Shown here piece after piece: positions 1 through 64,000 of a DNA stretch of 64,000 bases. How positions within the stretch are numbered: position 1 is the first letter of the stretch; every line of letters starts with the position of its first letter. The stretch is from Bdellovibrio bacteriovorus HD100 (GTDB lineage Bacteria > Bdellovibrionota > Bdellovibrionia > Bdellovibrionales > Bdellovibrionaceae): assembly GCF_000196175.1 (NCBI RefSeq), contig NC_005363.1, forward strand, positions 1,736,001 through 1,800,000, read 5' to 3'. The notes beneath the pieces are model-generated. The model made no database searches. It was not told where the DNA came from and worked only from the letters and a program-made list of their open reading frames with translations. The translations under genes were made by a program, and so were the position numbers.

Positions 1-838
1 TCGTTACGAGGGCTCCGGGGCGCTTTCCGGGCTGATGCGGGTCCGCGGTCTTTGTCAGAACGATGCGCATCTTTACGTGCGACAAAATCAGGTGAAAGTC
101 GAGATTCACAAGGTGCTTGAGATGTACCAGAAGGCTTACCGGATCTTGGGGATCTCCGATTACCGCCTGCGCCTGTCCCGCGGTGTGGAGGCTGAAGAGG
201 CTTCGCAAAAGTATGTGGCGAATCCGCTGTGGGATTGGGCCGAGGGTATCTTGCGCGAGGTTTTGGTGGAAAGTGGTCTGCCATTTTTTGAAGCCCCTGG
301 TGAAGCGGCCTTTTATGGTCCCAAGATTGATGTGCAAATCATGTCCGTGCATGGCAAAGAGGAAAGTGCCTCCACTGTGCAAGTGGACTTTATCAGTGCT
401 GAGCGCTTTGATCTGTCGTTCATAAATGAAGAGGGTCATAAAGAGCGACCGGTGATTTTGCACCGGGCACCGCTGGGATCACATGAACGTATGGTGGCTT
501 TGCTGATTGAGCTATATCAAGGAGCCTTCCCGTTGTGGTTGTCGCCGGAACAGGTGCGCATTGTGCCTTTGGCAGACCGGCACCAGGAAGCGGCTGAAGG
601 TCTTCGTTTGCTGTTACATAATTCTTTCATCCGGGTCCGTGTCGATGATCGCGCAGAATCCCTGTCGCGCAAAATGGCCGAATGCTGGCAGGAGAAAGTG
701 CATTCAGTTGTGGTGATCGGCGACAAGGAACTGCAGGCCGGGAAGTTCAGTCTGCAGCGAAGAGGTGCCTCTGCGCAAAGTGTGTCGGCGCAGGAACTGC
801 TGTCTTTGCTTCAGAATGAAATACGCGACCGGAAGTAA
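1..838 (+). CDS. thrS: Threonyl-tRNA synthetase, C-terminal part (5' truncated by window)
   Basis: Charges tRNA-Thr in the cytoplasm. The reading frame is open from base 2 and has no start inside the window, so only the last ~278 residues are seen. Class II synthetase motifs are visible: RVRGLCQNDAHLY (motif 2 region), APGEAAFYGPKIDVQI, and RPVILHRAPLGSHERM (motif 3). These are followed by the anticodon-binding domain (VRIVPLADRHQEAAEGL, VVVIGDKELQAGKFSLQRRG). The motif 2 and 3 sequences differ slightly from the commonest ThrS forms, so a paralogue cannot be excluded. The stop codon overlaps an ATG at 838 that is probably not used by the next gene. Confidence 0.88.
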   Translation, partial: RYEGSGALSGLMRVRGLCQNDAHLYVRQNQVKVEIHKVLEMYQKAYRILGISDYRLRLSRGVEAEEASQKYVANPLWDWAEGILREVLVESGLPFFEAPGEAAFYGPKIDVQIMSVHGKEESASTVQVDFISAERFDLSFINEEGHKERPVILHRAPLGSHERMVALLIELYQGAFPLWLSPEQVRIVPLADRHQEAAEGLRLLLHNSFIRVRVDDRAESLSRKMAECWQEKVHSVVVIGDKELQAGKFSLQRRGASAQSVSAQELLSLLQNEIRDRK

Positions 839-850
839 TGTCTTTCCTCA

Positions 851-919
851 AAAACGGGGACAGATCCTTTTTCATTCTTTGGGGTGGGCTCATAATGGTG
901 TTTTGGATCTGGCCCCGTG
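851..919. repeat. REP-like palindromic element
   Basis: Two arms, ACGGGGACAGATCC (854-867) and GGATCTGGCCCCGT (905-918), are inverted complements with one mismatch, around a ~37-base centre with a G-rich core (ggggtgggctcat). The GGGGACAGATCC word and short size resemble the REP-type palindromes associated with RAYT (Y1 transposase-like) proteins in many Gram-negative genomes; that link is inference. It lies between thrS and the next start codon. Confidence 0.6.
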
Positions 920-933
920 ATTGGAGGTTCGCA

Positions 934-2022
934 ATGAAATATTTCAATAAACTCGGAACAACGGGCAAAGTGATTTTGGGTGTGGTGTTGCTGCTGGTTG
1001 TGGCGCGGGCATTCCTGCCTGCGGGGATGAAGTACGGCATCAACTGGTATCTTGGCAATAAAATGGAAAACTATGAAGGCCGCATCGACGATTTTGATCT
1101 GACCCTGTATCGCGGGGCCTATCAGATCGAAGGTCTGAAGATCTGGAAGAAAGGAGCCAACCCCGAGCAGCCCTTGATCTCGGCCGAACAGCTGGATCTT
1201 TCCATCGCTTGGCGGGCCCTGCTGAAAAAAGAATTTCTGGGGGATCTTTCCGTTCAAAGAGCCAAAATTGTTTTAAGCGACAGCAAGGATGAAAAGAAAG
1301 AGGATCTGGGGCAGGGGCAGGACTGGCGTGCAGTTTTTAAGAAACTGATTCCCCTGCGACTTGAATCCGTGAAAGTTGCTGACAGTTCATTTAACTTTGT
1401 AAATCGGGATTTTAAAGTGCCGGTGGATGTGCGTCTGGATCGTATCGAAGGGCGTGTTGATAATATCCGCAATACTGATGAAAACAAAGATCCTCTGCCC
1501 ACCCGGGCCTCGGTGGTTGCGCGGATGCAGGGGCATGCCGATGTAAAGGGTCAGGCTCGTTTGAATCTACTTTCGAAAGTGCCCACCTTCGATACTGATG
1601 CCCAGTTACAGAATTTGAAACTGGAAACACTGAATGAATTTTTTATCGCTTATGGCCCTTTTACCTTCAACAGGGGGCAATTCAGTTTGTATATGGAAAG
1701 TGTCAGTCGCGACGGACGCATCAAGGGTTACGCCAAACCGTTTATCAAGGATCTGGATGTCATTGATGACAAGGAGTCTTTTAAAAGCATGGGACAGGCG
1801 TTTAACGAAGTGGGTCTAGCCTTGGTGAATCTGATTTTGCGCGACGGGGACAGCAAGTCCCTGGGGGCCAGGATTGAATTTGAAGGAGCTTCCAAAGCAC
1901 CCAGCATTGATAAATGGGGTGCTTTTTGGTCCTCAGTTCAAAACGGATTTTTTGAGTCGATCCACCAGAGCCTTGAGCACTCCATCTCTCCCAAAGACCT
2001 GAAGAAAGAGAAGTCGCCCTAA
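934..2022 (+). CDS. AsmA/DUF748-like inner-membrane protein
   Basis: A 362-residue protein with one N-terminal membrane helix (about residues 10-28, VILGVVLLLVVARAF) and then a long soluble beta-rich region. Segments such as DDFDLTLYRGAYQIEGLKI, LSIAWRALLKKEFLGDLSV and IKGYAKPFIKDLDVID follow the DUF748/AsmA pattern of envelope proteins implicated in lipid or outer-membrane homeostasis. I choose ATG 934 because GGAGG lies 8-9 bases upstream. The longer frame from 838 would translate the REP-like palindrome. It converges with and overlaps the tryptophan dioxygenase gene by 4 bases. Exact function unknown. Confidence 0.7.
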   Translation: MKYFNKLGTTGKVILGVVLLLVVARAFLPAGMKYGINWYLGNKMENYEGRIDDFDLTLYRGAYQIEGLKIWKKGANPEQPLISAEQLDLSIAWRALLKKEFLGDLSVQRAKIVLSDSKDEKKEDLGQGQDWRAVFKKLIPLRLESVKVADSSFNFVNRDFKVPVDVRLDRIEGRVDNIRNTDENKDPLPTRASVVARMQGHADVKGQARLNLLSKVPTFDTDAQLQNLKLETLNEFFIAYGPFTFNRGQFSLYMESVSRDGRIKGYAKPFIKDLDVIDDKESFKSMGQAFNEVGLALVNLILRDGDSKSLGARIEFEGASKAPSIDKWGAFWSSVQNGFFESIHQSLEHSISPKDLKKEKSP

Positions 2023-3098
2023 TAGTGGAAGCTCATGCGGTCGGCAATAGCCTTCGGCAAAGGCGGCACCTGAGAACGCGGGATGAAGAACGTGGTCAGG
2101 TTGAAGAAGTCGCCAAAGATCTTGTGCTTCGCTGTCGCATCGGCCAGATACTTGTGGCCGCTGGATCCGCCCGTACCAATTTTTTGTCCTAGCATACGCA
2201 TGGCCATCAAAGCGTGGCGGTAACGCCAAGTTGTCATTGTTTCGTCGATATCCAAAAGTGCACGGATGATGCGGAATGGAGTCTGCAAAATCGGCTGATC
2301 ACGGTGCAATTGAATCAACAAGGCCGCGTGCATCGCTTTGTAGCTTAAACGGAACTGACCTTCGGCGCGCAACTTGTTGAAGGCCTCTTCATCAAACAAT
2401 GCATCAAAGCTTTTCAAGGTCTGCTCAAGACCAGCGACTGTTTTTGCTTTTTCTTCATCCGGCAGGCGCGGGTTGTTTTTCACAGTGGTGATGTCATCCT
2501 GGAACATTTTGTTCACAGCTTCTTTGTAGGAATCCCAGAAGTTGAAGTTTTCACCCTGAAGGAACGGCGTGCGCTCCAGCCATTTTTCAACGGAATCATG
2601 CAAAGACGGCTGGTTCATGATGTTCAGCATTTCGCCCTGTTGGGATTCGCTTAAAGACTTATAAAACGGGGACTGGTTGTAAGCCAGACGATCGCCGATG
2701 CGAAGACCCAGTTTGGTCTCAATCAAACGCCATTGGTAACTCTGAAAGCCGGAAGCCGGGTAAAGCATGTCGCGGAAATCCAGGAAATCCAGCGGAGTCA
2801 TGGTCTCAAGCACGTCCACCTGACCGATGATCAGTTTCAGGATGCTGACAATTCTTTCCAGTCGCGCACTGGCAATGCCCATTTCGGATTCCGCCACAGT
2901 GGGCTTTTGGAAAGTGGAAAGCACCGAATCCAATTCAAAAAGGATCTGCTTGAACCACAACTCGTAAGTCTGGTGCACGATAATGAACAGCAATTCGTCA
3001 TGCGCCGGTTTTCCGTACTCGGTGCTTTTCGGGTGCTGGGCATTCAGAAGGGGATTTAAGCCCAGATAGTCGTGATAGTGGACCGGAGGGTATTTCAT
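2019..3098 (-). CDS. kynA: Tryptophan 2,3-dioxygenase
   Basis: Haem enzyme that opens the tryptophan indole ring to N-formylkynurenine, the first kynurenine-pathway step. The 359 residues carry the family signature HYHDYLGL near the N-terminus and IIVHQTYELWFKQILFELDS, and the helical core is complete (FWDSYKEA, ETMTTWRYRHALMAMRMLG, GTGGSSGHKYLADA). The start at 3098 has AAAGGAG 8 bases upstream and an ATGA overlap with the stop of the threonine aldolase gene. A longer frame to 3176 has no support. It is the last gene of a four-gene minus-strand operon. No formamidase or kynureninase gene is next to it. Confidence 0.95.
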   Translation of the reverse strand: MKYPPVHYHDYLGLNPLLNAQHPKSTEYGKPAHDELLFIIVHQTYELWFKQILFELDSVLSTFQKPTVAESEMGIASARLERIVSILKLIIGQVDVLETMTPLDFLDFRDMLYPASGFQSYQWRLIETKLGLRIGDRLAYNQSPFYKSLSESQQGEMLNIMNQPSLHDSVEKWLERTPFLQGENFNFWDSYKEAVNKMFQDDITTVKNNPRLPDEEKAKTVAGLEQTLKSFDALFDEEAFNKLRAEGQFRLSYKAMHAALLIQLHRDQPILQTPFRIIRALLDIDETMTTWRYRHALMAMRMLGQKIGTGGSSGHKYLADATAKHKIFGDFFNLTTFFIPRSQVPPLPKAIADRMSFHY

Positions 3099-4120
3099 AG
3101 ACGTTGCTCCTTTAGAAGTGCGACGAAACCATCGATATCCGATTTTTGCGTGTCCCAGGAGGTCATCCAGCGACATTCAAATGTGTTTTCGTCCCAGACA
3201 TAGAAAAAATAATGTTCCCGCAAGGGTTTCACCCAGTGGCTGGGAATTGTCGCAAAGACCGCATTGCTTTGCGGGACTTCGCGCACGGTCACCCCGGCAA
3301 GTCCTTTGCACTGTTCATACAGATACAGGGCCATCTGGTGGGAATGTTCAGCAATCTGCTGCCATAGACCGTCTTTGAAGTAAGCTTCAAACTGACAGGC
3401 GATAAAGCGGGTCTTGGAAGGCAGCTGCGCGCTTTGTTTGCGGATGTATTTAAAATCCTGCGCCAGATCCTTATTCAGGATCACAACGGCTTCACCCATC
3501 ATCAAACCATTTTTGGTGCCACCGAAAGAAACCACATCCACCCCCAGGTCGGTGGTGATTTCTTTCAAGGTCTTTTTCAAGTACAAGGCCGCGTTGCTCA
3601 GTCTGGCTCCGTCAATGTGCACCAGCAGTTTTTTGCTTTTGGCCCAAGCGATCAGGGCTTTGAGCTCATCCAAAGAATAGGTGGTTCCCAGTTCTGTAGG
3701 CTGAGTCAGGCTGAGCACCTGAGTCTGGGAAAAATGCTGGTCCCCCCGGCGGATGAAGGCCTTTTCAAGTTCTTCCACAGACAGTTTTCCGTTGTGGGAG
3801 GGCAGTGGCAGCAGTTTGCAACCACTTAAAAATTCCGGCGAGCCGCATTCATCCACATTGATGTGCGCCACGTCTGAACAGAACACCGATTGCCAGGGGC
3901 GGGCCATGGCTCTTAAGGCCGTGACGTTGGCGGCCGTGCCATTGAAGACGAAGAACACGTGGGCGTCTTTGCCGAATTGGTTTTTGAATTCCCCCACCGC
4001 GCGTTCGGTCCATTCATCGGTTCCGTAGGCGGGGGCGTGTTCGGTGTTGGCGTCCAGGATAGATTGCAGAATCCGTGGGTGGACACCGGCATGATTGTCG
4101 CTGCCAAAACCGCGTTTCAT
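3095..4120 (-). CDS. ltaE: Low-specificity L-threonine aldolase (beta-eliminating lyase family)
   Basis: PLP enzyme predicted to split L-threonine or allo-threonine into glycine and acetaldehyde. The 341 residues start with the family hallmark FGSDNHAGVHPRIL. They continue with FVFNGTAANVTALRA (PLP phosphate region), LLVHIDGARLSNAAL (Asp that contacts the pyridine nitrogen), and VVSFGGTKNGLMMGEA with the Schiff-base lysine near residue 202. Only 3 bases separate it from the upstream arginase-fold gene and it overlaps kynA by 4, so co-transcription and translational coupling are likely. Other members of this fold (tyrosine phenol-lyase-like enzymes) are less likely given the length and motif spacing. 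Confidence 0.88.
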   Translation of the reverse strand: MKRGFGSDNHAGVHPRILQSILDANTEHAPAYGTDEWTERAVGEFKNQFGKDAHVFFVFNGTAANVTALRAMARPWQSVFCSDVAHINVDECGSPEFLSGCKLLPLPSHNGKLSVEELEKAFIRRGDQHFSQTQVLSLTQPTELGTTYSLDELKALIAWAKSKKLLVHIDGARLSNAALYLKKTLKEITTDLGVDVVSFGGTKNGLMMGEAVVILNKDLAQDFKYIRKQSAQLPSKTRFIACQFEAYFKDGLWQQIAEHSHQMALYLYEQCKGLAGVTVREVPQSNAVFATIPSHWVKPLREHYFFYVWDENTFECRWMTSWDTQKSDIDGFVALLKEQRL

Positions 4121-4123
4121 GCT

Positions 4124-5083
4124 TTAGCCTTTTTTAAGAGTGGCGAAGATAAAGTTGTGACAGATCAAAGCCGCCAGTTTGCTGGTGCGGTTGTCCTGAT
4201 CCAGTGGCGGGGAAACTTCGTAGATTCCGATTCCGCGAACATCAAAGTGTTCAATCATCCACAGGAGGCTTGTCAGGAACTCTTTCGTGAACAGCCCCGT
4301 TGTCCAGGACTGACTGCAGCCCGGGGCTTCGCTGGAAGTGAAGGCATCAATGTCGATGCTGAGGAAAATCTTTTTCTTTTCTTTGCCTTTAAGATAGCCG
4401 GCAAGGACCGACTGAAGGCCACGCTCGTTGACGTCATCCAAAGTGAAAACATCGGCACCGTGGTCTTTCGCCCATTGAATGTGGGCTTTGCTGTTGCACT
4501 GGTTTTGAATGCCGACTTCAGCAAAATCCACCTGGCCTTTGAACTCTGACAAAACACGGTGGAAAGGAGTGCCGGAATTAAAGCCTTTGTCAGTCGGGCG
4601 CACGTCCATATGAGCATCAAAGTTGATCAGCACGGCATCGTTTTTAAAAACATCCAGGAAGCCTGCGCCATCGCAATAACCATAGTCGTGACCGCCCCCC
4701 AAAGAGATCCAGTGCTTTCCACTGGAAGCAAGGGTGCGGGTTGTCTGACGGGCCTTTTCATGGCGTTCAGCCAAAGGTTTTTCTTTATCAACCAGATCAC
4801 CCAAATCCAGAATTTTTGGCAGGCGGGTGCTTTGCAGGTGCGGAGTCATTTTGTAAAGGTAAGTGCGAATCTCGCGCGGAGCGACCTGGGCGCCCACGCG
4901 GCCGCCGTTCAGGCCAATGCCTTCATCATCCGGGAAACCCAGAATAGCAAAATCGTAAGTGTGATCAGAAAGAGTGTTCAGGTCACCTTTATGAAGGAGC
5001 TGGACGCATTCTCCAAGACGCGGATCTTCTTTGTCGTTTTTGGTGAAAAGAAGATGTTTGTCGATGGAATGAAGCCAGCTCAT
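4124..5083 (-). CDS. hutG: Formimidoylglutamase-like arginase/agmatinase family enzyme
   Basis: Ureohydrolase-fold Mn enzyme, 319 residues. Metal-ligand motifs are present in order: SLGGGHDYGYCDG, INFDAHMDVRP and SIDIDAFTSSEAPG. The stretch DKGFNSGTPFHRVL after the DAHxD motif is typical of HutG rather than arginase or agmatinase, pointing to hydrolysis of N-formimidoyl-glutamate in histidine degradation; substrate assignment is inference. ATG 5083 overlaps the preceding stop (TAATG) and is preferred over a GTG at 5101 with no ribosome site. No hutH, hutU or hutI lies in the window. It sits in one operon with threonine and tryptophan catabolic genes. Confidence 0.8.
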   Translation of the reverse strand: MSWLHSIDKHLLFTKNDKEDPRLGECVQLLHKGDLNTLSDHTYDFAILGFPDDEGIGLNGGRVGAQVAPREIRTYLYKMTPHLQSTRLPKILDLGDLVDKEKPLAERHEKARQTTRTLASSGKHWISLGGGHDYGYCDGAGFLDVFKNDAVLINFDAHMDVRPTDKGFNSGTPFHRVLSEFKGQVDFAEVGIQNQCNSKAHIQWAKDHGADVFTLDDVNERGLQSVLAGYLKGKEKKKIFLSIDIDAFTSSEAPGCSQSWTTGLFTKEFLTSLLWMIEHFDVRGIGIYEVSPPLDQDNRTSKLAALICHNFIFATLKKG

Positions 5084-5667
5084 TATTTCAGGTTGCCCCA
5101 CTTATTAAGGTAAAGAGTGCGAGTCACGTTGCCCGTGTCAGAATCATAGATCTTCATGGTTGCGCGGGATTTGTTAAAACGAATCGTCGCGAACGTCGTG
5201 CTGGTGGAATCAGACAGGAAAAGCACCCAGTCTTTGCCATCAGAAGGAGTCATGCTGTAACGGTAAACGATCGGATCCACACCATTGTAAGACTGTCCAT
5301 TTTGGAAGTCATTTAGAGTGATTGGATAGAAACTCAGTGAATTGAAATCACGAACGGTGATCAGGCCGTCAGCGCTGTGCCAGTAGCCCAGCATTTTTCT
5401 CAAGCCTACGTAATCAACACTTTCAATAACTGCGGTGCAGGTGCCGTAATCAAGCACACCGGAAGCAGTCAGGGTGTCACCTGTGGAAAGCTTGCGCACA
5501 CTGATTTCTGCGTCAGGGGATTTGGTGTTGATCAAATATCTTACGCAAGAGGAATCAGCTATCAGATAAACGCCTGAAGCATCACGTTCCACCGTGCCGG
5601 AAATCGGACGAGCAGAATGCGCGGCGAAGCCTGAAATCAGAATGAGGACGAAAAGCAGAATTCTCAT
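5083..5667 (-). CDS. Secreted hypothetical protein
   Basis: A 194-residue protein with a clear signal peptide (MRILLFVLILISGFAAHSARP; cleavage probably after AHS). The mature part is rich in Ser, Thr and Asp with beta-strand patterns (RDFNSLSFYPITLNDFQNG, YRYSMTPSDGKDWVLFL, RATMKIYDSDTGNVTRTLYL). It has only a few Cys (SSCVRY, YGTCTAVIES) and no domain that I recognise. ATG 5667 is chosen because AAGGTGG lies upstream and the signal peptide begins there. It is the first gene of the hutG-ltaE-kynA operon, which may be positional only. Confidence 0.7.
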   Translation of the reverse strand: MRILLFVLILISGFAAHSARPISGTVERDASGVYLIADSSCVRYLINTKSPDAEISVRKLSTGDTLTASGVLDYGTCTAVIESVDYVGLRKMLGYWHSADGLITVRDFNSLSFYPITLNDFQNGQSYNGVDPIVYRYSMTPSDGKDWVLFLSDSTSTTFATIRFNKSRATMKIYDSDTGNVTRTLYLNKWGNLK

Positions 5668-5843
5668 GCCCCACCTTTTTCCATGAGGTGAAATCCGGGT
5701 CAATAGTATTCCGACTCCATTTTTTGACCGAGCGAGTCAATTGCCAGAGAAATCAGCAATTTATGGCTGTCTCCAGAGTAATGCTCGGGATTTATAGGTC
5801 TCAAGCTTGCCCCCTCCAGACACCACCCGTAGGATGGGATGAA

Positions 5844-6695
5844 ATGTCCGATACTACCAGAACCCCTCAGCTTGTATTTCCATGGAACGGAGTCCTTCCC
5901 GATGCGGACGCAATCACCTTGCGTGATATTGATATTGTGGGGGTGGGATCTTTCCGGCGGCATCAGCTTGAGATTCTGTCGAAGAGCAAAAGTCTGATCG
6001 TTCAGACCCATGGAATGCAGATTCCGGAGCAGGTCAGCGCGATTTATCAGGCAGAGCTTTTGCGCACCCTGGAGTGGCTTCGCCCCTTTCGCGTTGAAGA
6101 AGGGGAGCGTTTGAATCTGCGCGCCGAACAAGAGCGCCTGTTTGAAAGTCTTTTTCCGCGCACCCGTGAACATCTGGGCATGGCCGTGAATCGTCTGCGT
6201 GATGAGTATCTGGAAAACATGGAATGGAGCAGCTGGCTGCTGCAGGATCACTGGCGTTATTTTGTCGGGTATCTGCGCCAGAAGTTTCCGGGTCAGGCGG
6301 ATATTCTGGAGCTTGCGCACTGGGAATGGGTGCAGGCGTGGATTGAAGTTCAGCCCTTTGATGGTGAAAGTGCGGAAGAGCCGGGTGTGCTTTCTTTGAA
6401 CCCCAGTCTGCAAGTGGTGATTCTTTCCCGAGACAATCTCGTCTTGAATCGAGACAAAGGTATGTATGCTTTTGTTTATAGTGGTACGAAGAATACTGTG
6501 GTGGAAAGACCACTGGACGTGGTGGATTCGCTATTCATCGACTTGTTACAGGAAGATAGAAAGTATTCAAAAAAGCAACTGCTTGAAATGGCCGCTATCA
6601 GCTTAAAAGCCACACCCCAACCATCATCCGAGACACTGGAAAAAAAGTTTTTATCGCTGCTTAGTGACGATATAATCAAAGACGTTCCGACATAA
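5844..6695 (+). CDS. Conserved hypothetical protein
   Basis: 283 residues, no signal peptide or membrane helix, mixed alpha/beta and charged (LRTLEWLRPFRVEEGERLNL, DILELAHWEWVQAW). No family recognised. The frame is open from 5688, but the first well-supported start is ATG 5844 with the purine-rich AGGATGGGA upstream. The extra upstream sequence overlaps the divergent gene's leader. The C-terminus contains VDSLFIDLLQEDRKYSKKQL and a Ser/Thr-rich linker. It ends 20 bases before the barrel protein gene and may be co-transcribed with it. Confidence 0.65.
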   Translation: MSDTTRTPQLVFPWNGVLPDADAITLRDIDIVGVGSFRRHQLEILSKSKSLIVQTHGMQIPEQVSAIYQAELLRTLEWLRPFRVEEGERLNLRAEQERLFESLFPRTREHLGMAVNRLRDEYLENMEWSSWLLQDHWRYFVGYLRQKFPGQADILELAHWEWVQAWIEVQPFDGESAEEPGVLSLNPSLQVVILSRDNLVLNRDKGMYAFVYSGTKNTVVERPLDVVDSLFIDLLQEDRKYSKKQLLEMAAISLKATPQPSSETLEKKFLSLLSDDIIKDVPT

Positions 6696-6715
6696 CCTCA
6701 AACAAGGAGTGTTGA

Positions 6716-7255
6716 ATGAGTAAAAAGATTCTGGCTTTGGCCGTTTTCATGGCAGGCAGTGTGCTTTCTTTGCAGTCGCAGGCCGCGACATCCAATGGTG
6801 TGCTGGTGAATGCAAATATCTTCATGTATAACAACAGCACCGAAACAACGCCGGGTGGAGAAAGCAAATCCAACAGCAGTATTTATGATATTAAGCTGGG
6901 ATATATCAGTGGCAACGGGTTGTATCTCGGGGGCCTTTACACTCTTCGCAAAGTTGAGACCGACTCAGGCTCTGTGGATGGCAATGCACTGGGTGCCTCT
7001 ATCGGGTATGTGGGAGCCAGCGGCTTTTATGTGAAGGGTCACTATCTTCTTTCGGCCGAGTACGACACGCTGAAAGAGGGCACGGGGATTCAGGCAGACT
7101 TTGGTTACATGACCAATGTGACAAGCTCATTCTTTGTGGGTGTGGAGCTGACTTATCGAAGTATTGAATACAAGAAAAACGAAGCCAGTCCGGGGATGGA
7201 CAGTTTGAAAATTTCAGAAACCTTCCCCATGCTGACGGTCGGATTTATTTTCTAA
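6716..7255 (+). CDS. Outer-membrane beta-barrel protein (OmpW/OprF-like size)
   Basis: 179 residues with a signal peptide (MSKKILALAVFMAGSVLSL, cleavage near SQAA). It then has regular alternating amphipathic strands: SSIYDIKLGYISGNGLYLGG, GASIGYVGASGFYVKGHYL, QADFGYMTNVTSSFFVGVEL, ending in PMLTVGFIF. The terminal Phe is typical of proteins inserted by the Bam complex. About eight strands fit the length. AAGGAG precedes ATG 6716 at good spacing and a strong terminator follows. Ligand or pore role unknown. Confidence 0.75.
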   Translation: MSKKILALAVFMAGSVLSLQSQAATSNGVLVNANIFMYNNSTETTPGGESKSNSSIYDIKLGYISGNGLYLGGLYTLRKVETDSGSVDGNALGASIGYVGASGFYVKGHYLLSAEYDTLKEGTGIQADFGYMTNVTSSFFVGVELTYRSIEYKKNEASPGMDSLKISETFPMLTVGFIF

Positions 7256-7277
7256 ATAACAAGCAGCAGGTGATTTT

Positions 7278-7308
7278 AAAGGGCTTCCGTGTGGAAGCCC
7301 TTTTTTTT
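7278..7308 (+). terminator. Rho-independent terminator
   Basis: Stem GGGCTTCC/GGAAGCCC with a short loop and eight T residues, 25 bases after the barrel gene stop. It ends that transcript before the convergent ClC gene. Confidence 0.9.
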
Positions 7309-7323
7309 GTGCCGAAGACAATC

Positions 7324-8652
7324 CTACTTGGCAGTTTTTTTGTGCTGGTGCAGGAAGTCCTCTTTTACCAGGTCATAGAAAGATTTCTTGTGGAAGATCC
7401 GCGAGGTGCCCACGGCAATGGCCGAACTTAACATCATGGGGAAAAGTGCGGAATGTCGATCCGTCATTTCAAATATCAGAATGAATGCGGTGAATGGAGT
7501 TTGCATAAAACCAGACAGGAAGGAAATCATCGATGTCATGATCAGGAGATGATGGTTGTGTGGCCACACGATCTGAGCCATAAACGAACCCATCACCGCA
7601 CCAATGGTTAAAGATGGCGCAAACAAGCCTCCTGCGGCTCCGGCGATGGCCATCAATAGCGGACCTCCGATGCGCACCAGAATATCCTGGGCCGTGGCAG
7701 AACCATCGCGGAAGAGCAGATCCAGAATTAGCATTTTACCGCCGCCGATACCGTGATTGCTGATGAATGTGATTCCCAGCCAGAACAAAAAACCACAGGC
7801 TAGGTTGAGCAGGCTTAAGCGGGTGAAGGACTGAATGCTTTTTCTTTTCTGATGCACCGAAAATAAGACCGAACCAAAGCTAGCCCCCAGGATTCCTGTG
7901 ATGGCAGAAGTGACAATCACCCACATGTAAGTTTCCCAGCTGATGGATTCCAGGCTGGGAAAGCCGATGTAAAGGTAGCTGCCCTGCACGGTCTGCACTA
8001 TGAGTCCAGTGGCAATCACGGACCAGATCACATAAGTCTTAAAATTGTTGAAGTAGTCTTTGGAAAGTTCCTCCAGTGCGTAGGCGATTCCACCAAGGGG
8101 GGTGTTGAATGCGGCCGCCAGGCCCGAAGCGCCTCCCGCTAGAATAAACGAGCGCATAGATACCTGTTGAATCCATTTTGTGGATTTTTCGCCGATGCGA
8201 TAGAACAAACCGGAAGCAATCTGCAGAGTGGGGCCTTCCTGGCCGACAGCGCCGCCGCCCAGAACGCAGGCGATGGAGGCGATGATTTTCATGGTGATGG
8301 TGCGAATGCCGATCAAAGAGCGAATCAGAGGTTTGTCGGAAGCAGGGTCAAGCTCGTTGGCGATCAGCATCTGGGGGATTCCGCTGCCGCCGGCTTGTTT
8401 GGCAAAGCGGTAAGGGAGATACCAACTCAGATAAATCATGCTCAGCGTGATACTTAAGGACAGGGCCCAGTGGAAGTGCTCCACAGCATGCAACGCCACC
8501 TCTTCGCCGAAGAAAAATGCCTGGGAATACAGCAGGGATGTTCCTGCGGCAACAAGGCTGGCCAGCAGGTAAGGCACGACACGCAGAGTGTCCTGGTATT
8601 CAAGCTTGTGCAGAATTTGGCGCCCGTTTCGGCAAAAGTCTGTAAGGGTCAT
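7324..8652 (-). CDS. clcA: ClC-family chloride channel / H+-Cl- antiporter
   Basis: Inner-membrane homodimeric chloride transporter, 442 residues with about ten or more hydrophobic helices. ClC signatures are visible: GGSGIPQ (selectivity filter region), GGAVGQEGPTLQ containing the gating Glu of the GxEGP motif, and GLFAPSLTIGAVMG near the C-terminus. No C-terminal CBS domains. The gating Glu favours an exchanger or gated channel over a leak. AGGAGTAAGGG lies upstream of ATG 8652, at somewhat long spacing. Monocistronic as far as can be seen. Confidence 0.9.
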   Translation of the reverse strand: MTLTDFCRNGRQILHKLEYQDTLRVVPYLLASLVAAGTSLLYSQAFFFGEEVALHAVEHFHWALSLSITLSMIYLSWYLPYRFAKQAGGSGIPQMLIANELDPASDKPLIRSLIGIRTITMKIIASIACVLGGGAVGQEGPTLQIASGLFYRIGEKSTKWIQQVSMRSFILAGGASGLAAAFNTPLGGIAYALEELSKDYFNNFKTYVIWSVIATGLIVQTVQGSYLYIGFPSLESISWETYMWVIVTSAITGILGASFGSVLFSVHQKRKSIQSFTRLSLLNLACGFLFWLGITFISNHGIGGGKMLILDLLFRDGSATAQDILVRIGGPLLMAIAGAAGGLFAPSLTIGAVMGSFMAQIVWPHNHHLLIMTSMISFLSGFMQTPFTAFILIFEMTDRHSALFPMMLSSAIAVGTSRIFHKKSFYDLVKEDFLHQHKKTAK

Positions 8653-8706
8653 AGATAACCCTTACTCCTGTTGGCGGATGATGAAAACCCTTTTTTGAAT
8701 AAAAGT

Positions 8707-9633
8707 CTAGAGCCCCTTCAGGATGTCGTTCAGATGCTGAATGTGCTGAAGAGGATGTTTACCCACGTGATCAATCATCAGTTTTTTTGCGGCCTCCGCT
8801 TTGGGAACTCCTTCAAAGGTGATCAGGCGGTCCATGGCATTGGCTGATGAAACCAGCACGGCTAAAGGGTCCATGTCCTTTTCGCGCAGTCCCTTGGGGC
8901 CGGTGCCGTTGATGGTTTCTTCGTGCTGACCGATGATGTTGATCACAGTCTGGTCAAAGTGCTTTTTGTCCTGCACCTTTTGTGCACCTTCGATGGGGTG
9001 CTTTTTCCACAGCGCCAGATCTTCGGGGCTCATGCTGTCCAGGGGCTGGTTCAGGTTCAGAGGGCTGTGGTGGTGACCATAATCATGCAGCAAAGCCCCC
9101 AAAGTCAGAAGCTGGGTCTTCTTCGGATCAGTGATACCCAGTTTCTGTGCCAGCGCAATGGACAGGGTGGACACCGTCACGCCGTGATGGGAGATGGTTT
9201 TGTCGGTGTTTTCAATGTTCATCACGGCCGACAGCGCCTGGGCGTTGCTCATGATAAAGTTCACGTACTTGCCGGCCGCGTCCTTGCAGTAATTGTAGCT
9301 TTCAACGTTCTCTGGGTTTTCAAAAACCTCTTCGGCGTTGTTCTGCTGGGAGCCTTGGATGATGTCAGCACGGGTTTGGATGTCTTTTCCAGTGGTGTCG
9401 TCATAGGCGGTTTCGATATTTTTCTGCAGATAGGTGCGGTAGCTGTTTTCTTCGTCCGTGAGGATGTACATTTTGCGCAGTTTTTTGTCCTTAAGACGCT
9501 TCAGGCGCTCGCCCTCAAAGCTGTCGCCGCGACGAAGGTAGAGTATCATCTTGTCGTTGATTTTAACGTAAGCGTTGAAGTCGATCTTTTGATCGCCACG
9601 CAGGGTGCTTACTCGTATAGAAACATAATCCAT
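8707..9633 (-). CDS. HD-GYP-like signalling protein, partly degenerate
   Basis: 308 residues. An N-terminal ~80-residue region (VSIRVSTLRGDQKIDFNAYV, MILYLRRGDSFEGERLKRL) is followed by an HD domain: SHHGVTVSTLSIALAQKLG, GALLHDYGHHHSP with the HD pair, KKHPIEGAQKV, IIGQHEETINGTGPKGL. Compared with active c-di-GMP phosphodiesterases, HHE is QHE and the GYP triplet is GPK, so activity is uncertain. ATG 9633 is chosen with AGAGG just upstream. It is divergent from the pseudo-HPt gene 35 bases away. The same N-terminal region plus HD arrangement recurs in the gene at 13084-14475. Confidence 0.8.
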   Translation of the reverse strand: MDYVSIRVSTLRGDQKIDFNAYVKINDKMILYLRRGDSFEGERLKRLKDKKLRKMYILTDEENSYRTYLQKNIETAYDDTTGKDIQTRADIIQGSQQNNAEEVFENPENVESYNYCKDAAGKYVNFIMSNAQALSAVMNIENTDKTISHHGVTVSTLSIALAQKLGITDPKKTQLLTLGALLHDYGHHHSPLNLNQPLDSMSPEDLALWKKHPIEGAQKVQDKKHFDQTVINIIGQHEETINGTGPKGLREKDMDPLAVLVSSANAMDRLITFEGVPKAEAAKKLMIDHVGKHPLQHIQHLNDILKGL

Positions 9634-9668
9634 TGCCTCTGTATCCTTCGATTGGTATCTTTGAGTGG

Positions 9669-10184
9669 ATGTCGATCGATAAAGAAATTGTAGAAGATTT
9701 TGTGAACGAGTCAAAGTCCTTGATTGAAGAGTTGTTGGACCTTCTCGAAGGTATTGAAGGTGACTTTTCTCAGGTTCGAAAACTGGCCGAATATGGCAAC
9801 AACGTTGATCGCATTATGGGCGGGGCGAAGAGCCTGGCGCTGATGGCGCCACCGGACCATGCTTTGCACATGATTTCGGACTATGCGGCTTTGTGTAAGG
9901 CTGTTGGTTATAAAGCCTCACAAATTGTTGGCAATGAACAGTTTTTCAATGTTTGTGTGGCTCTGTTGCTGGATGCCACAGAAACCCTGGAAACGCTGCT
10001 GGCGAACATTCATAAAGACTCGGCGTTTTTGCGGGAAACTATTCCCCAGGCCTTTATCGACAGGCTTCGTTGGGTGTCGAATCAGTTCAATGAATCTTAC
10101 AGCTCCAGTGTGGATACGGGGGCTGCTCCGTCAAAGATGAATCAGTTTGAAATTGATGATCTGCTGAAAAAACTGGGGCTCTAG
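9669..10184 (+). CDS. Pseudo-HPt helical protein with CheZ-like C-terminal CheY-docking peptide
   Basis: 171 residues, mainly helical. The N-terminus (IVEDFVNESKSLIEELLDLL) and following helices resemble the CheA P1/HPt fold. Where HPt has AHSIKGG, this protein reads VDRIMGGAKSLAL, so the phospho-accepting His is Asp and the Lys is Met. A flexible Ser/Pro linker leads to the last residues NQFEIDDLLKKLGL, which closely match the CheZ C-terminal peptide that binds CheY (pattern Q-x-x-[IV]DDLL-x-x-LG). Role inferred: binds a CheY, perhaps as an anchor, sink or phosphatase. ATG 9669 is taken over an upstream frame; its ribosome site is weak. Confidence 0.6.
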   Translation: MSIDKEIVEDFVNESKSLIEELLDLLEGIEGDFSQVRKLAEYGNNVDRIMGGAKSLALMAPPDHALHMISDYAALCKAVGYKASQIVGNEQFFNVCVALLLDATETLETLLANIHKDSAFLRETIPQAFIDRLRWVSNQFNESYSSSVDTGAAPSKMNQFEIDDLLKKLGL

Positions 10185-10198
10185 TCCCTCAGTTTTTT
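10167..10198. terminator. Bidirectional terminator between convergent genes
   Basis: AAAAAACTGGGG and CCCTCAGTTTTTTT form a stem with one bulge, with A and T runs on the two sides, so it can work on both strands. It overlaps the ends of the pseudo-HPt gene and queG. Confidence 0.75.
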
Positions 10199-11230
10199 TA
10201 AACTCCACTGAGCCAATTCTCCGAGTTTCTCATGTTCTGTCAGTGCCTGGATTTCCGGGCACAACACTTTCAAGCCCCGGTTGACCGCCACTATCATGGC
10301 ATTGCGCTTCAGTCCAAACGATCCAGCCCGGGCCAGCGGCGTGCCCAGGAAGTCGCGACTGATCTTTTTGCCGGAAGCCGACAGGATATAGCGCAGATCC
10401 TCAATCAGCAGGGCTTCTTCGCCAGCATTTAAAGAAAGACTTTTTTCGATGGACAGCTGGCCCTTGAAGACCTTCTGATTCCAGGGGCAGACGGTCTGAC
10501 AAAGATCACAGCCAAAGAACCAATCACCAATTTGCGGGCGCAATTCTTCGTCCGGAATCTGCCGGGATTCGATGGTCAGATAAGAGATGCATTTTCGGGC
10601 ATCCATTTTGCGGGGCTCAATCAGGGCTCCGGTCGGGCAGATATCCAGACAGCGGGTGCAGGTGCCGCAAAAGTCCGGCAATGGCGAAAACTCGGTTTGA
10701 ATCTTCAGGGAGGTGTAGATCTCACCAATAAAAAACAAACTGCCTTTTTTCGGATGGATCAGGCAGGTGTTTTTTCCCACCCAGCCAAGGCCGGCTTGTT
10801 TGGCCAGATCACGCTCCAGCACGGGGCTGCTGTCGGTGAAGGCTAAAAATTCCTCTTCCGGGAAGATCTTCTGCAGATCTGCGCACAAAGACTTCATGCG
10901 ATCCTTGAACCAGAAATGATAGTCCATGCCTTGCGCGTACAGACTGACGCGGGCTTGTTTGAGCGGGAATTCGGATTTTTTCTCGGGATGGGGAAAGTAA
11001 GGCATGGCAAACACCAAAGCACTTTGGGCGCGGGGCCATTTGCTTTGCGGGTTTTCCTTGATCTGGGCGTGTTCGGCCAGATAAGTCATGTCTCCATGCA
11101 GTCCCTGGTCGATCCATTGCCGGTAGAAATCAAAACTTAACGGTTTGCTCAATGGCGCAAAACCGAAATGGGAAAATCCCAGATCGGTCAAGGCTTCATC
11201 GATAAGAGATTTCATCTCCTGTGGCGTCAC
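10181..11230 (-). CDS. queG: Epoxyqueuosine reductase
   Basis: Cobalamin- and [4Fe-4S]-dependent enzyme making the last step of queuosine in tRNA anticodons. The 349 residues show the two-cluster ferredoxin signature: CGTCTRCLDICPTGAL, then CISYLTIE and FGCDLCQTVCPWNQK, with the conserved TDSSPVLERDLAKQAGLGW region ahead. Length is normal. The start is either GTG 11230 or ATG 11215; the latter has AGGAG directly touching it, so GTG is favoured. A QueD homologue is at 52855-53217, so queuosine synthesis is represented twice in the window. Confidence 0.93.
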   Translation of the reverse strand: MTPQEMKSLIDEALTDLGFSHFGFAPLSKPLSFDFYRQWIDQGLHGDMTYLAEHAQIKENPQSKWPRAQSALVFAMPYFPHPEKKSEFPLKQARVSLYAQGMDYHFWFKDRMKSLCADLQKIFPEEEFLAFTDSSPVLERDLAKQAGLGWVGKNTCLIHPKKGSLFFIGEIYTSLKIQTEFSPLPDFCGTCTRCLDICPTGALIEPRKMDARKCISYLTIESRQIPDEELRPQIGDWFFGCDLCQTVCPWNQKVFKGQLSIEKSLSLNAGEEALLIEDLRYILSASGKKISRDFLGTPLARAGSFGLKRNAMIVAVNRGLKVLCPEIQALTEHEKLGELAQWSLKKLRD

Positions 11231-11278
11231 GCGAACAAACTCTTTCTTTCAGGCCTGTCTTTTTCTACACTCTAGGGT

Positions 11279-12481
11279 GTGAATCAGGTGCAAAGTCTTC
11301 TTCAATCCCATCCTCACTGGCCGGCCGTGGAGTCAATCTACCACAGGCTGCAGGCCCATGGCTATATGGCCTTTTTGGCCGGCGGCTGTGTGCGCGACGC
11401 TTTGCTGGGGGTTCAGGCTCATGATTTGGATCTGGCGACCAATGCCACTCCGGAAAAAGTGGAGTCCTTGTTTAGTAAAACCGTCAATGTGGGTAAAAGC
11501 TTCGGGGTCATGCGGGTGCTGGTCGAGGGGGCGGATATCGAGGTCGCCACCTTCCGCAATGACGGCACTTACAGCGACGGTCGCCGGCCTGAGAATGTGG
11601 TTTTCTCAAGCCCCCAAGAGGACGCCCAGCGCCGGGATTTCACCGTGAATGCTCTTTTCTATGATCTGGCGACGGCCCAGGTGCTGGATTATGTCGAGGG
11701 CCAAAAAGATCTGAAAGCGCGTGTTCTGCGCACGGTGGGGGACGCCGAGCGCCGGTTTGAAGAGGATCATCTGCGCCTGCTCAGGGCGGCCCGTTTTTCC
11801 GCGCAGTTGAATTTTGAGCTGGAACCGGTCAGTTTTGCCGCCGTAAAAAAAATGGCTGAAAAAGTGAAGTCTGTCAGCGGCGAGCGCATCCGCGAGGAAA
11901 TGACGAAGCTTCTGAAAACAGAGCACGCCGACCATGGACTTCAGGTCATGAAGGATTCTGGTTTGATGAAGGTGCTGTTCCCTTTTCGGCTGCGTAAAAA
12001 CGACTGGGTGAAAAACAGTCTGGCCACCGAGGCCTGGCAGCGTCTGGCGATGTTCGTGCGCAGCGCTCAGGGCACCGAGCTTGTTGTGGTTCTGGATATG
12101 CTGAAGCTTTCCACCCGGGATCGTCGCGCGATCGAGGACGCCTGGAAAGTCTGGCAGGATCCTCAAACAGTTCTGAAGAACTCTTTGGGAAAACAGCTGC
12201 AGATGCTGGCTAAAGAGGGTGTTGTTTTTGCTTTAAGAATTTTACTGTCCGAAGCGGTTGAAAAGACCGCGATTGAATTCCTGCTGGCTGAATGGAAGAG
12301 CTGGCAGGAAGTGCTGCCTCGGCCGTTTTTAAATGGCGAGGATGTCAAGGGGCGTCTGACTGGGCCTGCTATTGGAGTCTGCCTGGACAAAGCCTTTGAA
12401 CAGCAGCTGGAGCGTCAGTTGCAAAGCCGCGATGAAGCTTTGTTGTGGCTGAAAAAATATCTGGAAAGAGAGTCATCTTAA
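11279..12481 (+). CDS. cca: CCA tRNA nucleotidyltransferase / poly(A) polymerase family
   Basis: Class II nucleotidyltransferase, 400 residues. The head has FLAGGCVRDALLG (nucleotide-binding GGxVRD) and AHDLDLATNATP with the two catalytic Asp. Then come FRNDGTYSDGRRP, RRDFTVNALFYD and RRFEEDHLRLLRAARFSAQL, all diagnostic. It probably adds CCA to tRNA 3' ends; PcnB-type poly(A) polymerase is the alternative because the two share these motifs. The start is a GTG at 11279. The stop is directly followed by the ATG of the RDD gene (TAAATG), so translation is coupled. Confidence 0.88.
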   Translation: MNQVQSLLQSHPHWPAVESIYHRLQAHGYMAFLAGGCVRDALLGVQAHDLDLATNATPEKVESLFSKTVNVGKSFGVMRVLVEGADIEVATFRNDGTYSDGRRPENVVFSSPQEDAQRRDFTVNALFYDLATAQVLDYVEGQKDLKARVLRTVGDAERRFEEDHLRLLRAARFSAQLNFELEPVSFAAVKKMAEKVKSVSGERIREEMTKLLKTEHADHGLQVMKDSGLMKVLFPFRLRKNDWVKNSLATEAWQRLAMFVRSAQGTELVVVLDMLKLSTRDRRAIEDAWKVWQDPQTVLKNSLGKQLQMLAKEGVVFALRILLSEAVEKTAIEFLLAEWKSWQEVLPRPFLNGEDVKGRLTGPAIGVCLDKAFEQQLERQLQSRDEALLWLKKYLERESS

Positions 12482-13087
12482 ATGGAATCCGCATTTGTTC
12501 CCAGCACCTGGAGACGTTTATTTGCCCATGGCATCGATCAGATCATCAGTTTGCCATTTTATCTGCCGTTTGCCGGTGTGTTCTTAAAACTGATCTTCAC
12601 TGAAGATGATGTCATCGTGACGCTGTTGCAGTTGTTTTTGATGTTTTTGATCCCTGCGGTTTATGAGTTTGTGTTTTTGGTGATGATGCAGGCCACGCCA
12701 GGGAAATGGTTTATGGGTCTGAAAGTGGTGCCGGCCAACAACTTTACAGAAAAACTGCATTGGTCCCAGTGCCTGATGCGTCCGTTGACGGGGCGTTTGA
12801 GTTTCTTTTTCTCCTGGGGGATTTATGCCCTGGCGTTTTTCCGTTATGATCGCACGCATCTGTGTGACTGGGCGGCGGAAACCCGCGTGGTGCAGGACAA
12901 ACCCCGCACCACTCAGGCTCGCCTGCGCTGGTTGACGGGATTGTTGTTTGTGGTGCTTTATTCCTATGAAGGGCTGGTTTCGGCCCGGATGATCATGCAG
13001 TCCATTGATTGGTCGGAACGTCAGGCAAACCTGCGTGAGGTCTTTGATCTTCAGGACTATATGGATGTGACTTTCGAAGAGGATTAG
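12482..13087 (+). CDS. RDD-family membrane protein
   Basis: 201 residues. The N-terminal helix has the RDD signature (STWRRLFAHGIDQIISLPFY: Arg, then Asp in the first membrane segment). PGKWFMGLKVVP and a later Arg/Asp segment (FFRYDRTHLCDWAAETRVV) are typical of the domain. Three to four membrane helices are seen. Some RDD proteins are Na+/H+ antiporters, but function here is open. It starts at the base after the cca stop and overlaps the convergent HD gene by 4 bases. Confidence 0.8.
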   Translation: MESAFVPSTWRRLFAHGIDQIISLPFYLPFAGVFLKLIFTEDDVIVTLLQLFLMFLIPAVYEFVFLVMMQATPGKWFMGLKVVPANNFTEKLHWSQCLMRPLTGRLSFFFSWGIYALAFFRYDRTHLCDWAAETRVVQDKPRTTQARLRWLTGLLFVVLYSYEGLVSARMIMQSIDWSERQANLREVFDLQDYMDVTFEED

Positions 13088-14475
13088 GCCGCCGGTTTCC
13101 ATTTTTTGAAAATGGTTGTGGTCAAAAGAAGATCCACATTACCGGATCCGGACAGGGCTTCGTCCCGCAGGTCCTGGATGGCCTGGGTGGCGGTGCGGGC
13201 CTGTTTTCCACCTTCGCTCAGAGCGGTCATTTCGTGGAAGCGATAGGCAAAGCCCAGCAGTTTTCCAAATTCAGAAATATCTGCATTTAAAAGTTTCTTC
13301 GGGAAGCCGGTGCCGGCTCCATTTTCGCGGTGCTGGCCGATGGCCTCCGCAATCTCCTGTGGCAGGGGCACCTTTTTGGCTTTGACCATCACCACCGAGC
13401 GCTCCGGGTACAGATGATACTGGGAAAGCTCTTCCGGGGTGTAGTCTTTTGCCGCCTTGACGCCGGCTGAAACCGGCATCTGGGAAAGTCCGATATTGTG
13501 CAACAGGCCCGCGATCGCCGCGGATTCCCGTTTTTCCGCGTTCCATCCCAGCAACTGGGCAAAGTAAGCGGCGTAAGCCGATAGGCAGATGCAGTCATGA
13601 TACATGGTGCGCACGTTGCCAGAAAAGCGGAAGACCTCATCAAAAATCTCCTGCGAGGGAAGATCTTTGGTCAGCTCAAAGTCGGCAACGATGGATTTGC
13701 ATTTGTCGAGGATCACCTTGCCCTCGGAATAGTCTGTAGAGGCGCCATTCAGGAAATGCGCCATGATTTCATAGATGACTTTTTTGGAGCGGTGGAATTT
13801 TTCCGTCATCGAGATGGGCATTGGCATGTTGCGCATGCTCATCACCGTGCGGGCGTACTCAAAGAACGGTTTCATCTGGGTTTTTTTGATGTACATCTGC
13901 TGTTTTAAGGCATTGAACTTGTCCAGATGTTTCTGGTCAACCACATCTCCGGATTTTCGCATCATCACAGAGCGGTGGTTGGCGGGCAGGTGGACAAAAA
14001 CATCAAAGTTGATATTGGTGTCAGCATCCATGTCGCGCAGATCCACGGGCATCAGGGCCGTGATGGGAATCTGGTCGCCCTCCATTTCGATGGGGGCCAG
14101 CTGCAGAACCATGTCCGAGATGAATTCGCGGTCGAAGTTGATGTGCATGATCTCGTCAGCGCCGTTTTTCTTGACGATGTTGAAATCCAGCGGGGCGGCG
14201 GAAGAGTGCAGGACGATGACCGGGCAGTCAGGATAATTCATTTTGGTGGACTGCACCCATTCATTGGTCAGATTGGTGCCGTCCTGGCCATCAACCAGGG
14301 CTAAGATAGGTTTGAAACTTTCGGAAGTGCCGTGATCGAGGGCTTCGTCGATGGATTTGAAGTGCTTGAGCTGGTACGGATAGTAACCCTTCAGGATAGA
14401 GGTGATGGCTTCCCAGAAGGAGTCGCGGGGACTCCCGATGAGAACATCAACCGTCTTTCCTGATTGGGAACTCAT
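13084..14475 (-). CDS. Pseudo-receiver plus degenerate HD-GYP protein
   Basis: 463 residues. Residues 1-~125 resemble a response-regulator receiver (VDVLIGSPRDSFWEAITSIL, ILALVDGQDGTNL, CPVIVLHSSAA) without the usual acidic pair. A middle region (INFDVFVHLPANHRSVMMRK) matches the N-terminal region of the HD protein at 8707. The HD part reads AGLLHNIGLSQMP, with HD changed to HN, YHLYPERS, and IGQHRENGAGTGFP where GYP is GFP. Loss of the Asp argues against phosphodiesterase activity, so a binding or scaffold role is inferred. It overlaps cheX by 4 bases and is the last gene of the cheY-cheX operon. Confidence 0.78.
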   Translation of the reverse strand: MSSQSGKTVDVLIGSPRDSFWEAITSILKGYYPYQLKHFKSIDEALDHGTSESFKPILALVDGQDGTNLTNEWVQSTKMNYPDCPVIVLHSSAAPLDFNIVKKNGADEIMHINFDREFISDMVLQLAPIEMEGDQIPITALMPVDLRDMDADTNINFDVFVHLPANHRSVMMRKSGDVVDQKHLDKFNALKQQMYIKKTQMKPFFEYARTVMSMRNMPMPISMTEKFHRSKKVIYEIMAHFLNGASTDYSEGKVILDKCKSIVADFELTKDLPSQEIFDEVFRFSGNVRTMYHDCICLSAYAAYFAQLLGWNAEKRESAAIAGLLHNIGLSQMPVSAGVKAAKDYTPEELSQYHLYPERSVVMVKAKKVPLPQEIAEAIGQHRENGAGTGFPKKLLNADISEFGKLLGFAYRFHEMTALSEGGKQARTATQAIQDLRDEALSGSGNVDLLLTTTIFKKWKPAA

Positions 14476-14972
14476 TGCTGCACCGAAATCTCCACGTAGA
14501 AAGTGGATCCGTTCGTCAGGTTGAAGGGGATGACGAGCGTGGCACTTTTGTCAGCGTGAGTGATCTTGAAATCACCGGAGATCACGGTTGGAATGGCCAT
14601 CTCGAAGTTGTATCCCAGTTGATTCAGAGTGGTCTTGGCGGAACCGTAAATCATGTTGGTCATTTCCCCAACGGCGTCAGACACTTCTCCGTTGATGGAG
14701 GTGTGTTTTTCACCCAGCATGTTTTCCAGAATATGGAAAATACTGTCTTTGCCGTAAGAGATCAGCAAAGTGCCTTTCAAAGGCGGAGCCACCATGCCGA
14801 CCATACCGGCGATTTCCCCTTTAAGCACGAATTGTGGCTCAATGAAGGGTTTTCCAGGGGTGGCATCGGTCTGAGCAATGGTTTTCAGGGTCTTGATAAC
14901 GCCTTCGACGAAAGCATTGATCAGGCGCTTATCAAAGAGGGGATTAATAGCTTCTTTTGGTGCTGCAGACAT
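14472..14972 (-). CDS. cheX: CheX-type CheY-P phosphatase
   Basis: 166 residues, CheC/CheX/FliY-family phosphatase that removes phosphate from CheY-P. The catalytic E-x2-N motif is visible as GEVSDAVGEMTNMIYGSAK, with E103 and N106. The second helix has no such motif, as in CheX. TLLISYGKDSIFHILENMLG is the expected beta-strand and helix before it. CTGGAGAAATAA precedes the ATG. It lies 21 bases after cheY and overlaps the HD gene in an ATGA-type junction, so the phosphatase is made together with its likely substrate. Confidence 0.9.
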   Translation of the reverse strand: MSAAPKEAINPLFDKRLINAFVEGVIKTLKTIAQTDATPGKPFIEPQFVLKGEIAGMVGMVAPPLKGTLLISYGKDSIFHILENMLGEKHTSINGEVSDAVGEMTNMIYGSAKTTLNQLGYNFEMAIPTVISGDFKITHADKSATLVIPFNLTNGSTFYVEISVQQ

Positions 14973-14993
14973 TTATTTCTCCAGACCCAAGTC

Positions 14994-15419
14994 TTAGGAA
15001 GCTTTTGCTTGTGTTGCAGGGTTGTGTTTGGCCCAAACACGTTCCATCTTGCCTTTCAGAGTGGCAGAGTTGAACGGTTTGACCACATAGTCAGAAACGC
15101 CGGCTTTGGCTGCTTCCAGGATGTGCTTTTGCTCGGACTCTGCAGTCACCAGCATAAACGGCACGGACTTAGTGCGAGGATCGGCTTTGCAGGCCTTCAA
15201 AAGGTCGATACCCTGCATTCCGGGCATATTCCAGTCCGAAATGACAAAGCCGTAAGGCTGGCCTGCATCATGAGCGGCCTGGATCATCGGCAGGGCGGTT
15301 TTACCATCATCGGCTTCCTCTACGTTGGTGTAGCCAAGCTCATTTAGCACTTTTTTAATGATTTTTCGCATAGTTGCGAAGTCATCAACGACCAAAAACT
15401 TCGTATTTGTGGGAAACAT
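14994..15419 (-). CDS. cheY: CheY-like single-domain response regulator
   Basis: 141 residues, one receiver domain. Phosphorylation residues are complete: acidic pair D12/D13 (FLVVDDFATMRKI), phospho-acceptor D62 (VISDWNMPG), T92 (LVTAES) and K114 (VVKPF). The MRKIIKKVL helix is typical of chemotaxis CheY, with an unusual Ala-rich C-terminal tail. The start is ATG 15419 with CAGGAG at ideal spacing; a longer frame to 15458 would read through the promoter. It leads the cheY-cheX-HD operon behind a predicted sigma-28 promoter. Confidence 0.93.
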   Translation of the reverse strand: MFPTNTKFLVVDDFATMRKIIKKVLNELGYTNVEEADDGKTALPMIQAAHDAGQPYGFVISDWNMPGMQGIDLLKACKADPRTKSVPFMLVTAESEQKHILEAAKAGVSDYVVKPFNSATLKGKMERVWAKHNPATQAKAS

Positions 15420-15460
15420 AATATCTCCTGAATATTGGAAACTGTGTAAAATCCTCATGC

Positions 15461-15487
15461 TTATCGGTCTAGTTTTTTAAAACTAGA
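15461..15487 (-). promoter_or_regulatory. Sigma-28 (FliA) promoter of cheY-cheX-HD operon, with palindrome
   Basis: On the minus strand TCTAGTTT, an 11-base spacer and ACCGATAA fit the flagellar sigma consensus TAAAGTTT-N11-GCCGATAA at 6/8 and 7/8 with exact spacing. The start site would be about 35 bases before the cheY ATG. The -35 and spacer form a near-perfect palindrome, CTAGTTTT-AAAACTAG, which could also bind a dimeric regulator. Confidence 0.7.
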
Positions 15488-15628
15488 GTCCAAAGCTATT
15501 GCGAATTTCAGTTTTTGTTGTCAGACTTTATTACAGGTGGTCGAGGCTACTTTTGGACATGAGTCCTGGGTGGCGTTGAAGGTTTAGACGGATTTAAAAA
15601 CAAAAACAATTAGCGGGAGGGAGCAAGG

Positions 15629-16018
15629 ATGCTCAGAGATGTCCTGATTCAAAAAGGTCTTTCAAATAGAGAGGCAGAAGTTGCTGAACTTGTGTCTAAA
15701 GGCTTGTCCAACAAGGAAGTTGCGAACCAGCTTTTTGTAACTGAGAAAACAGTTAAATTTCACCTCACAAACATCTACAAAAAAATGAATGTGAAGTCTC
15801 GTGCACAGTTGATCGTATGGTGCTTGCCTCACCTGGGCTTCGTTGAAACCGAAGTTCGCGCTGAGAACAACAACCAGGCGGCTGCTGCGACTGCATTCAA
15901 CAACAATGCAACTCAAACGATCCCAGCTGGATCTGCGACTGTTGCAGGTACTACAACTCTACCAGGTAGCGGTTTGAACCGTGGCGGTAACTCCGATATT
16001 GGTATGGGCGGCATCTAA
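15629..16018 (+). CDS. LuxR/NarL-type HTH protein without receiver
   Basis: 129 residues. Residues 5-68 form a GerE/LuxR helix-turn-helix: LSNREAEVAELVSKGLSNKE, VANQLFVTEKTVKFHLTNIY, KKMNVKSRAQLI. There is no N-terminal receiver or ligand domain; instead a low-complexity Asn/Thr/Ala/Gly tail follows. It is therefore either a constitutive DNA-binding protein or needs a partner. GGGAGGGA precedes the ATG. It lies divergent from cheY across a ~200-base gap and ends at a terminator. Confidence 0.88.
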   Translation: MLRDVLIQKGLSNREAEVAELVSKGLSNKEVANQLFVTEKTVKFHLTNIYKKMNVKSRAQLIVWCLPHLGFVETEVRAENNNQAAAATAFNNNATQTIPAGSATVAGTTTLPGSGLNRGGNSDIGMGGI

Positions 16019-16042
16019 TCTTTATTGATTAGATTGGTTCTA

Positions 16043-16083
16043 AGGCGCAGGATGTGGAGACACAGACCTGCGCTTTGTTTTTT
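16043..16083 (+). terminator. Rho-independent terminator after LuxR-HTH gene
   Basis: GCGCAGG and CCTGCGC pair around a 15-base loop, followed by TTTGTTTTTT. It separates the regulator from the thioesterase and argues against the long thioesterase frame that would start at 16025. Confidence 0.8.
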
Positions 16084-16099
16084 AGAAAGGGGCTGCATC

Positions 16100-16570
16100 T
16101 TGGCTGCTTCAAAAACCGTCTCATCATCTCAAGTGGTAATGACTCAACTAGTACTTCCTTCCCATACCAATTCTTTGGGAAGTGTTTTCGGCGGAACGAT
16201 CATGTCCTGGATCGACATCTGCGCCGCGATCTGCTCACAACGACATTGTAACAAAGAAACCGTCACGGCCAGCATCGACCGACTGGACTTTGTGGCGCCG
16301 GTTTACAAGGGCTGGGTGGTAAATCTGAAGGCCAGCGTGAACTACACCTCCAGAACGTCGATGGAAGTCGGAGTTCGTGTCGATGCCGAGAATCCAAAAA
16401 CCGGCGAGACTTTCCATACGGCTTCAGCGTATCTGACTTTTGTGGCATTGGGCTCTATGGGAAAACCAACAGAAGTTCCGGGCTTGGTGCTGGAGTCTGA
16501 CGACGACAAACGTCGCTTTGAACAGGCGAAAAAGCGTCGAGAGATTCGACTGCAAAATAAAACCCGATAA
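16100..16570 (+). CDS. Hot-dog fold acyl-CoA thioesterase
   Basis: 156 residues, YciA/BACH type. Motifs: LVLPSHTNSLGSVFGGTIMSW with the catalytic-helix Asp in SWIDICAAICSQRH, then VTASIDRLDFVAPVYKGWVV and HTASAYLTFVALG. It hydrolyses acyl-CoA to free acid and CoA, probably to recycle CoA or remove excess acyl-CoA. A TTG start at 16100 is chosen because AAAGGGG sits 8 bases upstream and the terminator of the previous gene lies just before it. A Lys/Arg-rich C-terminus is usual for this group. Confidence 0.85.
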   Translation: MAASKTVSSSQVVMTQLVLPSHTNSLGSVFGGTIMSWIDICAAICSQRHCNKETVTASIDRLDFVAPVYKGWVVNLKASVNYTSRTSMEVGVRVDAENPKTGETFHTASAYLTFVALGSMGKPTEVPGLVLESDDDKRRFEQAKKRREIRLQNKTR

Positions 16571-16628
16571 TTTTCATATTTGTTTTTTAATTTCTACTAA
16601 GGCTCATGTTCGTTGTTGAATTACATTT

Positions 16629-18791
16629 GTGAAGCAGCGACGAACTGCTGAGTGTGTCTATCTAAAAAAGGCTTTGAAATGTTTTGACCCTGGGGTAGAA
16701 AATACCGTGGGTCTAGAAAATCAGGTTAATCCATTCGGGAAATTAGTACACACCAGTCTCATGGTTCAAGCCACGTTAGGCTTCGATTGGTCCCAAACAG
16801 AACTGGGCCCCATAGAAAATTGGGATTTCGGTTTAATCAATTCCTTGCGCATTGTTTTCAGTTGTCCGGTCGGGATGTACTGCACCTGGGGTCCCCAGCG
16901 GCGGGTTTTCTATAATGATGCCTATATTCCAATACTAAAACATCGTCATCCGCACGCCTTGGGTTCACCTCTTCATGAGGTTTGGCCCGAAGTGTGGGAT
17001 CAGGTGCATGCCATTGCCAGCAAAGTGGAGTCCGGTGGATTCGTGCTGGAATCTGATGTGCAGTTTGATATCGAAGTCGATGGCAAGCCTCAGGGAAACT
17101 ATTATACCTACGGGAATTCTCCGCTGTTTAATGCCGAGGGTAAAGTGTCGGGAATGCTGTGTACGATTCTGGACACGACGACGTCGGTGAAAAGAAATCA
17201 AGCCGCGGAAGAGAGTCTGGCCCGCTCCAATCAGGAAGTCCGGGCTGAGCGCAGAAAGTTGCGTTCTATTTTGGAGAAGGCCCCCATTGCCATGGCGGTG
17301 CTTGACGGGCCGGAGCACCGTTTTTCGATGACGAATGATTCTTACCGGGATCTTTTTCTGGGGGATTGTGATGTCACCGGACGAAGAGTGAAAGATGTTT
17401 TTCCCAAGACTGAAAAAATCGGGTTGATTGCGCTGCTTGATGAAGTCTATCGCACCGGAAAAGTCTTTGAAGCTAAAAATTACGAGATTCATGATCGACG
17501 TGCCGACGGGGTTGAGTTCTCAGTCTTTGTCGATGTTGTCTATCAGCCCATTTATGATTTTAACGATGAAATAGAAGGGCTTGTTCTTGCTGCGAACAAC
17601 GTCACGGAGCAGGTGATGGCTGAACGGGCTTTGCAGGCGGCAAAAAGCGCCGCCGAAAATGCGAATCAGGCCAAGTCTGCGTTCCTGGCAAACATGTCCC
17701 ACGAAATCCGCACTCCTTTAGGGGTCATTCTGGGGTTTGCAGAAATCATCGGGACTCAGGATCTTGATGAGTCAGAACGAAAGAATTATTTCGAAATCAT
17801 TCATCGCAATGGTTTGTCCCTGACGCGTATTATTGATGACATTCTGGATCTGTCCAAAATCGAAGCGGGTAAGTTCGAAATCGAAAAGTCACCTGTGAAA
17901 CTAAAAAAACTGCTTCAGGAAGTCCTGACCATGTTCTTTGACCAGGCCTCCAGAAAAAACATTTATCTGAATTACGAGTTGGGCGAGATTGCGCCCCTGA
18001 TTATTCTTTCTGATGTCGTTCGCATCCGTCAGGTTTTGGTGAATCTGATTGGAAATGCGATCAAGTTCACAATGAAGGGGTCCGTCAAGGTGTCCTGCCG
18101 AGCAGAGCAGGTGACGGCAACACGCAAGAAAATAGTATTCAGCATTGAAGACACCGGCATTGGCATGACTCAGGAGCAGGCGGAGCGGTTGTTCCAGCCA
18201 TTCACGCAAGCCGACGCCACCTCCACTCGCCAGTTTGGCGGCACGGGACTGGGCTTGGCGCTTTCCAGAAATCTGGCCCGAGCTCTTGGGGGAGATGTCA
18301 GTATTGTGCGTTGTGAGCCCCGGCAGGGTTGTACTTTCGAGTTTTCATTCCAGGCCGAGGATGTCAGTGAACTCTCGGTCGCGGGGCAAGCAGAGAGTGC
18401 CGGTGCCGTGGAACAAAAGCCACTGGCCGGTTTCAAGGTTTTGGCCGTTGATGATTCGCGGGACAACCGTGAACTGATCTCGACTGTGTTGAGCAGTTGG
18501 GGCCTGGATGTCACCGAAGCGGAAAGCGGCGAAGAGGCTCTGACTCAAGCTCTTAAGGAGCATTTTGATCTCGTTTTGATGGATATTCAGATGCCTGGTC
18601 TTGATGGTTTTGGGACTCTGGCGGGCCTTCGCAAGCAGGGGTTCCAGGGGCCGGTCATCGCCTTGACTGCTCATGCGATGAAAGAGGACAAAGACCGCTC
18701 TTTTGCGGCGGGATTCCTGGATCATCTGACGAAACCGATTAATTCAAAAGTCCTTCTTCAGGCAATTCAGTCGCATCTGAAGCATTCGTAA
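16629..18791 (+). CDS. Hybrid sensor histidine kinase (PAS-PAS-HisKA-HATPase-REC)
   Basis: 720 residues, no membrane helix, so cytoplasmic. Domains: PAS-like 50-190 (LGPIENWDFGLINSLRIVF, VFYNDAYIPIL), a short coiled coil, PAS 214-330, HisKA with phospho-His H358 (FLANMSHEIRTPLG), HATPase_c (NLIGNAIKF, DTGIGMTQEQ, GGTGLGLALS), and receiver with D652 (LVLMDIQMPG) and Lys in LTKPIN. The ligand is unknown. A hybrid kinase normally passes phosphate through an HPt protein, and none with an intact His is nearby. GTG 16629 is the first start but lacks a ribosome site; ATG 16761 is possible. Confidence 0.9.
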   Translation: MKQRRTAECVYLKKALKCFDPGVENTVGLENQVNPFGKLVHTSLMVQATLGFDWSQTELGPIENWDFGLINSLRIVFSCPVGMYCTWGPQRRVFYNDAYIPILKHRHPHALGSPLHEVWPEVWDQVHAIASKVESGGFVLESDVQFDIEVDGKPQGNYYTYGNSPLFNAEGKVSGMLCTILDTTTSVKRNQAAEESLARSNQEVRAERRKLRSILEKAPIAMAVLDGPEHRFSMTNDSYRDLFLGDCDVTGRRVKDVFPKTEKIGLIALLDEVYRTGKVFEAKNYEIHDRRADGVEFSVFVDVVYQPIYDFNDEIEGLVLAANNVTEQVMAERALQAAKSAAENANQAKSAFLANMSHEIRTPLGVILGFAEIIGTQDLDESERKNYFEIIHRNGLSLTRIIDDILDLSKIEAGKFEIEKSPVKLKKLLQEVLTMFFDQASRKNIYLNYELGEIAPLIILSDVVRIRQVLVNLIGNAIKFTMKGSVKVSCRAEQVTATRKKIVFSIEDTGIGMTQEQAERLFQPFTQADATSTRQFGGTGLGLALSRNLARALGGDVSIVRCEPRQGCTFEFSFQAEDVSELSVAGQAESAGAVEQKPLAGFKVLAVDDSRDNRELISTVLSSWGLDVTEAESGEEALTQALKEHFDLVLMDIQMPGLDGFGTLAGLRKQGFQGPVIALTAHAMKEDKDRSFAAGFLDHLTKPINSKVLLQAIQSHLKHS

Positions 18792-18797
18792 ATGATT

Positions 18798-19208
18798 CTA
18801 TTTGCAAAGAAGTTCGATCCAGCGAAGGGCTTCCTTCGCGTTGGGGCTGGCGGGGGCGTCCTCGGCCTGATTGTCGCCCGTCATGACGTCCTGCTTTTTG
18901 CGGGCGCAGTCTTTTTTGGTTTTGTCTTTTAATTTCGCCAGCTCAAAAGCCGGTTCCAGAGTATAGAACAGGCGGGCTACGTCCTGTTCTTTGTCGTCGC
19001 CTTCAGTGGGATTGGATTTTTCGTACTGATTTAAAGTCGCTTCAAATGATTTTTCCAAGGCCTTCAATGCAGTGCCTTTTTTCTCGAAGGTGGTTTCCTT
19101 AGAGGCTTTTTCGAAAGCGGCCTGTGACTCTTTAAAGAAGTCTTCAGCGGAGTTGAGTGGGGCTGCATGGGCGGCCAGTAAAGTCAGGGCTAATGCTATT
19201 TTAAACAT
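18798..19208 (-). CDS. Small secreted hypothetical protein
   Basis: 136 residues with a signal peptide (MFKIALALTLLAAHAAPLNS). The mature part is helical and charged (SAEDFFKESQAAFEKASKE, KALEKSFEATLNQYEKS) with Cys near the C-terminus (DCARKK, IELLCK). No family recognised. AAGGGCGAC lies just before ATG 19208. Its start overlaps the end of the SLT-like gene by 13 bases, so the two are probably translated from one message and may act together in the periplasm. Confidence 0.65.
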   Translation of the reverse strand: MFKIALALTLLAAHAAPLNSAEDFFKESQAAFEKASKETTFEKKGTALKALEKSFEATLNQYEKSNPTEGDDKEQDVARLFYTLEPAFELAKLKDKTKKDCARKKQDVMTGDNQAEDAPASPNAKEALRWIELLCK

Positions 19209-20344
19209 GTGTCGCCCTTCTTGTCGGCCGGGGTGTGAGGTACACCGGGTTTGTATTCATCCAGCAGCTCGTTCATTTTGACTTCGGTCTGGCGAACATA
19301 CGGGTTGTTTTTAATGATGCGTGAAACAGCATCACCCGGTGCCGTGGTGTTGGAAAGACGCAGTTTGCGAATCAGGGATTTGGCTTCGGATGGGCCTTGT
19401 GGTCCATAGGCCACCAGAGTCAGATAATTCAGGACATCCTGATTGGCGGCCAGTCTTCCGGCGCGGGCGGCAAGTGCGGGTCTTACAATGCTGTCGCGCA
19501 CATGCACATAATAGCCAAGTGAATAGATCAGATTTCGTGCGACCCCTTTGCCGGGGCTGACCCAGGTGCAGTAGTTTTTCGGACTGCCCGGGCGAGGTGG
19601 GGGATTCACCAGATCATCTTTCATGATATCGCGGAAGGGTTTGCAGGCAGGGTTCTGGCTTTTCATCAAAGTCTCCAGAATGTTGCGACCATTCCCTTCG
19701 ATGAATTCGCCGTCCTCTTTCCAGCCAGCCAGTTCTTTCACCGGATTGGATGTCAGCTGTCCCATTCCCACGCCGCCGTTATAGGCGATGTAAAAGTTGA
19801 AAGCCGTTTCGTTGTTGATTTTTTTTAGAATGAAGCGGGGATCAATGGGATTTCGGTCTGAAGACATGCAGTTCAGGGCCTGATTCAAAGAATATTCGAT
19901 AAAGTCCACTGTTGATGAATCCAGACAAGGCGCTGATTTTCCCGCGTTTTCAAATTTCTTCGGGCGGTCTTTCAGGCAGCTGTATCCTTGATTGCCAACT
20001 TCGCGTTGCAGAGAGGCTTCGATGCATTCACGGCGGATGGCTTTGACATTGCTTTGAGCCTTGGTGACCTTGGCAATATCCTGAGAGGTTTTTTTGAGGG
20101 CTTTAAAGCGGTCTTCCAGTTCGCAGGCCACGACATAGCCCGCTTTTCGCGAAGCTTCAAAGTTGCTATAGGCAAAAGCTTGGGTCAGCGGATCGGTGGC
20201 CTGGATCAGGGACTGGTTGATTTCCTGGTTCGAGACACCTTTGCTGCCGGACTTGTCATTCACACATTGAGGGGCCGCAGTGGCGGGAAGGGCCACAAAG
20301 CTTGAAAGTGCTGCAATAAGAAGAGGAAGTTTAAGCTGTCTCAC
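19196..20344 (-). CDS. Secreted lytic-transglycosylase-like protein
   Basis: 382 residues with a signal peptide (LLIAALSSFVALPATA). A region near the middle, KKINNETAFNFYIAYNGG followed by VGMGQLTS, resembles the SLT fold, in which a catalytic Glu is followed by a GxMQL-type strand; NLIYSLGYYVHVRDSI could be the later helix. Cleavage of host or own peptidoglycan is possible but unproven. A GTG start at 20344 is chosen because the longer frame would run over the hflX terminator. About seven Cys in the mature part suggest disulphides. Confidence 0.55.
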   Translation of the reverse strand: MRQLKLPLLIAALSSFVALPATAAPQCVNDKSGSKGVSNQEINQSLIQATDPLTQAFAYSNFEASRKAGYVVACELEDRFKALKKTSQDIAKVTKAQSNVKAIRRECIEASLQREVGNQGYSCLKDRPKKFENAGKSAPCLDSSTVDFIEYSLNQALNCMSSDRNPIDPRFILKKINNETAFNFYIAYNGGVGMGQLTSNPVKELAGWKEDGEFIEGNGRNILETLMKSQNPACKPFRDIMKDDLVNPPPRPGSPKNYCTWVSPGKGVARNLIYSLGYYVHVRDSIVRPALAARAGRLAANQDVLNYLTLVAYGPQGPSEAKSLIRKLRLSNTTAPGDAVSRIIKNNPYVRQTEVKMNELLDEYKPGVPHTPADKKGDTCLK

Positions 20345-20384
20345 TTCAGGCTTATCGGCGGGATTATGGAATGGATGAGCTTTA

Positions 20385-20420
20385 AAAAGAAAAACCCCAA
20401 GACCTACGTCTCGGGGTTTT
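20385..20420 (-). terminator. Rho-independent terminator of hflX
   Basis: On the minus strand AAAACCCC and GGGGTTTT enclose an inner AGAC/GTCT stem, followed by TTTTTCTTTTT. It lies 30 bases past the hflX stop. Confidence 0.88.
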
Positions 20421-20450
20421 GTGAGTGAACTCAAATATGTGTTCCGGGGC

Positions 20451-21716
20451 TTACTTTACCAGATAGTCCTTCCAGCGGTTGATCAGTGTGGGAGTCAGCT
20501 GGGTGTAACAGACGGTGCCTTCAGTGGCGGTCTCTTTGCGCAGAATCTGGGCTTCGCGCCCCAGGTCGAAGATTTTGTATTCTTCGGCCCGTGGGAAGTA
20601 AAGCTGCACGTCCTGCTGCATTTCGCTCACTGTTTGTGCCATCAGTTTTTTCAGCTGCTCCATGCCTTGGCCGGTCAGGGCGCTGACAAAGACGCGAGGA
20701 TAAGCTTTCACTCGGAATTGTCGCTCTAAAGGTGCGACATCACACTTGTTAAAGACGTGGATGATCTTTTTATCCTGCCAGTTGAATTCTTTAATCAAAG
20801 CTTCAACCACCTCGATTTGTCTTTCCATATTCGGCGAGGACAGGTCCACCACGTGCAAGAGCACGTCGGCTTCCGAGGATTCTTCAAGCGTTGCTTTAAA
20901 GGCCTCAATCAGTTGTGTTGGCAGTTTGCGGATGAATCCCACGGTGTCAGTGACGACAGCAGGGGGTGCATCCGGCAGAAAGATCTTGCGGGTTGTTGGA
21001 TCCAACGTCGCAAAGACCTGATTTTTCGTCATCACCTGAGCGCCAGTCAGGCGGTTCAGGATCGAGCTTTTTCCGGAGTTGGTGTAACCCACCAGTGCAA
21101 AAGAGGGGATCTCGTGACGACGACGGGATTGTCTGTGTTGTGCGCGGTTTTGGCGCACACTTTCAAGTTTTTTCTTAATAAGGGCCACGCGCTCACGGAT
21201 GCGACGACGGTCGTTTTCCAGAGCGGTTTCACCCGGGCCTCGGGTTCCGATACCACCCCCCTGGCGGGACAGGGAATCAAGCCAGGCGCCGACGTTGCGG
21301 GGCATTTGATCCAGAAGCTGTGCAAGTTCCACTTGAAGTTTTCCTTCAAAGGTTTGTGCACGCTGGGCAAAGATATCCAGAATCAGCTGATTGCGATCGA
21401 TCACGCGGGCTTTCACGATCTGCTGCAAGTTTCGTTGCTGCACACCCGAAAGCTGGTGATCCATCACCACAATCGTGGCTCCGCTGTCGCGAACCATTTC
21501 AGCCACTTCCTCCACTTTTCCGGTTCCAATCAAGGTTGCCGGATTCCATTGCGGAAGAACCTGAATGATAGAGCCCACGACTTCGCCGCCAGCGGCAGAA
21601 ACCAGCTCTTCAAGTTCCAACAGATTTTCTTTGATTTCAGTAAGGGGCTCGGTCTTGAGGCCGACACCAATGACGATCGCTCTATCCTGGTCTTTGACTT
21701 GGGCTTGATTATTCAA
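20451..21716 (-). CDS. hflX: GTPase HflX
   Basis: Ribosome-associated GTPase that splits stalled 70S ribosomes under stress. 421 residues. The N-terminal HflX domain (NPATLIGTGKVEEV, RQGGGIGTRGPGETALENDR) is followed by the GTPase: FALVGYTNSGKSS (G1), DTVGF (G3), HVFNKCDV (G4). The start is a TTG at 21716 with GGGAGG about 10 bases upstream; no in-frame ATG lies near the N-terminus of the conserved region. It has its own terminator. Confidence 0.95.
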   Translation of the reverse strand: MNNQAQVKDQDRAIVIGVGLKTEPLTEIKENLLELEELVSAAGGEVVGSIIQVLPQWNPATLIGTGKVEEVAEMVRDSGATIVVMDHQLSGVQQRNLQQIVKARVIDRNQLILDIFAQRAQTFEGKLQVELAQLLDQMPRNVGAWLDSLSRQGGGIGTRGPGETALENDRRRIRERVALIKKKLESVRQNRAQHRQSRRRHEIPSFALVGYTNSGKSSILNRLTGAQVMTKNQVFATLDPTTRKIFLPDAPPAVVTDTVGFIRKLPTQLIEAFKATLEESSEADVLLHVVDLSSPNMERQIEVVEALIKEFNWQDKKIIHVFNKCDVAPLERQFRVKAYPRVFVSALTGQGMEQLKKLMAQTVSEMQQDVQLYFPRAEEYKIFDLGREAQILRKETATEGTVCYTQLTPTLINRWKDYLVK

Positions 21717-21771
21717 TCAGGAAAACCCTCCCTTAGTCTTAATTTTAGCACGGTCAGGGAAGAGCACAAAG

Positions 21772-22908
21772 TTAAATTTGCAGAAGCAAAGTCAGGATTC
21801 CGCCAGCAAGAATCAAAGCCGCGCTGGGAAGGCGTCGGCGCAGCAAAACCAGACTAACCAAAAAGAGTCCCCACGACAGGGGGGTCACCAAAGCGTCCCG
21901 CCCCAGCTGCACCAGTGTGGAAAATAGCAACCCCACCGAAACCGCGACCACGCCTTGGAGGAACTGTTTGAGGGGCTCTGATTTTTTCATCCATTGATAG
22001 GCTGGGATGCTGAGGGCGACAAAAACAAAGGCCGGCAGGAAAATCCCCACGGTGGCAATCAGGGCCCCCGAGGGGCCTTGCAACAGATAGCCGATAAAAC
22101 TGGCGGTGGTAAAAACCGGCCCCGGAGTGAATTGTCCAACGGCGATGGCATCCATCAACTGGGTTTCTGTCAGCCAGCCGCGTTTTTCAATCAATTCGGT
22201 TTTCAGAAAACTGAGCAGCACATATCCACTGCCAAACAGAACTGAGCCCACTTTGAAAAACACCCAGAACAGGGCGCCGGCATTCCAAAGACGGGTGTTG
22301 GTTTTTAAAAGTGGCAAAGCCAGAATGCCTCCGGCCAGAAGTAACGGGATTTCCGCCATGCCTGCCGAATGCAAAAGGGCCGAGATCACCACCAGTAGCA
22401 GCAAAGACACCGTGGATGGGGCGCGCAGGGAGCGAAGATTTTCTCTCAGATTGTTACTGGTGATTGAACTGACTTTTAAAAGGCTTAACAAAAACCTGGA
22501 AGAAGCCTGCAGGATCACCGCCAGCACCACGGCTTTGACGCCCGTTAAAAAACTTTCCATCTGCGGAAGTTTTGCAAAATGCACATAGAAAGCGGCAATC
22601 AGAGTGACAAGCAAAAATGCGGGAAGAATAAAACAGACACCGGCCACCACCAGACCGCTCCATCCGGCACGGCGATGTCCCAGGTGGATGGCTAGTTCAG
22701 TGGAGTTTGGTCCCGGGATCAGGTTTGTCAGAGCCAGCAGCTCCAAAAACTCCGCCCGCGTGACCCATTGGCGGCGATGGACGAATTCTTCTTCCATCAA
22801 AGAAATATGCGCAGCGGGGCCACCAAAGGAGGTGGCGCCCAGTTTTAAGAAAATCCAGGCAAGCTCCCTCAGGGACCCTTGAGAGCTTTCCGGATTACTT
22901 TTTGCCAC
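21772..22908 (-). CDS. chrA: Chromate transporter (ChrA, two-domain)
   Basis: Inner-membrane protein of the CHR family, 378 residues, two homologous halves. First half: LGATSFGGPAAHISLMEEE, then NLIPGPNSTELAIHLG. Second half: FKVGSVLFGSGYVLLSFLK, then AIAVGQFTPGPVFTTASFIG. Both FGG/FGSG and PGP motifs are conserved. It exports chromate in characterised members; here the natural anion is unknown. Its GTG start overlaps the 3' end of the malic enzyme gene by 14 bases, so expression is linked. Confidence 0.9.
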   Translation of the reverse strand: MAKSNPESSQGSLRELAWIFLKLGATSFGGPAAHISLMEEEFVHRRQWVTRAEFLELLALTNLIPGPNSTELAIHLGHRRAGWSGLVVAGVCFILPAFLLVTLIAAFYVHFAKLPQMESFLTGVKAVVLAVILQASSRFLLSLLKVSSITSNNLRENLRSLRAPSTVSLLLLVVISALLHSAGMAEIPLLLAGGILALPLLKTNTRLWNAGALFWVFFKVGSVLFGSGYVLLSFLKTELIEKRGWLTETQLMDAIAVGQFTPGPVFTTASFIGYLLQGPSGALIATVGIFLPAFVFVALSIPAYQWMKKSEPLKQFLQGVVAVSVGLLFSTLVQLGRDALVTPLSWGLFLVSLVLLRRRLPSAALILAGGILTLLLQI

Positions 22909-25238
22909 GGCTTTTCAGAACTTCTTTGATGTATTGCGCTTCCAGGGCGGTGAAGACCACGGAGTTCACAATGCCATCAACCGTTGTGGTTCTTTGCAGA
23001 ACGTTGGCAGAGCGGCGCACACCGGTCAGGAACGGACCAATCACCTCGGCCTTGCCGATTTGTTGAATCAGTTTGTAGGCGATGTTGGAGGATTCCAGAT
23101 TCGGGAAGACCAGCACATTGGCGCCACCTTTAAGTCCCGAGAACGGGAACAAGCGTTCCATGATTTCAGGGTTCACCGCGGTGTCGGCTTGCATGTCGCC
23201 TTCGATCATCAGATCCGGGCGCAAAGAGCGGGCGATTTCCGCCGCTTTTTTCATCTTGCGAGGTGTGCCTTCAGCACCGCTGAAGTTGGAATAGCTCAGC
23301 ATCGCCACACGAGGCTCAATGCCGAAGTACTCAACGATCTTTGCGGCTTGCAGGGCGATTTGTGCGCACTGCTCAGCGGTGGGGTTGAGATTCACGGTGG
23401 TGTCGGCCAAAACCAGGAACTTGTCTTCCAATAAAACAAAGTTCAGACCCGCCGGGATGCCTTCCTTGTAAACGCCGATGGTTTGCAGAATCGGACGAAC
23501 CGCATCGGCATAGTTGATGGAGGATCCACTGACCATACCGTCAGCTTCACCTTGATTGACCATCATCGCCGCGAAGTAATTCGGGTCCGCCATCAAGCGC
23601 TCGGCTTCGCCCAGATTGATGCCTTTACGCTGGCGCAAAGAATACAGCTTTTCAACGAAGCTGAAATACTTCGGATGAGAGGACGGGTGAACGATGCTGA
23701 CATCATTCAACAGCGGGATATCCAAAGCTTTGATTTTTTCCTTCACGCGTTCCGGGTAACCCAGCAGGATTGGCTGGCAGATTTTTTCTTCAACCAATGT
23801 CGCCAAGGCCTTCAAAACCTTGGTGCTGGTGCCTTCCGGGAACACGATGCGTGGAAGTTCGCCACCATTGGCCGCCGAATTTTGGTGTACACGGTTGATC
23901 GCAGAGCGGATGAAGACTTTGGATGGCCCTTGCAGAGCCTCCAAAGATTCGCGGTACTGATCCCAATCTTCGATAGCACGAGTGGCTACGCCGGATTTCA
24001 TCGCCGCTTTTGCCACTTCCGGTGCCACCCACAGCAACACACGCGTGTCGAAGGGTTTCGGGATCAGGTAATCACGGCCGAATTTAAAGCTTTTGCCGCC
24101 ATAGGTGGCAGAAACTTTATCCGGAACATCTTCACGCGCCAGTTTTGCCAGTGCATGAACTGCCGCCAGTTTCATTTCTTCGTTGATCTGAGTGGAGCGC
24201 GTATCCAAAGCCCCGCGGAAGATGGATGGGAAGCCCAGAACGTTGTTCACTTGGTTTGGATAGTCCGAGCGACCGGTTGCGATAATTGCATCCGGACGAG
24301 CCGCGCGGGCTTTGTCAGGAGTGATTTCCGGCTCCGGGTTTGCCATGGCAAAGATGATCGGATCTTTAGCCATGTCCTTCAGCATTTCAGGGGTCAGGGC
24401 GCCCGCCACGGAAAGGCCGACAAAGACATCCGCGCCACGCAGGGCTTCCGTCAGAGTGCGCGCTTCGGTTTCAGAAGCAAAGTACTCTTTGTATTTGTTC
24501 ATGCCAGCCGTACGGCCTTTGTAGATAACACCTTGAGAATCGCACATGATGATGTTTTCACGGCGAGCACCCAACGCGATAAAGATCTTCGCGCAAGAGT
24601 TTGCAGACGCACCCGCACCGTTCACGACGATGCGCACCGTTTCCATTTTGCGGTTGGTGATCGAGCAGGCATTCAAAAGGGCTGCGCCAGAAACAATCGC
24701 GGTTCCGTGCTGGTCATCGTGGAAAACCGGGATGTTCATTTCTTTCTTCAGACGCTCTTCGATTTCAAAGCACTCGGGCGCTTTGATGTCTTCAAGGTTG
24801 ATGCCTCCGAAAGTGGGCTCCAGAACGCGAACCGCATTGCAGAACACGTCGACATCTGTTGCTGCCACTTCAATGTCGGAAGACGTCGATACCGGCAAAT
24901 TGTTTGAACAAGATGCCTTTACCTTCCATCACCGGCTTGCCGGCGGCAGGGCCGATGTTTCCCAAACCCAGTACCGCAGTACCGTTAGAGATCACCGCCA
25001 CCAGATTGCCTTTGGCAGTGTAATCGTAAACTTTTGCTGGATCCTTGGCGATGGCCTTACAAGGTGCTGCCACGCCCGGAGAGTACGCCAGTGAAAGATC
25101 TTTTTCGGTGGCGCAGGGTTTGGAAGAGATGACTTCGATTTTGCCCGGTTTTCCTTGCTGGTGGTACAGCAGGGCTTCTTGGTCGAAGTTTGTTGTCCCG
25201 GTTTTCGGTTCAATTTTAGTTTCAGTTTTGTTGTCCAA
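22895..25238 (-). pseudogene. maeB: NADP malic enzyme / phosphotransacetylase fusion (MaeB), frameshifted
   Basis: Oxidative decarboxylation of malate to pyruvate, with a C-terminal phosphotransacetylase-like domain (FPEGTSTKVLKAL, ADGMVSGSSINYADAVRP). The N-terminal piece starts at TTG 25238 behind AAAGGAG, contains [12 protein letters not shown] and [17 protein letters not shown], and ends at a stop at 24870. The frame then continues as [12 protein letters not shown]...[17 protein letters not shown] in the +1 frame to 22895. One extra base near 24878 (TTCCGAC instead of TTCGAC on the coding strand) explains the break. Everything else is intact, so this is either a sequence error, a recent mutation or recoding. 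Confidence 0.85.
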
Positions 25239-25553
25239 GGATGCTCCTTTGGTGTTGCAGTTTTTGGGCTCCCGAAGCCAGGGATTTTACGACCCATTTC
25301 AATGGGTTAGGGGGAGTCCAGTTACAAGTGCCTTTACTCTACCGAGGGGGGTGGGGTGGGTCAATGAATGGGGAACTTGGCGCGCTGAGCCTTTAAGGCA
25401 AAAAATATTTCTCCGAGCGAAAACTGCTCACTTTTAGAGCAATATTTCTAGTAATTGCGGAAAATCCGCGATCTGTGGGCCTTTGCTGTTCCTAGACCAA
25501 AATCCTCGAGTGTTCGATACTTCGGGGGGAGATCCAGAACGGCCTTTTACTAT
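25239..25553. other. Intergenic region between maeB and the thiolase gene
   Basis: No gene seen. It holds the leader of maeB and small palindromes: interlocking GAGC/GCTC words in the stretch 25415-25440 and a hairpin GCGGA-AAA-TCCGC at 25457-25469. These could be operator sites for the divergent metabolic genes; no known regulator box is recognised. Confidence 0.4.
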
Positions 25554-25582
25554 TTGGTGGAACTGCCGAAAAGACATATCAT
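25554..25582 (+). promoter_or_regulatory. Sigma-70-like promoter of thiolase gene
   Basis: TTGGTG, 17-base spacer, TATCAT (5/6 to TATAAT), 33 bases before the thiolase ATG. The -35 is weak, so an activator may help. Confidence 0.4.
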
Positions 25583-25614
25583 TTTAATGGTTTATACAAC
25601 TAAGGAGACTGTTC

Positions 25615-26958
25615 ATGAAATCACCACGTGATGTTGTTCTTGTAGAAGGTGTTCGCACTCCCTTCGCGAAAGCAGGAACAAAACTTAAAAAAGTACACCC
25701 GGCAGAATTGGGTAAAGTCGCTTTGAAACAAGTTATCGCCCAGACAAATCTGGATGTGAACCTTGTGGATGAAGTGATCATCGGGAACACCGGAAATCCT
25801 CCGGACTCTGTGAACATCTCGCGCGTGGTGGCATTGAACGCTGGTATTCCTTTGAAAACCTCTGCATACACAGTTCACAGAAACTGCGCATCTGCACTTG
25901 AATCCATCTCCAACGGCTATGAGAAAATCAAATCCGGAACAATGGATGTGATCCTGGCGGGCGGGACCGAAAACATGTCCCAGATGCCGACGCTGCCACC
26001 AAAAAAATTCCAGGAAATCTACGAAAAACTTTTCGCTGCGAAAGGCCCGAAACAAGCGTTGCCATTGTTGTGGTCCCTGTTCAAAGCGGACGTGAAGCAG
26101 ATCAAAGCTTTGTTGTCCGGGAACATGCGTGATGAATACTTCCCGGTGATTTCCGTGATGATGGGTCTGACGGATCCTTTCGTAGGCATCAACATGGGTC
26201 AAACAGCTGAGATCCTGGCAAAAGAGTGGGGTCTGTCTCGTGAGACTCAAGATAAATTTGCTTTGCGCTCTCACCAGCTGGCTTCCAAGGCCATGAAAGA
26301 GGGCCGCATGCGTGAAGAGATCGCTCCGGTTTATCTGGCTCCTGAATACAAGGAAGTGATCAGCGAAGACATCGGTCCTCGTGACACACAAACGATGGAA
26401 GCGCTGGCGAAGTTGAAGCCGTTCTTTGATAAAGCCACAGGCTCGATCACGGCGGGGAACTCCTGTCCGATCACCGATGGTGCGGCGATGGTGTTGATGA
26501 TGTCCCGTGAAAAAGCAGAAGCTCTTGGTTATAAACCCCTGGCGACAATCCGTTCTTACGGTTTTGCAGGTCTTGAACCTGAGCGCATGGGCTTGGGCCC
26601 GGTTTACTCCACTCCGGTGGCGTTGAAGCGTGCGGGGCTTTCCATGAAAGATATCGGCCTGGTGGAATTGAATGAAGCTTTCGCGGCTCAGGTTCTTTCC
26701 TGCCAAAAAGCATTTGATTCTGACAAATTCGGTCAGGAAAAATTGGGATTGTCTTCCAAGATCGGTGAAATCCGTGATGATATTTTGAATGTCAACGGCG
26801 GAGCCATCGCACTTGGTCACCCAGTGGGAGCAACCGGCACCCGTATCGTTCTGACTTTGGCCAAAGAAATGAAACGCAGAAACACCCAGTTTGGTCTGGC
26901 GACTTTGTGTATCGGTGGGGGCCAAGGCGGATCCATGATCCTTGAGAACGAGGGCTAA
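25615..26958 (+). CDS. fadI: Acetyl-CoA acyltransferase (3-ketoacyl-CoA thiolase)
   Basis: Last step of beta-oxidation: thiolytic cleavage of 3-ketoacyl-CoA. 447 residues, a length that fits FadI-type thiolases better than short FadA/AtoB. Catalytic residues: C91 in YTVHRNCASALESI, His in GGAIALGHPVGATGTRI, and second Cys in LATLCIGGGQGGS. NITAGNSCPITDGAA-like region and VELNEAFAAQVLSC are also present. AAGGAGA precedes the ATG. The FadJ/FadB-type gene follows 241 bases later, so the two probably form the beta-oxidation complex. An exact FadA or FadI label is uncertain. Confidence 0.88.
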   Translation: MKSPRDVVLVEGVRTPFAKAGTKLKKVHPAELGKVALKQVIAQTNLDVNLVDEVIIGNTGNPPDSVNISRVVALNAGIPLKTSAYTVHRNCASALESISNGYEKIKSGTMDVILAGGTENMSQMPTLPPKKFQEIYEKLFAAKGPKQALPLLWSLFKADVKQIKALLSGNMRDEYFPVISVMMGLTDPFVGINMGQTAEILAKEWGLSRETQDKFALRSHQLASKAMKEGRMREEIAPVYLAPEYKEVISEDIGPRDTQTMEALAKLKPFFDKATGSITAGNSCPITDGAAMVLMMSREKAEALGYKPLATIRSYGFAGLEPERMGLGPVYSTPVALKRAGLSMKDIGLVELNEAFAAQVLSCQKAFDSDKFGQEKLGLSSKIGEIRDDILNVNGGAIALGHPVGATGTRIVLTLAKEMKRRNTQFGLATLCIGGGQGGSMILENEG

Positions 26959-26974
26959 AGCGAAGCTCTCGGGG

Positions 26975-27110
26975 CCGAAGCCCTTGGGGCAGAGCCCGGC
27001 TCTGCGCTCATAGGCTTCGGACAGTCCTCGCGGACGCCATCCCTTTGGGATGAGCTGCTGCGGAACTTGCCTCTGAGCACAGATCCAGGGCTCTGTCCCA
27101 AGGGCTTCGG
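26975..27110. repeat. 136-bp element with 23-bp terminal inverted repeats (MITE-like or large hairpin)
   Basis: Left arm 26975-26997 and right arm 27088-27110 are inverted complements over 23 bases with one mismatch. The inside holds further short palindromes (CAGAGCC/GGCTCTG, ATCCC/GGGAT). No target-site duplication is obvious and no ORF fits. It sits in the gap between thiolase and fadJ, so as RNA it would make a long hairpin in the message. Confidence 0.6.
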
Positions 27111-27199
27111 GAGTGCTCCTTTCGCAAAGTTCGCAAGGGCTGATGGTTGGTGTTTTAGATTTAGAATGTTTTTAGATTTGCAACTTAGGAGTTTTCAGA

Positions 27200-29353
27200 A
27201 TGTCTATTCAGGAAAGTATTAAAATTGTTCCTCAGGGTGAGGTTGCTGTAGTTGAGTTTGATCTGGTCGGGGAGAAAGTTAATAAGTTCTCTACGCCGGT
27301 GATGATGCGCCTTAAGGAAGTTGTTGAGGAGTTGAAGAAGTCCTCTTACAAGGCTGTTATTTTTAAATCCAACAAGCCCAAGATTTTTATTGCGGGTGCG
27401 GATATTGAAGAAATCAAGAGCATGACCAAGGCGGAGGAATTTGAAGCTGCTGTGAAGGGTGGTCAGGAAGTTATCAGCATGGTTGAAGACCTGCCGATGC
27501 CGACGATTGCGGCTGTGAATGGCGCTTGCATGGGTGGGGGTTGTGAATTCATCCTTGCTTGTGATTACCGTATTGCTTCTGAGGATTCTTCCACGAAAAT
27601 TGGCCTGCCAGAGATTCAACTGGGGATCTTGCCTGGGTTTGGTGGCTGTATTCGTATGCCTCGCGTGATTGGTTTGCAGGCGGCTTTGGATATTATCCTG
27701 GCTGGTAAGTCTGTGAATTCCAAAAAGGCTCTTAAAATCGGTCTGGTGGACAAAGTCGTTCACCCGAACTTGCTGGAGTCCTTCTCTTTGAAATGGGCGA
27801 AAGAAATCATCGCTGATGGCGCTAAAAAACGCCGTAAAACATTCAAGCCACAAGGCGCAGTGAATGTGATTTTGGAAAGCGCATTGGGTCGCAGCATTGT
27901 CTTTAAGAAAGCCCGTGAGGGTGTTCTGAAAGCGACCAAAGGTCATTATCCAGCGCCGCTTCAGGCTTTGGAAGTGATTCAGAAAACTTATGGCATGTCT
28001 GATCGTGATGCGGCTTTGCGCATTGAACGTGAGGGCTTCTGTAAGTTGGGTGTGACGGATATTTCCAAGAACCTGATCCACGTGTTCTATCTAACTGAAA
28101 TGGTGAAAAAACAAAACGGTGTGCCGGGTGTGGATGTGAAACCACGCGATGTGAAAGGTCTGGGTGTTTTGGGTGCTGGCACCATGGGTGGCGGTATCGC
28201 CTATGTGGCGGCCGACAAGGGCATTCAGGTTCGCATGAAGGACTTGAACACAGATGCGCTGGGTAAGGGTTTGAAACACGCCAGTGATCTTTGGATGAAA
28301 CTGGTGAAAAGAAAATCCATCGACAAGTATCAGTTCCAGCAAAAAATGGATCTGGTGTCTGTTTCCACGGATTACGCAGGTTTCAAAAATCTGGATGTAG
28401 TTGTTGAAGCCATCGTTGAAGACATGGGCATCAAACAAAAAGTGATCGGCGAGTGCGCGGGTCAAATGCGTCCTGATGCAATTATCGCGACTAACACAAG
28501 CTCCCTTTCTGTGACTGAAATGGCCAAAGGTCATCCACGTCCAGAATATTTCGCGGGCATGCACTTCTTCAATCCGGTGAATAAAATGCCTCTTATCGAG
28601 GTCATCCGTGGTGAAAAGACTTCCGATGAAACCATTGCAACTATCTACGAGCTGTCCAAAAAAATGGGCAAAATGCCGGTGGTTGTGAAAGACGGCCCGG
28701 GTTTCCTGGTGAACCGTTTGCTTCTTCCTTACATGGGTGAAGCGGCGTTCTTGCTTCAGGAAGGCATGAGCATCGAATTTGTGGATAAAGTTTACGTGAA
28801 AGAATTCGGCATGCCGATGGGTCCATTTGAATTGATGGACGAAGTCGGTTTGGATGTTTGTTTGAAGGTTCTTAAAATCTTCAAAAAAGCCTTCGGCGAG
28901 CGTATTGAACTTGCGCCTTGTATGGAAGCTCTGGGTAACTCCGGTCGCCTGGGTCGTAAGAACGGCAAAGGTTTCTATACTTACAGCGAAGATGGCAAAC
29001 GTGGTGCCGTAGACCAAACAGTTTACGCGGCATTGGGCCTGGGTCAGCCAACCAATCCGTATGATTCCAAAGAATGCATCGAGCGTGGTGTCTTTGCGAT
29101 GATCAATGAGTGCTCTTTGGCGCTGGTTGAAGATCGTATCGTCGAAACTCCGCACGAAGTGGATCTGGCGATGATCATGGGTACAGGCTTCCCGCCGTTC
29201 CGTGGGGGTCTGATGAAGTACACGGACAGCATCGGCACTCAGTATGTGGCCGACCAGCTGGCGATGTACGCTTCCAGCCGCAAGGCAGCCCGCCTGAAAC
29301 CAGCGACTCCGCTGACGAACATGGCGAAATCAAACAGCAAGTTCTATAAATAA
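27200..29353 (+). CDS. fadJ: Fatty-acid oxidation multifunctional enzyme (enoyl-CoA hydratase / 3-hydroxyacyl-CoA dehydrogenase)
   Basis: 717 residues. Hydratase domain 1-190 with FIAGADIEEIKSM and NGACMGGGCEFILACDYRIA (oxyanion-hole glycines and catalytic Glu region) and LGILPGFGGCIRMPR. Rossmann NAD domain begins near residue 316 (LGVLGAGTMGGGIAYVAADK), with HFFNPVNKMPLIEVIRG and the C-terminal PMGPFELMDEVGLDV. It converts enoyl-CoA to 3-ketoacyl-CoA for the thiolase upstream. TTAGGAG precedes the ATG. FadB and FadJ cannot be told apart here. A strong terminator follows. Confidence 0.93.
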   Translation: MSIQESIKIVPQGEVAVVEFDLVGEKVNKFSTPVMMRLKEVVEELKKSSYKAVIFKSNKPKIFIAGADIEEIKSMTKAEEFEAAVKGGQEVISMVEDLPMPTIAAVNGACMGGGCEFILACDYRIASEDSSTKIGLPEIQLGILPGFGGCIRMPRVIGLQAALDIILAGKSVNSKKALKIGLVDKVVHPNLLESFSLKWAKEIIADGAKKRRKTFKPQGAVNVILESALGRSIVFKKAREGVLKATKGHYPAPLQALEVIQKTYGMSDRDAALRIEREGFCKLGVTDISKNLIHVFYLTEMVKKQNGVPGVDVKPRDVKGLGVLGAGTMGGGIAYVAADKGIQVRMKDLNTDALGKGLKHASDLWMKLVKRKSIDKYQFQQKMDLVSVSTDYAGFKNLDVVVEAIVEDMGIKQKVIGECAGQMRPDAIIATNTSSLSVTEMAKGHPRPEYFAGMHFFNPVNKMPLIEVIRGEKTSDETIATIYELSKKMGKMPVVVKDGPGFLVNRLLLPYMGEAAFLLQEGMSIEFVDKVYVKEFGMPMGPFELMDEVGLDVCLKVLKIFKKAFGERIELAPCMEALGNSGRLGRKNGKGFYTYSEDGKRGAVDQTVYAALGLGQPTNPYDSKECIERGVFAMINECSLALVEDRIVETPHEVDLAMIMGTGFPPFRGGLMKYTDSIGTQYVADQLAMYASSRKAARLKPATPLTNMAKSNSKFYK

Positions 29354-29397
29354 ATGCTTTGAGTTTTCGGCTCGACTGCTGAGCTGGTTCTTAAGGG

Positions 29398-29426
29398 AAG
29401 CCTCCAACTGAGTTGGGGGCTTTTTT
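29398..29426 (+). terminator. Rho-independent terminator after fadJ
   Basis: AGCCTCCAAC and GTTGGGGGCT pair around TGA, followed by six T residues. Confidence 0.9.
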
Positions 29427-29494
29427 GTGTTATTTCTTATTCTTAGTTCGCAATTTTCGCACTTCGCCATCGCTACGGCGGCGGAAAGCGTCAA

Positions 29495-30679
29495 TTACCG
29501 TGTGATTTGATTTTGGAATCTAGATAACTGCAAATGCGCAGGAATCTCTTTTCCGGAAAGACTTTCCGCCAGTACGCGGGCGGCGTGGAAGCTCAACCCC
29601 ATGCCGTGTCCGGAACAGCCCGCCATCACATGCAGTCCCTGACGATTTGGAATTTCGCCAATCATCATCTGGCCATCCGGGGAATAACCCATGATACCGG
29701 ACCACTGATAGGCCACGCGTGCGTCTTTGCCGTGTTTAAAGTGACTGCGCACAAAATCAATCAAAGCCTGCTGAATCAATGGTGTGGTCGCATCAGTCCA
29801 GGTGTTTTCGGTTTCGACAGAAAGATTTCTGAATCCACCAATCAGCAAATGTCCCGTCGGCAGTTGGCGGAAATAACAAAGATGCTTCGTCAGATAACAC
29901 GGCCCTTTGACGAACGCAGGCAATGGCTCAGTGACCAGAATCTGCCCGCGGCCGGGGCGAATCAGGTCTGAAAACTCAGGCGCCACCAAGGGCAAATACG
30001 CATTCAAAGTCAGAAGCACTTTCGGTGCGCTGAACAGGCCGCGATCGGTTTGCAGCACATGGCCTTGGGTCTGGTGAACCACTGAAAACACTTCCGTGCT
30101 TTCAAAGATCTCGGCCTTCAGACGGGCGCGCAGTTTTTCAAGCAGCTTCACCGGATGGACGTAACCATCCCCCGTGTACTGAATACCGCCTTCAAAGCCC
30201 GTGACGCCATAGTCACGTTCCATATCTTCCGGACCCACCTCCAGCACGTCGATCCCCACAGAGCGCATGGTCTGCGCAGCCTTTTGGTACTTTTCCCAAT
30301 GTACAGAACTAGGTGCGACAGTGCAGGAGCCGGTGTGGCGGAAGTCCACCGCATCCAGGTCGTTGCCGATGATTTCATTCAGCAGCAGGTGGCGGTTTTC
30401 CTCTGAAAACTTCCAGATCTCGGCGGCTTTTTCCAGACCGAATTGTTCTTGCAGCTTCATGAAATGTTCCGTCGATCCGCAGGTCACAAAGCCTGCATTG
30501 CGGCCCGAGGCCCCGAAGGCAACACGGTGCTTTTCAAGGATCGCAATTTTTAATGACGGATTTTCTTTTTCCAGCCAGTAGGCGGTGGACAGTCCGGCAA
30601 TGCCAGCCCCCACTATGACGACATCAAACTGTTTTCGTTTTTGGGAGGCAGATTGATCGAGCCACAACGAGATACTCAT
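29495..30679 (-). CDS. FAD-dependent amine/amino-acid oxidoreductase (DAO family)
   Basis: 394 residues. Dinucleotide fold VVIVGAGIAGLSTAYWLE, then FGASGRNAGFVTCG, which is the motif of gamma-glutamylputrescine oxidase (PuuB) and related DAO enzymes, and a C-terminal FAD motif GLHVMAGCSGHGMGLSFHAA. It probably oxidises an amine or amino acid; the substrate is not clear. ATG 30679 has AAGGA 6 bases upstream, and a longer frame to 30721 is unsupported. It follows the GNAT gene by 8 bases and is likely co-transcribed. A C-terminal tail extends past the FAD motif by ~25 residues. Confidence 0.85.
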   Translation of the reverse strand: MSISLWLDQSASQKRKQFDVVIVGAGIAGLSTAYWLEKENPSLKIAILEKHRVAFGASGRNAGFVTCGSTEHFMKLQEQFGLEKAAEIWKFSEENRHLLLNEIIGNDLDAVDFRHTGSCTVAPSSVHWEKYQKAAQTMRSVGIDVLEVGPEDMERDYGVTGFEGGIQYTGDGYVHPVKLLEKLRARLKAEIFESTEVFSVVHQTQGHVLQTDRGLFSAPKVLLTLNAYLPLVAPEFSDLIRPGRGQILVTEPLPAFVKGPCYLTKHLCYFRQLPTGHLLIGGFRNLSVETENTWTDATTPLIQQALIDFVRSHFKHGKDARVAYQWSGIMGYSPDGQMMIGEIPNRQGLHVMAGCSGHGMGLSFHAARVLAESLSGKEIPAHLQLSRFQNQITR

Positions 30680-30687
30680 AAAAGTCC

Positions 30688-31239
30688 TTAAAGATACTTG
30701 ATCATTTCTTCCGCCGTGCAACGGCAGGGTTTTCCATCACGGACGCAGGTGTAGTCGACGTCAATCCAATAATTCGGATGTGTCGCCACACTGGTGAATC
30801 CATATTTGGTCAGATAGCGAATCGAGGAATTGTTCGGGGATTCTTTCCACGCATGGGTGATGACGGCCTTGGCTCCCAGTTTGCGGAAGCATTCCAATGC
30901 TGCATCAGATAGTTTGGGGCCCCAGCCGCCACCTTGAACTTCCGGTGCGATAAAAAGACTTTGGAAATAAGCGGCCCTTTCCAGTGGCACCTTCCAAAGT
31001 TCCGGGTGCAGTTTGGAACCTTTGCCTTTGCTCCAGGCGCCGGGTGGATAAGCCAGGCGGAAGCCTTTGATATGGTTTTGATCATCGATCAGAACAAAGG
31101 AACACATGATGCCTTGGGATTGGGATTTCTGGTAACAGTCCTGCAGTTCGTTTTCGGAAAAATAACCCAGCCCGATTGTGGAATCGGTAAAAGCTTTCAC
31201 CAGAGGCAGATCGGTCAGTTCCAGCGGGCGCAGTTTCAT
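30688..31239 (-). CDS. GNAT-family N-acetyltransferase
   Basis: 183 residues. The acetyl-CoA motif A region is FQSLFIAPEVQGGGWGPKLSDAAL, split over residues ~98-120, followed by KLGAKAVITHAWKESPNNSS and IRYLTKYGF, as in the fold. The C-terminus has three Cys (YTCVRDGKPCRC). Substrate unknown. The ATG is preceded by TATGGGG, which is part of a hairpin over the intergenic region (31243-31284), so translation may depend on the CPXCG gene upstream. Confidence 0.8.
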   Translation of the reverse strand: MKLRPLELTDLPLVKAFTDSTIGLGYFSENELQDCYQKSQSQGIMCSFVLIDDQNHIKGFRLAYPPGAWSKGKGSKLHPELWKVPLERAAYFQSLFIAPEVQGGGWGPKLSDAALECFRKLGAKAVITHAWKESPNNSSIRYLTKYGFTSVATHPNYWIDVDYTCVRDGKPCRCTAEEMIKYL

Positions 31240-31242
31240 GTC

Positions 31243-31284
31243 CCCATAAACTCATATCCCGAAAACGGGGTCAAGTTATATGGG
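31243..31284 (-). promoter_or_regulatory. Translational-coupling hairpin over the GNAT ribosome site
   Basis: In the minus-strand RNA CCCATA...AACT...CCCG pairs with CGGG...AGTT...TATGGG around a UUUU loop, about 16 pairs. The 5' arm contains the last codons and stop of the CPXCG gene, and the 3' arm contains the GGGG used by the GNAT start. A ribosome reaching the CPXCG stop would open it. Confidence 0.55.
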
Positions 31285-31479
31285 CATTTCGTCATAGCCT
31301 TCGCCGCGCCCGACGTTCAGGGAAAAGCGGTGGTGTGCAGAGTCCCAGTGCGCCTGAATGGCGATAGGGTGGCAGCACACCTCGCAGTCATAGATGAACT
31401 CCTGATCGTCGCCGTCTTCATGGTAAAGGGTCATCGCAAATTTTTCCCGGCAATGCGGGCAGATGACTTTATAGTCCAT
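31276..31479 (-). CDS. CPXCG-motif cysteine-rich protein
   Basis: 67 residues, small zinc-ribbon type. KVICPHCREKF is the first CxxC knuckle and YDCEVCCHPIAIQAHWD the second, matching the CPXCG family (Pfam Cys_rich_CPXG), whose role is not known. The C-terminus GRGEGYDEMPI is acidic. It is upstream of the GNAT gene, with the coupling hairpin between. Confidence 0.85.
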   Translation of the reverse strand: MDYKVICPHCREKFAMTLYHEDGDDQEFIYDCEVCCHPIAIQAHWDSAHHRFSLNVGRGEGYDEMPI

Positions 31480-31551
31480 AGGGCCTTCTTTCTTCCCACA
31501 TTGTCTGAAATGTGCGGGGAATATCCTAGAAGGCCTGCTAAAAAACAGACG

Positions 31552-32907
31552 CTAAATCTCTTCTCCCAGGGCTTGAGTCAGGAATTTATGGCAGGCAAAG
31601 AACATAATTCCCGGGATCAGACTTAAGCCTGCCAGCAGCAGCCAGAACTGATCTTTCCCCATGGTCTCATAGAACATACCTACATAACCTGCGACGTAGT
31701 TTCCAAAAAATGCCGCCAGGAACCACACACCCATCATCATCGACACAATCTTGGCCGGAGAAACTTTCGTCACCACCGAAAGACCAATCGGAGAAATGTA
31801 AAGCTCTGCCATTGTCAGCAGGAAGGTCGAACCCAAAAGCCACATCACCGAGCCTTGGCCGCCGCCCACGATTTTTGCCGCGAAGTACATGACCACCAAA
31901 GCCACCGCGCCCAGCACGCAGCCTAAGGCCATCTTGGTGACCGTGGAAGGTGCTTTGCCAAACTTGGCCTGCCATGCCCAGAGGCGGTCCAATAGTGGCG
32001 CAAAAAGAATAATCACAAGTGGATTGAAGCTTTGATACCAAGTGGAGGGGATCTCCCAACCGAAGAAGTTCCAATCGGTCTGCTGGTCCGCCCACAGCTG
32101 CATGGTGTTGCCTTGCTGTTCGTAGACACCCCAGAAGAAGATCGTCACCATACACAGGAAGGTCAACGCGATGGTGCGGGTCCATTCTTCTTTCGTCATC
32201 GGTTTGTGTGCGGTGGCTTCGACTTCCTTGATGGATTTTTTGTGCTCGGTTTCAGGCAGGTGTTTTCCGCCGAAGTGATAGATCGCCATGGACAGAAGCA
32301 TGCCCACACCGGCAGCGCCAAAGCCCCAATGCCAGCCGACTTTTTGCCCCAGGGTCCCGCAGATCAGTGGCGACATAATCGCCCCCAGATTGATACCCAT
32401 ATAGAAAATCGTGTAGGCCCCGTCGCGGCGGTTGTCGCCTTGGGCGTAAAGGCCGCCCACTTGGGTGGAGATGTTGGGTTTAAAGAAGCCGTTCCCCACA
32501 ATCAGGAAAAGCAAAGCCGGGAAGAACAGGCTTTCTGCCGCCATCAGGAAGTGGCCGATGGCCATCAAAAAGCCGCCGATATACACCGAGCGGCGCTGAC
32601 CAAGGAAGCGATCGGCAATGATACCCCCAAAAAAGGGTGTAAAATAAACAAGGCCCGTGTACAGCCCGTAAATTTGTGAGGACATGGCCTGCACCGACAT
32701 TTCGCCATAAAAGTATCCCAGGAAGGATTTAAGGGCGGAAAAACCCCAAATTTCTTTGCCGTGCTGAGCTTCCAGGAACAGGTACTGAGTCATGTAAAGC
32801 ACCAGAAGCACTCTCATGCCGTAATATGAGAATCTCTCCCACATCTCAGTGAAGAAGAGTGTAAAAAGTCCTCGCGGATGACCCATGAAGGTGGAAGTTG
32901 CGGCCAT
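31552..32907 (-). CDS. dtpT: POT/PTR-family proton-dependent oligopeptide transporter
   Basis: Inner-membrane symporter for di- and tripeptides, 451 residues with about 12-14 helices. Family signatures: FFTEMWERFSYYGMRVLLVL with the ExxER proton motif, GNGFFKPNISTQVGGLY, FYMGINLGAIMSPLICGTLG. For a cell digesting host protein, peptide uptake fits the secreted proteases nearby; that link is inference. AGGGG precedes ATG 32907. It is divergent from the metzincin lipoprotein gene 123 bases away, which may allow shared control. Confidence 0.92.
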   Translation of the reverse strand: MAATSTFMGHPRGLFTLFFTEMWERFSYYGMRVLLVLYMTQYLFLEAQHGKEIWGFSALKSFLGYFYGEMSVQAMSSQIYGLYTGLVYFTPFFGGIIADRFLGQRRSVYIGGFLMAIGHFLMAAESLFFPALLFLIVGNGFFKPNISTQVGGLYAQGDNRRDGAYTIFYMGINLGAIMSPLICGTLGQKVGWHWGFGAAGVGMLLSMAIYHFGGKHLPETEHKKSIKEVEATAHKPMTKEEWTRTIALTFLCMVTIFFWGVYEQQGNTMQLWADQQTDWNFFGWEIPSTWYQSFNPLVIILFAPLLDRLWAWQAKFGKAPSTVTKMALGCVLGAVALVVMYFAAKIVGGGQGSVMWLLGSTFLLTMAELYISPIGLSVVTKVSPAKIVSMMMGVWFLAAFFGNYVAGYVGMFYETMGKDQFWLLLAGLSLIPGIMFFACHKFLTQALGEEI

Positions 32908-33030
32908 GAAACCCCTGTCTATGTCATGAACATTGCAATTATCTTTTTTTCAGAACTCTTTTGATCTTCGCAAGACTTTGGCATAAATGCACTGAAATTA
33001 CTGCAGCTGAAATCACAGAGGGGACCATTC

Positions 33031-35721
33031 ATGGCATTTAATAAAAACATCCTGGTTGTGGGGGCATTGCTTTCTTCGACACTTCTTTCCGCCTGCACCC
33101 AGTTTGAGGCTAAGCCTCTGGATAAAATCATCCAGGCGAAACAGGCACCGGCAAACTCCCTGAGTTCTTTCAGCACTCCCGCCGAAATTCCTGCAAATGC
33201 CGCTTGTAAGCAGGCGTCCTGCATTACCATTCAAAAGGCTTCTTTGGGGAAGATCTTCCTGCTGATGGCTTCGGGTATCACGTCCGGGATGACGCCGCAG
33301 TGGTATGATCTGAAACCTCTGGTGGTGAGCTTTGAAAAATCCGGCAACCGCCTGGCTTTGATCGGTGAAAATTACAACAGCATCTATTCTGAAATCCGCA
33401 CCGTGAATCTGATCCAGAGTTTCGAAGTGATTTCTGAAGACGCAACGTCCATCACGTTTGACTGGGGACAGGGTCTAAAAAGTTTTGTCCTTCAGCGTTC
33501 CTATGATGTTGATGCACCTCGTGGCAATGTGGATTTGACCGACAGCTCTTTGGCCTCCATTCCGGTGATTGATTCTTTTGTGACCGGAATCAAGTTTGAT
33601 GAAAAAAACATTGAACTGAATCAGCTTTCAAAAATCCGCAGTGATGTGGTGAAGGCGGGTTCTGACAAGTCCCTGAATCATGAGCCGCGGGAAGAGACGC
33701 TGAACATGAACATTCAGATCCGTGCGTATGATCTGTCTAAGAACTTCAAGGCCAAAGAATACGACAGCTCCCGCCGTGTGGGTTTCTTCGTCACGAAGTA
33801 TCGTAAGCTTGGCTACAGCAAGGAAATGACGAATCTGATCACCAAGTGGGATATTTCCCCAGAAAAGGGCCCAATCAAGGTGCGGGTTTCCGAGGCTGTT
33901 CCAGAGGACTATCTGGCGGCGGTGACCGAAGGGGCTCTTTATTGGAATAAAGTCTTTGGCCGTGATGTGATCCAAGTTGTGACCGGTGTTTCTGTGGATG
34001 CCAAACCTGAAGATCGCAGTATCATCGTGCGCTGGATCCCGTGGCTGGACTCCGGGGCGGCTTACGCCATCGGTCAGTCCGATCCGTTGACGGGCGAACT
34101 TTTGCGCGCTCAGGTGTTCATGCCGTCCGTATTCACGTCTGTCGGTTCTGCGGATCTGGTAAAACTTAACGGGGATGTTCCTGTCGTCGCTGCAGGTGCG
34201 ATTGCCTGTGACCTCACCGAGTCTTTGCTGGCTCTGAACAAGATCGCCCGCGAGGCCGGCGACTCTCAACGTCTTAGACTGGCTCAGGACAGCGTGCGTG
34301 CCACTGTGGCGCATGAGTTGGGGCATGCCTTGGGTATGCGCCACAACTTTGCAGGGTCCTCTTCTGCGAAGGTTTCAACTCAGGAAATTTACGATTCTGC
34401 TAAAACGTACTTGCGTGATCCAAATCATCAGGGGCTGGAAACTTCCACCAGTATCATGGATTATGTCAGCGGTATCGATGACATTCTGATGTCCGGTCGT
34501 ATTAAATATTCTGCGCTTTCCTATGACAAGATGGCGATGGACTGGGCTTATTCCGAAAACGACACGGCTTTGGATGAAAAAATCAGCCGCTACTGCACGG
34601 ATGATGATATCGCTGTGGCGAATTCTCAAGGGTTGCAGATCTATGGTTGTGAGCGTTTTGATGCGGGCAACAACCCCTTGCTGCGCAAATACCTGGATGC
34701 GGTGGATGAACGTGATGACCTGGTGAAGGTTCTGTTTGCCTCCATCATTGGTCGTTTGTACCCAGCCGATCAGCCGGGTGTGGTTCGCAATCTGGATGCG
34801 GTTTTGGCGGACACAGTCAAATGGGGCCGTGCGAATATTGATCTGACTTTTGTTTCCCAGGTTCTGTTTGACAGCACCAAGAATGGACAGCCGGCAGCAA
34901 GCTTTGCATCTTTGACGGCGGTAAAAACCGGCAAGATCATGTATGCGCGTCTGGGACTGGATGAGCAGTTGATGAAAGAACGTGCCGCCTCCTTGAAGGA
35001 AGTCGGCGGTTATGCGGCTTTGTTGAACGGTTTGATGCGCGATAGTAAAGGCAACATCAACACGAAGTGGCTGGATCAACAGATTGAAGAGCTGAAAGCG
35101 GCTCCGTACCTGGCTCAAGGTAAAACTTTGGGTGGTCGTGAGTATGTTCTGACGGAAGCTCAGCAAAGAAAGATCCTGAAGTTCATGGACAGCATCCGTC
35201 CGGTGAATGACAAGGTTTTGCTGGCTGGTGGTGCGACCTTGTTACCGAAACTGAACGAAGCCGTGGAAGAGGCCAATGGTGCTAAAGCCATCGTGACGTC
35301 CTTGCTGGGTCAGAATTTGTTGGATGAATCCGAAGCAGAGTCCCTGACGGCCTTGTATCTGGATCTGGCTCAGGCGGCGACGGGGACTGTGGTTGTGAAA
35401 GTGGGCCCGGGTCTTACCAAAGAAGTGACATTGCCATACTCCTGGTTGAAGGCGGATGAAAAGGCTTACTTCGGGAAGCTGTTGTCTTCTCAAGGTCTGC
35501 GCTTTGATATGACTTTGCGTGTGGCGAAGGCCCGCTCTGAACAGCTGAAAAAAATCGCCGGCTTGTTGGCTGAGATTGATCCCTCTTTGGATCCGGTGAC
35601 CGAGCCCAATCTGACCACGTTGCCTCAGCGTCTTTTGACGGGCGGTTTGGTGGATGCGGCAGCGGCGGCTTGGTTGAAAGCTGAGATCGAAGTTCTGGCG
35701 GCTTTAAGCAAGATACAATAG
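33031..35721 (+). CDS. Metzincin-type zinc metalloprotease lipoprotein
   Basis: 896 residues. Lipoprotein signal (VVGALLSSTLLSAC, Cys 22 in a clear lipobox). The zinc motif HELGHALGMRHNFAGSS starts at H428 and matches HExxHxxGxxH. SIMDYVSG about 45 residues later is the Met-turn, so this is a metzincin fold. N-terminal ~400 residues are beta-rich, C-terminal half helical and without a known domain. Probably anchored in the outer membrane and acting on envelope or host proteins. GAGGGG precedes the ATG and a terminator follows. Confidence 0.85.
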   Translation: MAFNKNILVVGALLSSTLLSACTQFEAKPLDKIIQAKQAPANSLSSFSTPAEIPANAACKQASCITIQKASLGKIFLLMASGITSGMTPQWYDLKPLVVSFEKSGNRLALIGENYNSIYSEIRTVNLIQSFEVISEDATSITFDWGQGLKSFVLQRSYDVDAPRGNVDLTDSSLASIPVIDSFVTGIKFDEKNIELNQLSKIRSDVVKAGSDKSLNHEPREETLNMNIQIRAYDLSKNFKAKEYDSSRRVGFFVTKYRKLGYSKEMTNLITKWDISPEKGPIKVRVSEAVPEDYLAAVTEGALYWNKVFGRDVIQVVTGVSVDAKPEDRSIIVRWIPWLDSGAAYAIGQSDPLTGELLRAQVFMPSVFTSVGSADLVKLNGDVPVVAAGAIACDLTESLLALNKIAREAGDSQRLRLAQDSVRATVAHELGHALGMRHNFAGSSSAKVSTQEIYDSAKTYLRDPNHQGLETSTSIMDYVSGIDDILMSGRIKYSALSYDKMAMDWAYSENDTALDEKISRYCTDDDIAVANSQGLQIYGCERFDAGNNPLLRKYLDAVDERDDLVKVLFASIIGRLYPADQPGVVRNLDAVLADTVKWGRANIDLTFVSQVLFDSTKNGQPAASFASLTAVKTGKIMYARLGLDEQLMKERAASLKEVGGYAALLNGLMRDSKGNINTKWLDQQIEELKAAPYLAQGKTLGGREYVLTEAQQRKILKFMDSIRPVNDKVLLAGGATLLPKLNEAVEEANGAKAIVTSLLGQNLLDESEAESLTALYLDLAQAATGTVVVKVGPGLTKEVTLPYSWLKADEKAYFGKLLSSQGLRFDMTLRVAKARSEQLKKIAGLLAEIDPSLDPVTEPNLTTLPQRLLTGGLVDAAAAAWLKAEIEVLAALSKIQ

Positions 35722-35747
35722 TAGTTATAGAGAGAGTGAGTTTGATG

Positions 35748-35778
35748 AAAAGGCCGGCTTTGTACCGGCCTTTTTTAT
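35748..35778 (+). terminator. Rho-independent terminator after metalloprotease gene
   Basis: AAAGGCCGG and CCGGCCTTT with a TTTGTA-type loop, followed by a T run. Confidence 0.9.
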
Positions 35779-35952
35779 TTGTCTCAAAGCGAGACGGGCA
35801 TCGGGGACTGTCGAAAGTTTTTGCGCCTGCTTCCCTGAAATGGCGCCCTTGGGTTCTTCGTATCAGCACGAAACGAAAAAGGGGCGCCAGATCCAATATA
35901 GCATTGGCACGGCTGGTCCGCCTCTTGCCTTAGGGATATGTAGGAGGCGATT

Positions 35953-36627
35953 ATGACAAACTCTATCTTTAAAAATAAAATGCTGGGTGTTCTGCTACTG
36001 GCGGTTCTTTCCCTCAGTGCATGTGCCAAAAAGGATAGCAGCTCTGTTCGCGTCGCAGGCCGCACGACCAGCACGGGAACAGCTTCCGGTGGTGGCGTCA
36101 GTCAGGGTGGAACTACAACAAGTGGTACTTGCGGTACTTCCTCTGCCGGTAAAATCTTTGATCAATATGCTTCCCCTCAATTTGAAACTCAGGTGAAGAA
36201 CTTTGTTTCCGCTACTTTGGACCCACAATCATTGGGCTCTGTGAGCGGTAACATCAACGACAGAACCGGTGTGGATCTGTTTGCGACCTTCAAGTTTGAC
36301 AGCGCGGGCAGCCTGATTCCGGCTGAATCCAATATGTTGATCAAGATCTTCGATTCTTATGCGAATCAGGTCTACAACGGTCAGGTGATCCAGCCTTACT
36401 CGGTGTCTTTCTCTCAGGCTTCTGAGGGCATGATTGATCGCAACACGCGTCAATTCCAGGTTAAGTTCAGAGACGGTTATGGTGAAATCATCTTCCAAGG
36501 TGCTTACGATAACAGCATCGCCGAAGGCACTGTTTACTACCAGAACTACACTGCGGTTGCCGGTTACCAGCCAACCAGCGGGACCCTGGGCACCTTCCGC
36601 TTGCATGCCTGCTCCTTGATCAAATAA
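35953..36627 (+). CDS. Lipoprotein of unknown function
   Basis: 224 residues. Signal and lipobox LLLAVLSLSACAKK, then a Ser/Thr/Gly linker (residues ~35-60) and a beta-rich domain (FVSATLDPQSLGSVSGNIND, GVDLFATFKFDSAGSLIPAE, YGEIIFQGAYDNSIAEGTVY). No family recognised. TAGGAGG lies before ATG 35953 at good spacing. Cys in TSGTCGTSS and the C-terminal HACSLIK may form a disulphide. Confidence 0.72.
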   Translation: MTNSIFKNKMLGVLLLAVLSLSACAKKDSSSVRVAGRTTSTGTASGGGVSQGGTTTSGTCGTSSAGKIFDQYASPQFETQVKNFVSATLDPQSLGSVSGNINDRTGVDLFATFKFDSAGSLIPAESNMLIKIFDSYANQVYNGQVIQPYSVSFSQASEGMIDRNTRQFQVKFRDGYGEIIFQGAYDNSIAEGTVYYQNYTAVAGYQPTSGTLGTFRLHACSLIK

Positions 36628-36646
36628 GCGCCGCGTCTTGCTTCAC

Positions 36647-36671
36647 CCCCTATCGAGTTTGAAGATAGGGG
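36647..36671 (+). promoter_or_regulatory. Hairpin covering the Shine-Dalgarno of the 36673 gene
   Basis: CCCCTATC (36647-36654) pairs perfectly with GATAGGGG (36664-36671) around nine bases. AGGGG is the only ribosome site for the ATG that begins one base later. No T run follows, so it is not a normal terminator. Confidence 0.6.
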
Positions 36672-36672
36672 A

Positions 36673-37770
36673 ATGCCTCAACGTTTCATTTTCGAATCAT
36701 CCATTTTAGACTCCGTTGTCGGAGGACATTCAGCCATCGATATCCCCAGGCTGAATATTCATACCCTCGAGGCTGCCAGTTCCTTCCTTTTAAGCTATGG
36801 CTTTGATATCACCCGCGAAGACGAACTGGAAAGACTGTGGTATTTCCACCGTCGCGCTTTGGTGTTGATGCTGGAAAAACTGGGTTTTCAGGACACGGAC
36901 CTGCCTGAAGTTTTCCGTGACCGTAAAAAACTGGGCGACATCCGCCAACTTCTGATTTTTGCCAGCTCCCAGAATCCGCAAGAACAACAGCTGCAGCGCT
37001 GGGCTTGTGCGATCATCCGCTGTATGCACGTCTTTGTGCATGCGGAAAATGATCTGTTCAGTTCGTTCTCGGAAGAAATTCAGTCCCAAATCCTGACCCC
37101 GTTCCAGAACTGCATTTTGCATGACGGAAACACCCATCGCACCTTTATGAAAAGCCCGACTGACCAGTTGGATCAGGTCGAACTGATGGGCTTTGAAGTA
37201 AAGCCCTTCAAAACGTCTTCCAGCACCGTGATCAAGCTTCTGGCGAAACCCGATGCCTTGGCGATGAAGATCTTTGACAAGCTGGGTGTGCGCTTTGTGA
37301 CCCGCAATCTGTTTGATTCCTTCCAGGTCGTGCGCTTCCTGATCAAAGAGGACATCATCAGCTTCCCGCACATCATGCCGGATCAAAGCTCCAACAATCT
37401 TTATCCGGTGAATTTATTCATGAGTGTTTGTGATGATCTATCCCATCGTCTGGACACCTTGGATGAAAAAAGCATCCAAGAGGCCTTTGATCAGAAGCTG
37501 CTTGAGGAAGGCGACAACGCCAAGTTCCTGCGCAAAGAGAATTTCTTTTCGGGGCAGGATTATAAATTTATCAAATTCATTTCCCGTAAGCTGATCCATA
37601 TCAAACCCCAGGGCGGCAAAGAGGCTTTCAGCTTCTTCTATCCCTTTGAGGTTCAGATCATGGACAAGTCCGCTCACGACCGTATTTTGTCCGGTCCCAG
37701 CGAACATCAGGCTTACAAGGAACGTCAACGAACGGCCGCCAGAAAGCGTCTGTTTCCGGATCCAGGTTAA
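36673..37770 (+). CDS. Conserved hypothetical protein (possibly TIGR04552 family)
   Basis: 365 residues, soluble, no signal. Sequence like IFESSILDSVVGGHSAIDIP, EDELERLWYFHRRALVLMLE and GVRFVTRNLFDSFQVVRFLI looks like the deltaproteobacterial family I remember as TIGR04552; I am not sure of that name. His-rich parts (RTFMKS, HVFVHAEND) and the basic C-terminus (KERQRTAARKRL) may bind nucleic acid, but this is speculation. It is followed by plsC after two bases, so they are in one operon. Its start lies in a hairpin. Confidence 0.7.
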   Translation: MPQRFIFESSILDSVVGGHSAIDIPRLNIHTLEAASSFLLSYGFDITREDELERLWYFHRRALVLMLEKLGFQDTDLPEVFRDRKKLGDIRQLLIFASSQNPQEQQLQRWACAIIRCMHVFVHAENDLFSSFSEEIQSQILTPFQNCILHDGNTHRTFMKSPTDQLDQVELMGFEVKPFKTSSSTVIKLLAKPDALAMKIFDKLGVRFVTRNLFDSFQVVRFLIKEDIISFPHIMPDQSSNNLYPVNLFMSVCDDLSHRLDTLDEKSIQEAFDQKLLEEGDNAKFLRKENFFSGQDYKFIKFISRKLIHIKPQGGKEAFSFFYPFEVQIMDKSAHDRILSGPSEHQAYKERQRTAARKRLFPDPG

Positions 37771-37772
37771 TT

Positions 37773-38510
37773 ATGTTTTTAAAACTTCTTTCTTATCCTC
37801 GTTCTTTGCTGGGTGCGCTTCTGCTGCCGATTCACACGGTGCTGTGTTCTGCGGCGATGGTCATCTGCAATATTCTGTTTAACAACCGCAAGCTGGAAGA
37901 CCACATCGTCGAGTTCTGGACCCGCAACTGCTGTCGCATGTTCAATGTGAAAGTGGAAGTCAAAGGCCTGGAAAACCGTCCCGAAGGCGGCTTCCTGTAC
38001 GTCTTTAATCACACCAGTTTCTTCGACATCTTTGCCATGAACGGCTGGTTGGGGTCTTTCCGTTTCGGGGCAAAAATTGAACTTTTCAGCATTCCGGTGT
38101 TTGGCGCCGGGATGAGACGCGCCGGCATTCTGCCCATCGCCAGAAATCGTCGTGACGAGGTCTTTAAAGTCTATCAGGCCGCCGAAGCGCGCATCAAAGC
38201 CGGAGAGCGTTTTGCATTGGCGCCGGAAGGTACGCGCCAGAAAACCGAAACTCTGGGGCCCTTCAAGTCCGGTCCGTTCATCTTCGCCATCAGCGCCAAA
38301 GCACCAATCGTGCCGGTCGTTGTGAAGGGGGCCGCCGCGATCATGTCCAAAGGGCAGCTTGTTCCGAATTGGGGCGTGTGGAGTCGCACAATCACGCTGG
38401 AGGTTCTTCCTCCGGTCAGCACCGAAGGATACACTATTGAAGATCGTCCCGTGCTGCAGGAAAAGGTTCGCAAAATGATGGAGCCTTACTTCGCAGTGGA
38501 CAACTTCTAA
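37773..38510 (+). CDS. plsC: 1-acyl-sn-glycerol-3-phosphate acyltransferase (PlsC family)
   Basis: Makes phosphatidic acid from lysophosphatidic acid. 245 residues with one N-terminal membrane segment (LLGALLLPIHTVLCSAAMV). Motif I is YVFNHTSFFDIFAMN (HX4D), motif II GAGMRRAGILPIAR, motif III FALAPEGTRQKTE, motif IV KAPIVPVVVKG. The gene follows the hypothetical by two bases, and the same spacing carries no separate promoter. Other LPLAT enzymes of this family are possible. Confidence 0.88.
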   Translation: MFLKLLSYPRSLLGALLLPIHTVLCSAAMVICNILFNNRKLEDHIVEFWTRNCCRMFNVKVEVKGLENRPEGGFLYVFNHTSFFDIFAMNGWLGSFRFGAKIELFSIPVFGAGMRRAGILPIARNRRDEVFKVYQAAEARIKAGERFALAPEGTRQKTETLGPFKSGPFIFAISAKAPIVPVVVKGAAAIMSKGQLVPNWGVWSRTITLEVLPPVSTEGYTIEDRPVLQEKVRKMMEPYFAVDNF

Positions 38511-38646
38511 CGTCCAATTTCGAATTTCCAAACGGGGGTTTGGGTGAAAAGCTTTCAGGAGTTCTGGCCTCTGTTCTGACGAAGCAATGGAACCTGCGGG
38601 GGGATTTTAAAATGTTCTATCAGATGTGTGCAGGAAAGCTTTGGTC

Positions 38647-39030
38647 ATGAGTAAATTTCGTCTGGCGCTGGGGTCGGCCTCTTGTCGTGATAATAAAAGC
38701 AAAGATCCGCAAGTGCAGGAAGTCTGTCGCATTCTTTTGGAAAAGCTGGAGGCCTTGAAGTCCTCTGATCCTATTTTCTTGAAAAGCTTCCCTCTGGATC
38801 ACAGTGAAATCATGGAAATCAACGGCCGCGAAGTGCTGATGACCGTGTTTCATGATCGTCTGCCAAAGGAAGAATCCCTGCTGGTGATTCAGGCCTATTA
38901 TTCAACCTGGAAGTTTCCAAATTTTATTTCTTTAAGCGGGGTCGGGAAGGTCTTTGCTGAGGGCTTTTTGCTGAATAAGACCGGTGAAGTGAAAGAAGCC
39001 CCGGAATCCCTTTTGTGGGATTATCGTTAG
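38647..39030 (+). CDS. Small hypothetical protein
   Basis: 127 residues, no signal. Central segment MEINGREVLMTVFHDRLPKE and VIQAYYSTWKFPNFISLSGV, alternating strands and helix. No family recognised. ATG 38647 has AGGAAAG upstream; the frame from 38626 has no ribosome site. The last codons lie inside a terminator hairpin. Confidence 0.6.
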   Translation: MSKFRLALGSASCRDNKSKDPQVQEVCRILLEKLEALKSSDPIFLKSFPLDHSEIMEINGREVLMTVFHDRLPKEESLLVIQAYYSTWKFPNFISLSGVGKVFAEGFLLNKTGEVKEAPESLLWDYR

Positions 39031-39042
39031 GGGCTTTTTTTA
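38996..39042 (+). terminator. Terminator overlapping the end of the small hypothetical gene
   Basis: AAGCCCC and GGGGCTT make the outer stem, and GAATCCC/GGGATT the inner one, followed by TTTTTTTAG. The stop codon at 39028-39030 is inside it. Confidence 0.7.
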
Positions 39043-40416
39043 GTTGCGAACCACATTCCAGGTCGTGCCTTCCAAGGAGCTTCGCAGTTTCACGCGCGAG
39101 CTTCCGGTGTCCACAGAAATTTGAATCTGGGAATTTGGCAGAGCTTCAATCTGCGTCAGGCGCAGGATCTTTGGATTGCGGTGATAGGCGGATTCAATGG
39201 CCTGGGCCAGTTTGTCCCAGCGAATGAAGGGCTCAAAGCTTTTACCCTGATTCGTGGATTTGAAAGATCCCACAAACCACACACCACTGGGGTGAATGCT
39301 CACCGGATAATTCTGTTTTCCAAACTGCGGAATAGCGGTCCAGGTCAGGCCATCATCGGTGCGATAAATACCTTCCGAAGACACCAGTCCACGCACGGAC
39401 GTTTTGCTTTCAAAGGCGATGGAATAAATCTCACGCTTTAAAAGCGTGTCGGTCAGGATTTGTTTTGATGGTTCCACCACGGGGTTTTGCGGCAGCAGCA
39501 AATCTGTTTTTTTCCACCAGACTTCGCCGTGACCATCGACGCGGCTGATACCCCAGATGACGGCTTCGGGCTTTTGAATCTCCACGCGGGCGCGCAGGGG
39601 CGGGCCATAGCTGGTCGAATCCGGTCGGATCACAATCGCACGCAAAGGGCTGGTCACATAGCCCAGCACCTCGGACATGTCGACGTTTTCACCTTTTTTG
39701 GTCAGGATCTTGTTGTTGTTTCTAAAAGCCACTGTCAGCCAGCTTTTCTTCGGGTGATACGCCAGCGTTGCAAAGTCGGCGCGGTTCACAAAGTGCGTGA
39801 TGTCGACAAAGCCCACCTTGCCGTTGTATTGAATTTTCAAAAAGCTCGTGGTCACTTCCAGCGGTATCACACGTTTTAAACGTGGCAAAGTGGTCAGAAC
39901 TTTGCCAAAGCTGGAAGGCTCGGTGCGCACATAAGTGTCGATCAGATTCATGTACACGCCGGGATCGTCATGACGTGTGGTCAGCAGATGCAAAGGCAGC
40001 CAGCCTTGCGTGGTTGAATTTCGTTCTTTCACTCGCGCCCAGTAATCGTCACACTCCAGAAGTTCCAGTTGATGACCTCCCGGAACGGATTTCACCAGGG
40101 AAGAGTCACTGCGATTCAGGCTGAGCAAGGTCACCGGGCTGCGGGTTTCCACGAAGCGGGCTACTTGAATGTCGCGAATCAGGCGATCCCCCGAAAGAGA
40201 ATAGCTCTTACGGTCCCAAGAGACGGTGAAAGAGGCCTCCATCTCGGTGCGAAGAAGAGAGTTTTCCAGAGATGTTCGACTCACCTGGCCAGAGGGAAAA
40301 GCGCTGGTTTTACTGCGATAAAACGACACGGCTTTCGATGCATCCGTGGCTAAAGCCGCAAAAGTGCTGGGAGAGCTGAAAATGAACGACAACGAGAGAA
40401 AAAAGGCTGACCGCAT
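39040..40416 (-). CDS. Secreted protein with SH3-like and BNR-like segments
   Basis: 458 residues with a signal peptide (MRSAFFLSLSFIFSSPSTFA). Region ~120-150 (VPGGHQLELLECDDYWARVK, TQGWLPLHLL) resembles a bacterial SH3 domain; a second is at VRTEPSSFGKVLTTLP to VGFVDITHFV. The C-terminal part has EGIYRTDDGLTWTAIP and KSTNQGKSFEPF, which look like BNR/sialidase-type repeats. So it may bind peptidoglycan or glycans. ATG 40416 is used; the TTG start at 40452 precedes no signal peptide. Function unknown. Confidence 0.7.
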   Translation of the reverse strand: MRSAFFLSLSFIFSSPSTFAALATDASKAVSFYRSKTSAFPSGQVSRTSLENSLLRTEMEASFTVSWDRKSYSLSGDRLIRDIQVARFVETRSPVTLLSLNRSDSSLVKSVPGGHQLELLECDDYWARVKERNSTTQGWLPLHLLTTRHDDPGVYMNLIDTYVRTEPSSFGKVLTTLPRLKRVIPLEVTTSFLKIQYNGKVGFVDITHFVNRADFATLAYHPKKSWLTVAFRNNNKILTKKGENVDMSEVLGYVTSPLRAIVIRPDSTSYGPPLRARVEIQKPEAVIWGISRVDGHGEVWWKKTDLLLPQNPVVEPSKQILTDTLLKREIYSIAFESKTSVRGLVSSEGIYRTDDGLTWTAIPQFGKQNYPVSIHPSGVWFVGSFKSTNQGKSFEPFIRWDKLAQAIESAYHRNPKILRLTQIEALPNSQIQISVDTGSSRVKLRSSLEGTTWNVVRN

Positions 40417-40452
40417 CGTTCTATTTTGAGGCTTTAGGCTCGGTGCTCTCAA

Positions 40453-40476
40453 GGCCAGAAGTTTTGACCTCTGGCC
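40453..40476. promoter_or_regulatory. Inverted repeat over the -35 of the hbd operon
   Basis: GGCCAGA, ten bases, TCTGGCC: a perfect 7-bp dyad. It covers a possible -35, TTGACC (40464-40469); TATCTA follows 17 bases later. A dimeric repressor, for example of acyl-CoA metabolism, could bind; the regulator is not known. Confidence 0.45.
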
Positions 40477-40492
40477 TAAAGTAAAGTATCTA
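40464..40492 (+). promoter_or_regulatory. Sigma-70-like promoter of hbd-crotonase-icmF
   Basis: TTGACC, 17-base spacer, TATCTA, 40 bases before the hbd start codon. The -35 matches well, the -10 poorly. Confidence 0.4.
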
Positions 40493-40532
40493 AATCAGGC
40501 TGTTTTAAATACATATTAACGCGGAGTGATAA

Positions 40533-41393
40533 ATGAATATCAAAACGATCGGCGTCGTAGGCGCAGGACAGATGGGTAATGGCATCGCACAAGTGGCGGC
40601 AAACTTTGGTTTTAACGTCATCATGATGGACGTGAGCGGTGCAGCTCTTGAAAAAGGGATCGCTACTATTGCTGGCAGCTGTGATCGTATTATCAAAAAA
40701 GGCGGCATGACTGAGGCTGACAAGGCCACTTTGTTGGGTCGTATCAAGACCGCTCAGGAAACGGCGGGTCTGAAAGATTGCGACATCGTGATCGAAGCCG
40801 CGACTGAAAACATCGACCTGAAACTCAAGATCTTCAAGGACCTGGACGCGACCGTAAAACCGGAAGCATTGTTGGTGTCCAATACATCTTCCATCTCCAT
40901 CACTAAAATTGCCGGCGTGACCAAACGTCCAACAAAAGTGGCGGGCATGCACTTCATGAATCCTGTTCCGTTGATGAAACTTGTGGAAGGCATCCGTGGT
41001 CTTCAGACTTCCGATGAAACTTTCGCCATTGTTAAATCTCTGGCAGAAAAAATGGACAAAGTTTTCGTTGAGTCCGTAAAAGACATGCCAGGCTTCATCG
41101 TGAACCGCGTTCTTATGCCGATGATCAACGAAGCGGTTTACACTCTTCACGAGGGCATCGCTTCCGTGGATGCTATCGACAACGCGATGAAATTGGGAAC
41201 GAATCAGCCCATGGGTCCTTTGACTTTGGCTGACTTCATCGGTCTGGATACTTGCCTTGCGATCATGAACGTTCTGCATGAAGGTCTGGGTGATTCCAAG
41301 TACCGTCCGTGTCCATTGCTGGTGAAATACGTTGAAGCCGGCTGGTTGGGTCGTAAAACAGGTCGTGGTTTCTACGACTACTCTGCAAAGTAA
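40533..41393 (+). CDS. hbd: 3-hydroxybutyryl-CoA dehydrogenase
   Basis: NAD-dependent 3-hydroxyacyl-CoA dehydrogenase, 286 residues, single-function form. N-terminal Rossmann motif [20 protein letters not shown], then [28 protein letters not shown], and the catalytic-His block [20 protein letters not shown]-terminal [15 protein letters not shown] and [14 protein letters not shown]. It oxidises short-chain 3-hydroxyacyl-CoA. CGGAGTG precedes the ATG. First gene of a three-gene operon with crotonase and icmF. Confidence 0.95.
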
Positions 41394-41406
41394 TTGAGGT
41401 CTGATA

Positions 41407-42204
41407 ATGGCAAGCAATTATAAAACAATTCTTCTTGAACAAAAAACACACGGGGTTTGGGTTCTGACGATCAACCGTCCAGAATCTTTGAACGCCCTGA
41501 ACTCCACCGTGCTGAACGAAATGGGTGAAGCCCTTCGTCAGATCGGTGAAATGGACTATTCCGATGCGCGCGCTTTGATTATCACGGGTGCTGGTGAAAA
41601 AGCTTTCGTGGCGGGTGCCGACATCAAGGAAATCCATGATCTGGACGAAGAAAAGGCGCTGGTCTTTGCTCAGCGTGGCCAGAGCATCTTCCATGAACTG
41701 ACGCTTTTGAAAATCCCGGTGATCGCTGCGGTGAACGGCTTTGCCCTGGGGGGCGGCTGTGAACTGGCGCTGGGTTGTGATTTCATCTATGCCGCTGAAA
41801 ATGCGAAATTCGGTTTGCCGGAAGTTTCTTTGGGATTGATCCCAGGCTTCGGTGGCACGGTTCGTATGGCGCGCGCGGTGGGTTCCCGTCGTGCCCGTGA
41901 GTTGACTTATACCGGTGGCATGATCACCGCGGCAGAAGCTTTGTCTGCAGGTCTGGTGAACAAAGTCGTTCCTCAAGCGGAACTGATGAACACTGTGATG
42001 AAAACTGTTGAGGCTATTTTGGCCAAAGCGCCGATTGCCGTGGGTTCTGCGAAGTTCTCCATCAATCAGGCTTGGGACATGGACGTTGAAGAAGCGCAGA
42101 AAAATGAAGCAAGAATCTTTGCGGAACTTTTCACTTCTGAAGATGTTAAAGAAGGCACGGGTGCCTTCATCGAGAAACGCAAAGCTGAATTTAAAGGTCG
42201 ATAA
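41407..42204 (+). CDS. crt: Enoyl-CoA hydratase (crotonase)
   Basis: 265 residues, single crotonase domain. [14 protein letters not shown], the oxyanion hole [19 protein letters not shown] and [20 protein letters not shown] with the two catalytic Glu are all present. It hydrates crotonyl-CoA or related short enoyl-CoA. It follows hbd by 13 bases with TTGAGG before its ATG, and icmF starts 5 bases after it. Together they form a short-chain acyl-CoA module separate from fadI/fadJ. Confidence 0.93.
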
Positions 42205-42209
42205 GACAT

Positions 42210-45200
42210 ATGGCATACACACCGAAGAATCCGATCCGAATTGTCACTGCAGCCGCTCTGTTTGACGGCCATGACGCCAGCATCAATATCATGCGCCGTA
42301 TCCTTCAGGATATGGGTGCGGAAGTCATTCACCTGGGGCACAACCGCTCGGTGAGTGATGTGGTGAAGGCCGTGTTGCAGGAAGGCGCCCAGGGCGTCTG
42401 CATCAGCTCCTATCAAGGGGGCCACATGGAGTACTTCAAGTACATGAAGGATCTTCTGGATGAAGCCGGTGCCGGTTACGTGAAAATCTACGGCGGCGGC
42501 GGCGGTGTGATTGTCTTTGATGAGAAAAAAGAACTTGAGGCCTATGGCATCGCCCAGATCTTCCACCCGGAAGACGGTCGTCGCATGGGTCTTGAGGGCA
42601 TGATTGAAATGATCATCAAGGGTTGTGATTTCGACCTGCTGGAAAAGCAAAAAGAATTCAAAACCAAAAAGAACATCTTTAACGGCGACACCGTTCCTTC
42701 TGTGGAACTGGGTGTGGCTTTGACCGCGATTGAAAACGGTCACAAGGATTTCTCTTTGAACGCCTTTGGTCTGGAGTCTTTCAAAGCCAACAAAGAACCT
42801 CTGGTTTTGGGTATCACCGGGACCGGTGGTGCGGGTAAGTCCTCTTTGATTGATGAAATGGTGCAAAGATACCTGAATGCGTATCCAGACAAGAAAATCG
42901 CCGTGGTGTGCGTGGATCCATCCAAGCGCAAAACTGGTGGTTCCCTGCTGGGGGATCGTATTCGTATGAACTCTTTGTCCCGCAACCGCGTGTTCATGCG
43001 CTCGGTGGCGTCCCGTGGTTCAGGTCGCGAGATCGCTTCTTCTTTGCCGGACATTCTGAAATTTATCCGTCAACTGGACTTTGATTTCGTTATCGCCGAA
43101 ACCTCTGGTATCGGTCAGGGGAATATGGCGATCACGGAAGTCAGTGATATGTCCATGTACGTGATGACCTCTGATTTCGGTGCGCAATCACAGTTAGAGA
43201 AGATTGACATGATCGATTTCGCCGACCTGGTGGCGGTGAACAAAGCCGACCGTCGTGGGGCGCTGGATGCTCTTCGTGATGTGACCAAACAATATAAACG
43301 TTCTCGCAAGATCTTTGATGAAAAGGTCGAGGTTCCGGTCTTCCTGACTCAGGCCTCCCAGTTCAATGATGGTGGCGTGAATAAATTGTTCTTCCGTTTG
43401 GCTGATATCCTTGAAAGCAAGCAGCCAGGCAAATGGGTTGTCAATGCCCAGTACAAGAACAACATCCTGTCTGCGGAAGAGCATGTGATCATTCCGGCAG
43501 ACCGTCAGAACTATTTGGCGGAAATCACTTCCACCATTCATAAATACAAAAAGCGCACTGAAACTCTGGCGGAAAAAGCGTCCCAGCTGGGTGGTTTGCA
43601 AAAAGTCGCGCCTTTGTTGAATGCAGATCCTGCGACCGTGAAAAAAGTGGAAGCGGACCTAAGCTCTGAGTTCACTGCGGAAGAACTGGATCAACTGAAA
43701 AACTTCGAAGGTCTGATCAAGACCTATTCCGGTGATGAACTGGTGTTCAAAGTCCGTGACAAAGAACTGCGTCAGCCAATGGTGCGCGAATCCCTGTCCG
43801 GCACTAAAATCCGCCGTGTGGTTGTTCCTAAGTTCAAAGACTGGGGCGATCGCTTCCGTTATTTGAAACTTGAAAACGTGCCGGGGGAATTCCCGTTCAC
43901 GGCCGGCGTGTTCCAGTTAAAACGCGCCGATGAAGACCCTAAGCGTATGTTCGCGGGCGAAGGAACTCCAGAGCGCACGAATCGTCGTTTCCACTATCTT
44001 ACAAAAGGCGAGACGGCACACCGTCTTTCCACGGCATTTGATTCCGTGACCTTGTACGGTCAGGATCCAGATCAGCGTCCGGATATCTTCGGTAAAGTCG
44101 GGGAGTCTGGTGTTAGCATCTGTACTTTGAACGACATGAAAAAGCTGTATGCGGGCTTTGATCTGATCAACCCGAATACTTCCGTGTCCATGACTATCAA
44201 TGGTCCTGCACCAATGATTCTGGCCTTCTATTTCAATACTGCGATTGATCAGCAGGTTGAAAAGAAAGAAAAAGAACTGGGTCGCAAGCTGACTGAAAGC
44301 GAGTGGAATGATCTGGCCGTCTGGACCCTGCAACAGGTTCGTGGGACGGTTCAAGCTGACATCCTGAAAGAAGATCAGGGTCAGAACACCTGCATCTTCT
44401 CTATCAACTTCGCCTTGAAGATGATGGGCGACATTCAAGAGTACTTCGTTCGCAGCAAAATCCGTAACTTCTACTCTGTCAGTATCTCCGGATACCACAT
44501 TGCGGAAGCGGGCGCGAATCCGATTTCTCAGTTGGCGTTCACGCTGTCCAATGGTTTCACGTTTGTTGAATACTATCTGGCGCGCGGTCTGAAGGTGGAT
44601 GACTTCGCTCCGAACCTGTCCTTCTTCTTCTCCAACGGTCTGGATCCGGAATATTCCGTATTGGGCCGTGTGGCTCGTCGTATCTGGGCTGTGGCGATGC
44701 GTGACCTGTATAAGGGCAACGATCGTTCTCAGAAGTTGAAGTACCACATTCAGACGTCGGGTCGTTCCCTGCATGCGCAGGAAATTGACTTCAATGACAT
44801 CCGCACGACTTTGCAGGCGTTGATTGCTCTTTATGACAACTGCAACAGCTTGCACACGAACGCGTACGATGAAGCCATCACCACACCGACGGAAGAATCT
44901 GTTCGTCGTGCGATGGCGATTCAGCTGATCATCAACCGTGAATTCGGCATGACCATGAATGAAAACCCAATGCAGGGTTCATTCTTCATCGACGAGCTGA
45001 CGGACCTGGTAGAAGAAGCGGTCTTGAATGAATTTAAAAAAATCAACGAACGCGGTGGCGTTCTGGGTGCAATGGAAACGCAGTACCAGCGTTCCAAAAT
45101 CCAGGAAGAGTCCCTGTACTATGAGCGCCTGAAACATGATGGCACTTTGCCGATCATTGGTGTGAACACCTTCATCGATCCAAAAACGATGGCGGCCGAT

Positions 45201-45449
45201 TACGTTCCACCTAAGATTGAACTGGCGCGCGCGTCTTACGAAGAGAAAAACGCTCAGCTGGATAACGTCCACAAGTACCAGGAAGATCATGCCTCCGAAG
45301 GTGCCAAGTCGTTGCAGAATCTGAAAGACACCGTCCTCAGCGGCGGCAACATCTTCGCAGCCCTGATGACCGCAGCAAGATATTGCAGCTTGTACCAAAT
45401 GACTCAAGCCCTGTACGAAGTCGGTGGCCAATACCGCCGTAACCTCTAA
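42210..45449 (+). CDS. icmF: Fused isobutyryl-CoA mutase (IcmF)
   Basis: 1079 residues: B12-binding domain, G-protein chaperone (MeaB-like), and acyl-CoA mutase in one chain. The lower-ligand motif is [14 protein letters not shown] (H21). The P-loop [12 protein letters not shown] is at 201-212, with [19 protein letters not shown] after it. The mutase begins near 500; FPFTAGVF at 561-568 matches IcmF, which has aromatic FxxT rather than the YxxR of methylmalonyl-CoA mutase. It interconverts n-butyryl-CoA and isobutyryl-CoA (pivalyl/isovaleryl-CoA in some homologues) with adenosylcobalamin. The stop overlaps a half-repeat and a terminator follows. Confidence 0.93.
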
Positions 45450-45470
45450 AAGGTGCCTGGTTGTTTTTTC
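45448..45470 (+). repeat. Half-site of the AGGTGCCTGG repeat family
   Basis: AAAAGGTGCCTGGT is identical over 14 bases to the inverted arm of the element at 49280-49344. The stop codon of icmF shares its first A residues. No second arm is found here. Confidence 0.5.
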
Positions 45471-45493
45471 TGGCAATAATGCGTTAGAAGCTC

Positions 45494-45526
45494 AAAGGGC
45501 TGCCATTCGGCGGCCCTTTTTTTATT
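45494..45526 (+). terminator. Rho-independent terminator after icmF
   Basis: GGGCTGCC and GGCGGCCC around ATTC, followed by seven T residues. It overlaps the end of the convergent kinase gene by a few bases. Confidence 0.85.
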
Positions 45527-47066
45527 TGGAAGTTGGCAGGGTGATCTTCAGGGTGGCCCCTTGGATTTCGTTGCCGCTAAGACGGTTTTCGATGTTCAGA
45601 GTGCCGTTGTGAAGGTCGGTGATGGCCTTCATGATCACGGAACCCAGGCCCAGCGAGAAATGTCCGTTCTTGGTGATCTTTCTGCCGCGGAATTCCCGAC
45701 GCTGACCGAAGGTTTTCAAGGCTTCTGCATCCAGACCCTGGCCGTTATCGGAAATCTCGATGGTCAAAGAATCAGAACTTTCATGAATGCGCACGTCCAC
45801 GGTGGACTCGGCATAGCGTTCGGCATTTTCAAGGCCATTGCGGATCAGACGCTGGATCAAGTGGCTGTCACCCAGAACCGGTGGCACGGTGCCACCTTCA
45901 AGGCTCCATTTGATTTTTGAGTCGCTGTGCTGGCGATGGCGGACTTCCTGGGTCAGCAGATTCATAACGTCTATGCGCTCGGTGCTGGCTTTGAAGTGTG
46001 GTTCATCCAACGAGGCGATGGTCATTAACTGCTCAATCAGATCCTTGAAATAGTCAATTTCGCGAATCAGGACATCAAACAGCTCTCCGCGTTTTTCCGC
46101 GGACAGTTTGTCATGGTGGATCTGCAGGGTCTCAAACGAAGTTTTTAAGCTGGTCAGCGGGGTGCGCAGATCATGTCCCATTTCCTGCAACAATTGTTTG
46201 CGGGTTCTTTCGGTGGCGTGGATACGACCCACCAGTTTTTCGATTTCTTCCGCCATCCGGTTGAAGTCCAGCATCAGACCTCCGAATTCGTCCAGGCGGT
46301 GAATTTCAAAACGCGCTTTAAGATCGCCTTCTTCCAAGCGATGAAGAACCGAACGGGCTTCCAGGGACTTCCTGCGCATATAGAAAAACAGCGACGCGAT
46401 CGCCAGAATCAGCGCAATCACGATCATCGCGGAAGTCAGTATGGCTTGAGTGATGATCAAATTCCCCAGCATCGGGCGCGGGGGTTCTTTGATGATCAGG
46501 TAAAGCTCGGTCTCGGTGTTCAGGCGGATTACAATTGTAGGGTTGCCAATGCGGAAGAAGTTTTCCGTGGTGACAAATTCTTTGCTGGAGGTCGGGTGCG
46601 GCAGGTCTTCCCAAGCCTGCGCCAGAGCAGGTGAATGCTTATAGATCAACACCTGACCCTGACCATTTACGATCCAGGAATCCATATCCATGTGCGGAGG
46701 TCGAGGCCCCCGATGATCCGATCCGGGGCCTCCGGGTCCTTTAAAGGGCGGGTGAGGAGGCCGGCCTTCACGTGGAGGAGGTGGTGGTGGCATCATCCCA
46801 GCCAAAGGCGGCGGCGGGGGCCCCATCATCGGCGGGCGGAAATCGCGGTCCATGCGCAACAGGTCTTTGTGTTGCGAAACCTGGTCTGCGGGAACCTTCT
46901 GCAGTTTCTGTTCGATAGATGAAGCATAAAAGCGCAGGAATTCATCACGGAATCTGGCACCTTGAATGGACATGATACGATTCATGAACAACAAAGAAAT
47001 CAGACTTAAAACCACCGCGATGGTGATGCTGAAAAGCGAAACTTTGATGAGAGCATTTTTGTTCAT
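45522..47066 (-). CDS. Membrane sensor histidine kinase with polyproline periplasmic loop
   Basis: 514 residues. Two membrane helices (7-28 and ~205-230) enclose a periplasmic part. Residues 77-124 of that part are an extreme Pro/Gly/Met tract with runs of five and six prolines, which would need EF-P for translation. Then HAMP, HisKA with H298 (LLQEMGHDLRTPLTSL) and HATPase_c (RNGLENAERYAE, ISDNGQGLDAEA). The phospho-acceptor His and ATP boxes are intact. No response regulator is beside it, so it is an orphan. Stimulus unknown; Pro/Met/His richness could bind metal, which is speculation. Confidence 0.85.
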   Translation of the reverse strand: MNKNALIKVSLFSITIAVVLSLISLLFMNRIMSIQGARFRDEFLRFYASSIEQKLQKVPADQVSQHKDLLRMDRDFRPPMMGPPPPPLAGMMPPPPPPREGRPPHPPFKGPGGPGSDHRGPRPPHMDMDSWIVNGQGQVLIYKHSPALAQAWEDLPHPTSSKEFVTTENFFRIGNPTIVIRLNTETELYLIIKEPPRPMLGNLIITQAILTSAMIVIALILAIASLFFYMRRKSLEARSVLHRLEEGDLKARFEIHRLDEFGGLMLDFNRMAEEIEKLVGRIHATERTRKQLLQEMGHDLRTPLTSLKTSFETLQIHHDKLSAEKRGELFDVLIREIDYFKDLIEQLMTIASLDEPHFKASTERIDVMNLLTQEVRHRQHSDSKIKWSLEGGTVPPVLGDSHLIQRLIRNGLENAERYAESTVDVRIHESSDSLTIEISDNGQGLDAEALKTFGQRREFRGRKITKNGHFSLGLGSVIMKAITDLHNGTLNIENRLSGNEIQGATLKITLPTSK

Positions 47067-47221
47067 GGCTGAGACACCTTCATGAAGAGTATCGGATGAA
47101 AATTCATTCCACTCATCATAAATTTAAAGCCACAATTGTTGAGTGTTTGTGGAAAGCCCCCAACTTCAGCCGAAGACGGGCCTGAACCAGAGTCTTTGTC
47201 TTGTTTTGGGATGAAAAAGGT

Positions 47222-47467
47222 CTAGCGTTTGGTCAGCATGCGGGCCAGGAACAGCACAATCATCGCTCCCAGAACCGACGCGATAAAACCAGCCCCTTCA
47301 CCCACTTCGTACCAGCCCAAAGCACTTCCAACATAGGTTCCCACCACCGAGCCTATGATTCCCAGAAGAGTGGTCATAATGAATCCGCCGCCATCTTTGC
47401 CCGGCATCAGGAATTTCGCAATTAAGCCCACGACAAAACCGATGATGATGGTCCAGATGATGCCCAT
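47222..47467 (-). CDS. GlsB/YeaQ/YmgE-family membrane protein
   Basis: 81 residues, three hydrophobic helices. GIIWTIIIGFVVGLIAKFLM, then PGKDGGGFIMTTLLGIIGS and GTYVGSALGWY match the transglycosylase-associated protein family, often stress-induced. GGGAGGAAGTC precedes the ATG. Function not established in the family. Confidence 0.88.
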   Translation of the reverse strand: MGIIWTIIIGFVVGLIAKFLMPGKDGGGFIMTTLLGIIGSVVGTYVGSALGWYEVGEGAGFIASVLGAMIVLFLARMLTKR

Positions 47468-47555
47468 GACTTCCTCCCTGGTGGAAGTTTGATTTTAGAA
47501 GTGGGCTTCGGGGAAGTCAGAAAGTCTTCAGCGCTTTTGTGGAAGAACAAGGCTC

Positions 47556-47600
47556 AAATAAAAACGGCCCCGTTCCCATAGGTGGAGGAACGGGGCCGTA
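47556..47600 (-). terminator. Strong terminator of the 47614-49227 gene
   Basis: ACGGCCCCGTTCC and GGAACGGGGCCGT pair perfectly over 13 bp, followed on the minus strand by TTTTTATTT. Confidence 0.9.
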
Positions 47601-47613
47601 ACCTTCAGGACCG

Positions 47614-49227
47614 TTAGAAGGTTTTATTCACGATAAATTGAACTTTTTGAGAACCCAGGTACTGAGCGCTGTCACGACGAACCACAAGGTCCATGTAAAG
47701 CTTAGTGCCTGCCGCCGGATTTACCGGGATGGCTTTCAGGGCAATACCCAGCTCGCCATTAGCCAAAGTGATGGCCTCACGAGTGAAATTCTTTTCGGCC
47801 AGCCATTCGATTTTACCATTGGAAAGTTTTTTCCAGACAACCAATTTGTACTGGGACTGAACCTCTTCCAAAGCAGCGGTCTGATCGCGGATGATCACCA
47901 CGCGTTCAGCGCCGGCACCATCAATACGAACCAGTTGAACCATGGCAGAGTTCTTCAAAGACTGAACCTCGTCCTGATCCAGCTCTTTTTTCTCGTAGCT
48001 GGCAGTCTGGTCAAAGCTCAAAGCACCTGAAGCGACATTGGCGCCGTGGCGTTCTACATGCAATTGCACCGTGTATTTGCCCTCACGAGCCAGACCCGGG
48101 ACTGCCACTGCAAATGCTTTTGCTTCAGTGGATTGCAGGCGTTGTTCGAACAATACGGCCTGGCTTTGCTGATCGCGAACTTCCAAAGTATACACGGAAG
48201 TCACACGAGGAGCGGCCACGGTTTCTGTGAACAGAATCTGTCCCTGACCTTTATTGAACTGCAACTTCAGGCCAACAACGGATTTTGTTCCGGCGTTGGA
48301 TTCGTTCCATTTCGGGGATGTTTTCAGGACGAAGACTTTTTCACGACCATCCTGACGAACTTCAGCAATCTCGTAGGCAAAGATCGAAGAGTTCACTTTA
48401 ATCTGAACTTCCGGAGCCGCTTCAGTGCCACGCAGAACAACCTGAACGGTTTCTTTTTCGCCAGCCAGCAAAGCTGCTTCCTGAGGGAAGATTACAGCCA
48501 CTGGTTGAGTGTACTGATGATCAAACACTTCACGGTAACGAGTCACGCAGCAACGAACTTCGTCACGGTATTTAGTGACAGTGCGGGTGCGGGCTTCAGA
48601 GCGGTACTTGGTCACAGTGCGAGTGCGCTGTTCCTGACGGTAGCGAACTTCATCACGCCATTTGGTCACCGTGCGAGTTTTGCGAACGCGCTCGTAACCG
48701 CATTCACGGTCGGTGTAGGGAACCTGACGGCAGGAAGGGATATCCCGGCAAACGCGAGGACCTTCGGTGCATTCGTTGCGGGTTTTACAGATGCGCTCAC
48801 CGCGGGCGTTGGTGCCACACTCCGTGATCGGTTGGCAGGTGCGACCACCAGGCTCACACAGTCTTTCGTTGGAGCATTCTTGGCGATATTTAGTGACGTT
48901 GCGACACTGGTATTCAGAGTCCCAGTATTCCTCATAGTCGGTGTAGGAAACACGCTCGGTGTAAGGAACCTGTTCGTAGTAGGTCTCAGTGGTCTGATAA
49001 GGAACATCTACATAGTAGGTTTCTTCAGCCTGATAGGGAACTTTCTCGGTGTAATTGTCCTGATAAGGTTCCTGTCGATAAACGTTTTTGGAAAGTTCAC
49101 CGCGAACAGTCAGTGCGGTGTCAGATGTGCGGGTCAGCAGGTCTTGGGTCTTCTCTGTCGGAGCAGCGATGGCTGAAGCTCCGATCATCAGAGTCACAAT
49201 GACTCCGATTAGTGGTTTAAAGTGCAT
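47614..49227 (-). CDS. Secreted Tyr- and Cys-rich repeat protein
   Basis: 537 residues with a signal peptide (MHFKPLIGVIVTLMIGASA). Residues ~30-110 hold VPYxxxETYY-type repeats (KVPYQAEETYYVDVPY, EQVPYTERVSYTDYEEYW). A Cys-rich part with about ten Cys follows (RLCEPGGRTCQPITECG, PRVCRDIPSCRQVPY), then three RTVTKYR-type repeats (TRTVTKWRDEVRYRQEQ, TRTVTKYRSEARTRT) and a CC pair. Residues ~260-537 are beta-rich like an adhesin or carbohydrate-binding fold. GGAGGAGGAAAC precedes the ATG. Function unknown; surface structure or binding is likely. Confidence 0.75.
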   Translation of the reverse strand: MHFKPLIGVIVTLMIGASAIAAPTEKTQDLLTRTSDTALTVRGELSKNVYRQEPYQDNYTEKVPYQAEETYYVDVPYQTTETYYEQVPYTERVSYTDYEEYWDSEYQCRNVTKYRQECSNERLCEPGGRTCQPITECGTNARGERICKTRNECTEGPRVCRDIPSCRQVPYTDRECGYERVRKTRTVTKWRDEVRYRQEQRTRTVTKYRSEARTRTVTKYRDEVRCCVTRYREVFDHQYTQPVAVIFPQEAALLAGEKETVQVVLRGTEAAPEVQIKVNSSIFAYEIAEVRQDGREKVFVLKTSPKWNESNAGTKSVVGLKLQFNKGQGQILFTETVAAPRVTSVYTLEVRDQQSQAVLFEQRLQSTEAKAFAVAVPGLAREGKYTVQLHVERHGANVASGALSFDQTASYEKKELDQDEVQSLKNSAMVQLVRIDGAGAERVVIIRDQTAALEEVQSQYKLVVWKKLSNGKIEWLAEKNFTREAITLANGELGIALKAIPVNPAAGTKLYMDLVVRRDSAQYLGSQKVQFIVNKTF

Positions 49228-49279
49228 GTTTCCTCCTCCAATTTGGACAATCGAAGGAGTTTGCAATCATCAAGCCAAC

Positions 49280-49344
49280 CCAAAAGGTACCTGCTTACTT
49301 TTGCTGAAGCAGCGCATAAGAAAAAGTCACCAGGCACCTTTTGG
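49280..49344. repeat. REP-like element of the AGGTGCCTGG family
   Basis: Arms 49280-49302 and 49322-49344 are inverted complements at about 20 of 23 positions (CCAAAAGGTACCTG and CAGGCACCTTTTGG). The centre includes GCTG-AAG-CAGC. It lies between the repeat-protein gene and the flavoprotein gene. Confidence 0.6.
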
Positions 49345-49367
49345 AGGAAGGCTTTTGAGGGGATTTC

Positions 49368-50912
49368 TTATAGTTGTGCGATGATCTTTTCGGCGATGCG
49401 GATGCCGTCGCAGGCAGCCGAGGTGATTCCTCCGGCGTAACCGGCGCCTTCACCTGCAGGGTACAGACCTTTGTGTGATACGCTTTCCAAGGTTTCATCG
49501 TCACGGGTCACGCGAACCGGGCAACTGGTACGGGACTCGATGCCGTACACTTGAGCCTCTTCAGTTAAGAAGCCCTTCATGCTGCCTTGGAATTTTTCAA
49601 AACCTTCGCGCAGGCGAGTCACCATGTGCTTTGGCAGCAGTTCATCCAGACGAATGTTCAATGCTCCCGATGGGGAAGACCCCGGGCGCAAGGCGCGTGG
49701 ACCCGTCTTGGAGTTTGTCCCTTGCAGGAAGTCCATCAGGTTCTGAGCCGGAAGTTCCCGTGTGCCACCAGCAGCCACAACGGAATTAAAAGCGCGGGTT
49801 TCAAGTTCACGGCGCATCTTCATGCCACCAAAAACGTCATCCCCAAAGTTTTTGTCGTGGTCAATACTGATCACGATCGCCGCATTCGCATACGGAGAGT
49901 TGCGGTTGTAGTTACTCATCCCGTTGCAGACGATGCCGTCGGCTTCAGTGCCGGAAGAAAGAACGTAACCCCCCGGGCACATGCAGAAGGAATAGACCCC
50001 GATGCCGGTTTTGTTGTCGTGATGAGCCAGTTTATAGTTGGCTGCACCCAGCTTGGGGTGTTCAGAGAACTGGCGGTATTGAATTTTATTGATGGAAGCT
50101 TGTGAGTGCTCCACGCGAAGCCCCATGGCGAAGGACTTACCATCCAGTTTCACGCCAAGGTCACGCAGGTGATTGATCATGTCTTCGGCCGAGTGGCCGG
50201 TGGCCATCACAACGTGCGGGGATCTGAATTCAGTGCCGTGTTCAGTGCGAACACCGACAACTTGTGTGCCTTCGGTCAGAACCTCTGTGACCTGGGTGTT
50301 GAAATGAATTTCGCAACCATTGGCGCGCAGGAATTCACGCAGTTTTGGAATGACTCGGCGGATACGGTCTGAACCCACGTGCGGATTTGACAACCACTGG
50401 ATTTCTTCAGGGGCACCGAACTGCACCAGGCGATTCATCACATAGGGAATGTGCGGGGACTTGATACGGGTGATCAGCTTGCCATCGGAATAAAGACCTG
50501 CACCACCTTCGCCGAAGCAAACGTTATTGCGCGGGTCGAGTTTGCCATAACGCCAGTACTGATTGATTCCTTTGATCCGCTCGCCGCTGTCAGAGCCGCG
50601 CTCAAACAACACGCAAGGCACGCCTCTTTCCACAAAGCGCAACGCCGCAAACAGACCCGCCGGGCCGGTGCCGACGATCAGGGGTTTTTCTTTGGGGTTT
50701 TCAATCTTTTCAAGTTTGAATTCCGGCAGTTCCAAAGTTTCGCCTTTTTCGGCGACCTCGACGGTATAAACGAAATGCGGGGAGTGGGAACGGCGAGCAT
50801 CCACGGATTGGCGCAGAATGCGATAAGGACCATGTTCAGGGACAAGCCACTGCAATTTTTCTTCTAGGTCGTTATCAATAGGGATTTCAAGATTCTGAAT
50901 AATCTTGGACAT
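49368..50912 (-). CDS. FAD-dependent dehydrogenase (COG2509 type)
   Basis: 514 residues. The FAD fold is not at the N-terminus but near residue 80, as in COG2509: PLIVGTGPAGLFAALRFVER, then NNVCFGEGGAGLYSDGKLIT and HVVMATGHSAEDMINHL. An extra N-terminal domain (~75 residues) precedes it, and SFCMCPGGYVLSSGTEAD and YPAGEGAGYAGGITSAACDG are typical. Substrate unknown. It is divergent from psd. Confidence 0.85.
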   Translation of the reverse strand: MSKIIQNLEIPIDNDLEEKLQWLVPEHGPYRILRQSVDARRSHSPHFVYTVEVAEKGETLELPEFKLEKIENPKEKPLIVGTGPAGLFAALRFVERGVPCVLFERGSDSGERIKGINQYWRYGKLDPRNNVCFGEGGAGLYSDGKLITRIKSPHIPYVMNRLVQFGAPEEIQWLSNPHVGSDRIRRVIPKLREFLRANGCEIHFNTQVTEVLTEGTQVVGVRTEHGTEFRSPHVVMATGHSAEDMINHLRDLGVKLDGKSFAMGLRVEHSQASINKIQYRQFSEHPKLGAANYKLAHHDNKTGIGVYSFCMCPGGYVLSSGTEADGIVCNGMSNYNRNSPYANAAIVISIDHDKNFGDDVFGGMKMRRELETRAFNSVVAAGGTRELPAQNLMDFLQGTNSKTGPRALRPGSSPSGALNIRLDELLPKHMVTRLREGFEKFQGSMKGFLTEEAQVYGIESRTSCPVRVTRDDETLESVSHKGLYPAGEGAGYAGGITSAACDGIRIAEKIIAQL

Positions 50913-51020
50913 TCTGCCTCCGGGACCTTTTTAGGGTCCAAATTAGGGTCTGATTTCAATACACTGTACTAGAAAGTCCTTTAGGTGACAAAGGGGTCTA
51001 TTGCAGATATAAAGATTTCT

Positions 51021-51854
51021 ATGTCAGCAATTACCAGAATTCTACCAAAACGTCGTCTTAGCCGCTGGGTCGGTCACTTTATGCACTGGAAGGGCCCTTC
51101 TTTGTGGGCACGCCTGTCTATCCGGGGCTTTGCGTGGCTTTATAACATCGATCTGGCCGAGGCGGAAAAGTCCTATGACCAATATCCCTCCATTGGTGAA
51201 TTCTTCGTTCGCCGCTTAAAAACCGGCATTCGCCCTGTGGGCACCGGTTGGGCGGTTCATCCGGCTGACAGTAAAATCACGCAGGCCGCTGCCATTGATA
51301 ACGGCACTTTAATTCAGGCCAAGGGTCTGACTTACAAGCTGAAGGACTTCACGCAAGATCCGGACTGCGATAAGAAATGGGCCGGCGGCTTCTTTATGAC
51401 CTACTATCTTTGCCCGACGGACTATCACCGTGTGCATTCTCCGGTGGATGGAAACATCACCGATGTTCGTTATATGCCAGGTGAATTGTGGCCGGTGAAT
51501 GAGTGGAGCACAACGAACGTTCCGGATCTGTTCTCCGTGAACGAACGCGTTCTGGTGGAGATTGAAACGGATCTGGGGCCTGTGGGTGTGGTCTTTGTTG
51601 GCGCCACCAACGTGGGTCACATTGTGCTGAGCTTTGATGAAAAAATCCGCGGAAATCAAAAAGGCCCTCATATCTTTGAGCACAAACACTACAGCCCCGA
51701 GATCCCGGTACACAAAGGATCTGAGCTGGGTATGTTCCGCATGGGTTCCACCGTGGTGATGTTGTATCCTCCGAGCTTCCGTCAGAAGTTTGAAGGTCAC
51801 ATGAATCTGGGGCCATCCGTGCGCGTGAATGCCGATCTGATCAAAAATCCATAA
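51021..51854 (+). CDS. psd: Phosphatidylserine decarboxylase proenzyme
   Basis: Makes phosphatidylethanolamine at the inner membrane. 277 residues. YPSIGEFFVRRLKTGIRPV, YYLCPTDYHRVHSPVDG and GATNVGHIVLSFDE are family motifs. The self-cleavage site GST lies in FRMGSTVVMLYPP; S243 becomes the pyruvoyl group. ATG 51021 fits the usual N-terminus, though its ribosome site is weak; a GTG at 50985 is possible. A terminator follows inside the convergent gene. Confidence 0.93.
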   Translation: MSAITRILPKRRLSRWVGHFMHWKGPSLWARLSIRGFAWLYNIDLAEAEKSYDQYPSIGEFFVRRLKTGIRPVGTGWAVHPADSKITQAAAIDNGTLIQAKGLTYKLKDFTQDPDCDKKWAGGFFMTYYLCPTDYHRVHSPVDGNITDVRYMPGELWPVNEWSTTNVPDLFSVNERVLVEIETDLGPVGVVFVGATNVGHIVLSFDEKIRGNQKGPHIFEHKHYSPEIPVHKGSELGMFRMGSTVVMLYPPSFRQKFEGHMNLGPSVRVNADLIKNP

Positions 51855-51860
51855 ATTGGA

Positions 51861-52808
51861 TCACGGGCATTTTTGAAAATTACGACAGGTTTTAGAGGAG
51901 GTGTTTTGTACCTCCTCTTTTGTTAGAAGTCTGCGACGGTTGTCGAAATGATATTGAACGGTGTTTTTAAACACCTCGCGCGACCAGGGTAAAATCGGCT
52001 TTGCCGCATCAGGATGGCCGCGAACATCCCATTCCCGGTAGGGGCCACCGACCCAGTGGAACATTTTTTCCGGATCCCAGAAATTTAGAACAATGTGCTC
52101 TTCGTGCGTGGATGCCCAGGGACGGTCTTGGCCGCGCAGATATCCCAGGAAGCTGATGCGGGCCCGTTCTTGTTTCACGCTCAATAGCTCCAAGGGGATG
52201 CGCAGTTTTCGCTGCCAGGCTTTGCGCAGGTTTTCAGAATCCAGCCCCAGAATGCGCAGGAAGCTTACGGCAAAAGCCGAACATCCGGCACCTTGCCCCA
52301 GCAGTGGATCTGATCTTAATCCGCCGTAGATATTGATCAGCCCCGTGGTGTGATAAAGATCCACATAACGGCGCAAACGGGCGCATTGATCTGAAGTCAG
52401 AATCAGTCGGAATTGTCGGGCGTAACCTTTTTCAATCAGCGGTTTTAGCCAGGACAGAATTTCTTGTTCCGAGTAGCTGCGCCCGGTCTGATTGATCAGC
52501 ATGGTGTCCAGGGAAACCCCCTTCACCAGAAAGTCCCACAGATAGGCACCGTTGGATTTAATCGACGTCATGCCCCGGTAAACAGGTCTTTCCCGGCCAC
52601 ATTGCAGTCGGATGTTCACGTGGGAAATCGGATGGGGATAATCTTTTCCGTCGACTTTGGCGTTGAGGTTTCTGGTCATGCTGCGCACCAGGCGTCCCGG
52701 ACTTTGCCAGTTCAAAGGTTCTGGCGCGCGATAAATCAGCAGATCCAGATGATCCGCGAAGCTTTGGGGTGGAAAAAGGAGCAAAAGAAAAATCAGAAGT
52801 CCCTGCAT
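51861..52808 (-). CDS. Secreted protein with possible permuted papain-like (NlpC/P60-type) fold
   Basis: 315 residues with a signal peptide (MQGLLIFLLLLFPPQSFA). PISHVNIRLQC looks like the His motif and GAGCSAFAVSFLRILG like the Cys helix in YiiX-type permuted NlpC/P60 proteins, with order His then Cys. Other parts (NGAYLWDFLVKGVSLDTM, FWDPEKMFHWVGGPYREWD) are unknown. It might cut peptide or lipid amide bonds in the envelope; evidence is only motif-level. Convergent with psd; the psd terminator lies in its 3' end. Confidence 0.5.
   Translation of the reverse strand: MQGLLIFLLLLFPPQSFADHLDLLIYRAPEPLNWQSPGRLVRSMTRNLNAKVDGKDYPHPISHVNIRLQCGRERPVYRGMTSIKSNGAYLWDFLVKGVSLDTMLINQTGRSYSEQEILSWLKPLIEKGYARQFRLILTSDQCARLRRYVDLYHTTGLINIYGGLRSDPLLGQGAGCSAFAVSFLRILGLDSENLRKAWQRKLRIPLELLSVKQERARISFLGYLRGQDRPWASTHEEHIVLNFWDPEKMFHWVGGPYREWDVRGHPDAAKPILPWSREVFKNTVQYHFDNRRRLLTKEEVQNTSSKTCRNFQKCP
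51894..51922 (+). terminator. Terminator of psd inside the convergent coding region
   Basis: AGAGGAGGT and ACCTCCTCT form a perfect 9-bp stem, followed by TTTT. It lies within the last codons of the 51861 gene on the other strand. Confidence 0.75.
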
Positions 52809-52854
52809 GGGGCCCAGTATTTCATGGGGTTCATTTGCAGGGACAGAGGCGTGC

Positions 52855-53217
52855 TTAAATTACAGGGTAAGAGCACTCGGTGGCCGGGGTTTCAGCCACT
52901 GTGACTTTCACCAGCGTTGGCAGAAACGGGCGGGCTTTGTCATACAGCCATTTTGCCAAAAGTTCGGAAGTCGGGTTTTCAAGTCCTGGAACTTCGTTCA
53001 AAACGCGATGATCAATCTGGTCTAACAGGGGCTTCATCAGGGCCTGGATGTCGTTGTAATCGATCACCCAGCCAATTTTGGGATCAAGGTCACCCACCAG
53101 AGTCAGGATCAGTTTAAAGCTGTGCCCGTGCATACGAGAGCATGGATGGCTTGCCGGCAGGTGAGGCAGGAATCGCGCCGATTCAATTTGAAAATGCTGT
53201 TTCAGTTCGAATTTCAT
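52855..53217 (-). CDS. queD: QueD-like 6-carboxytetrahydropterin synthase, zinc-ligand variant
   Basis: 120 residues, strongly QueD-like: HPCSRMHGHSFKL (C26 and H30/H32), GWVIDYNDI, LNEVPGLENPTSELLAKW. The usual first zinc His (EAAH-type) reads ESARFLPH, so R15 stands where His is expected. The catalytic CxxxHGH is kept. In queuosine synthesis QueD makes 6-carboxytetrahydropterin. If zinc is lost, activity may be lost or changed. ATG 53217 is used; the 53274 frame overlaps the next gene. Divergent from the second PTPS-like gene. Confidence 0.85.
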   Translation of the reverse strand: MKFELKQHFQIESARFLPHLPASHPCSRMHGHSFKLILTLVGDLDPKIGWVIDYNDIQALMKPLLDQIDHRVLNEVPGLENPTSELLAKWLYDKARPFLPTLVKVTVAETPATECSYPVI

Positions 53218-53246
53218 GCTAATACTATAGTCATTCCGAGGTGAGT

Positions 53247-53741
53247 ATGTCCACGACCACATTGCATTTGGCAAAACAAAATTTCAAGTTCTCTGCCGCG
53301 CACTTTCTGATCTTTGATGAAACACACGCGGAGCGCCTGCACGGACATAACTATCAGGTGAAAGTCGACATCAAAACGCCTTCCGAAGAAGAACTGCATT
53401 CTGACGGTTACTTCCTTGATTTCAATGTATTTAAAAAATACATCAAGGCCCGTTTGGATCAATGGGACGAGATGGTGCTGTTGCCAGAAAAGCAAAAAGA
53501 CATGAAATTCAAAAAAAACGGCCCGTCACTGGAAGTGACTTTCCGCGAGCGGTTTTATGCTTTCCCCGCCAATGAAGTCACCCTGCTGTCAGTGACCAAC
53601 ACCAGCGTGGAACAATTGTCCCGCCTGCTGGCAGAAGAATTCTTTGCTGAGTTCAAAAAGTATGGCGTGAAAAGTGTGCGCGTTTATGTTGCGGAAACCG
53701 CAGGGCAGGGCGCCTCCACGGTCGTGCCATCTAGGGCTTAA
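53247..53741 (+). CDS. PTPS-family protein with ExxHGH motif (PTPS-III-like)
   Basis: 164 residues. NFKFSAAHFLIFDE holds the first zinc His; AERLHGHNYQV has the two others. The catalytic Cys is absent and a Glu three before HGH fits the ExxHGH signature I recall for PTPS-III, which can replace FolB in making 6-hydroxymethyl-dihydropterin for folate. A longer segment near the middle (VLLPEKQKDMKFKKNG) is an insertion compared with QueD. GAGGTG lies before ATG 53247. It is divergent from queD with 29 bases between. Role as FolB substitute is inference. Confidence 0.75.
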   Translation: MSTTTLHLAKQNFKFSAAHFLIFDETHAERLHGHNYQVKVDIKTPSEEELHSDGYFLDFNVFKKYIKARLDQWDEMVLLPEKQKDMKFKKNGPSLEVTFRERFYAFPANEVTLLSVTNTSVEQLSRLLAEEFFAEFKKYGVKSVRVYVAETAGQGASTVVPSRA

Positions 53742-54789
53742 GTTTGCCGCTGGAAACTTCAGAGGCTGACAGTTCGCGCACCACGCGATAGCGCCAGAAG
53801 CAGATACGTCCGCCTTCATTAAGTTTTTGCTCCAGACGCTCTTCGGTCAATTCAGGACTGCCATCGCAATCGATATGCGCAAAGTCCGCAAAGGCATCCA
53901 CACGGTTCACCGACCATGAATAAGGGGCCTTGTCGCGGGAAAGAAACGCACGGTTGAATCCGCCATTTCCCAGTTCAATTCCAGCCACCACGATTTTTTC
54001 CAAATTCGGGTTGCGAATCTGCTCACGAGCTGTGGCGATGGTTTCAGGTTTATCCAGAGCAATCACAAAGGCTTCATCAGCTTGCGGATCTTTGGTTGAA
54101 ACCAGGAAGTAAGTTTTGGTGGTATCCGCCGGCAATGTCACAGGTTTTAACGCCACCGACGGGCTGACCTGTTCGCCCGAGCCGTTGTCATAACTAAGCA
54201 CCGAATGCAGGCGTTCTGCTCCTTGGACTTCAATACGGGCCACGGTTTGATTCAAGTTCCACTTGAATGCTGATGTATCATAATACTTCTCAAGTGTGAT
54301 TTCCTTTTCGCCAATTACGGCGCCCAGGCGGTTGAAGGCTTTCAGGCGAACAGAGTTTGGTTTCAAGTAAAGGTTCAACAAGTGAAGCTTCACACTTTGC
54401 ACGGAAGACGGCAGCCAGTGTGTGACTTCCGGTGAAGTGGTGTCAGTTAAAGGAGTGCTAAAAGAATCATCGCAAACACTTGAAACTTGAACGACATTTT
54501 TATTCCAGGCTTTAAGGGAAAAAGCCTGGGCTTCCGGCAAGAAGCTGGTGCCGCGGATTTTGATCTGGGATTTGGCCTCCAGGTCGTGATGACGTTCATC
54601 GATTTCAGCGCCATAGCGCACCTGGGTCCACACGCGCTGGGGTTCGTTGGTTTTGTTGGTTACAAACAGGGTCAGGTGCTCTGGAGCGCACAGCGAGGGG
54701 CTGTAGAATACCTGCGAGGCTCCGGCCGTGAAGGAGGTTGTCAGGATCAAGCTGCCAATACCGATTGAAGTCTTAATACCAAAATCCAT
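53731..54789 (-). CDS. Secreted protein with C-terminal BP74-like domain
   Basis: 352 residues with a probable signal peptide (IGSLILTTSFTAGASQ). Residues ~30-200 are a beta-rich part (LCAPEHLTLFVTNKTNE). Residues ~235-345 (DEAFVIALDKPETIATAREQ, APYSWSVNRVDAFADFAHID, GGRICFWRYRVVREL) match the pattern of the BP74/AprA-like domain known from slime moulds and some bacteria. Function in bacteria unknown. Its end overlaps the convergent PTPS gene by 11 bases. Confidence 0.6.
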   Translation of the reverse strand: MDFGIKTSIGIGSLILTTSFTAGASQVFYSPSLCAPEHLTLFVTNKTNEPQRVWTQVRYGAEIDERHHDLEAKSQIKIRGTSFLPEAQAFSLKAWNKNVVQVSSVCDDSFSTPLTDTTSPEVTHWLPSSVQSVKLHLLNLYLKPNSVRLKAFNRLGAVIGEKEITLEKYYDTSAFKWNLNQTVARIEVQGAERLHSVLSYDNGSGEQVSPSVALKPVTLPADTTKTYFLVSTKDPQADEAFVIALDKPETIATAREQIRNPNLEKIVVAGIELGNGGFNRAFLSRDKAPYSWSVNRVDAFADFAHIDCDGSPELTEERLEQKLNEGGRICFWRYRVVRELSASEVSSGKLKP

Positions 54790-54974
54790 ATAGACTTCGG
54801 ATCGGTAGGCTGGTTTTGAACTTAACCAAAGGTCCTAAAAACCAGACTTAGGCCCCGATAAAGTGAGGTATTTTTAGACTCATTTTCAATTGGCTTTCAA
54901 TGGTTCAAGGGGCCGTCAAAGGACTTCCCTTTAGCTCCTAGACCCCTTAACTAACCATATCGTCAGGGGAAAAC

Positions 54975-55205
54975 ATGAATTTACACGACATGACAATCAA
55001 GTCGGGACAGTCCGTAGAAATCACCGGTTTTGCTGGTGAGGATGTTTTGCGTGAACGTCTGCACGAAATGGGTTTAAGAGTCGGCTCTATCATCACTATT
55101 TTGGGGAAAGCTCCGTTTGGCGGTCCCTTGCTGATTCGTTTCAACACAAGTTTCCTGGCTTTGCGAAAAGAGGAGGCGTCATGCGCGCTGGTGATGCTGA
55201 AGTAA
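54975..55205 (+). CDS. feoA: Ferrous iron transport protein A
   Basis: 76 residues, SH3-like cytoplasmic protein. VEITGFAGEDVLRERLHEMG and LRVGSIITILGKAPFGGPLL are family features. It assists FeoB. CAGGGG precedes the ATG. Its 3' end overlaps feoB by 25 bases in another frame. No clear Fur box was seen upstream. Confidence 0.93.
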   Translation: MNLHDMTIKSGQSVEITGFAGEDVLRERLHEMGLRVGSIITILGKAPFGGPLLIRFNTSFLALRKEEASCALVMLK

Positions 55206-57097
55206 AAGTTGCTGATAAATGTGTGGCCCTTGTTGGCGCACCGAACTCTGGTAAGACTACGCTTTACAATTGGCTGACGGGGTCCCGTTTCAAGACTGTG
55301 AACTATCCGGGGGCCACCGTTGAGTTCTCTTTGGGGCATCTGGCGTCTCATCTGGGGGTGGGTCTTCAGGCTATGGATACGCCGGGGACTTACAGTCTGC
55401 ATCCCAAAAGCGCGGACGAGTGGGTGACTCTTCGCTCGATTTACGAAAACCCGAAAGTGGATAAAATCGATGGCATCATTGTGGTGGTGGACGGCACTCA
55501 GTTGTCCCGTCACCTGCAACTGGTGATGCAGATGAAAGAAACCGGTTTCCCGATGATGGTGGTTGTGACCATGTCGGATCTTTTGCGCCGTGAAGGTGTT
55601 CATCTGGATGTGGCTTATCTGGAAAAAACCTTCGGCTGTCCGGTATTGAACTTTGATGGACTGCTGGCCGGTGGCTTGCTTGAGATTGTGGCGGAGGCAA
55701 AAAAACTGGGTTCTTCCCAAAAGCCTTCACGCCCCGTGCCGTGGAGTTTTGCCCAGCAGGAAGAAAAACTGAAAGAGTGCGAGCGCATTGCGCAGGAAGC
55801 TCTTCAGCATAAAACAGATCATGCGCAAGAGCGTCTGAATCGTATTGTGGCGACAACTGAAAAGCTGGATCGGGTTCTTCTGCATCCGTGGTTTGGAATT
55901 TTGTTCTTTATTCTGATCATGGGCGGTCTGTTTGCCAGTGTCTTCTGGTTGGCGACGCCGTTCATGGATTTGATCGACGGCTGGTTTACAAGTGTTGCGG
56001 AAACTGTGGCGAACTGGGGACCGGGCACACTGTGGGCGGATTTCCTGGCTAACGGCGTGGTGACCAGCTTTGCCGCATTCATGGTCTTTGTGCCGCAGAT
56101 TTTCATTTTGTTTGTGGCTATTGGTTTGCTTGAAAGCACCGGGTATCTGGCGCGTGCGGCAACTTTGATTGATCGTCCGTTCTCGGCCCTGGGGATGAGT
56201 GGTCGTTCGTTTGTTCCTTTGCTGTCAGGCTTTGCCTGTGCGGTGCCGGCGATTATAGCCACCCGTAACATCCCATCCACCAAAGACCGCCTGATCACGG
56301 CCTTTGTGGTGCCTCTGATGAGCTGTTCGGCGCGTCTGCCGGTGTATGCTTTGTGTATTGCGTTCTTGTTCCATGGTGAATCGGCGCTGTATGCCGGTCT
56401 TGCGATGGCGGGACTTTATCTGGGTTCTATCGTGGTCGGAGCCCTGGCGGCAGGTATCATCAGTAAATTCATCCCGCGCACGGAACCGTCTTTCTTTATG
56501 ATGGAACTGCCCATTTATCGCAGACCGAAGGTGCGAGTGATCTTGCGTCAGGCATGGACGCGCACTTTGTCATATGTGAAGCGTGCAGGTCCGATCATCT
56601 TTACCTTCGCAGTGATTATCTGGGTGGGGACAACCTTCCCGAATTACCAGACTGAAGACGCTCATCAAAAGCTGGAAGAAAGCTACGTGGGACGTGCTGG
56701 TAAGTTCATCGAACCCGTGGTGCAGCCGATGGGTGTGGACTGGCGCGTGGGTGTGGGCTTGATTTCAGCCTTTGCCGCACGAGAGGTGTTTGTGTCTTCT
56801 ATGGCGGTGACATTCAATATTACCGACACCGATGAAGATTCCCAGCAGCAGGCTTTGTTGACCCAGATGAGCAGTGCCACCAATGCCGCCGGTGAAAAGA
56901 TCTTCACGGTCAGTTCGGTTATTGGTCTTATGATCTTCTTCCTGATTGCCCTGCAGTGTATGTCCACGGTGGGTGTGCAGATTCGTGAATCCGGTTCCTG
57001 GAAGTTTGCGATGATGCAACTGGTGGTCTTTAACGTCGCAGCCTACGTTTTGGTTGTGGTGGTCGTACAGTCTCTGAGATTCCTGGGCGTTCCTTAA
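55181..57097 (+). CDS. feoB: Ferrous iron transport protein B
   Basis: 638 residues: N-terminal G domain and two Gate regions with about eight or more helices. G1 is GAPNSGKT (19-26), G3 DTPG (66-69). G4, usually NxxD, is TMSD (130-133), so guanine recognition may differ. The membrane part has RAATLIDRPFSALGMSGRSF and FACAVPAIIATRNIP, and a second Gate SAFAAREVFVSSMAV. Moves Fe2+ into the cytoplasm. GAGGAGG precedes the ATG. Shorter than the E. coli protein but typical of many bacteria. Confidence 0.95.
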   Translation: MRAGDAEVKVADKCVALVGAPNSGKTTLYNWLTGSRFKTVNYPGATVEFSLGHLASHLGVGLQAMDTPGTYSLHPKSADEWVTLRSIYENPKVDKIDGIIVVVDGTQLSRHLQLVMQMKETGFPMMVVVTMSDLLRREGVHLDVAYLEKTFGCPVLNFDGLLAGGLLEIVAEAKKLGSSQKPSRPVPWSFAQQEEKLKECERIAQEALQHKTDHAQERLNRIVATTEKLDRVLLHPWFGILFFILIMGGLFASVFWLATPFMDLIDGWFTSVAETVANWGPGTLWADFLANGVVTSFAAFMVFVPQIFILFVAIGLLESTGYLARAATLIDRPFSALGMSGRSFVPLLSGFACAVPAIIATRNIPSTKDRLITAFVVPLMSCSARLPVYALCIAFLFHGESALYAGLAMAGLYLGSIVVGALAAGIISKFIPRTEPSFFMMELPIYRRPKVRVILRQAWTRTLSYVKRAGPIIFTFAVIIWVGTTFPNYQTEDAHQKLEESYVGRAGKFIEPVVQPMGVDWRVGVGLISAFAAREVFVSSMAVTFNITDTDEDSQQQALLTQMSSATNAAGEKIFTVSSVIGLMIFFLIALQCMSTVGVQIRESGSWKFAMMQLVVFNVAAYVLVVVVVQSLRFLGVP

Positions 57098-58260
57098 CGG
57101 ACGCCCTTCATCAAATCTTTGTACAATTTAAGTGTCTGCTCTTGGGTGCTTTGCCAGCGGTGCTGGTGCAGGGTCCAAACGCGGGCTTTTTTGCCCTGTT
57201 CACGGGCCATTTCTGGATTCTGTATATAAAACTTCAAAGCCTGAGCAAGACTCTTTGGATCTTTGGGTTGTACCAGATAGCCGCGTTCATTTTTGCCGAC
57301 CTGTTCGGTTGTTCCGCCGGCATCAGTGCCAATCACAGGCTTTTCCATCAGCATGGCATCCAGAACGCTCAACGAGTATGTTTCGTTGTAGGAAGCCAGG
57401 ATAAACACGTCCAGGGCATCAATGTACGGGATGTAGTCGCGTTGGAAAGGAATGCGATGCAGGTGTCCTTTCAGGCGCGGTTCCTGCTGTTTTTGCTCAA
57501 TCCAGTTTTTTAATTCCAGTGATTGCGCCTCATAGGTCACCTGACCGTTGCTGTCGCGGCTTTCAATCGTGGGGTCACCCACGATCACCATATGAATCTT
57601 TTGAACTTCGTCATCAGTCAGGTGATCCAATGCTTCGACCAGTTCTCGAACGCCCTTGCCAGCGTCCAGGCGGCACAAAGTTCCAAAGGCAAGCTCGGCA
57701 GGTTTAAAACCCAGCTTTTCACGCAAGGCCAGTCGGCCTTCGGGGTGCGGGTTGAACTCTTCTGTTTTTCGCCCGTAGCGCATCAAGGTCAGTTTGGATG
57801 GTGCAATCGGGAAGTTCTTGCGAGCTTCGCTTAAAACAAATTCCGAAGACGAACACAAAGCATCGACTTTGGAAAACATCCAGCGATGGAACAAGTCATT
57901 CTTCGCCGGGGCGTTCATGTACAGATTATATACGTGCTTGGGTGTGGATGAATTCCAGCGCGCCAGTACGCAAGCCCACATGTCCAGACGGGTGTGGGAC
58001 TGCAGGTGAGTGATTCCGTTTTCGCGCACAATCTTGCGAATCAAACGGGCTTCCTGCAGTTTGGAGATTTTTTTCTCGGGGAAAGTGATGACTTCCACCG
58101 AGGTTTTCTTTAGCTCTTCGGCCACACGTGAGTGGGCCGAGCACAGCACACGCTGATTCAGGCCGGTTTCAGCCAGCTTCTGAATCAGTTCGGTCGTGTA
58201 AATTTCAAGCCCGCCCCAGCTTAGGGACTGGATGCAATGAAGAACCTTTATTTCGCCCAT
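57094..58260 (-). CDS. GT4-family glycosyltransferase
   Basis: 388 residues, GT-B fold. LHCIQSLSWGGLEIYTTELI at the N-terminus, then LMRYGRKTEEFNPHPEGR, FGTLCRLDAGKGVRELVEAL, and the donor-site motif VFILASYNETYSLSVLDAML. It adds a sugar to a surface glycan; substrate unknown. It overlaps rmlB by 13 bases and is the last gene of the cluster. Convergent with feoB by 4 bases. Confidence 0.88.
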   Translation of the reverse strand: MGEIKVLHCIQSLSWGGLEIYTTELIQKLAETGLNQRVLCSAHSRVAEELKKTSVEVITFPEKKISKLQEARLIRKIVRENGITHLQSHTRLDMWACVLARWNSSTPKHVYNLYMNAPAKNDLFHRWMFSKVDALCSSSEFVLSEARKNFPIAPSKLTLMRYGRKTEEFNPHPEGRLALREKLGFKPAELAFGTLCRLDAGKGVRELVEALDHLTDDEVQKIHMVIVGDPTIESRDSNGQVTYEAQSLELKNWIEQKQQEPRLKGHLHRIPFQRDYIPYIDALDVFILASYNETYSLSVLDAMLMEKPVIGTDAGGTTEQVGKNERGYLVQPKDPKSLAQALKFYIQNPEMAREQGKKARVWTLHQHRWQSTQEQTLKLYKDLMKGVR

Positions 58261-59234
58261 AGGGATTTAAAGTGCTCAATGGTCTTGCCAAGGCCTTCTT
58301 CTTCAAAACGCACGGTCGGATTCCATCCCAGTTCTTTCTGTGCTTTGGAATAGTTGATCGCATAGCGGAAATCATGCCCCTTACGATCGGTCACAAAACT
58401 CAACAAAGACTCTGGCTTGCCCAGGTGTTTTAGAATTATCTTGGCAACATCCAGGTTCTGGCGTTCCGAGTTTCCACCCAGATTATAGACCTCGCCGGCT
58501 TTGCCTTTGGTGAAGGCCAGCCATACACCTTCGTTGTGGTCATCCACATAGATCCAGTCGCGGATGTTCATGCCCGTGCCATAGATAGGCAATTTTTCGT
58601 TGGCCAAAGCACGTTTGATCATCAGCGGGATGAATTTTTCTTCCACCTGGTAAGGACCATAGTTGTTGGAGCAGCGAGTGATTACGACTGGCATTTTATA
58701 GGTTTCAAAGAACGCACGGCACATCAGATCCGCACTGGCTTTGGAAGCGCTGTACGGGCTGTTCGGGGAAATTGGAGTTTCTTCCGTAAAGGCCGGATCT
58801 TCCATTTGCAAAGTGCCATAGACTTCGTCAGTGGAAACTTGCAGGTATTTGAAGGCCGGGTTCTCTTCAAAAAGATTCAAGCTTTCTTTAAGAAGATTCA
58901 AAGTGCCCAGAACATTCGTTTCAACGAAGATGTTCGGGTTTTCAATCGAGCGATCCACGTGGGATTCGGCCGCAAAATTCAAAACTCCGCTGAAGTTGTA
59001 TTTCTGGAACAGTTCGTGAACCAGCTTGGTGTCACGGATGTCGCCTTTAACAAAAGTCAGGTGCTTGTGTGCATCCAGTTCGGGCTGAATGTTTTCCAGG
59101 CGGCCGGCATAAGTCAAAGCATCCAGAATGACAAAGTCATACTGAGCCTTGATGCTGTCGCGGCAGGTGATGGTCTTGATAAAGTTGGATCCGATAAAGC
59201 CGGCACAACCGGTCAGCAGAACAGTCTGTTTCAT
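58248..59234 (-). CDS. rmlB: dTDP-glucose 4,6-dehydratase
   Basis: 328 residues, SDR fold. LLTGCAGFIGSNFIKTITCR, FVKGDIRDTKLV, NFAAESHVDRSIENP, LQVSTDEVYGTL and the catalytic YSASK motif (SPYSASKASADLM) are present. It makes dTDP-4-keto-6-deoxyglucose. The gene starts 3 bases after rmlA ends. No rmlC or rmlD follows. Confidence 0.95.
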   Translation of the reverse strand: MKQTVLLTGCAGFIGSNFIKTITCRDSIKAQYDFVILDALTYAGRLENIQPELDAHKHLTFVKGDIRDTKLVHELFQKYNFSGVLNFAAESHVDRSIENPNIFVETNVLGTLNLLKESLNLFEENPAFKYLQVSTDEVYGTLQMEDPAFTEETPISPNSPYSASKASADLMCRAFFETYKMPVVITRCSNNYGPYQVEEKFIPLMIKRALANEKLPIYGTGMNIRDWIYVDDHNEGVWLAFTKGKAGEVYNLGGNSERQNLDVAKIILKHLGKPESLLSFVTDRKGHDFRYAINYSKAQKELGWNPTVRFEEEGLGKTIEHFKSLWAK

Positions 59235-59237
59235 GAA

Positions 59238-60125
59238 CTAGATTTCCTCAGTGATGATTTTTTCAAGGTAACTGCGGTAAGAGCATTTCGGCAGATCAGC
59301 CGTGATCTTTTGCAGTTGGTCCAGAGTGATGAATTTCATGCGGTAAGCGACCTCTTCCAGGCAGGCCACTTTCATGCCCTGACGTTCTTCGATGGCGCCA
59401 ATGAATGAAGCCGCATCCAGAAGTGAACGTGGAGTGCCCGTGTCCAGCCATGCCAGGCCACGATACATCATTTCCACTCCCAGAGTGTCTTCATTGTGAT
59501 AGCTCAGGATCAGGTCCACGATCTCAGTTTCACCACGCGGGGAGGGCTTCAGGGCTTTTGCACGTTTAGCCACAGTTTTGTCAAACAGGTACAGGCCCGG
59601 GATGGCGTACTGGGATTTTGGAGCTTTGGGCTTTTCTTCGATGGATTTAACTTTTTTGGTGTTCTTGTCGAACTCAACCACGCCATAAGCAGAAGGATCC
59701 GCCACATAGTAGGCAAACACACGGCCATTCAGGCCACCAGCTTTTTCTTTCTGGGCCTTGATTGCATCGCGGAAGAAGGTCAGGTCGCCATAGAACAGAT
59801 TGTCCCCCAGCATCAGGCAGACATCGTCGTTCCCGATAAAGTCTTCACCCAGCACAAAGGCTTCCGGCAGACCATTGGGCTTTTCCTGAACCACATATGA
59901 AAGTTTGATGCCGAATTGGGAGCCATCACCCAAAAGTTTTTTAAACAAAGGCTGATCGTCCGGGGATGTGATAAGCAGAATGTCTTTGATTCCGCCCAAC
60001 ATCAGAATGCTCAGCGGATAATAGATCATCGGCTTGTCATAGATGGACTGAAGCTGTTTGGTCATGACCCGGGTCATTGGGTAAAGGCGAGAACCGGCTC
60101 CGCCGGCAAGAATGATACCCTTCAT
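59238..60125 (-). CDS. rmlA: Glucose-1-phosphate thymidylyltransferase
   Basis: 295 residues. KGIILAGGAGSRLYPMTRVM is the nucleotide motif; SIYDKPMIYYPLSILMLGGI and CLMLGDNLFYGDLTF are family features; catalytic-site EEKPKAPKSQYAIPGLYLFD follows. Forms dTDP-glucose from dTTP and glucose-1-phosphate. It starts directly after the aminotransferase stop. Confidence 0.95.
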   Translation of the reverse strand: MKGIILAGGAGSRLYPMTRVMTKQLQSIYDKPMIYYPLSILMLGGIKDILLITSPDDQPLFKKLLGDGSQFGIKLSYVVQEKPNGLPEAFVLGEDFIGNDDVCLMLGDNLFYGDLTFFRDAIKAQKEKAGGLNGRVFAYYVADPSAYGVVEFDKNTKKVKSIEEKPKAPKSQYAIPGLYLFDKTVAKRAKALKPSPRGETEIVDLILSYHNEDTLGVEMMYRGLAWLDTGTPRSLLDAASFIGAIEERQGMKVACLEEVAYRMKFITLDQLQKITADLPKCSYRSYLEKIITEEI

Positions 60126-61262
60126 TTATTTCCCCTTAAAAAATTTATTAACTTCGTCCAGGACGAACTGAGCATCCGCCGCTGTCATGTCCGCCCACAA
60201 AGGCAGTCGCAGCAAACGGGCTGAGTGATCATCAGTGACAGCCATGCTGCCGCTGACTTTGCCGTATTTCAAACCCGCCGGAGCAGAATGCAAAGGCACA
60301 TAATGGAATGTGGACTGGATTCCGGCTTCTTTCAGGTGGGTCCATAGCTCAATGCGCGTCTGCATAGTAGGTAGCAGGAAATAGAAGATATGCGCGTTGG
60401 CTTTGGCCTCCGCAGGCACGGTCATGCGCTGGACTTTGCCAGCAGCTTCCAGATCCGCCATGCCGGCATAGTACTGCTTCCAGATCGCCATACGGCGGGC
60501 CGTGATTTTTTCGCCCTCTTCCAGTTGGGACAAAAGAAAAGCAGCTGAAAGCTCGGACAGCAGATAGGAAGACCCTTTGTCCTGCCAGGTGTATTTGTCG
60601 ACTTGGCCGTTCAGGAATTGCTGGCGATTGGTCCCCTTGTCGCGCACGATTTCAGCGCGCGCCACCAGACGGGGATCGTTGATGGTCAAGGCACCGCCTT
60701 CGCCGCAGACGATATTTTTGGTTTCATGGAAGCTGAAAGCGGCCATATGGCCCCAAGCTCCCAAGGCTTTGCCCTTGTAGGAAGCAAAGATGCCCTGAGC
60801 CGCGTCTTCAACCACCCAGATGTTGTTCTTGTTCGCAAGGTCCATGATTTTGTCCATCTCGCAGCCCACGCCGGCATAGTGAACCGGCATGATCACGCGT
60901 GTGCGGGCGGTGATGGCTTTGGCAATGGCATCGACATCGATGTTCATGGTCTTGGGGTCCACGTCGACAAAAACCGGGATGGCGCCATACAGGGCGACAA
61001 CGTTGGCAGTGGAAGTGAAAGTGAAAGATGGCAGGATGACTTCATCGCCCGGACCGATATCGGCCAAAACCATGGCCATTTCCAGAGCCGAGGTGCAAGA
61101 CGGGGTGATGACGGTCATCAAGGTTGGAAGGTTCTTGTTGAACCATTCCGTGCATTTTTTATTGAACTGACCTTCTCCACTGAGTTTTTTGTTGGAGATG
61201 GCTTGAGAAATGTACTTCTCTTCGTTCGAGCTTTTAGGCGGTAGATTGAATGGAATTTTCAT
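60126..61262 (-). CDS. wecE: DegT/DnrJ/EryC1 sugar aminotransferase (WecE-like)
   Basis: 378 residues, PLP type. SGEGQFNKKCTEWFNKNL, TPSCTSALEMAMVLADIGPG, LPSFTFTSTANVVALYGAIP, VVEDAAQGIFASYKG and the Schiff-base Lys in SFHETKNIVCGEGG. Nearest to WecE/RffA, which makes dTDP-4-amino-4,6-dideoxygalactose, but other 3- or 4-amino sugar enzymes are possible. ATG 61262 has GGGGGAG upstream. First gene of the aminotransferase-rmlA-rmlB-GT4 operon. Confidence 0.88.
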   Translation of the reverse strand: MKIPFNLPPKSSNEEKYISQAISNKKLSGEGQFNKKCTEWFNKNLPTLMTVITPSCTSALEMAMVLADIGPGDEVILPSFTFTSTANVVALYGAIPVFVDVDPKTMNIDVDAIAKAITARTRVIMPVHYAGVGCEMDKIMDLANKNNIWVVEDAAQGIFASYKGKALGAWGHMAAFSFHETKNIVCGEGGALTINDPRLVARAEIVRDKGTNRQQFLNGQVDKYTWQDKGSSYLLSELSAAFLLSQLEEGEKITARRMAIWKQYYAGMADLEAAGKVQRMTVPAEAKANAHIFYFLLPTMQTRIELWTHLKEAGIQSTFHYVPLHSAPAGLKYGKVSGSMAVTDDHSARLLRLPLWADMTAADAQFVLDEVNKFFKGK

Positions 61263-61303
61263 GCTCCCCCATAGTAGCGCAAGCACCAAAGGGGAGCAAA
61301 GAA

Positions 61304-62960
61304 TTAAAAGCCGTCGGTGGTGCCTACTTTGCCACGGGGCTCGTCATCATCAAACGGGATGACGGAGCTGCTCTGTGACTTTTTCTCCACGCGCGGAGTC
61401 GGGACAGCGGACTTGGTTGTTTTCTTCGCAAACGGAATGACCTTTTTGTCGGCAGAAGGGCGGGCCGGAGCCGCTGCTTTTGCGACAGGGACTTCGTGCT
61501 GGCCGGATCCTTGGATCACTTCATTCAGGCTGAAGACCATGCCCTGCATTTGCTGGGCTTGAGCACTGATTTCCTCCGAGGAGGCCGCGATTTCTTCCGA
61601 GGAGGCTGCGTTGGCCTGGGCCCCTTGATCCAGCTGGTTCATGGCTTTGCTGATCTGTTGGATGCCGGTGGTTTGCTCAGAGCTTGCCGCCGCAATTTCA
61701 TTGTTCAGATCGGCCACCTTTTTCACCGAGGTGACGATGGTCTGCAAAACTTCTCCAGAGCGGTCGGCGATTTGCGAGCCACGATCGACTTTTTCAACGC
61801 TGTCTTTGATCAAAACGTTGATGTCTTTAGCGGCACTTGCGGAGCGTTGCGCCAGCGCGCGAACTGCCTCAGCTACCACAGCAAAGCCCTTGCCTTGTTC
61901 ACCGGCGCGAGCGGCTTCGACAGCCGCGTTCAGCGCCAGAAGGTTGGTCTGGAAGGCGATATCGTCAATCACGCTGATGATTTCCTCGATCTTTTTTCGA
62001 GGACTGGGAAATATCGTTCATGGATGAAATCAGCATTGTGATTTCATTCTGACCTTGTTCTGCCGAGTCTTTGGAAGACTGTGACAGCGTTGCGGCTTGT
62101 TTTGCGTTGTCCGAATTCATTTTCACCATCGAGGACATTTCTTCCAAAGAGGCGACGGTTTCTTCCAGGGACGCTGCGGCCTCGGTCGAGGACTGGGACA
62201 GTGTTTGGCCTGCGGCCGTCAACTGGGTGATCGCGCCGGAAACCTGTTGACCAGCTTCAGAAAGACCTGTGGCAATCGCGCTGACGGTGTTGGAAACGCG
62301 ATAAGCGATCCACATTAAAATACCGAACACCAAGGTGGCACAAAGAGCGGAGATCAGCATCAGCAATTGTGTCTGAAACTTGCGTTCCTCTTGTTGTAGC
62401 TTGTCATTCGCAATCGAGATCTCGCGGTAAAGCTTCATGTTGGCGGCGATGGCGTCCTGGTAGGCGATGGCCATCACATGCCATTCACCACCGTTCATTG
62501 CGGTGTGAACTTGTTTGTTGGCGACAGCATTATTTTGATCAAGCAGATAGATCATCTGTTCTGTTAACTTATAGAAGGAGTCTTTGATGGACTTGGGTTT
62601 TTCCCAGTTTTTGGCTTCTTCTGGAGTGAACTTGGTGGAAGCATAAACTTCTTCGAACTTTTTAAACTCATCAAAGGCACTGCGCGCGCGTTTAATGAAA
62701 CTTTCGCGGGACTTCTGGTCTTCATCATTGGCCAGGGCGGCCCAGATAAAGTAGCCAATACGCGCTCGCTGCATACCCAACTGACCCAAGGCATCCATAT
62801 TTGGAACGACTTCTGTGTAGGCGCCTGTCAGCATGGTCCCAAGGCTGTTCATGGAACGCCAAGAAATGGTAGTGAGGACAGCGAATGCTATCACTGGCAA
62901 GATTGCAGAGAACAACAAACGCCCGCGCAAACCGCGGAACCAAGATGAGGACGAATTCAT
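61304..62960 (-). pseudogene. Methyl-accepting chemotaxis protein, frameshifted
   Basis: N-terminal part from ATG 62960 (TAAGGAG upstream): membrane helix (RLLFSAILPVIAFAVLTTIS), periplasmic four-helix region, second helix (LLMLISALCATLVFGILMW), then the signalling domain to [12 protein letters not shown]. The frame then runs to a stop at 61965. The +1 frame continues [20 protein letters not shown], the MCP hairpin tip [20 protein letters not shown], and reaches 61304. One extra A in a run of six (61992-61997) explains the break; five would restore it. No CheR-type tail is seen. The tip and methylation regions are otherwise complete. Confidence 0.88.
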
Positions 62961-62998
62961 GAACGACTCCTTAAATATGGAAAAACTATGCAGGATTC

Positions 62999-63026
62999 TG
63001 ATCGTCAAATTCATTGCGGTTCTTTA
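62999..63026 (-). promoter_or_regulatory. Possible sigma-28 promoter of the MCP gene
   Basis: TAAAGAAC, 12 bases, GACGATCA on the minus strand: 5/8 and 6/8 to the consensus, spacing one too long. It would give a ~30-base leader. Confidence 0.3.
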
Positions 63027-63150
63027 ATCAAAAGAGCTTGTTGTAATGCAGGACTAAGGTGCAGTGCTTCATAACTTATTTAAATGTTTGAGTTTGTCCG
63101 CATCATGTTGATACGCTTTTTGAACGTCTAGACTCAAGGAGGGGAAAGTC

Positions 63151-64000
63151 ATGACAAAAACGACACTACGTCGTGCGTTAGCCGGTGTTGCATTGGTTGC
63201 AACTGTAGGCTTCACACACCAAACAGCGACTACGGAATCTGCGACACTATGCTCCGGATTCGTTCCAGAGAACAATTTGTACATCCCAGAAGGTGTTTTC
63301 ACCGTGGGTGGTATCACAGAACAACAATTCAACCAGGTTTTGGACCGTCTTGAAAGATTGTTCGCCAAGGACGTTGAAGCGATGGGGGATCGCTTGAAAA
63401 TCAACCGTCTGTGGAGCGACGGGACTGTTAATGCTTCTGCGCAAAGATCCGGCAACACGCAAGTGTTGAACATGTACGGTGGTTTGGCTCGTCACCCGGC
63501 GACAAACATCGAAGGCTTCGCTTTGGTGGCTTGTCATGAGTTCGGTCACCACAACGGTGGCGCTCCAAAAATGCAAAGCTGGTTCGGTGGCGCCTGGGCG
63601 ACCAACGAAGGTGGCTCTGACTACTACGCTTCTTTGAAGTGTTTGCGTCGTTTCTTTGCTGAAGACGACAACGCCGCGATCCTGAAGGATCTGCAATTGG
63701 ATCCAACAGCTGAAGCCGCTTGTACGGCTCAGTTCCCGGATGAACAAGATCGCCTGATCTGCCTAAGAACTTCTTTGGCTGGTCAATCTGTGGCGAACCT
63801 GTTCCAGGCTTTACGTAAAGAAACTTCCGCTCCAACATTCGGTACGCCGGATAAGAACGTGGTTTCCCGCACAGACGACAGACACCCAGCGACTCAGTGC
63901 CGTTTGGACACTTACTTCGCAGGTATGTTGTGTGTGGCTAAAGAAAGCGAAAAGCTAAGCAATTCTGATTATAAGTCAGGTTCTTGCTATGCTCCTCGCG
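63151..64000 (+). CDS. Secreted HExxH zinc-protease candidate (3' cut by window)
   Basis: At least 283 residues, running off the end. A signal peptide (MTKTTLRRALAGVALVATVG) precedes LYIPEGVFTVGGITEQQFNQ. The motif ACHEFGHHNGGAPKM (H129) is a zinc HExxH, followed about 30 residues later by TNEGGSDYYASLKCLRR, where Glu or Asp could be the third ligand, as in gluzincins. Several Cys may form disulphides. AAGGAGGGG precedes the ATG. Family not known. Confidence 0.7.
   Translation, partial: MTKTTLRRALAGVALVATVGFTHQTATTESATLCSGFVPENNLYIPEGVFTVGGITEQQFNQVLDRLERLFAKDVEAMGDRLKINRLWSDGTVNASAQRSGNTQVLNMYGGLARHPATNIEGFALVACHEFGHHNGGAPKMQSWFGGAWATNEGGSDYYASLKCLRRFFAEDDNAAILKDLQLDPTAEAACTAQFPDEQDRLICLRTSLAGQSVANLFQALRKETSAPTFGTPDKNVVSRTDDRHPATQCRLDTYFAGMLCVAKESEKLSNSDYKSGSCYAPR

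Follow-up and report, generated by a model that had tools for sequence, protein, structure and literature searches.

The 64,000-nucleotide stretch of the Bdellovibrio bacteriovorus HD100 genome analysed here (the window) encodes a 171-aa protein (9669–10184, + strand) in which a helical body related to the CheA P1/HPt domain, with Asp in place of the phospho-His, is joined by a flexible linker to a CheZ-type C-terminal peptide. This pseudo-HPt protein is probably an undescribed regulator of the CheY-phosphate (CheY-P) swimming signal, and perhaps its off-switch. A preliminary description of the sequence had proposed the P1/HPt fold, the replaced His, the linker, the CheZ-type tail and a link to chemotaxis; each was tested and each held, so that this interpretation is supported. 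The agents known to terminate a CheY-P signal are CheZ, CheX/CheC/FliY and phosphate sinks.

The gene is real and conserved. It runs from an ATG at 9669 to a TAG at 10182 on the + strand, exactly where the preliminary description had placed it, in a genome that forms a single contig of 3,782,950 bp. No Pfam or NCBIfam model matched the 171-aa product. Orthologues were nonetheless found in 54 of the 66 genomes of the family, single-copy, free of internal stops and 33–100% identical, and a profile from alignment A1 (49 members of the pseudo-HPt family) detected the gene in 160 of 325 Bdellovibrionota genomes of at least 80% completeness, which rules out a spurious ORF. Searching GTDB with a narrower alignment, each species being represented by a single genome, yielded 80 loci, all taken as Bdellovibrionota, the few vaguely or wrongly titled records among them having been placed by sequence or contig identity. 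One such Bdellovibrionota locus (L149) stands under the GTDB title Streptomyces griseus, which is probably wrong.

The body (residues 1–145; 9669–10103, +) was delimited from an AlphaFold2 (AF2) model built on A1 and from its CheA P1 matches. The model (pLDDT 87.7, pTM 0.84) comprises a helical bundle, a disordered linker and a terminal helix, the helices of the body spanning residues 5–29, 38–57, 65–83, 90–112, 118–123 and 127–145. When it was compared with the PDB by Foldseek, CheA P1 chains took the first two ranks, with no E-value below 0.001. By VIA-align, ranks 1 to 6 were all CheA P1 (Z 14.3 to 12.0), led by 1i5n_A (Z 14.3 across 125 residues, a small margin over the helical-bundle background of about 13), while designed bundles and repeat proteins scored at most 11.7. 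The P1 matches include CheA3 P1 from its complexes with CheY6 (3kyj and 3kyi), the CheY6-bound domain scoring Z 13.6. Since any helical bundle tends to score a high Z, the P1 assignment also needs backing from sequence. Aligned by hhalign with CheA P1 domains, mostly from the same phylum, the body reached a probability of 96.7 (E 3.9e–10), whereas the controls (the CheZ body, other Che proteins, shuffled P1 and column-shuffled P1 alignments) did not exceed 1.6%; against E. coli P1 alone the value was 53.8%. A profile search of PDB sequences ranked Thermotoga CheA P1 first, weakly (E 0.2), and a Bacteriovorax-type homologue (L081) reached 27.6 bits with the Pfam Hpt model, for which the cut-off is 24.6. 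The structural ranks and the hhalign result against its controls thus bear out a P1-like body in both fold and sequence.

With CheA P1/HPt (PF01627) the protein shares fold, helix order, the position of the helix-2 Gly and sequence profile, but it differs in standing alone, in bearing a CheZ tail and in having Asp for the phospho-His, so that phosphate can be neither taken nor given by the HPt relay route. An active HPt is ruled out by the absence of the His. Loss of the phospho-His from an HPt fold has a precedent in the plant pseudo-HPt AHP6, part of cytokinin phosphorelays, although AHP6 has neither a CheZ tail nor a role in chemotaxis. Elsewhere in the same genome (G000:C1:292084–292296), a 111-aa open frame contains an HPt domain that exceeds its Pfam cut-off, and is apparently a stand-alone HPt.

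Conservation was assessed in 94 homologues drawn from several families. The hhalign and P1 alignments place Asp47 (codon 9807–9809, +) at the phospho-His position, four residues ahead of the conserved Gly. The residue is Asp in 93 of the 94 and Glu in one, in accord with the replacement first read from the motif VDRIMGG. It belongs to a helix-2 patch, N44-x-x-D47-R48-x-x-G51 (9798–9821, +), defined from homologue conservation, a helical wheel and the CheA P1 alignment. R48 and G51 are each kept in 92 of 94, and position 44 is Asn or Gln in 91, the other three having no amide there. Outside helix 2, K77 of helix 3 (9897–9899, +) is kept in 93 of 94, and D102 of helix 4 (9972–9974, +) and R132 of helix 5 (10062–10064, +) are invariant (94/94). 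On the helical wheel, residues 44, 47, 48 and 51 lie 121–179 degrees off the hydrophobic face of helix 2; this predicts an exposed patch, situated at the response-regulator contact site of an HPt, and since the patch faces away from the hydrophobic core, folding does not explain its conservation. No conserved D with Q at +4, the catalytic DxxxQ of CheZ, occurs among the 94 homologues, just as the preliminary description had noted for the single protein.

The flexible linker that had been proposed (residues 145–157; 10101–10139, +) has pLDDT below 50 and varies in both sequence and length. Beyond it lies the predicted CheY-docking peptide, NQFEIDDLLKKLGL (10140–10181, +), recognized by CheZ alignment, pattern search and column information; E. 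coli CheZ (MG1655) ends in SQDQVDDLLDSLGF, and homologues of the pseudo-HPt protein end in AQTEIDDLLKSLGF (in one) or SQTSIDDLMSSLGL. When the full family was aligned with CheZ by hhalign, the alignment was limited to the last 18 residues, at both C-termini, and excised tail peptides aligned with positions 184–203 of the 203 in the Pfam CheZ model for three of eight tails (best E 0.018). Mean column information was highest in the tail (2.90 bits), followed by the body (2.43 bits), and lowest in the linker (1.53 bits). A degenerate form of the tail pattern had a single match in the 3.78-Mb genome, at the pseudo-HPt gene, and none in the control; together with its retention in most homologues this rules out a chance tail, and the resemblance to CheZ that had been noticed at the outset is thereby confirmed. 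The protein shares with CheZ (PF04344) its C-terminal CheY-binding peptide, judging by sequence, its place after cheY in Bacteriovorax relatives and its proposed role, but lacks DxxxQ and has a dissimilar body (hhalign 1.6%). A divergent CheZ is ruled out, as the body has no similarity and only the tail aligns.

Homologues lacking both the tail and an HPt fold, the outcome named beforehand as contrary to the proposal, did not appear; most have both. A minority (L099, L100, L196, L205 and L206) lack the tail, some of them adjoining an HD gene. Among L099, L196, L205 and L206, two are tandem paralogues beside an HD gene. A functional split inside the family is possible.

In model species, FliM binds through its N-terminal peptide to the same face of CheY as the CheZ tail. 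The FliM of this genome has an N-terminal peptide related to the pseudo-HPt tail (MNQVLSQSEVDALL, LSQSEVDALL), the two having a Q-x-E-[IV]-D-x-L-L core in common; the FliM peptide is N-terminal, whereas the pseudo-HPt tail is C-terminal with a CheZ-like LGL ending. It is very likely that the pseudo-HPt protein binds CheY.

The gene neighbourhood is that of chemotaxis. In the window, the cheX and cheY genes that the preliminary description had noted nearby lie about 4.3–5.3 kb from the pseudo-HPt gene: cheX (14472–14972, –; Pfam CheX 75.1 bits, ExxN present), of the CheY-P phosphatase family, and cheY (14994–15458, –; by Pfam an E. coli-type single receiver), the probable target, whose counterpart adjoins the pseudo-HPt gene in Bacteriovorax relatives. 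Next to cheX and cheY lies another HD_5 (HD-GYP-type) gene (13084–14475, –), whose product has a receiver-like stretch at its N-terminus. Immediately divergent from the pseudo-HPt gene, as also described earlier, is a gene for an HD-domain protein (8707–9666, –; Pfam HD_5 50.1 bits) that is HD-GYP-like; its motif is HEETINGTGPKG and its GYP part looks degenerate. No neighbour is more constant in Bdellovibrionia than this divergent HD gene, which adjoins the pseudo-HPt gene in 33 of the 76 loci analysed. Of the 76, 33 have cheY immediately upstream in the same orientation, and in 27, from Bacteriovoracia, the order on one strand is cheY – pseudo-HPt gene – cheX, which upholds the proposed chemotaxis link and puts the gene in the slot after cheY that cheZ occupies in E. 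coli. At two loci (L078:1501–4023 and L081:1585–4055) an HD-domain gene is followed by cheY, the pseudo-HPt gene and cheX, all on the same strand, which suggests a four-gene unit in Bacteriovorax relatives. A natural fusion with CheY or CheX was ruled out for L100, the long frame looked at in detail, which is an upstream frame extension that contains no domain.

Co-occurrence was counted in 242 genomes of the phylum at least 90% complete, 120 of which have the pseudo-HPt gene. Among these 120, FliM was found in all, CheX in 117 and CheA in 115; the gene occurs in just 5 of the 58 FliM-positive genomes with no detected CheA (Fisher P = 4e–21 for co-occurrence with CheA, phylogeny not corrected for). 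Of the five CheA-less genomes with the gene, three (G011, G076 and G213) have CheW-domain matches and two (G041 and G182) have none. CheZ scored above cut-off in none of the 242 genomes.

Known CheY-P phosphatases bring an acidic and an amide residue to the phosphorylation site, through DxxxQ in CheZ and ExxN in CheX (PMC3510030; PMC3035606). By analogy, the amphipathic C-terminal helix of the pseudo-HPt protein would bind the CheY face shared by FliM and the CheZ C-terminus, and the flexible linker would let the P1-like body reach the phosphorylation site as an HPt does, where Asp47 and Asn/Gln44 (and Arg48) would most likely supply the acid-plus-amide pair that orients the attacking water. 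Hydrolysis of CheY-P would thereby be accelerated on a CheA P1 fold. We consider it about evenly balanced whether the protein is indeed such a CheY-binding, tail-tethered pseudo-HPt that speeds CheY-P dephosphorylation, an analogue and not a homologue of CheZ. The order of acid and amide, N/Q-x-x-D, is the reverse of that in DxxxQ and ExxN, which counts against a phosphatase, as do the three homologues without the amide and the members that have lost the tail. An AF2 co-fold with CheY, obtained by reading through the inter-gene stop at L084, gave no confident docking (pTM 0.49, tail pLDDT 41–58, with a linker of about 22 residues and a shallow alignment). The protein would resemble CheX/CheC/FliY in the proposed chemistry, and CheX is encoded alongside in many relatives, but fold and sequence are unrelated and the pseudo-HPt protein lacks ExxN and co-exists with CheX. 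The window protein had no match to Pfam CheX/CheC, the best among the 49 relatives being one at E 0.039.

With CheX present in nearly all genomes that have the gene, a second phosphatase is not required, and the protein could instead be an adaptor whose tail captures CheY-P and which passes it to CheX or modulates CheX, with no catalysis of its own. This would suit the cheY – pseudo-HPt gene – cheX order, as well as an inspected CheX sequence that has no CheY-tethering tail of its own. We nonetheless judge it unlikely, given that 60 of the 242 genomes have CheX but no pseudo-HPt gene and that the conserved N/Q44-D47-R48 sits at the response-regulator docking face and not elsewhere. Binding alone might also suffice, the protein acting as a CheY-P sink, an anchor or a competitor of FliM that buffers or positions CheY or CheY-P; the likeness of the tail to both CheZ and this genome's FliM and the absence of a canonical catalytic motif speak for such a role, which we regard as improbable since a pure binder has no obvious need for a near-invariant D47-R48 with N/Q44 facing the phosphorylation site. 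The nearest fold being CheA P1, a decoy may be imagined, in which the pseudo-P1 takes up the kinase domain of CheA and reduces its autophosphorylation while the tail adds feedback from CheY. The strong co-occurrence with CheA and a pseudo-HPt gene directly downstream of a cheA (L099) are in its favour, but cheA is a rare neighbour, the constant ones being cheY, cheX and the HD gene, and the tail points to CheY, so we give this little credence. That the protein serves its HD-GYP-like neighbour in second-messenger signalling and not chemotaxis, for which one could cite the frequent divergent HD gene and the tail-less paralogues that also adjoin one, is very improbable given that the immediate partners in Bacteriovorax relatives are cheY and cheX and that hardly any genome with FliM but no CheA has the gene.

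Returning to the reading as a phosphatase, we would tentatively go further and suggest an independently evolved class of CheY-P phosphatase, made from P1 by a His-to-Asp change beside Asn/Gln and a CheZ-type tail, that stands in for CheZ in Bdellovibrionota. The pieces are familiar (HPt, the CheZ tail, plant pseudo-HPts), but in open-licence papers we found no description of the combination, its operon or its wide use in the phylum.

A predatory phylum with no recognizable CheZ appears to use a protein built from its kinase's own donor domain and a CheZ tail. If the protein is a phosphatase, an HPt has been turned into its own opposite, and would offer a clean test system for acid-plus-amide catalysis. 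On any of the readings, an unannotated component is added to Bdellovibrio chemotaxis.
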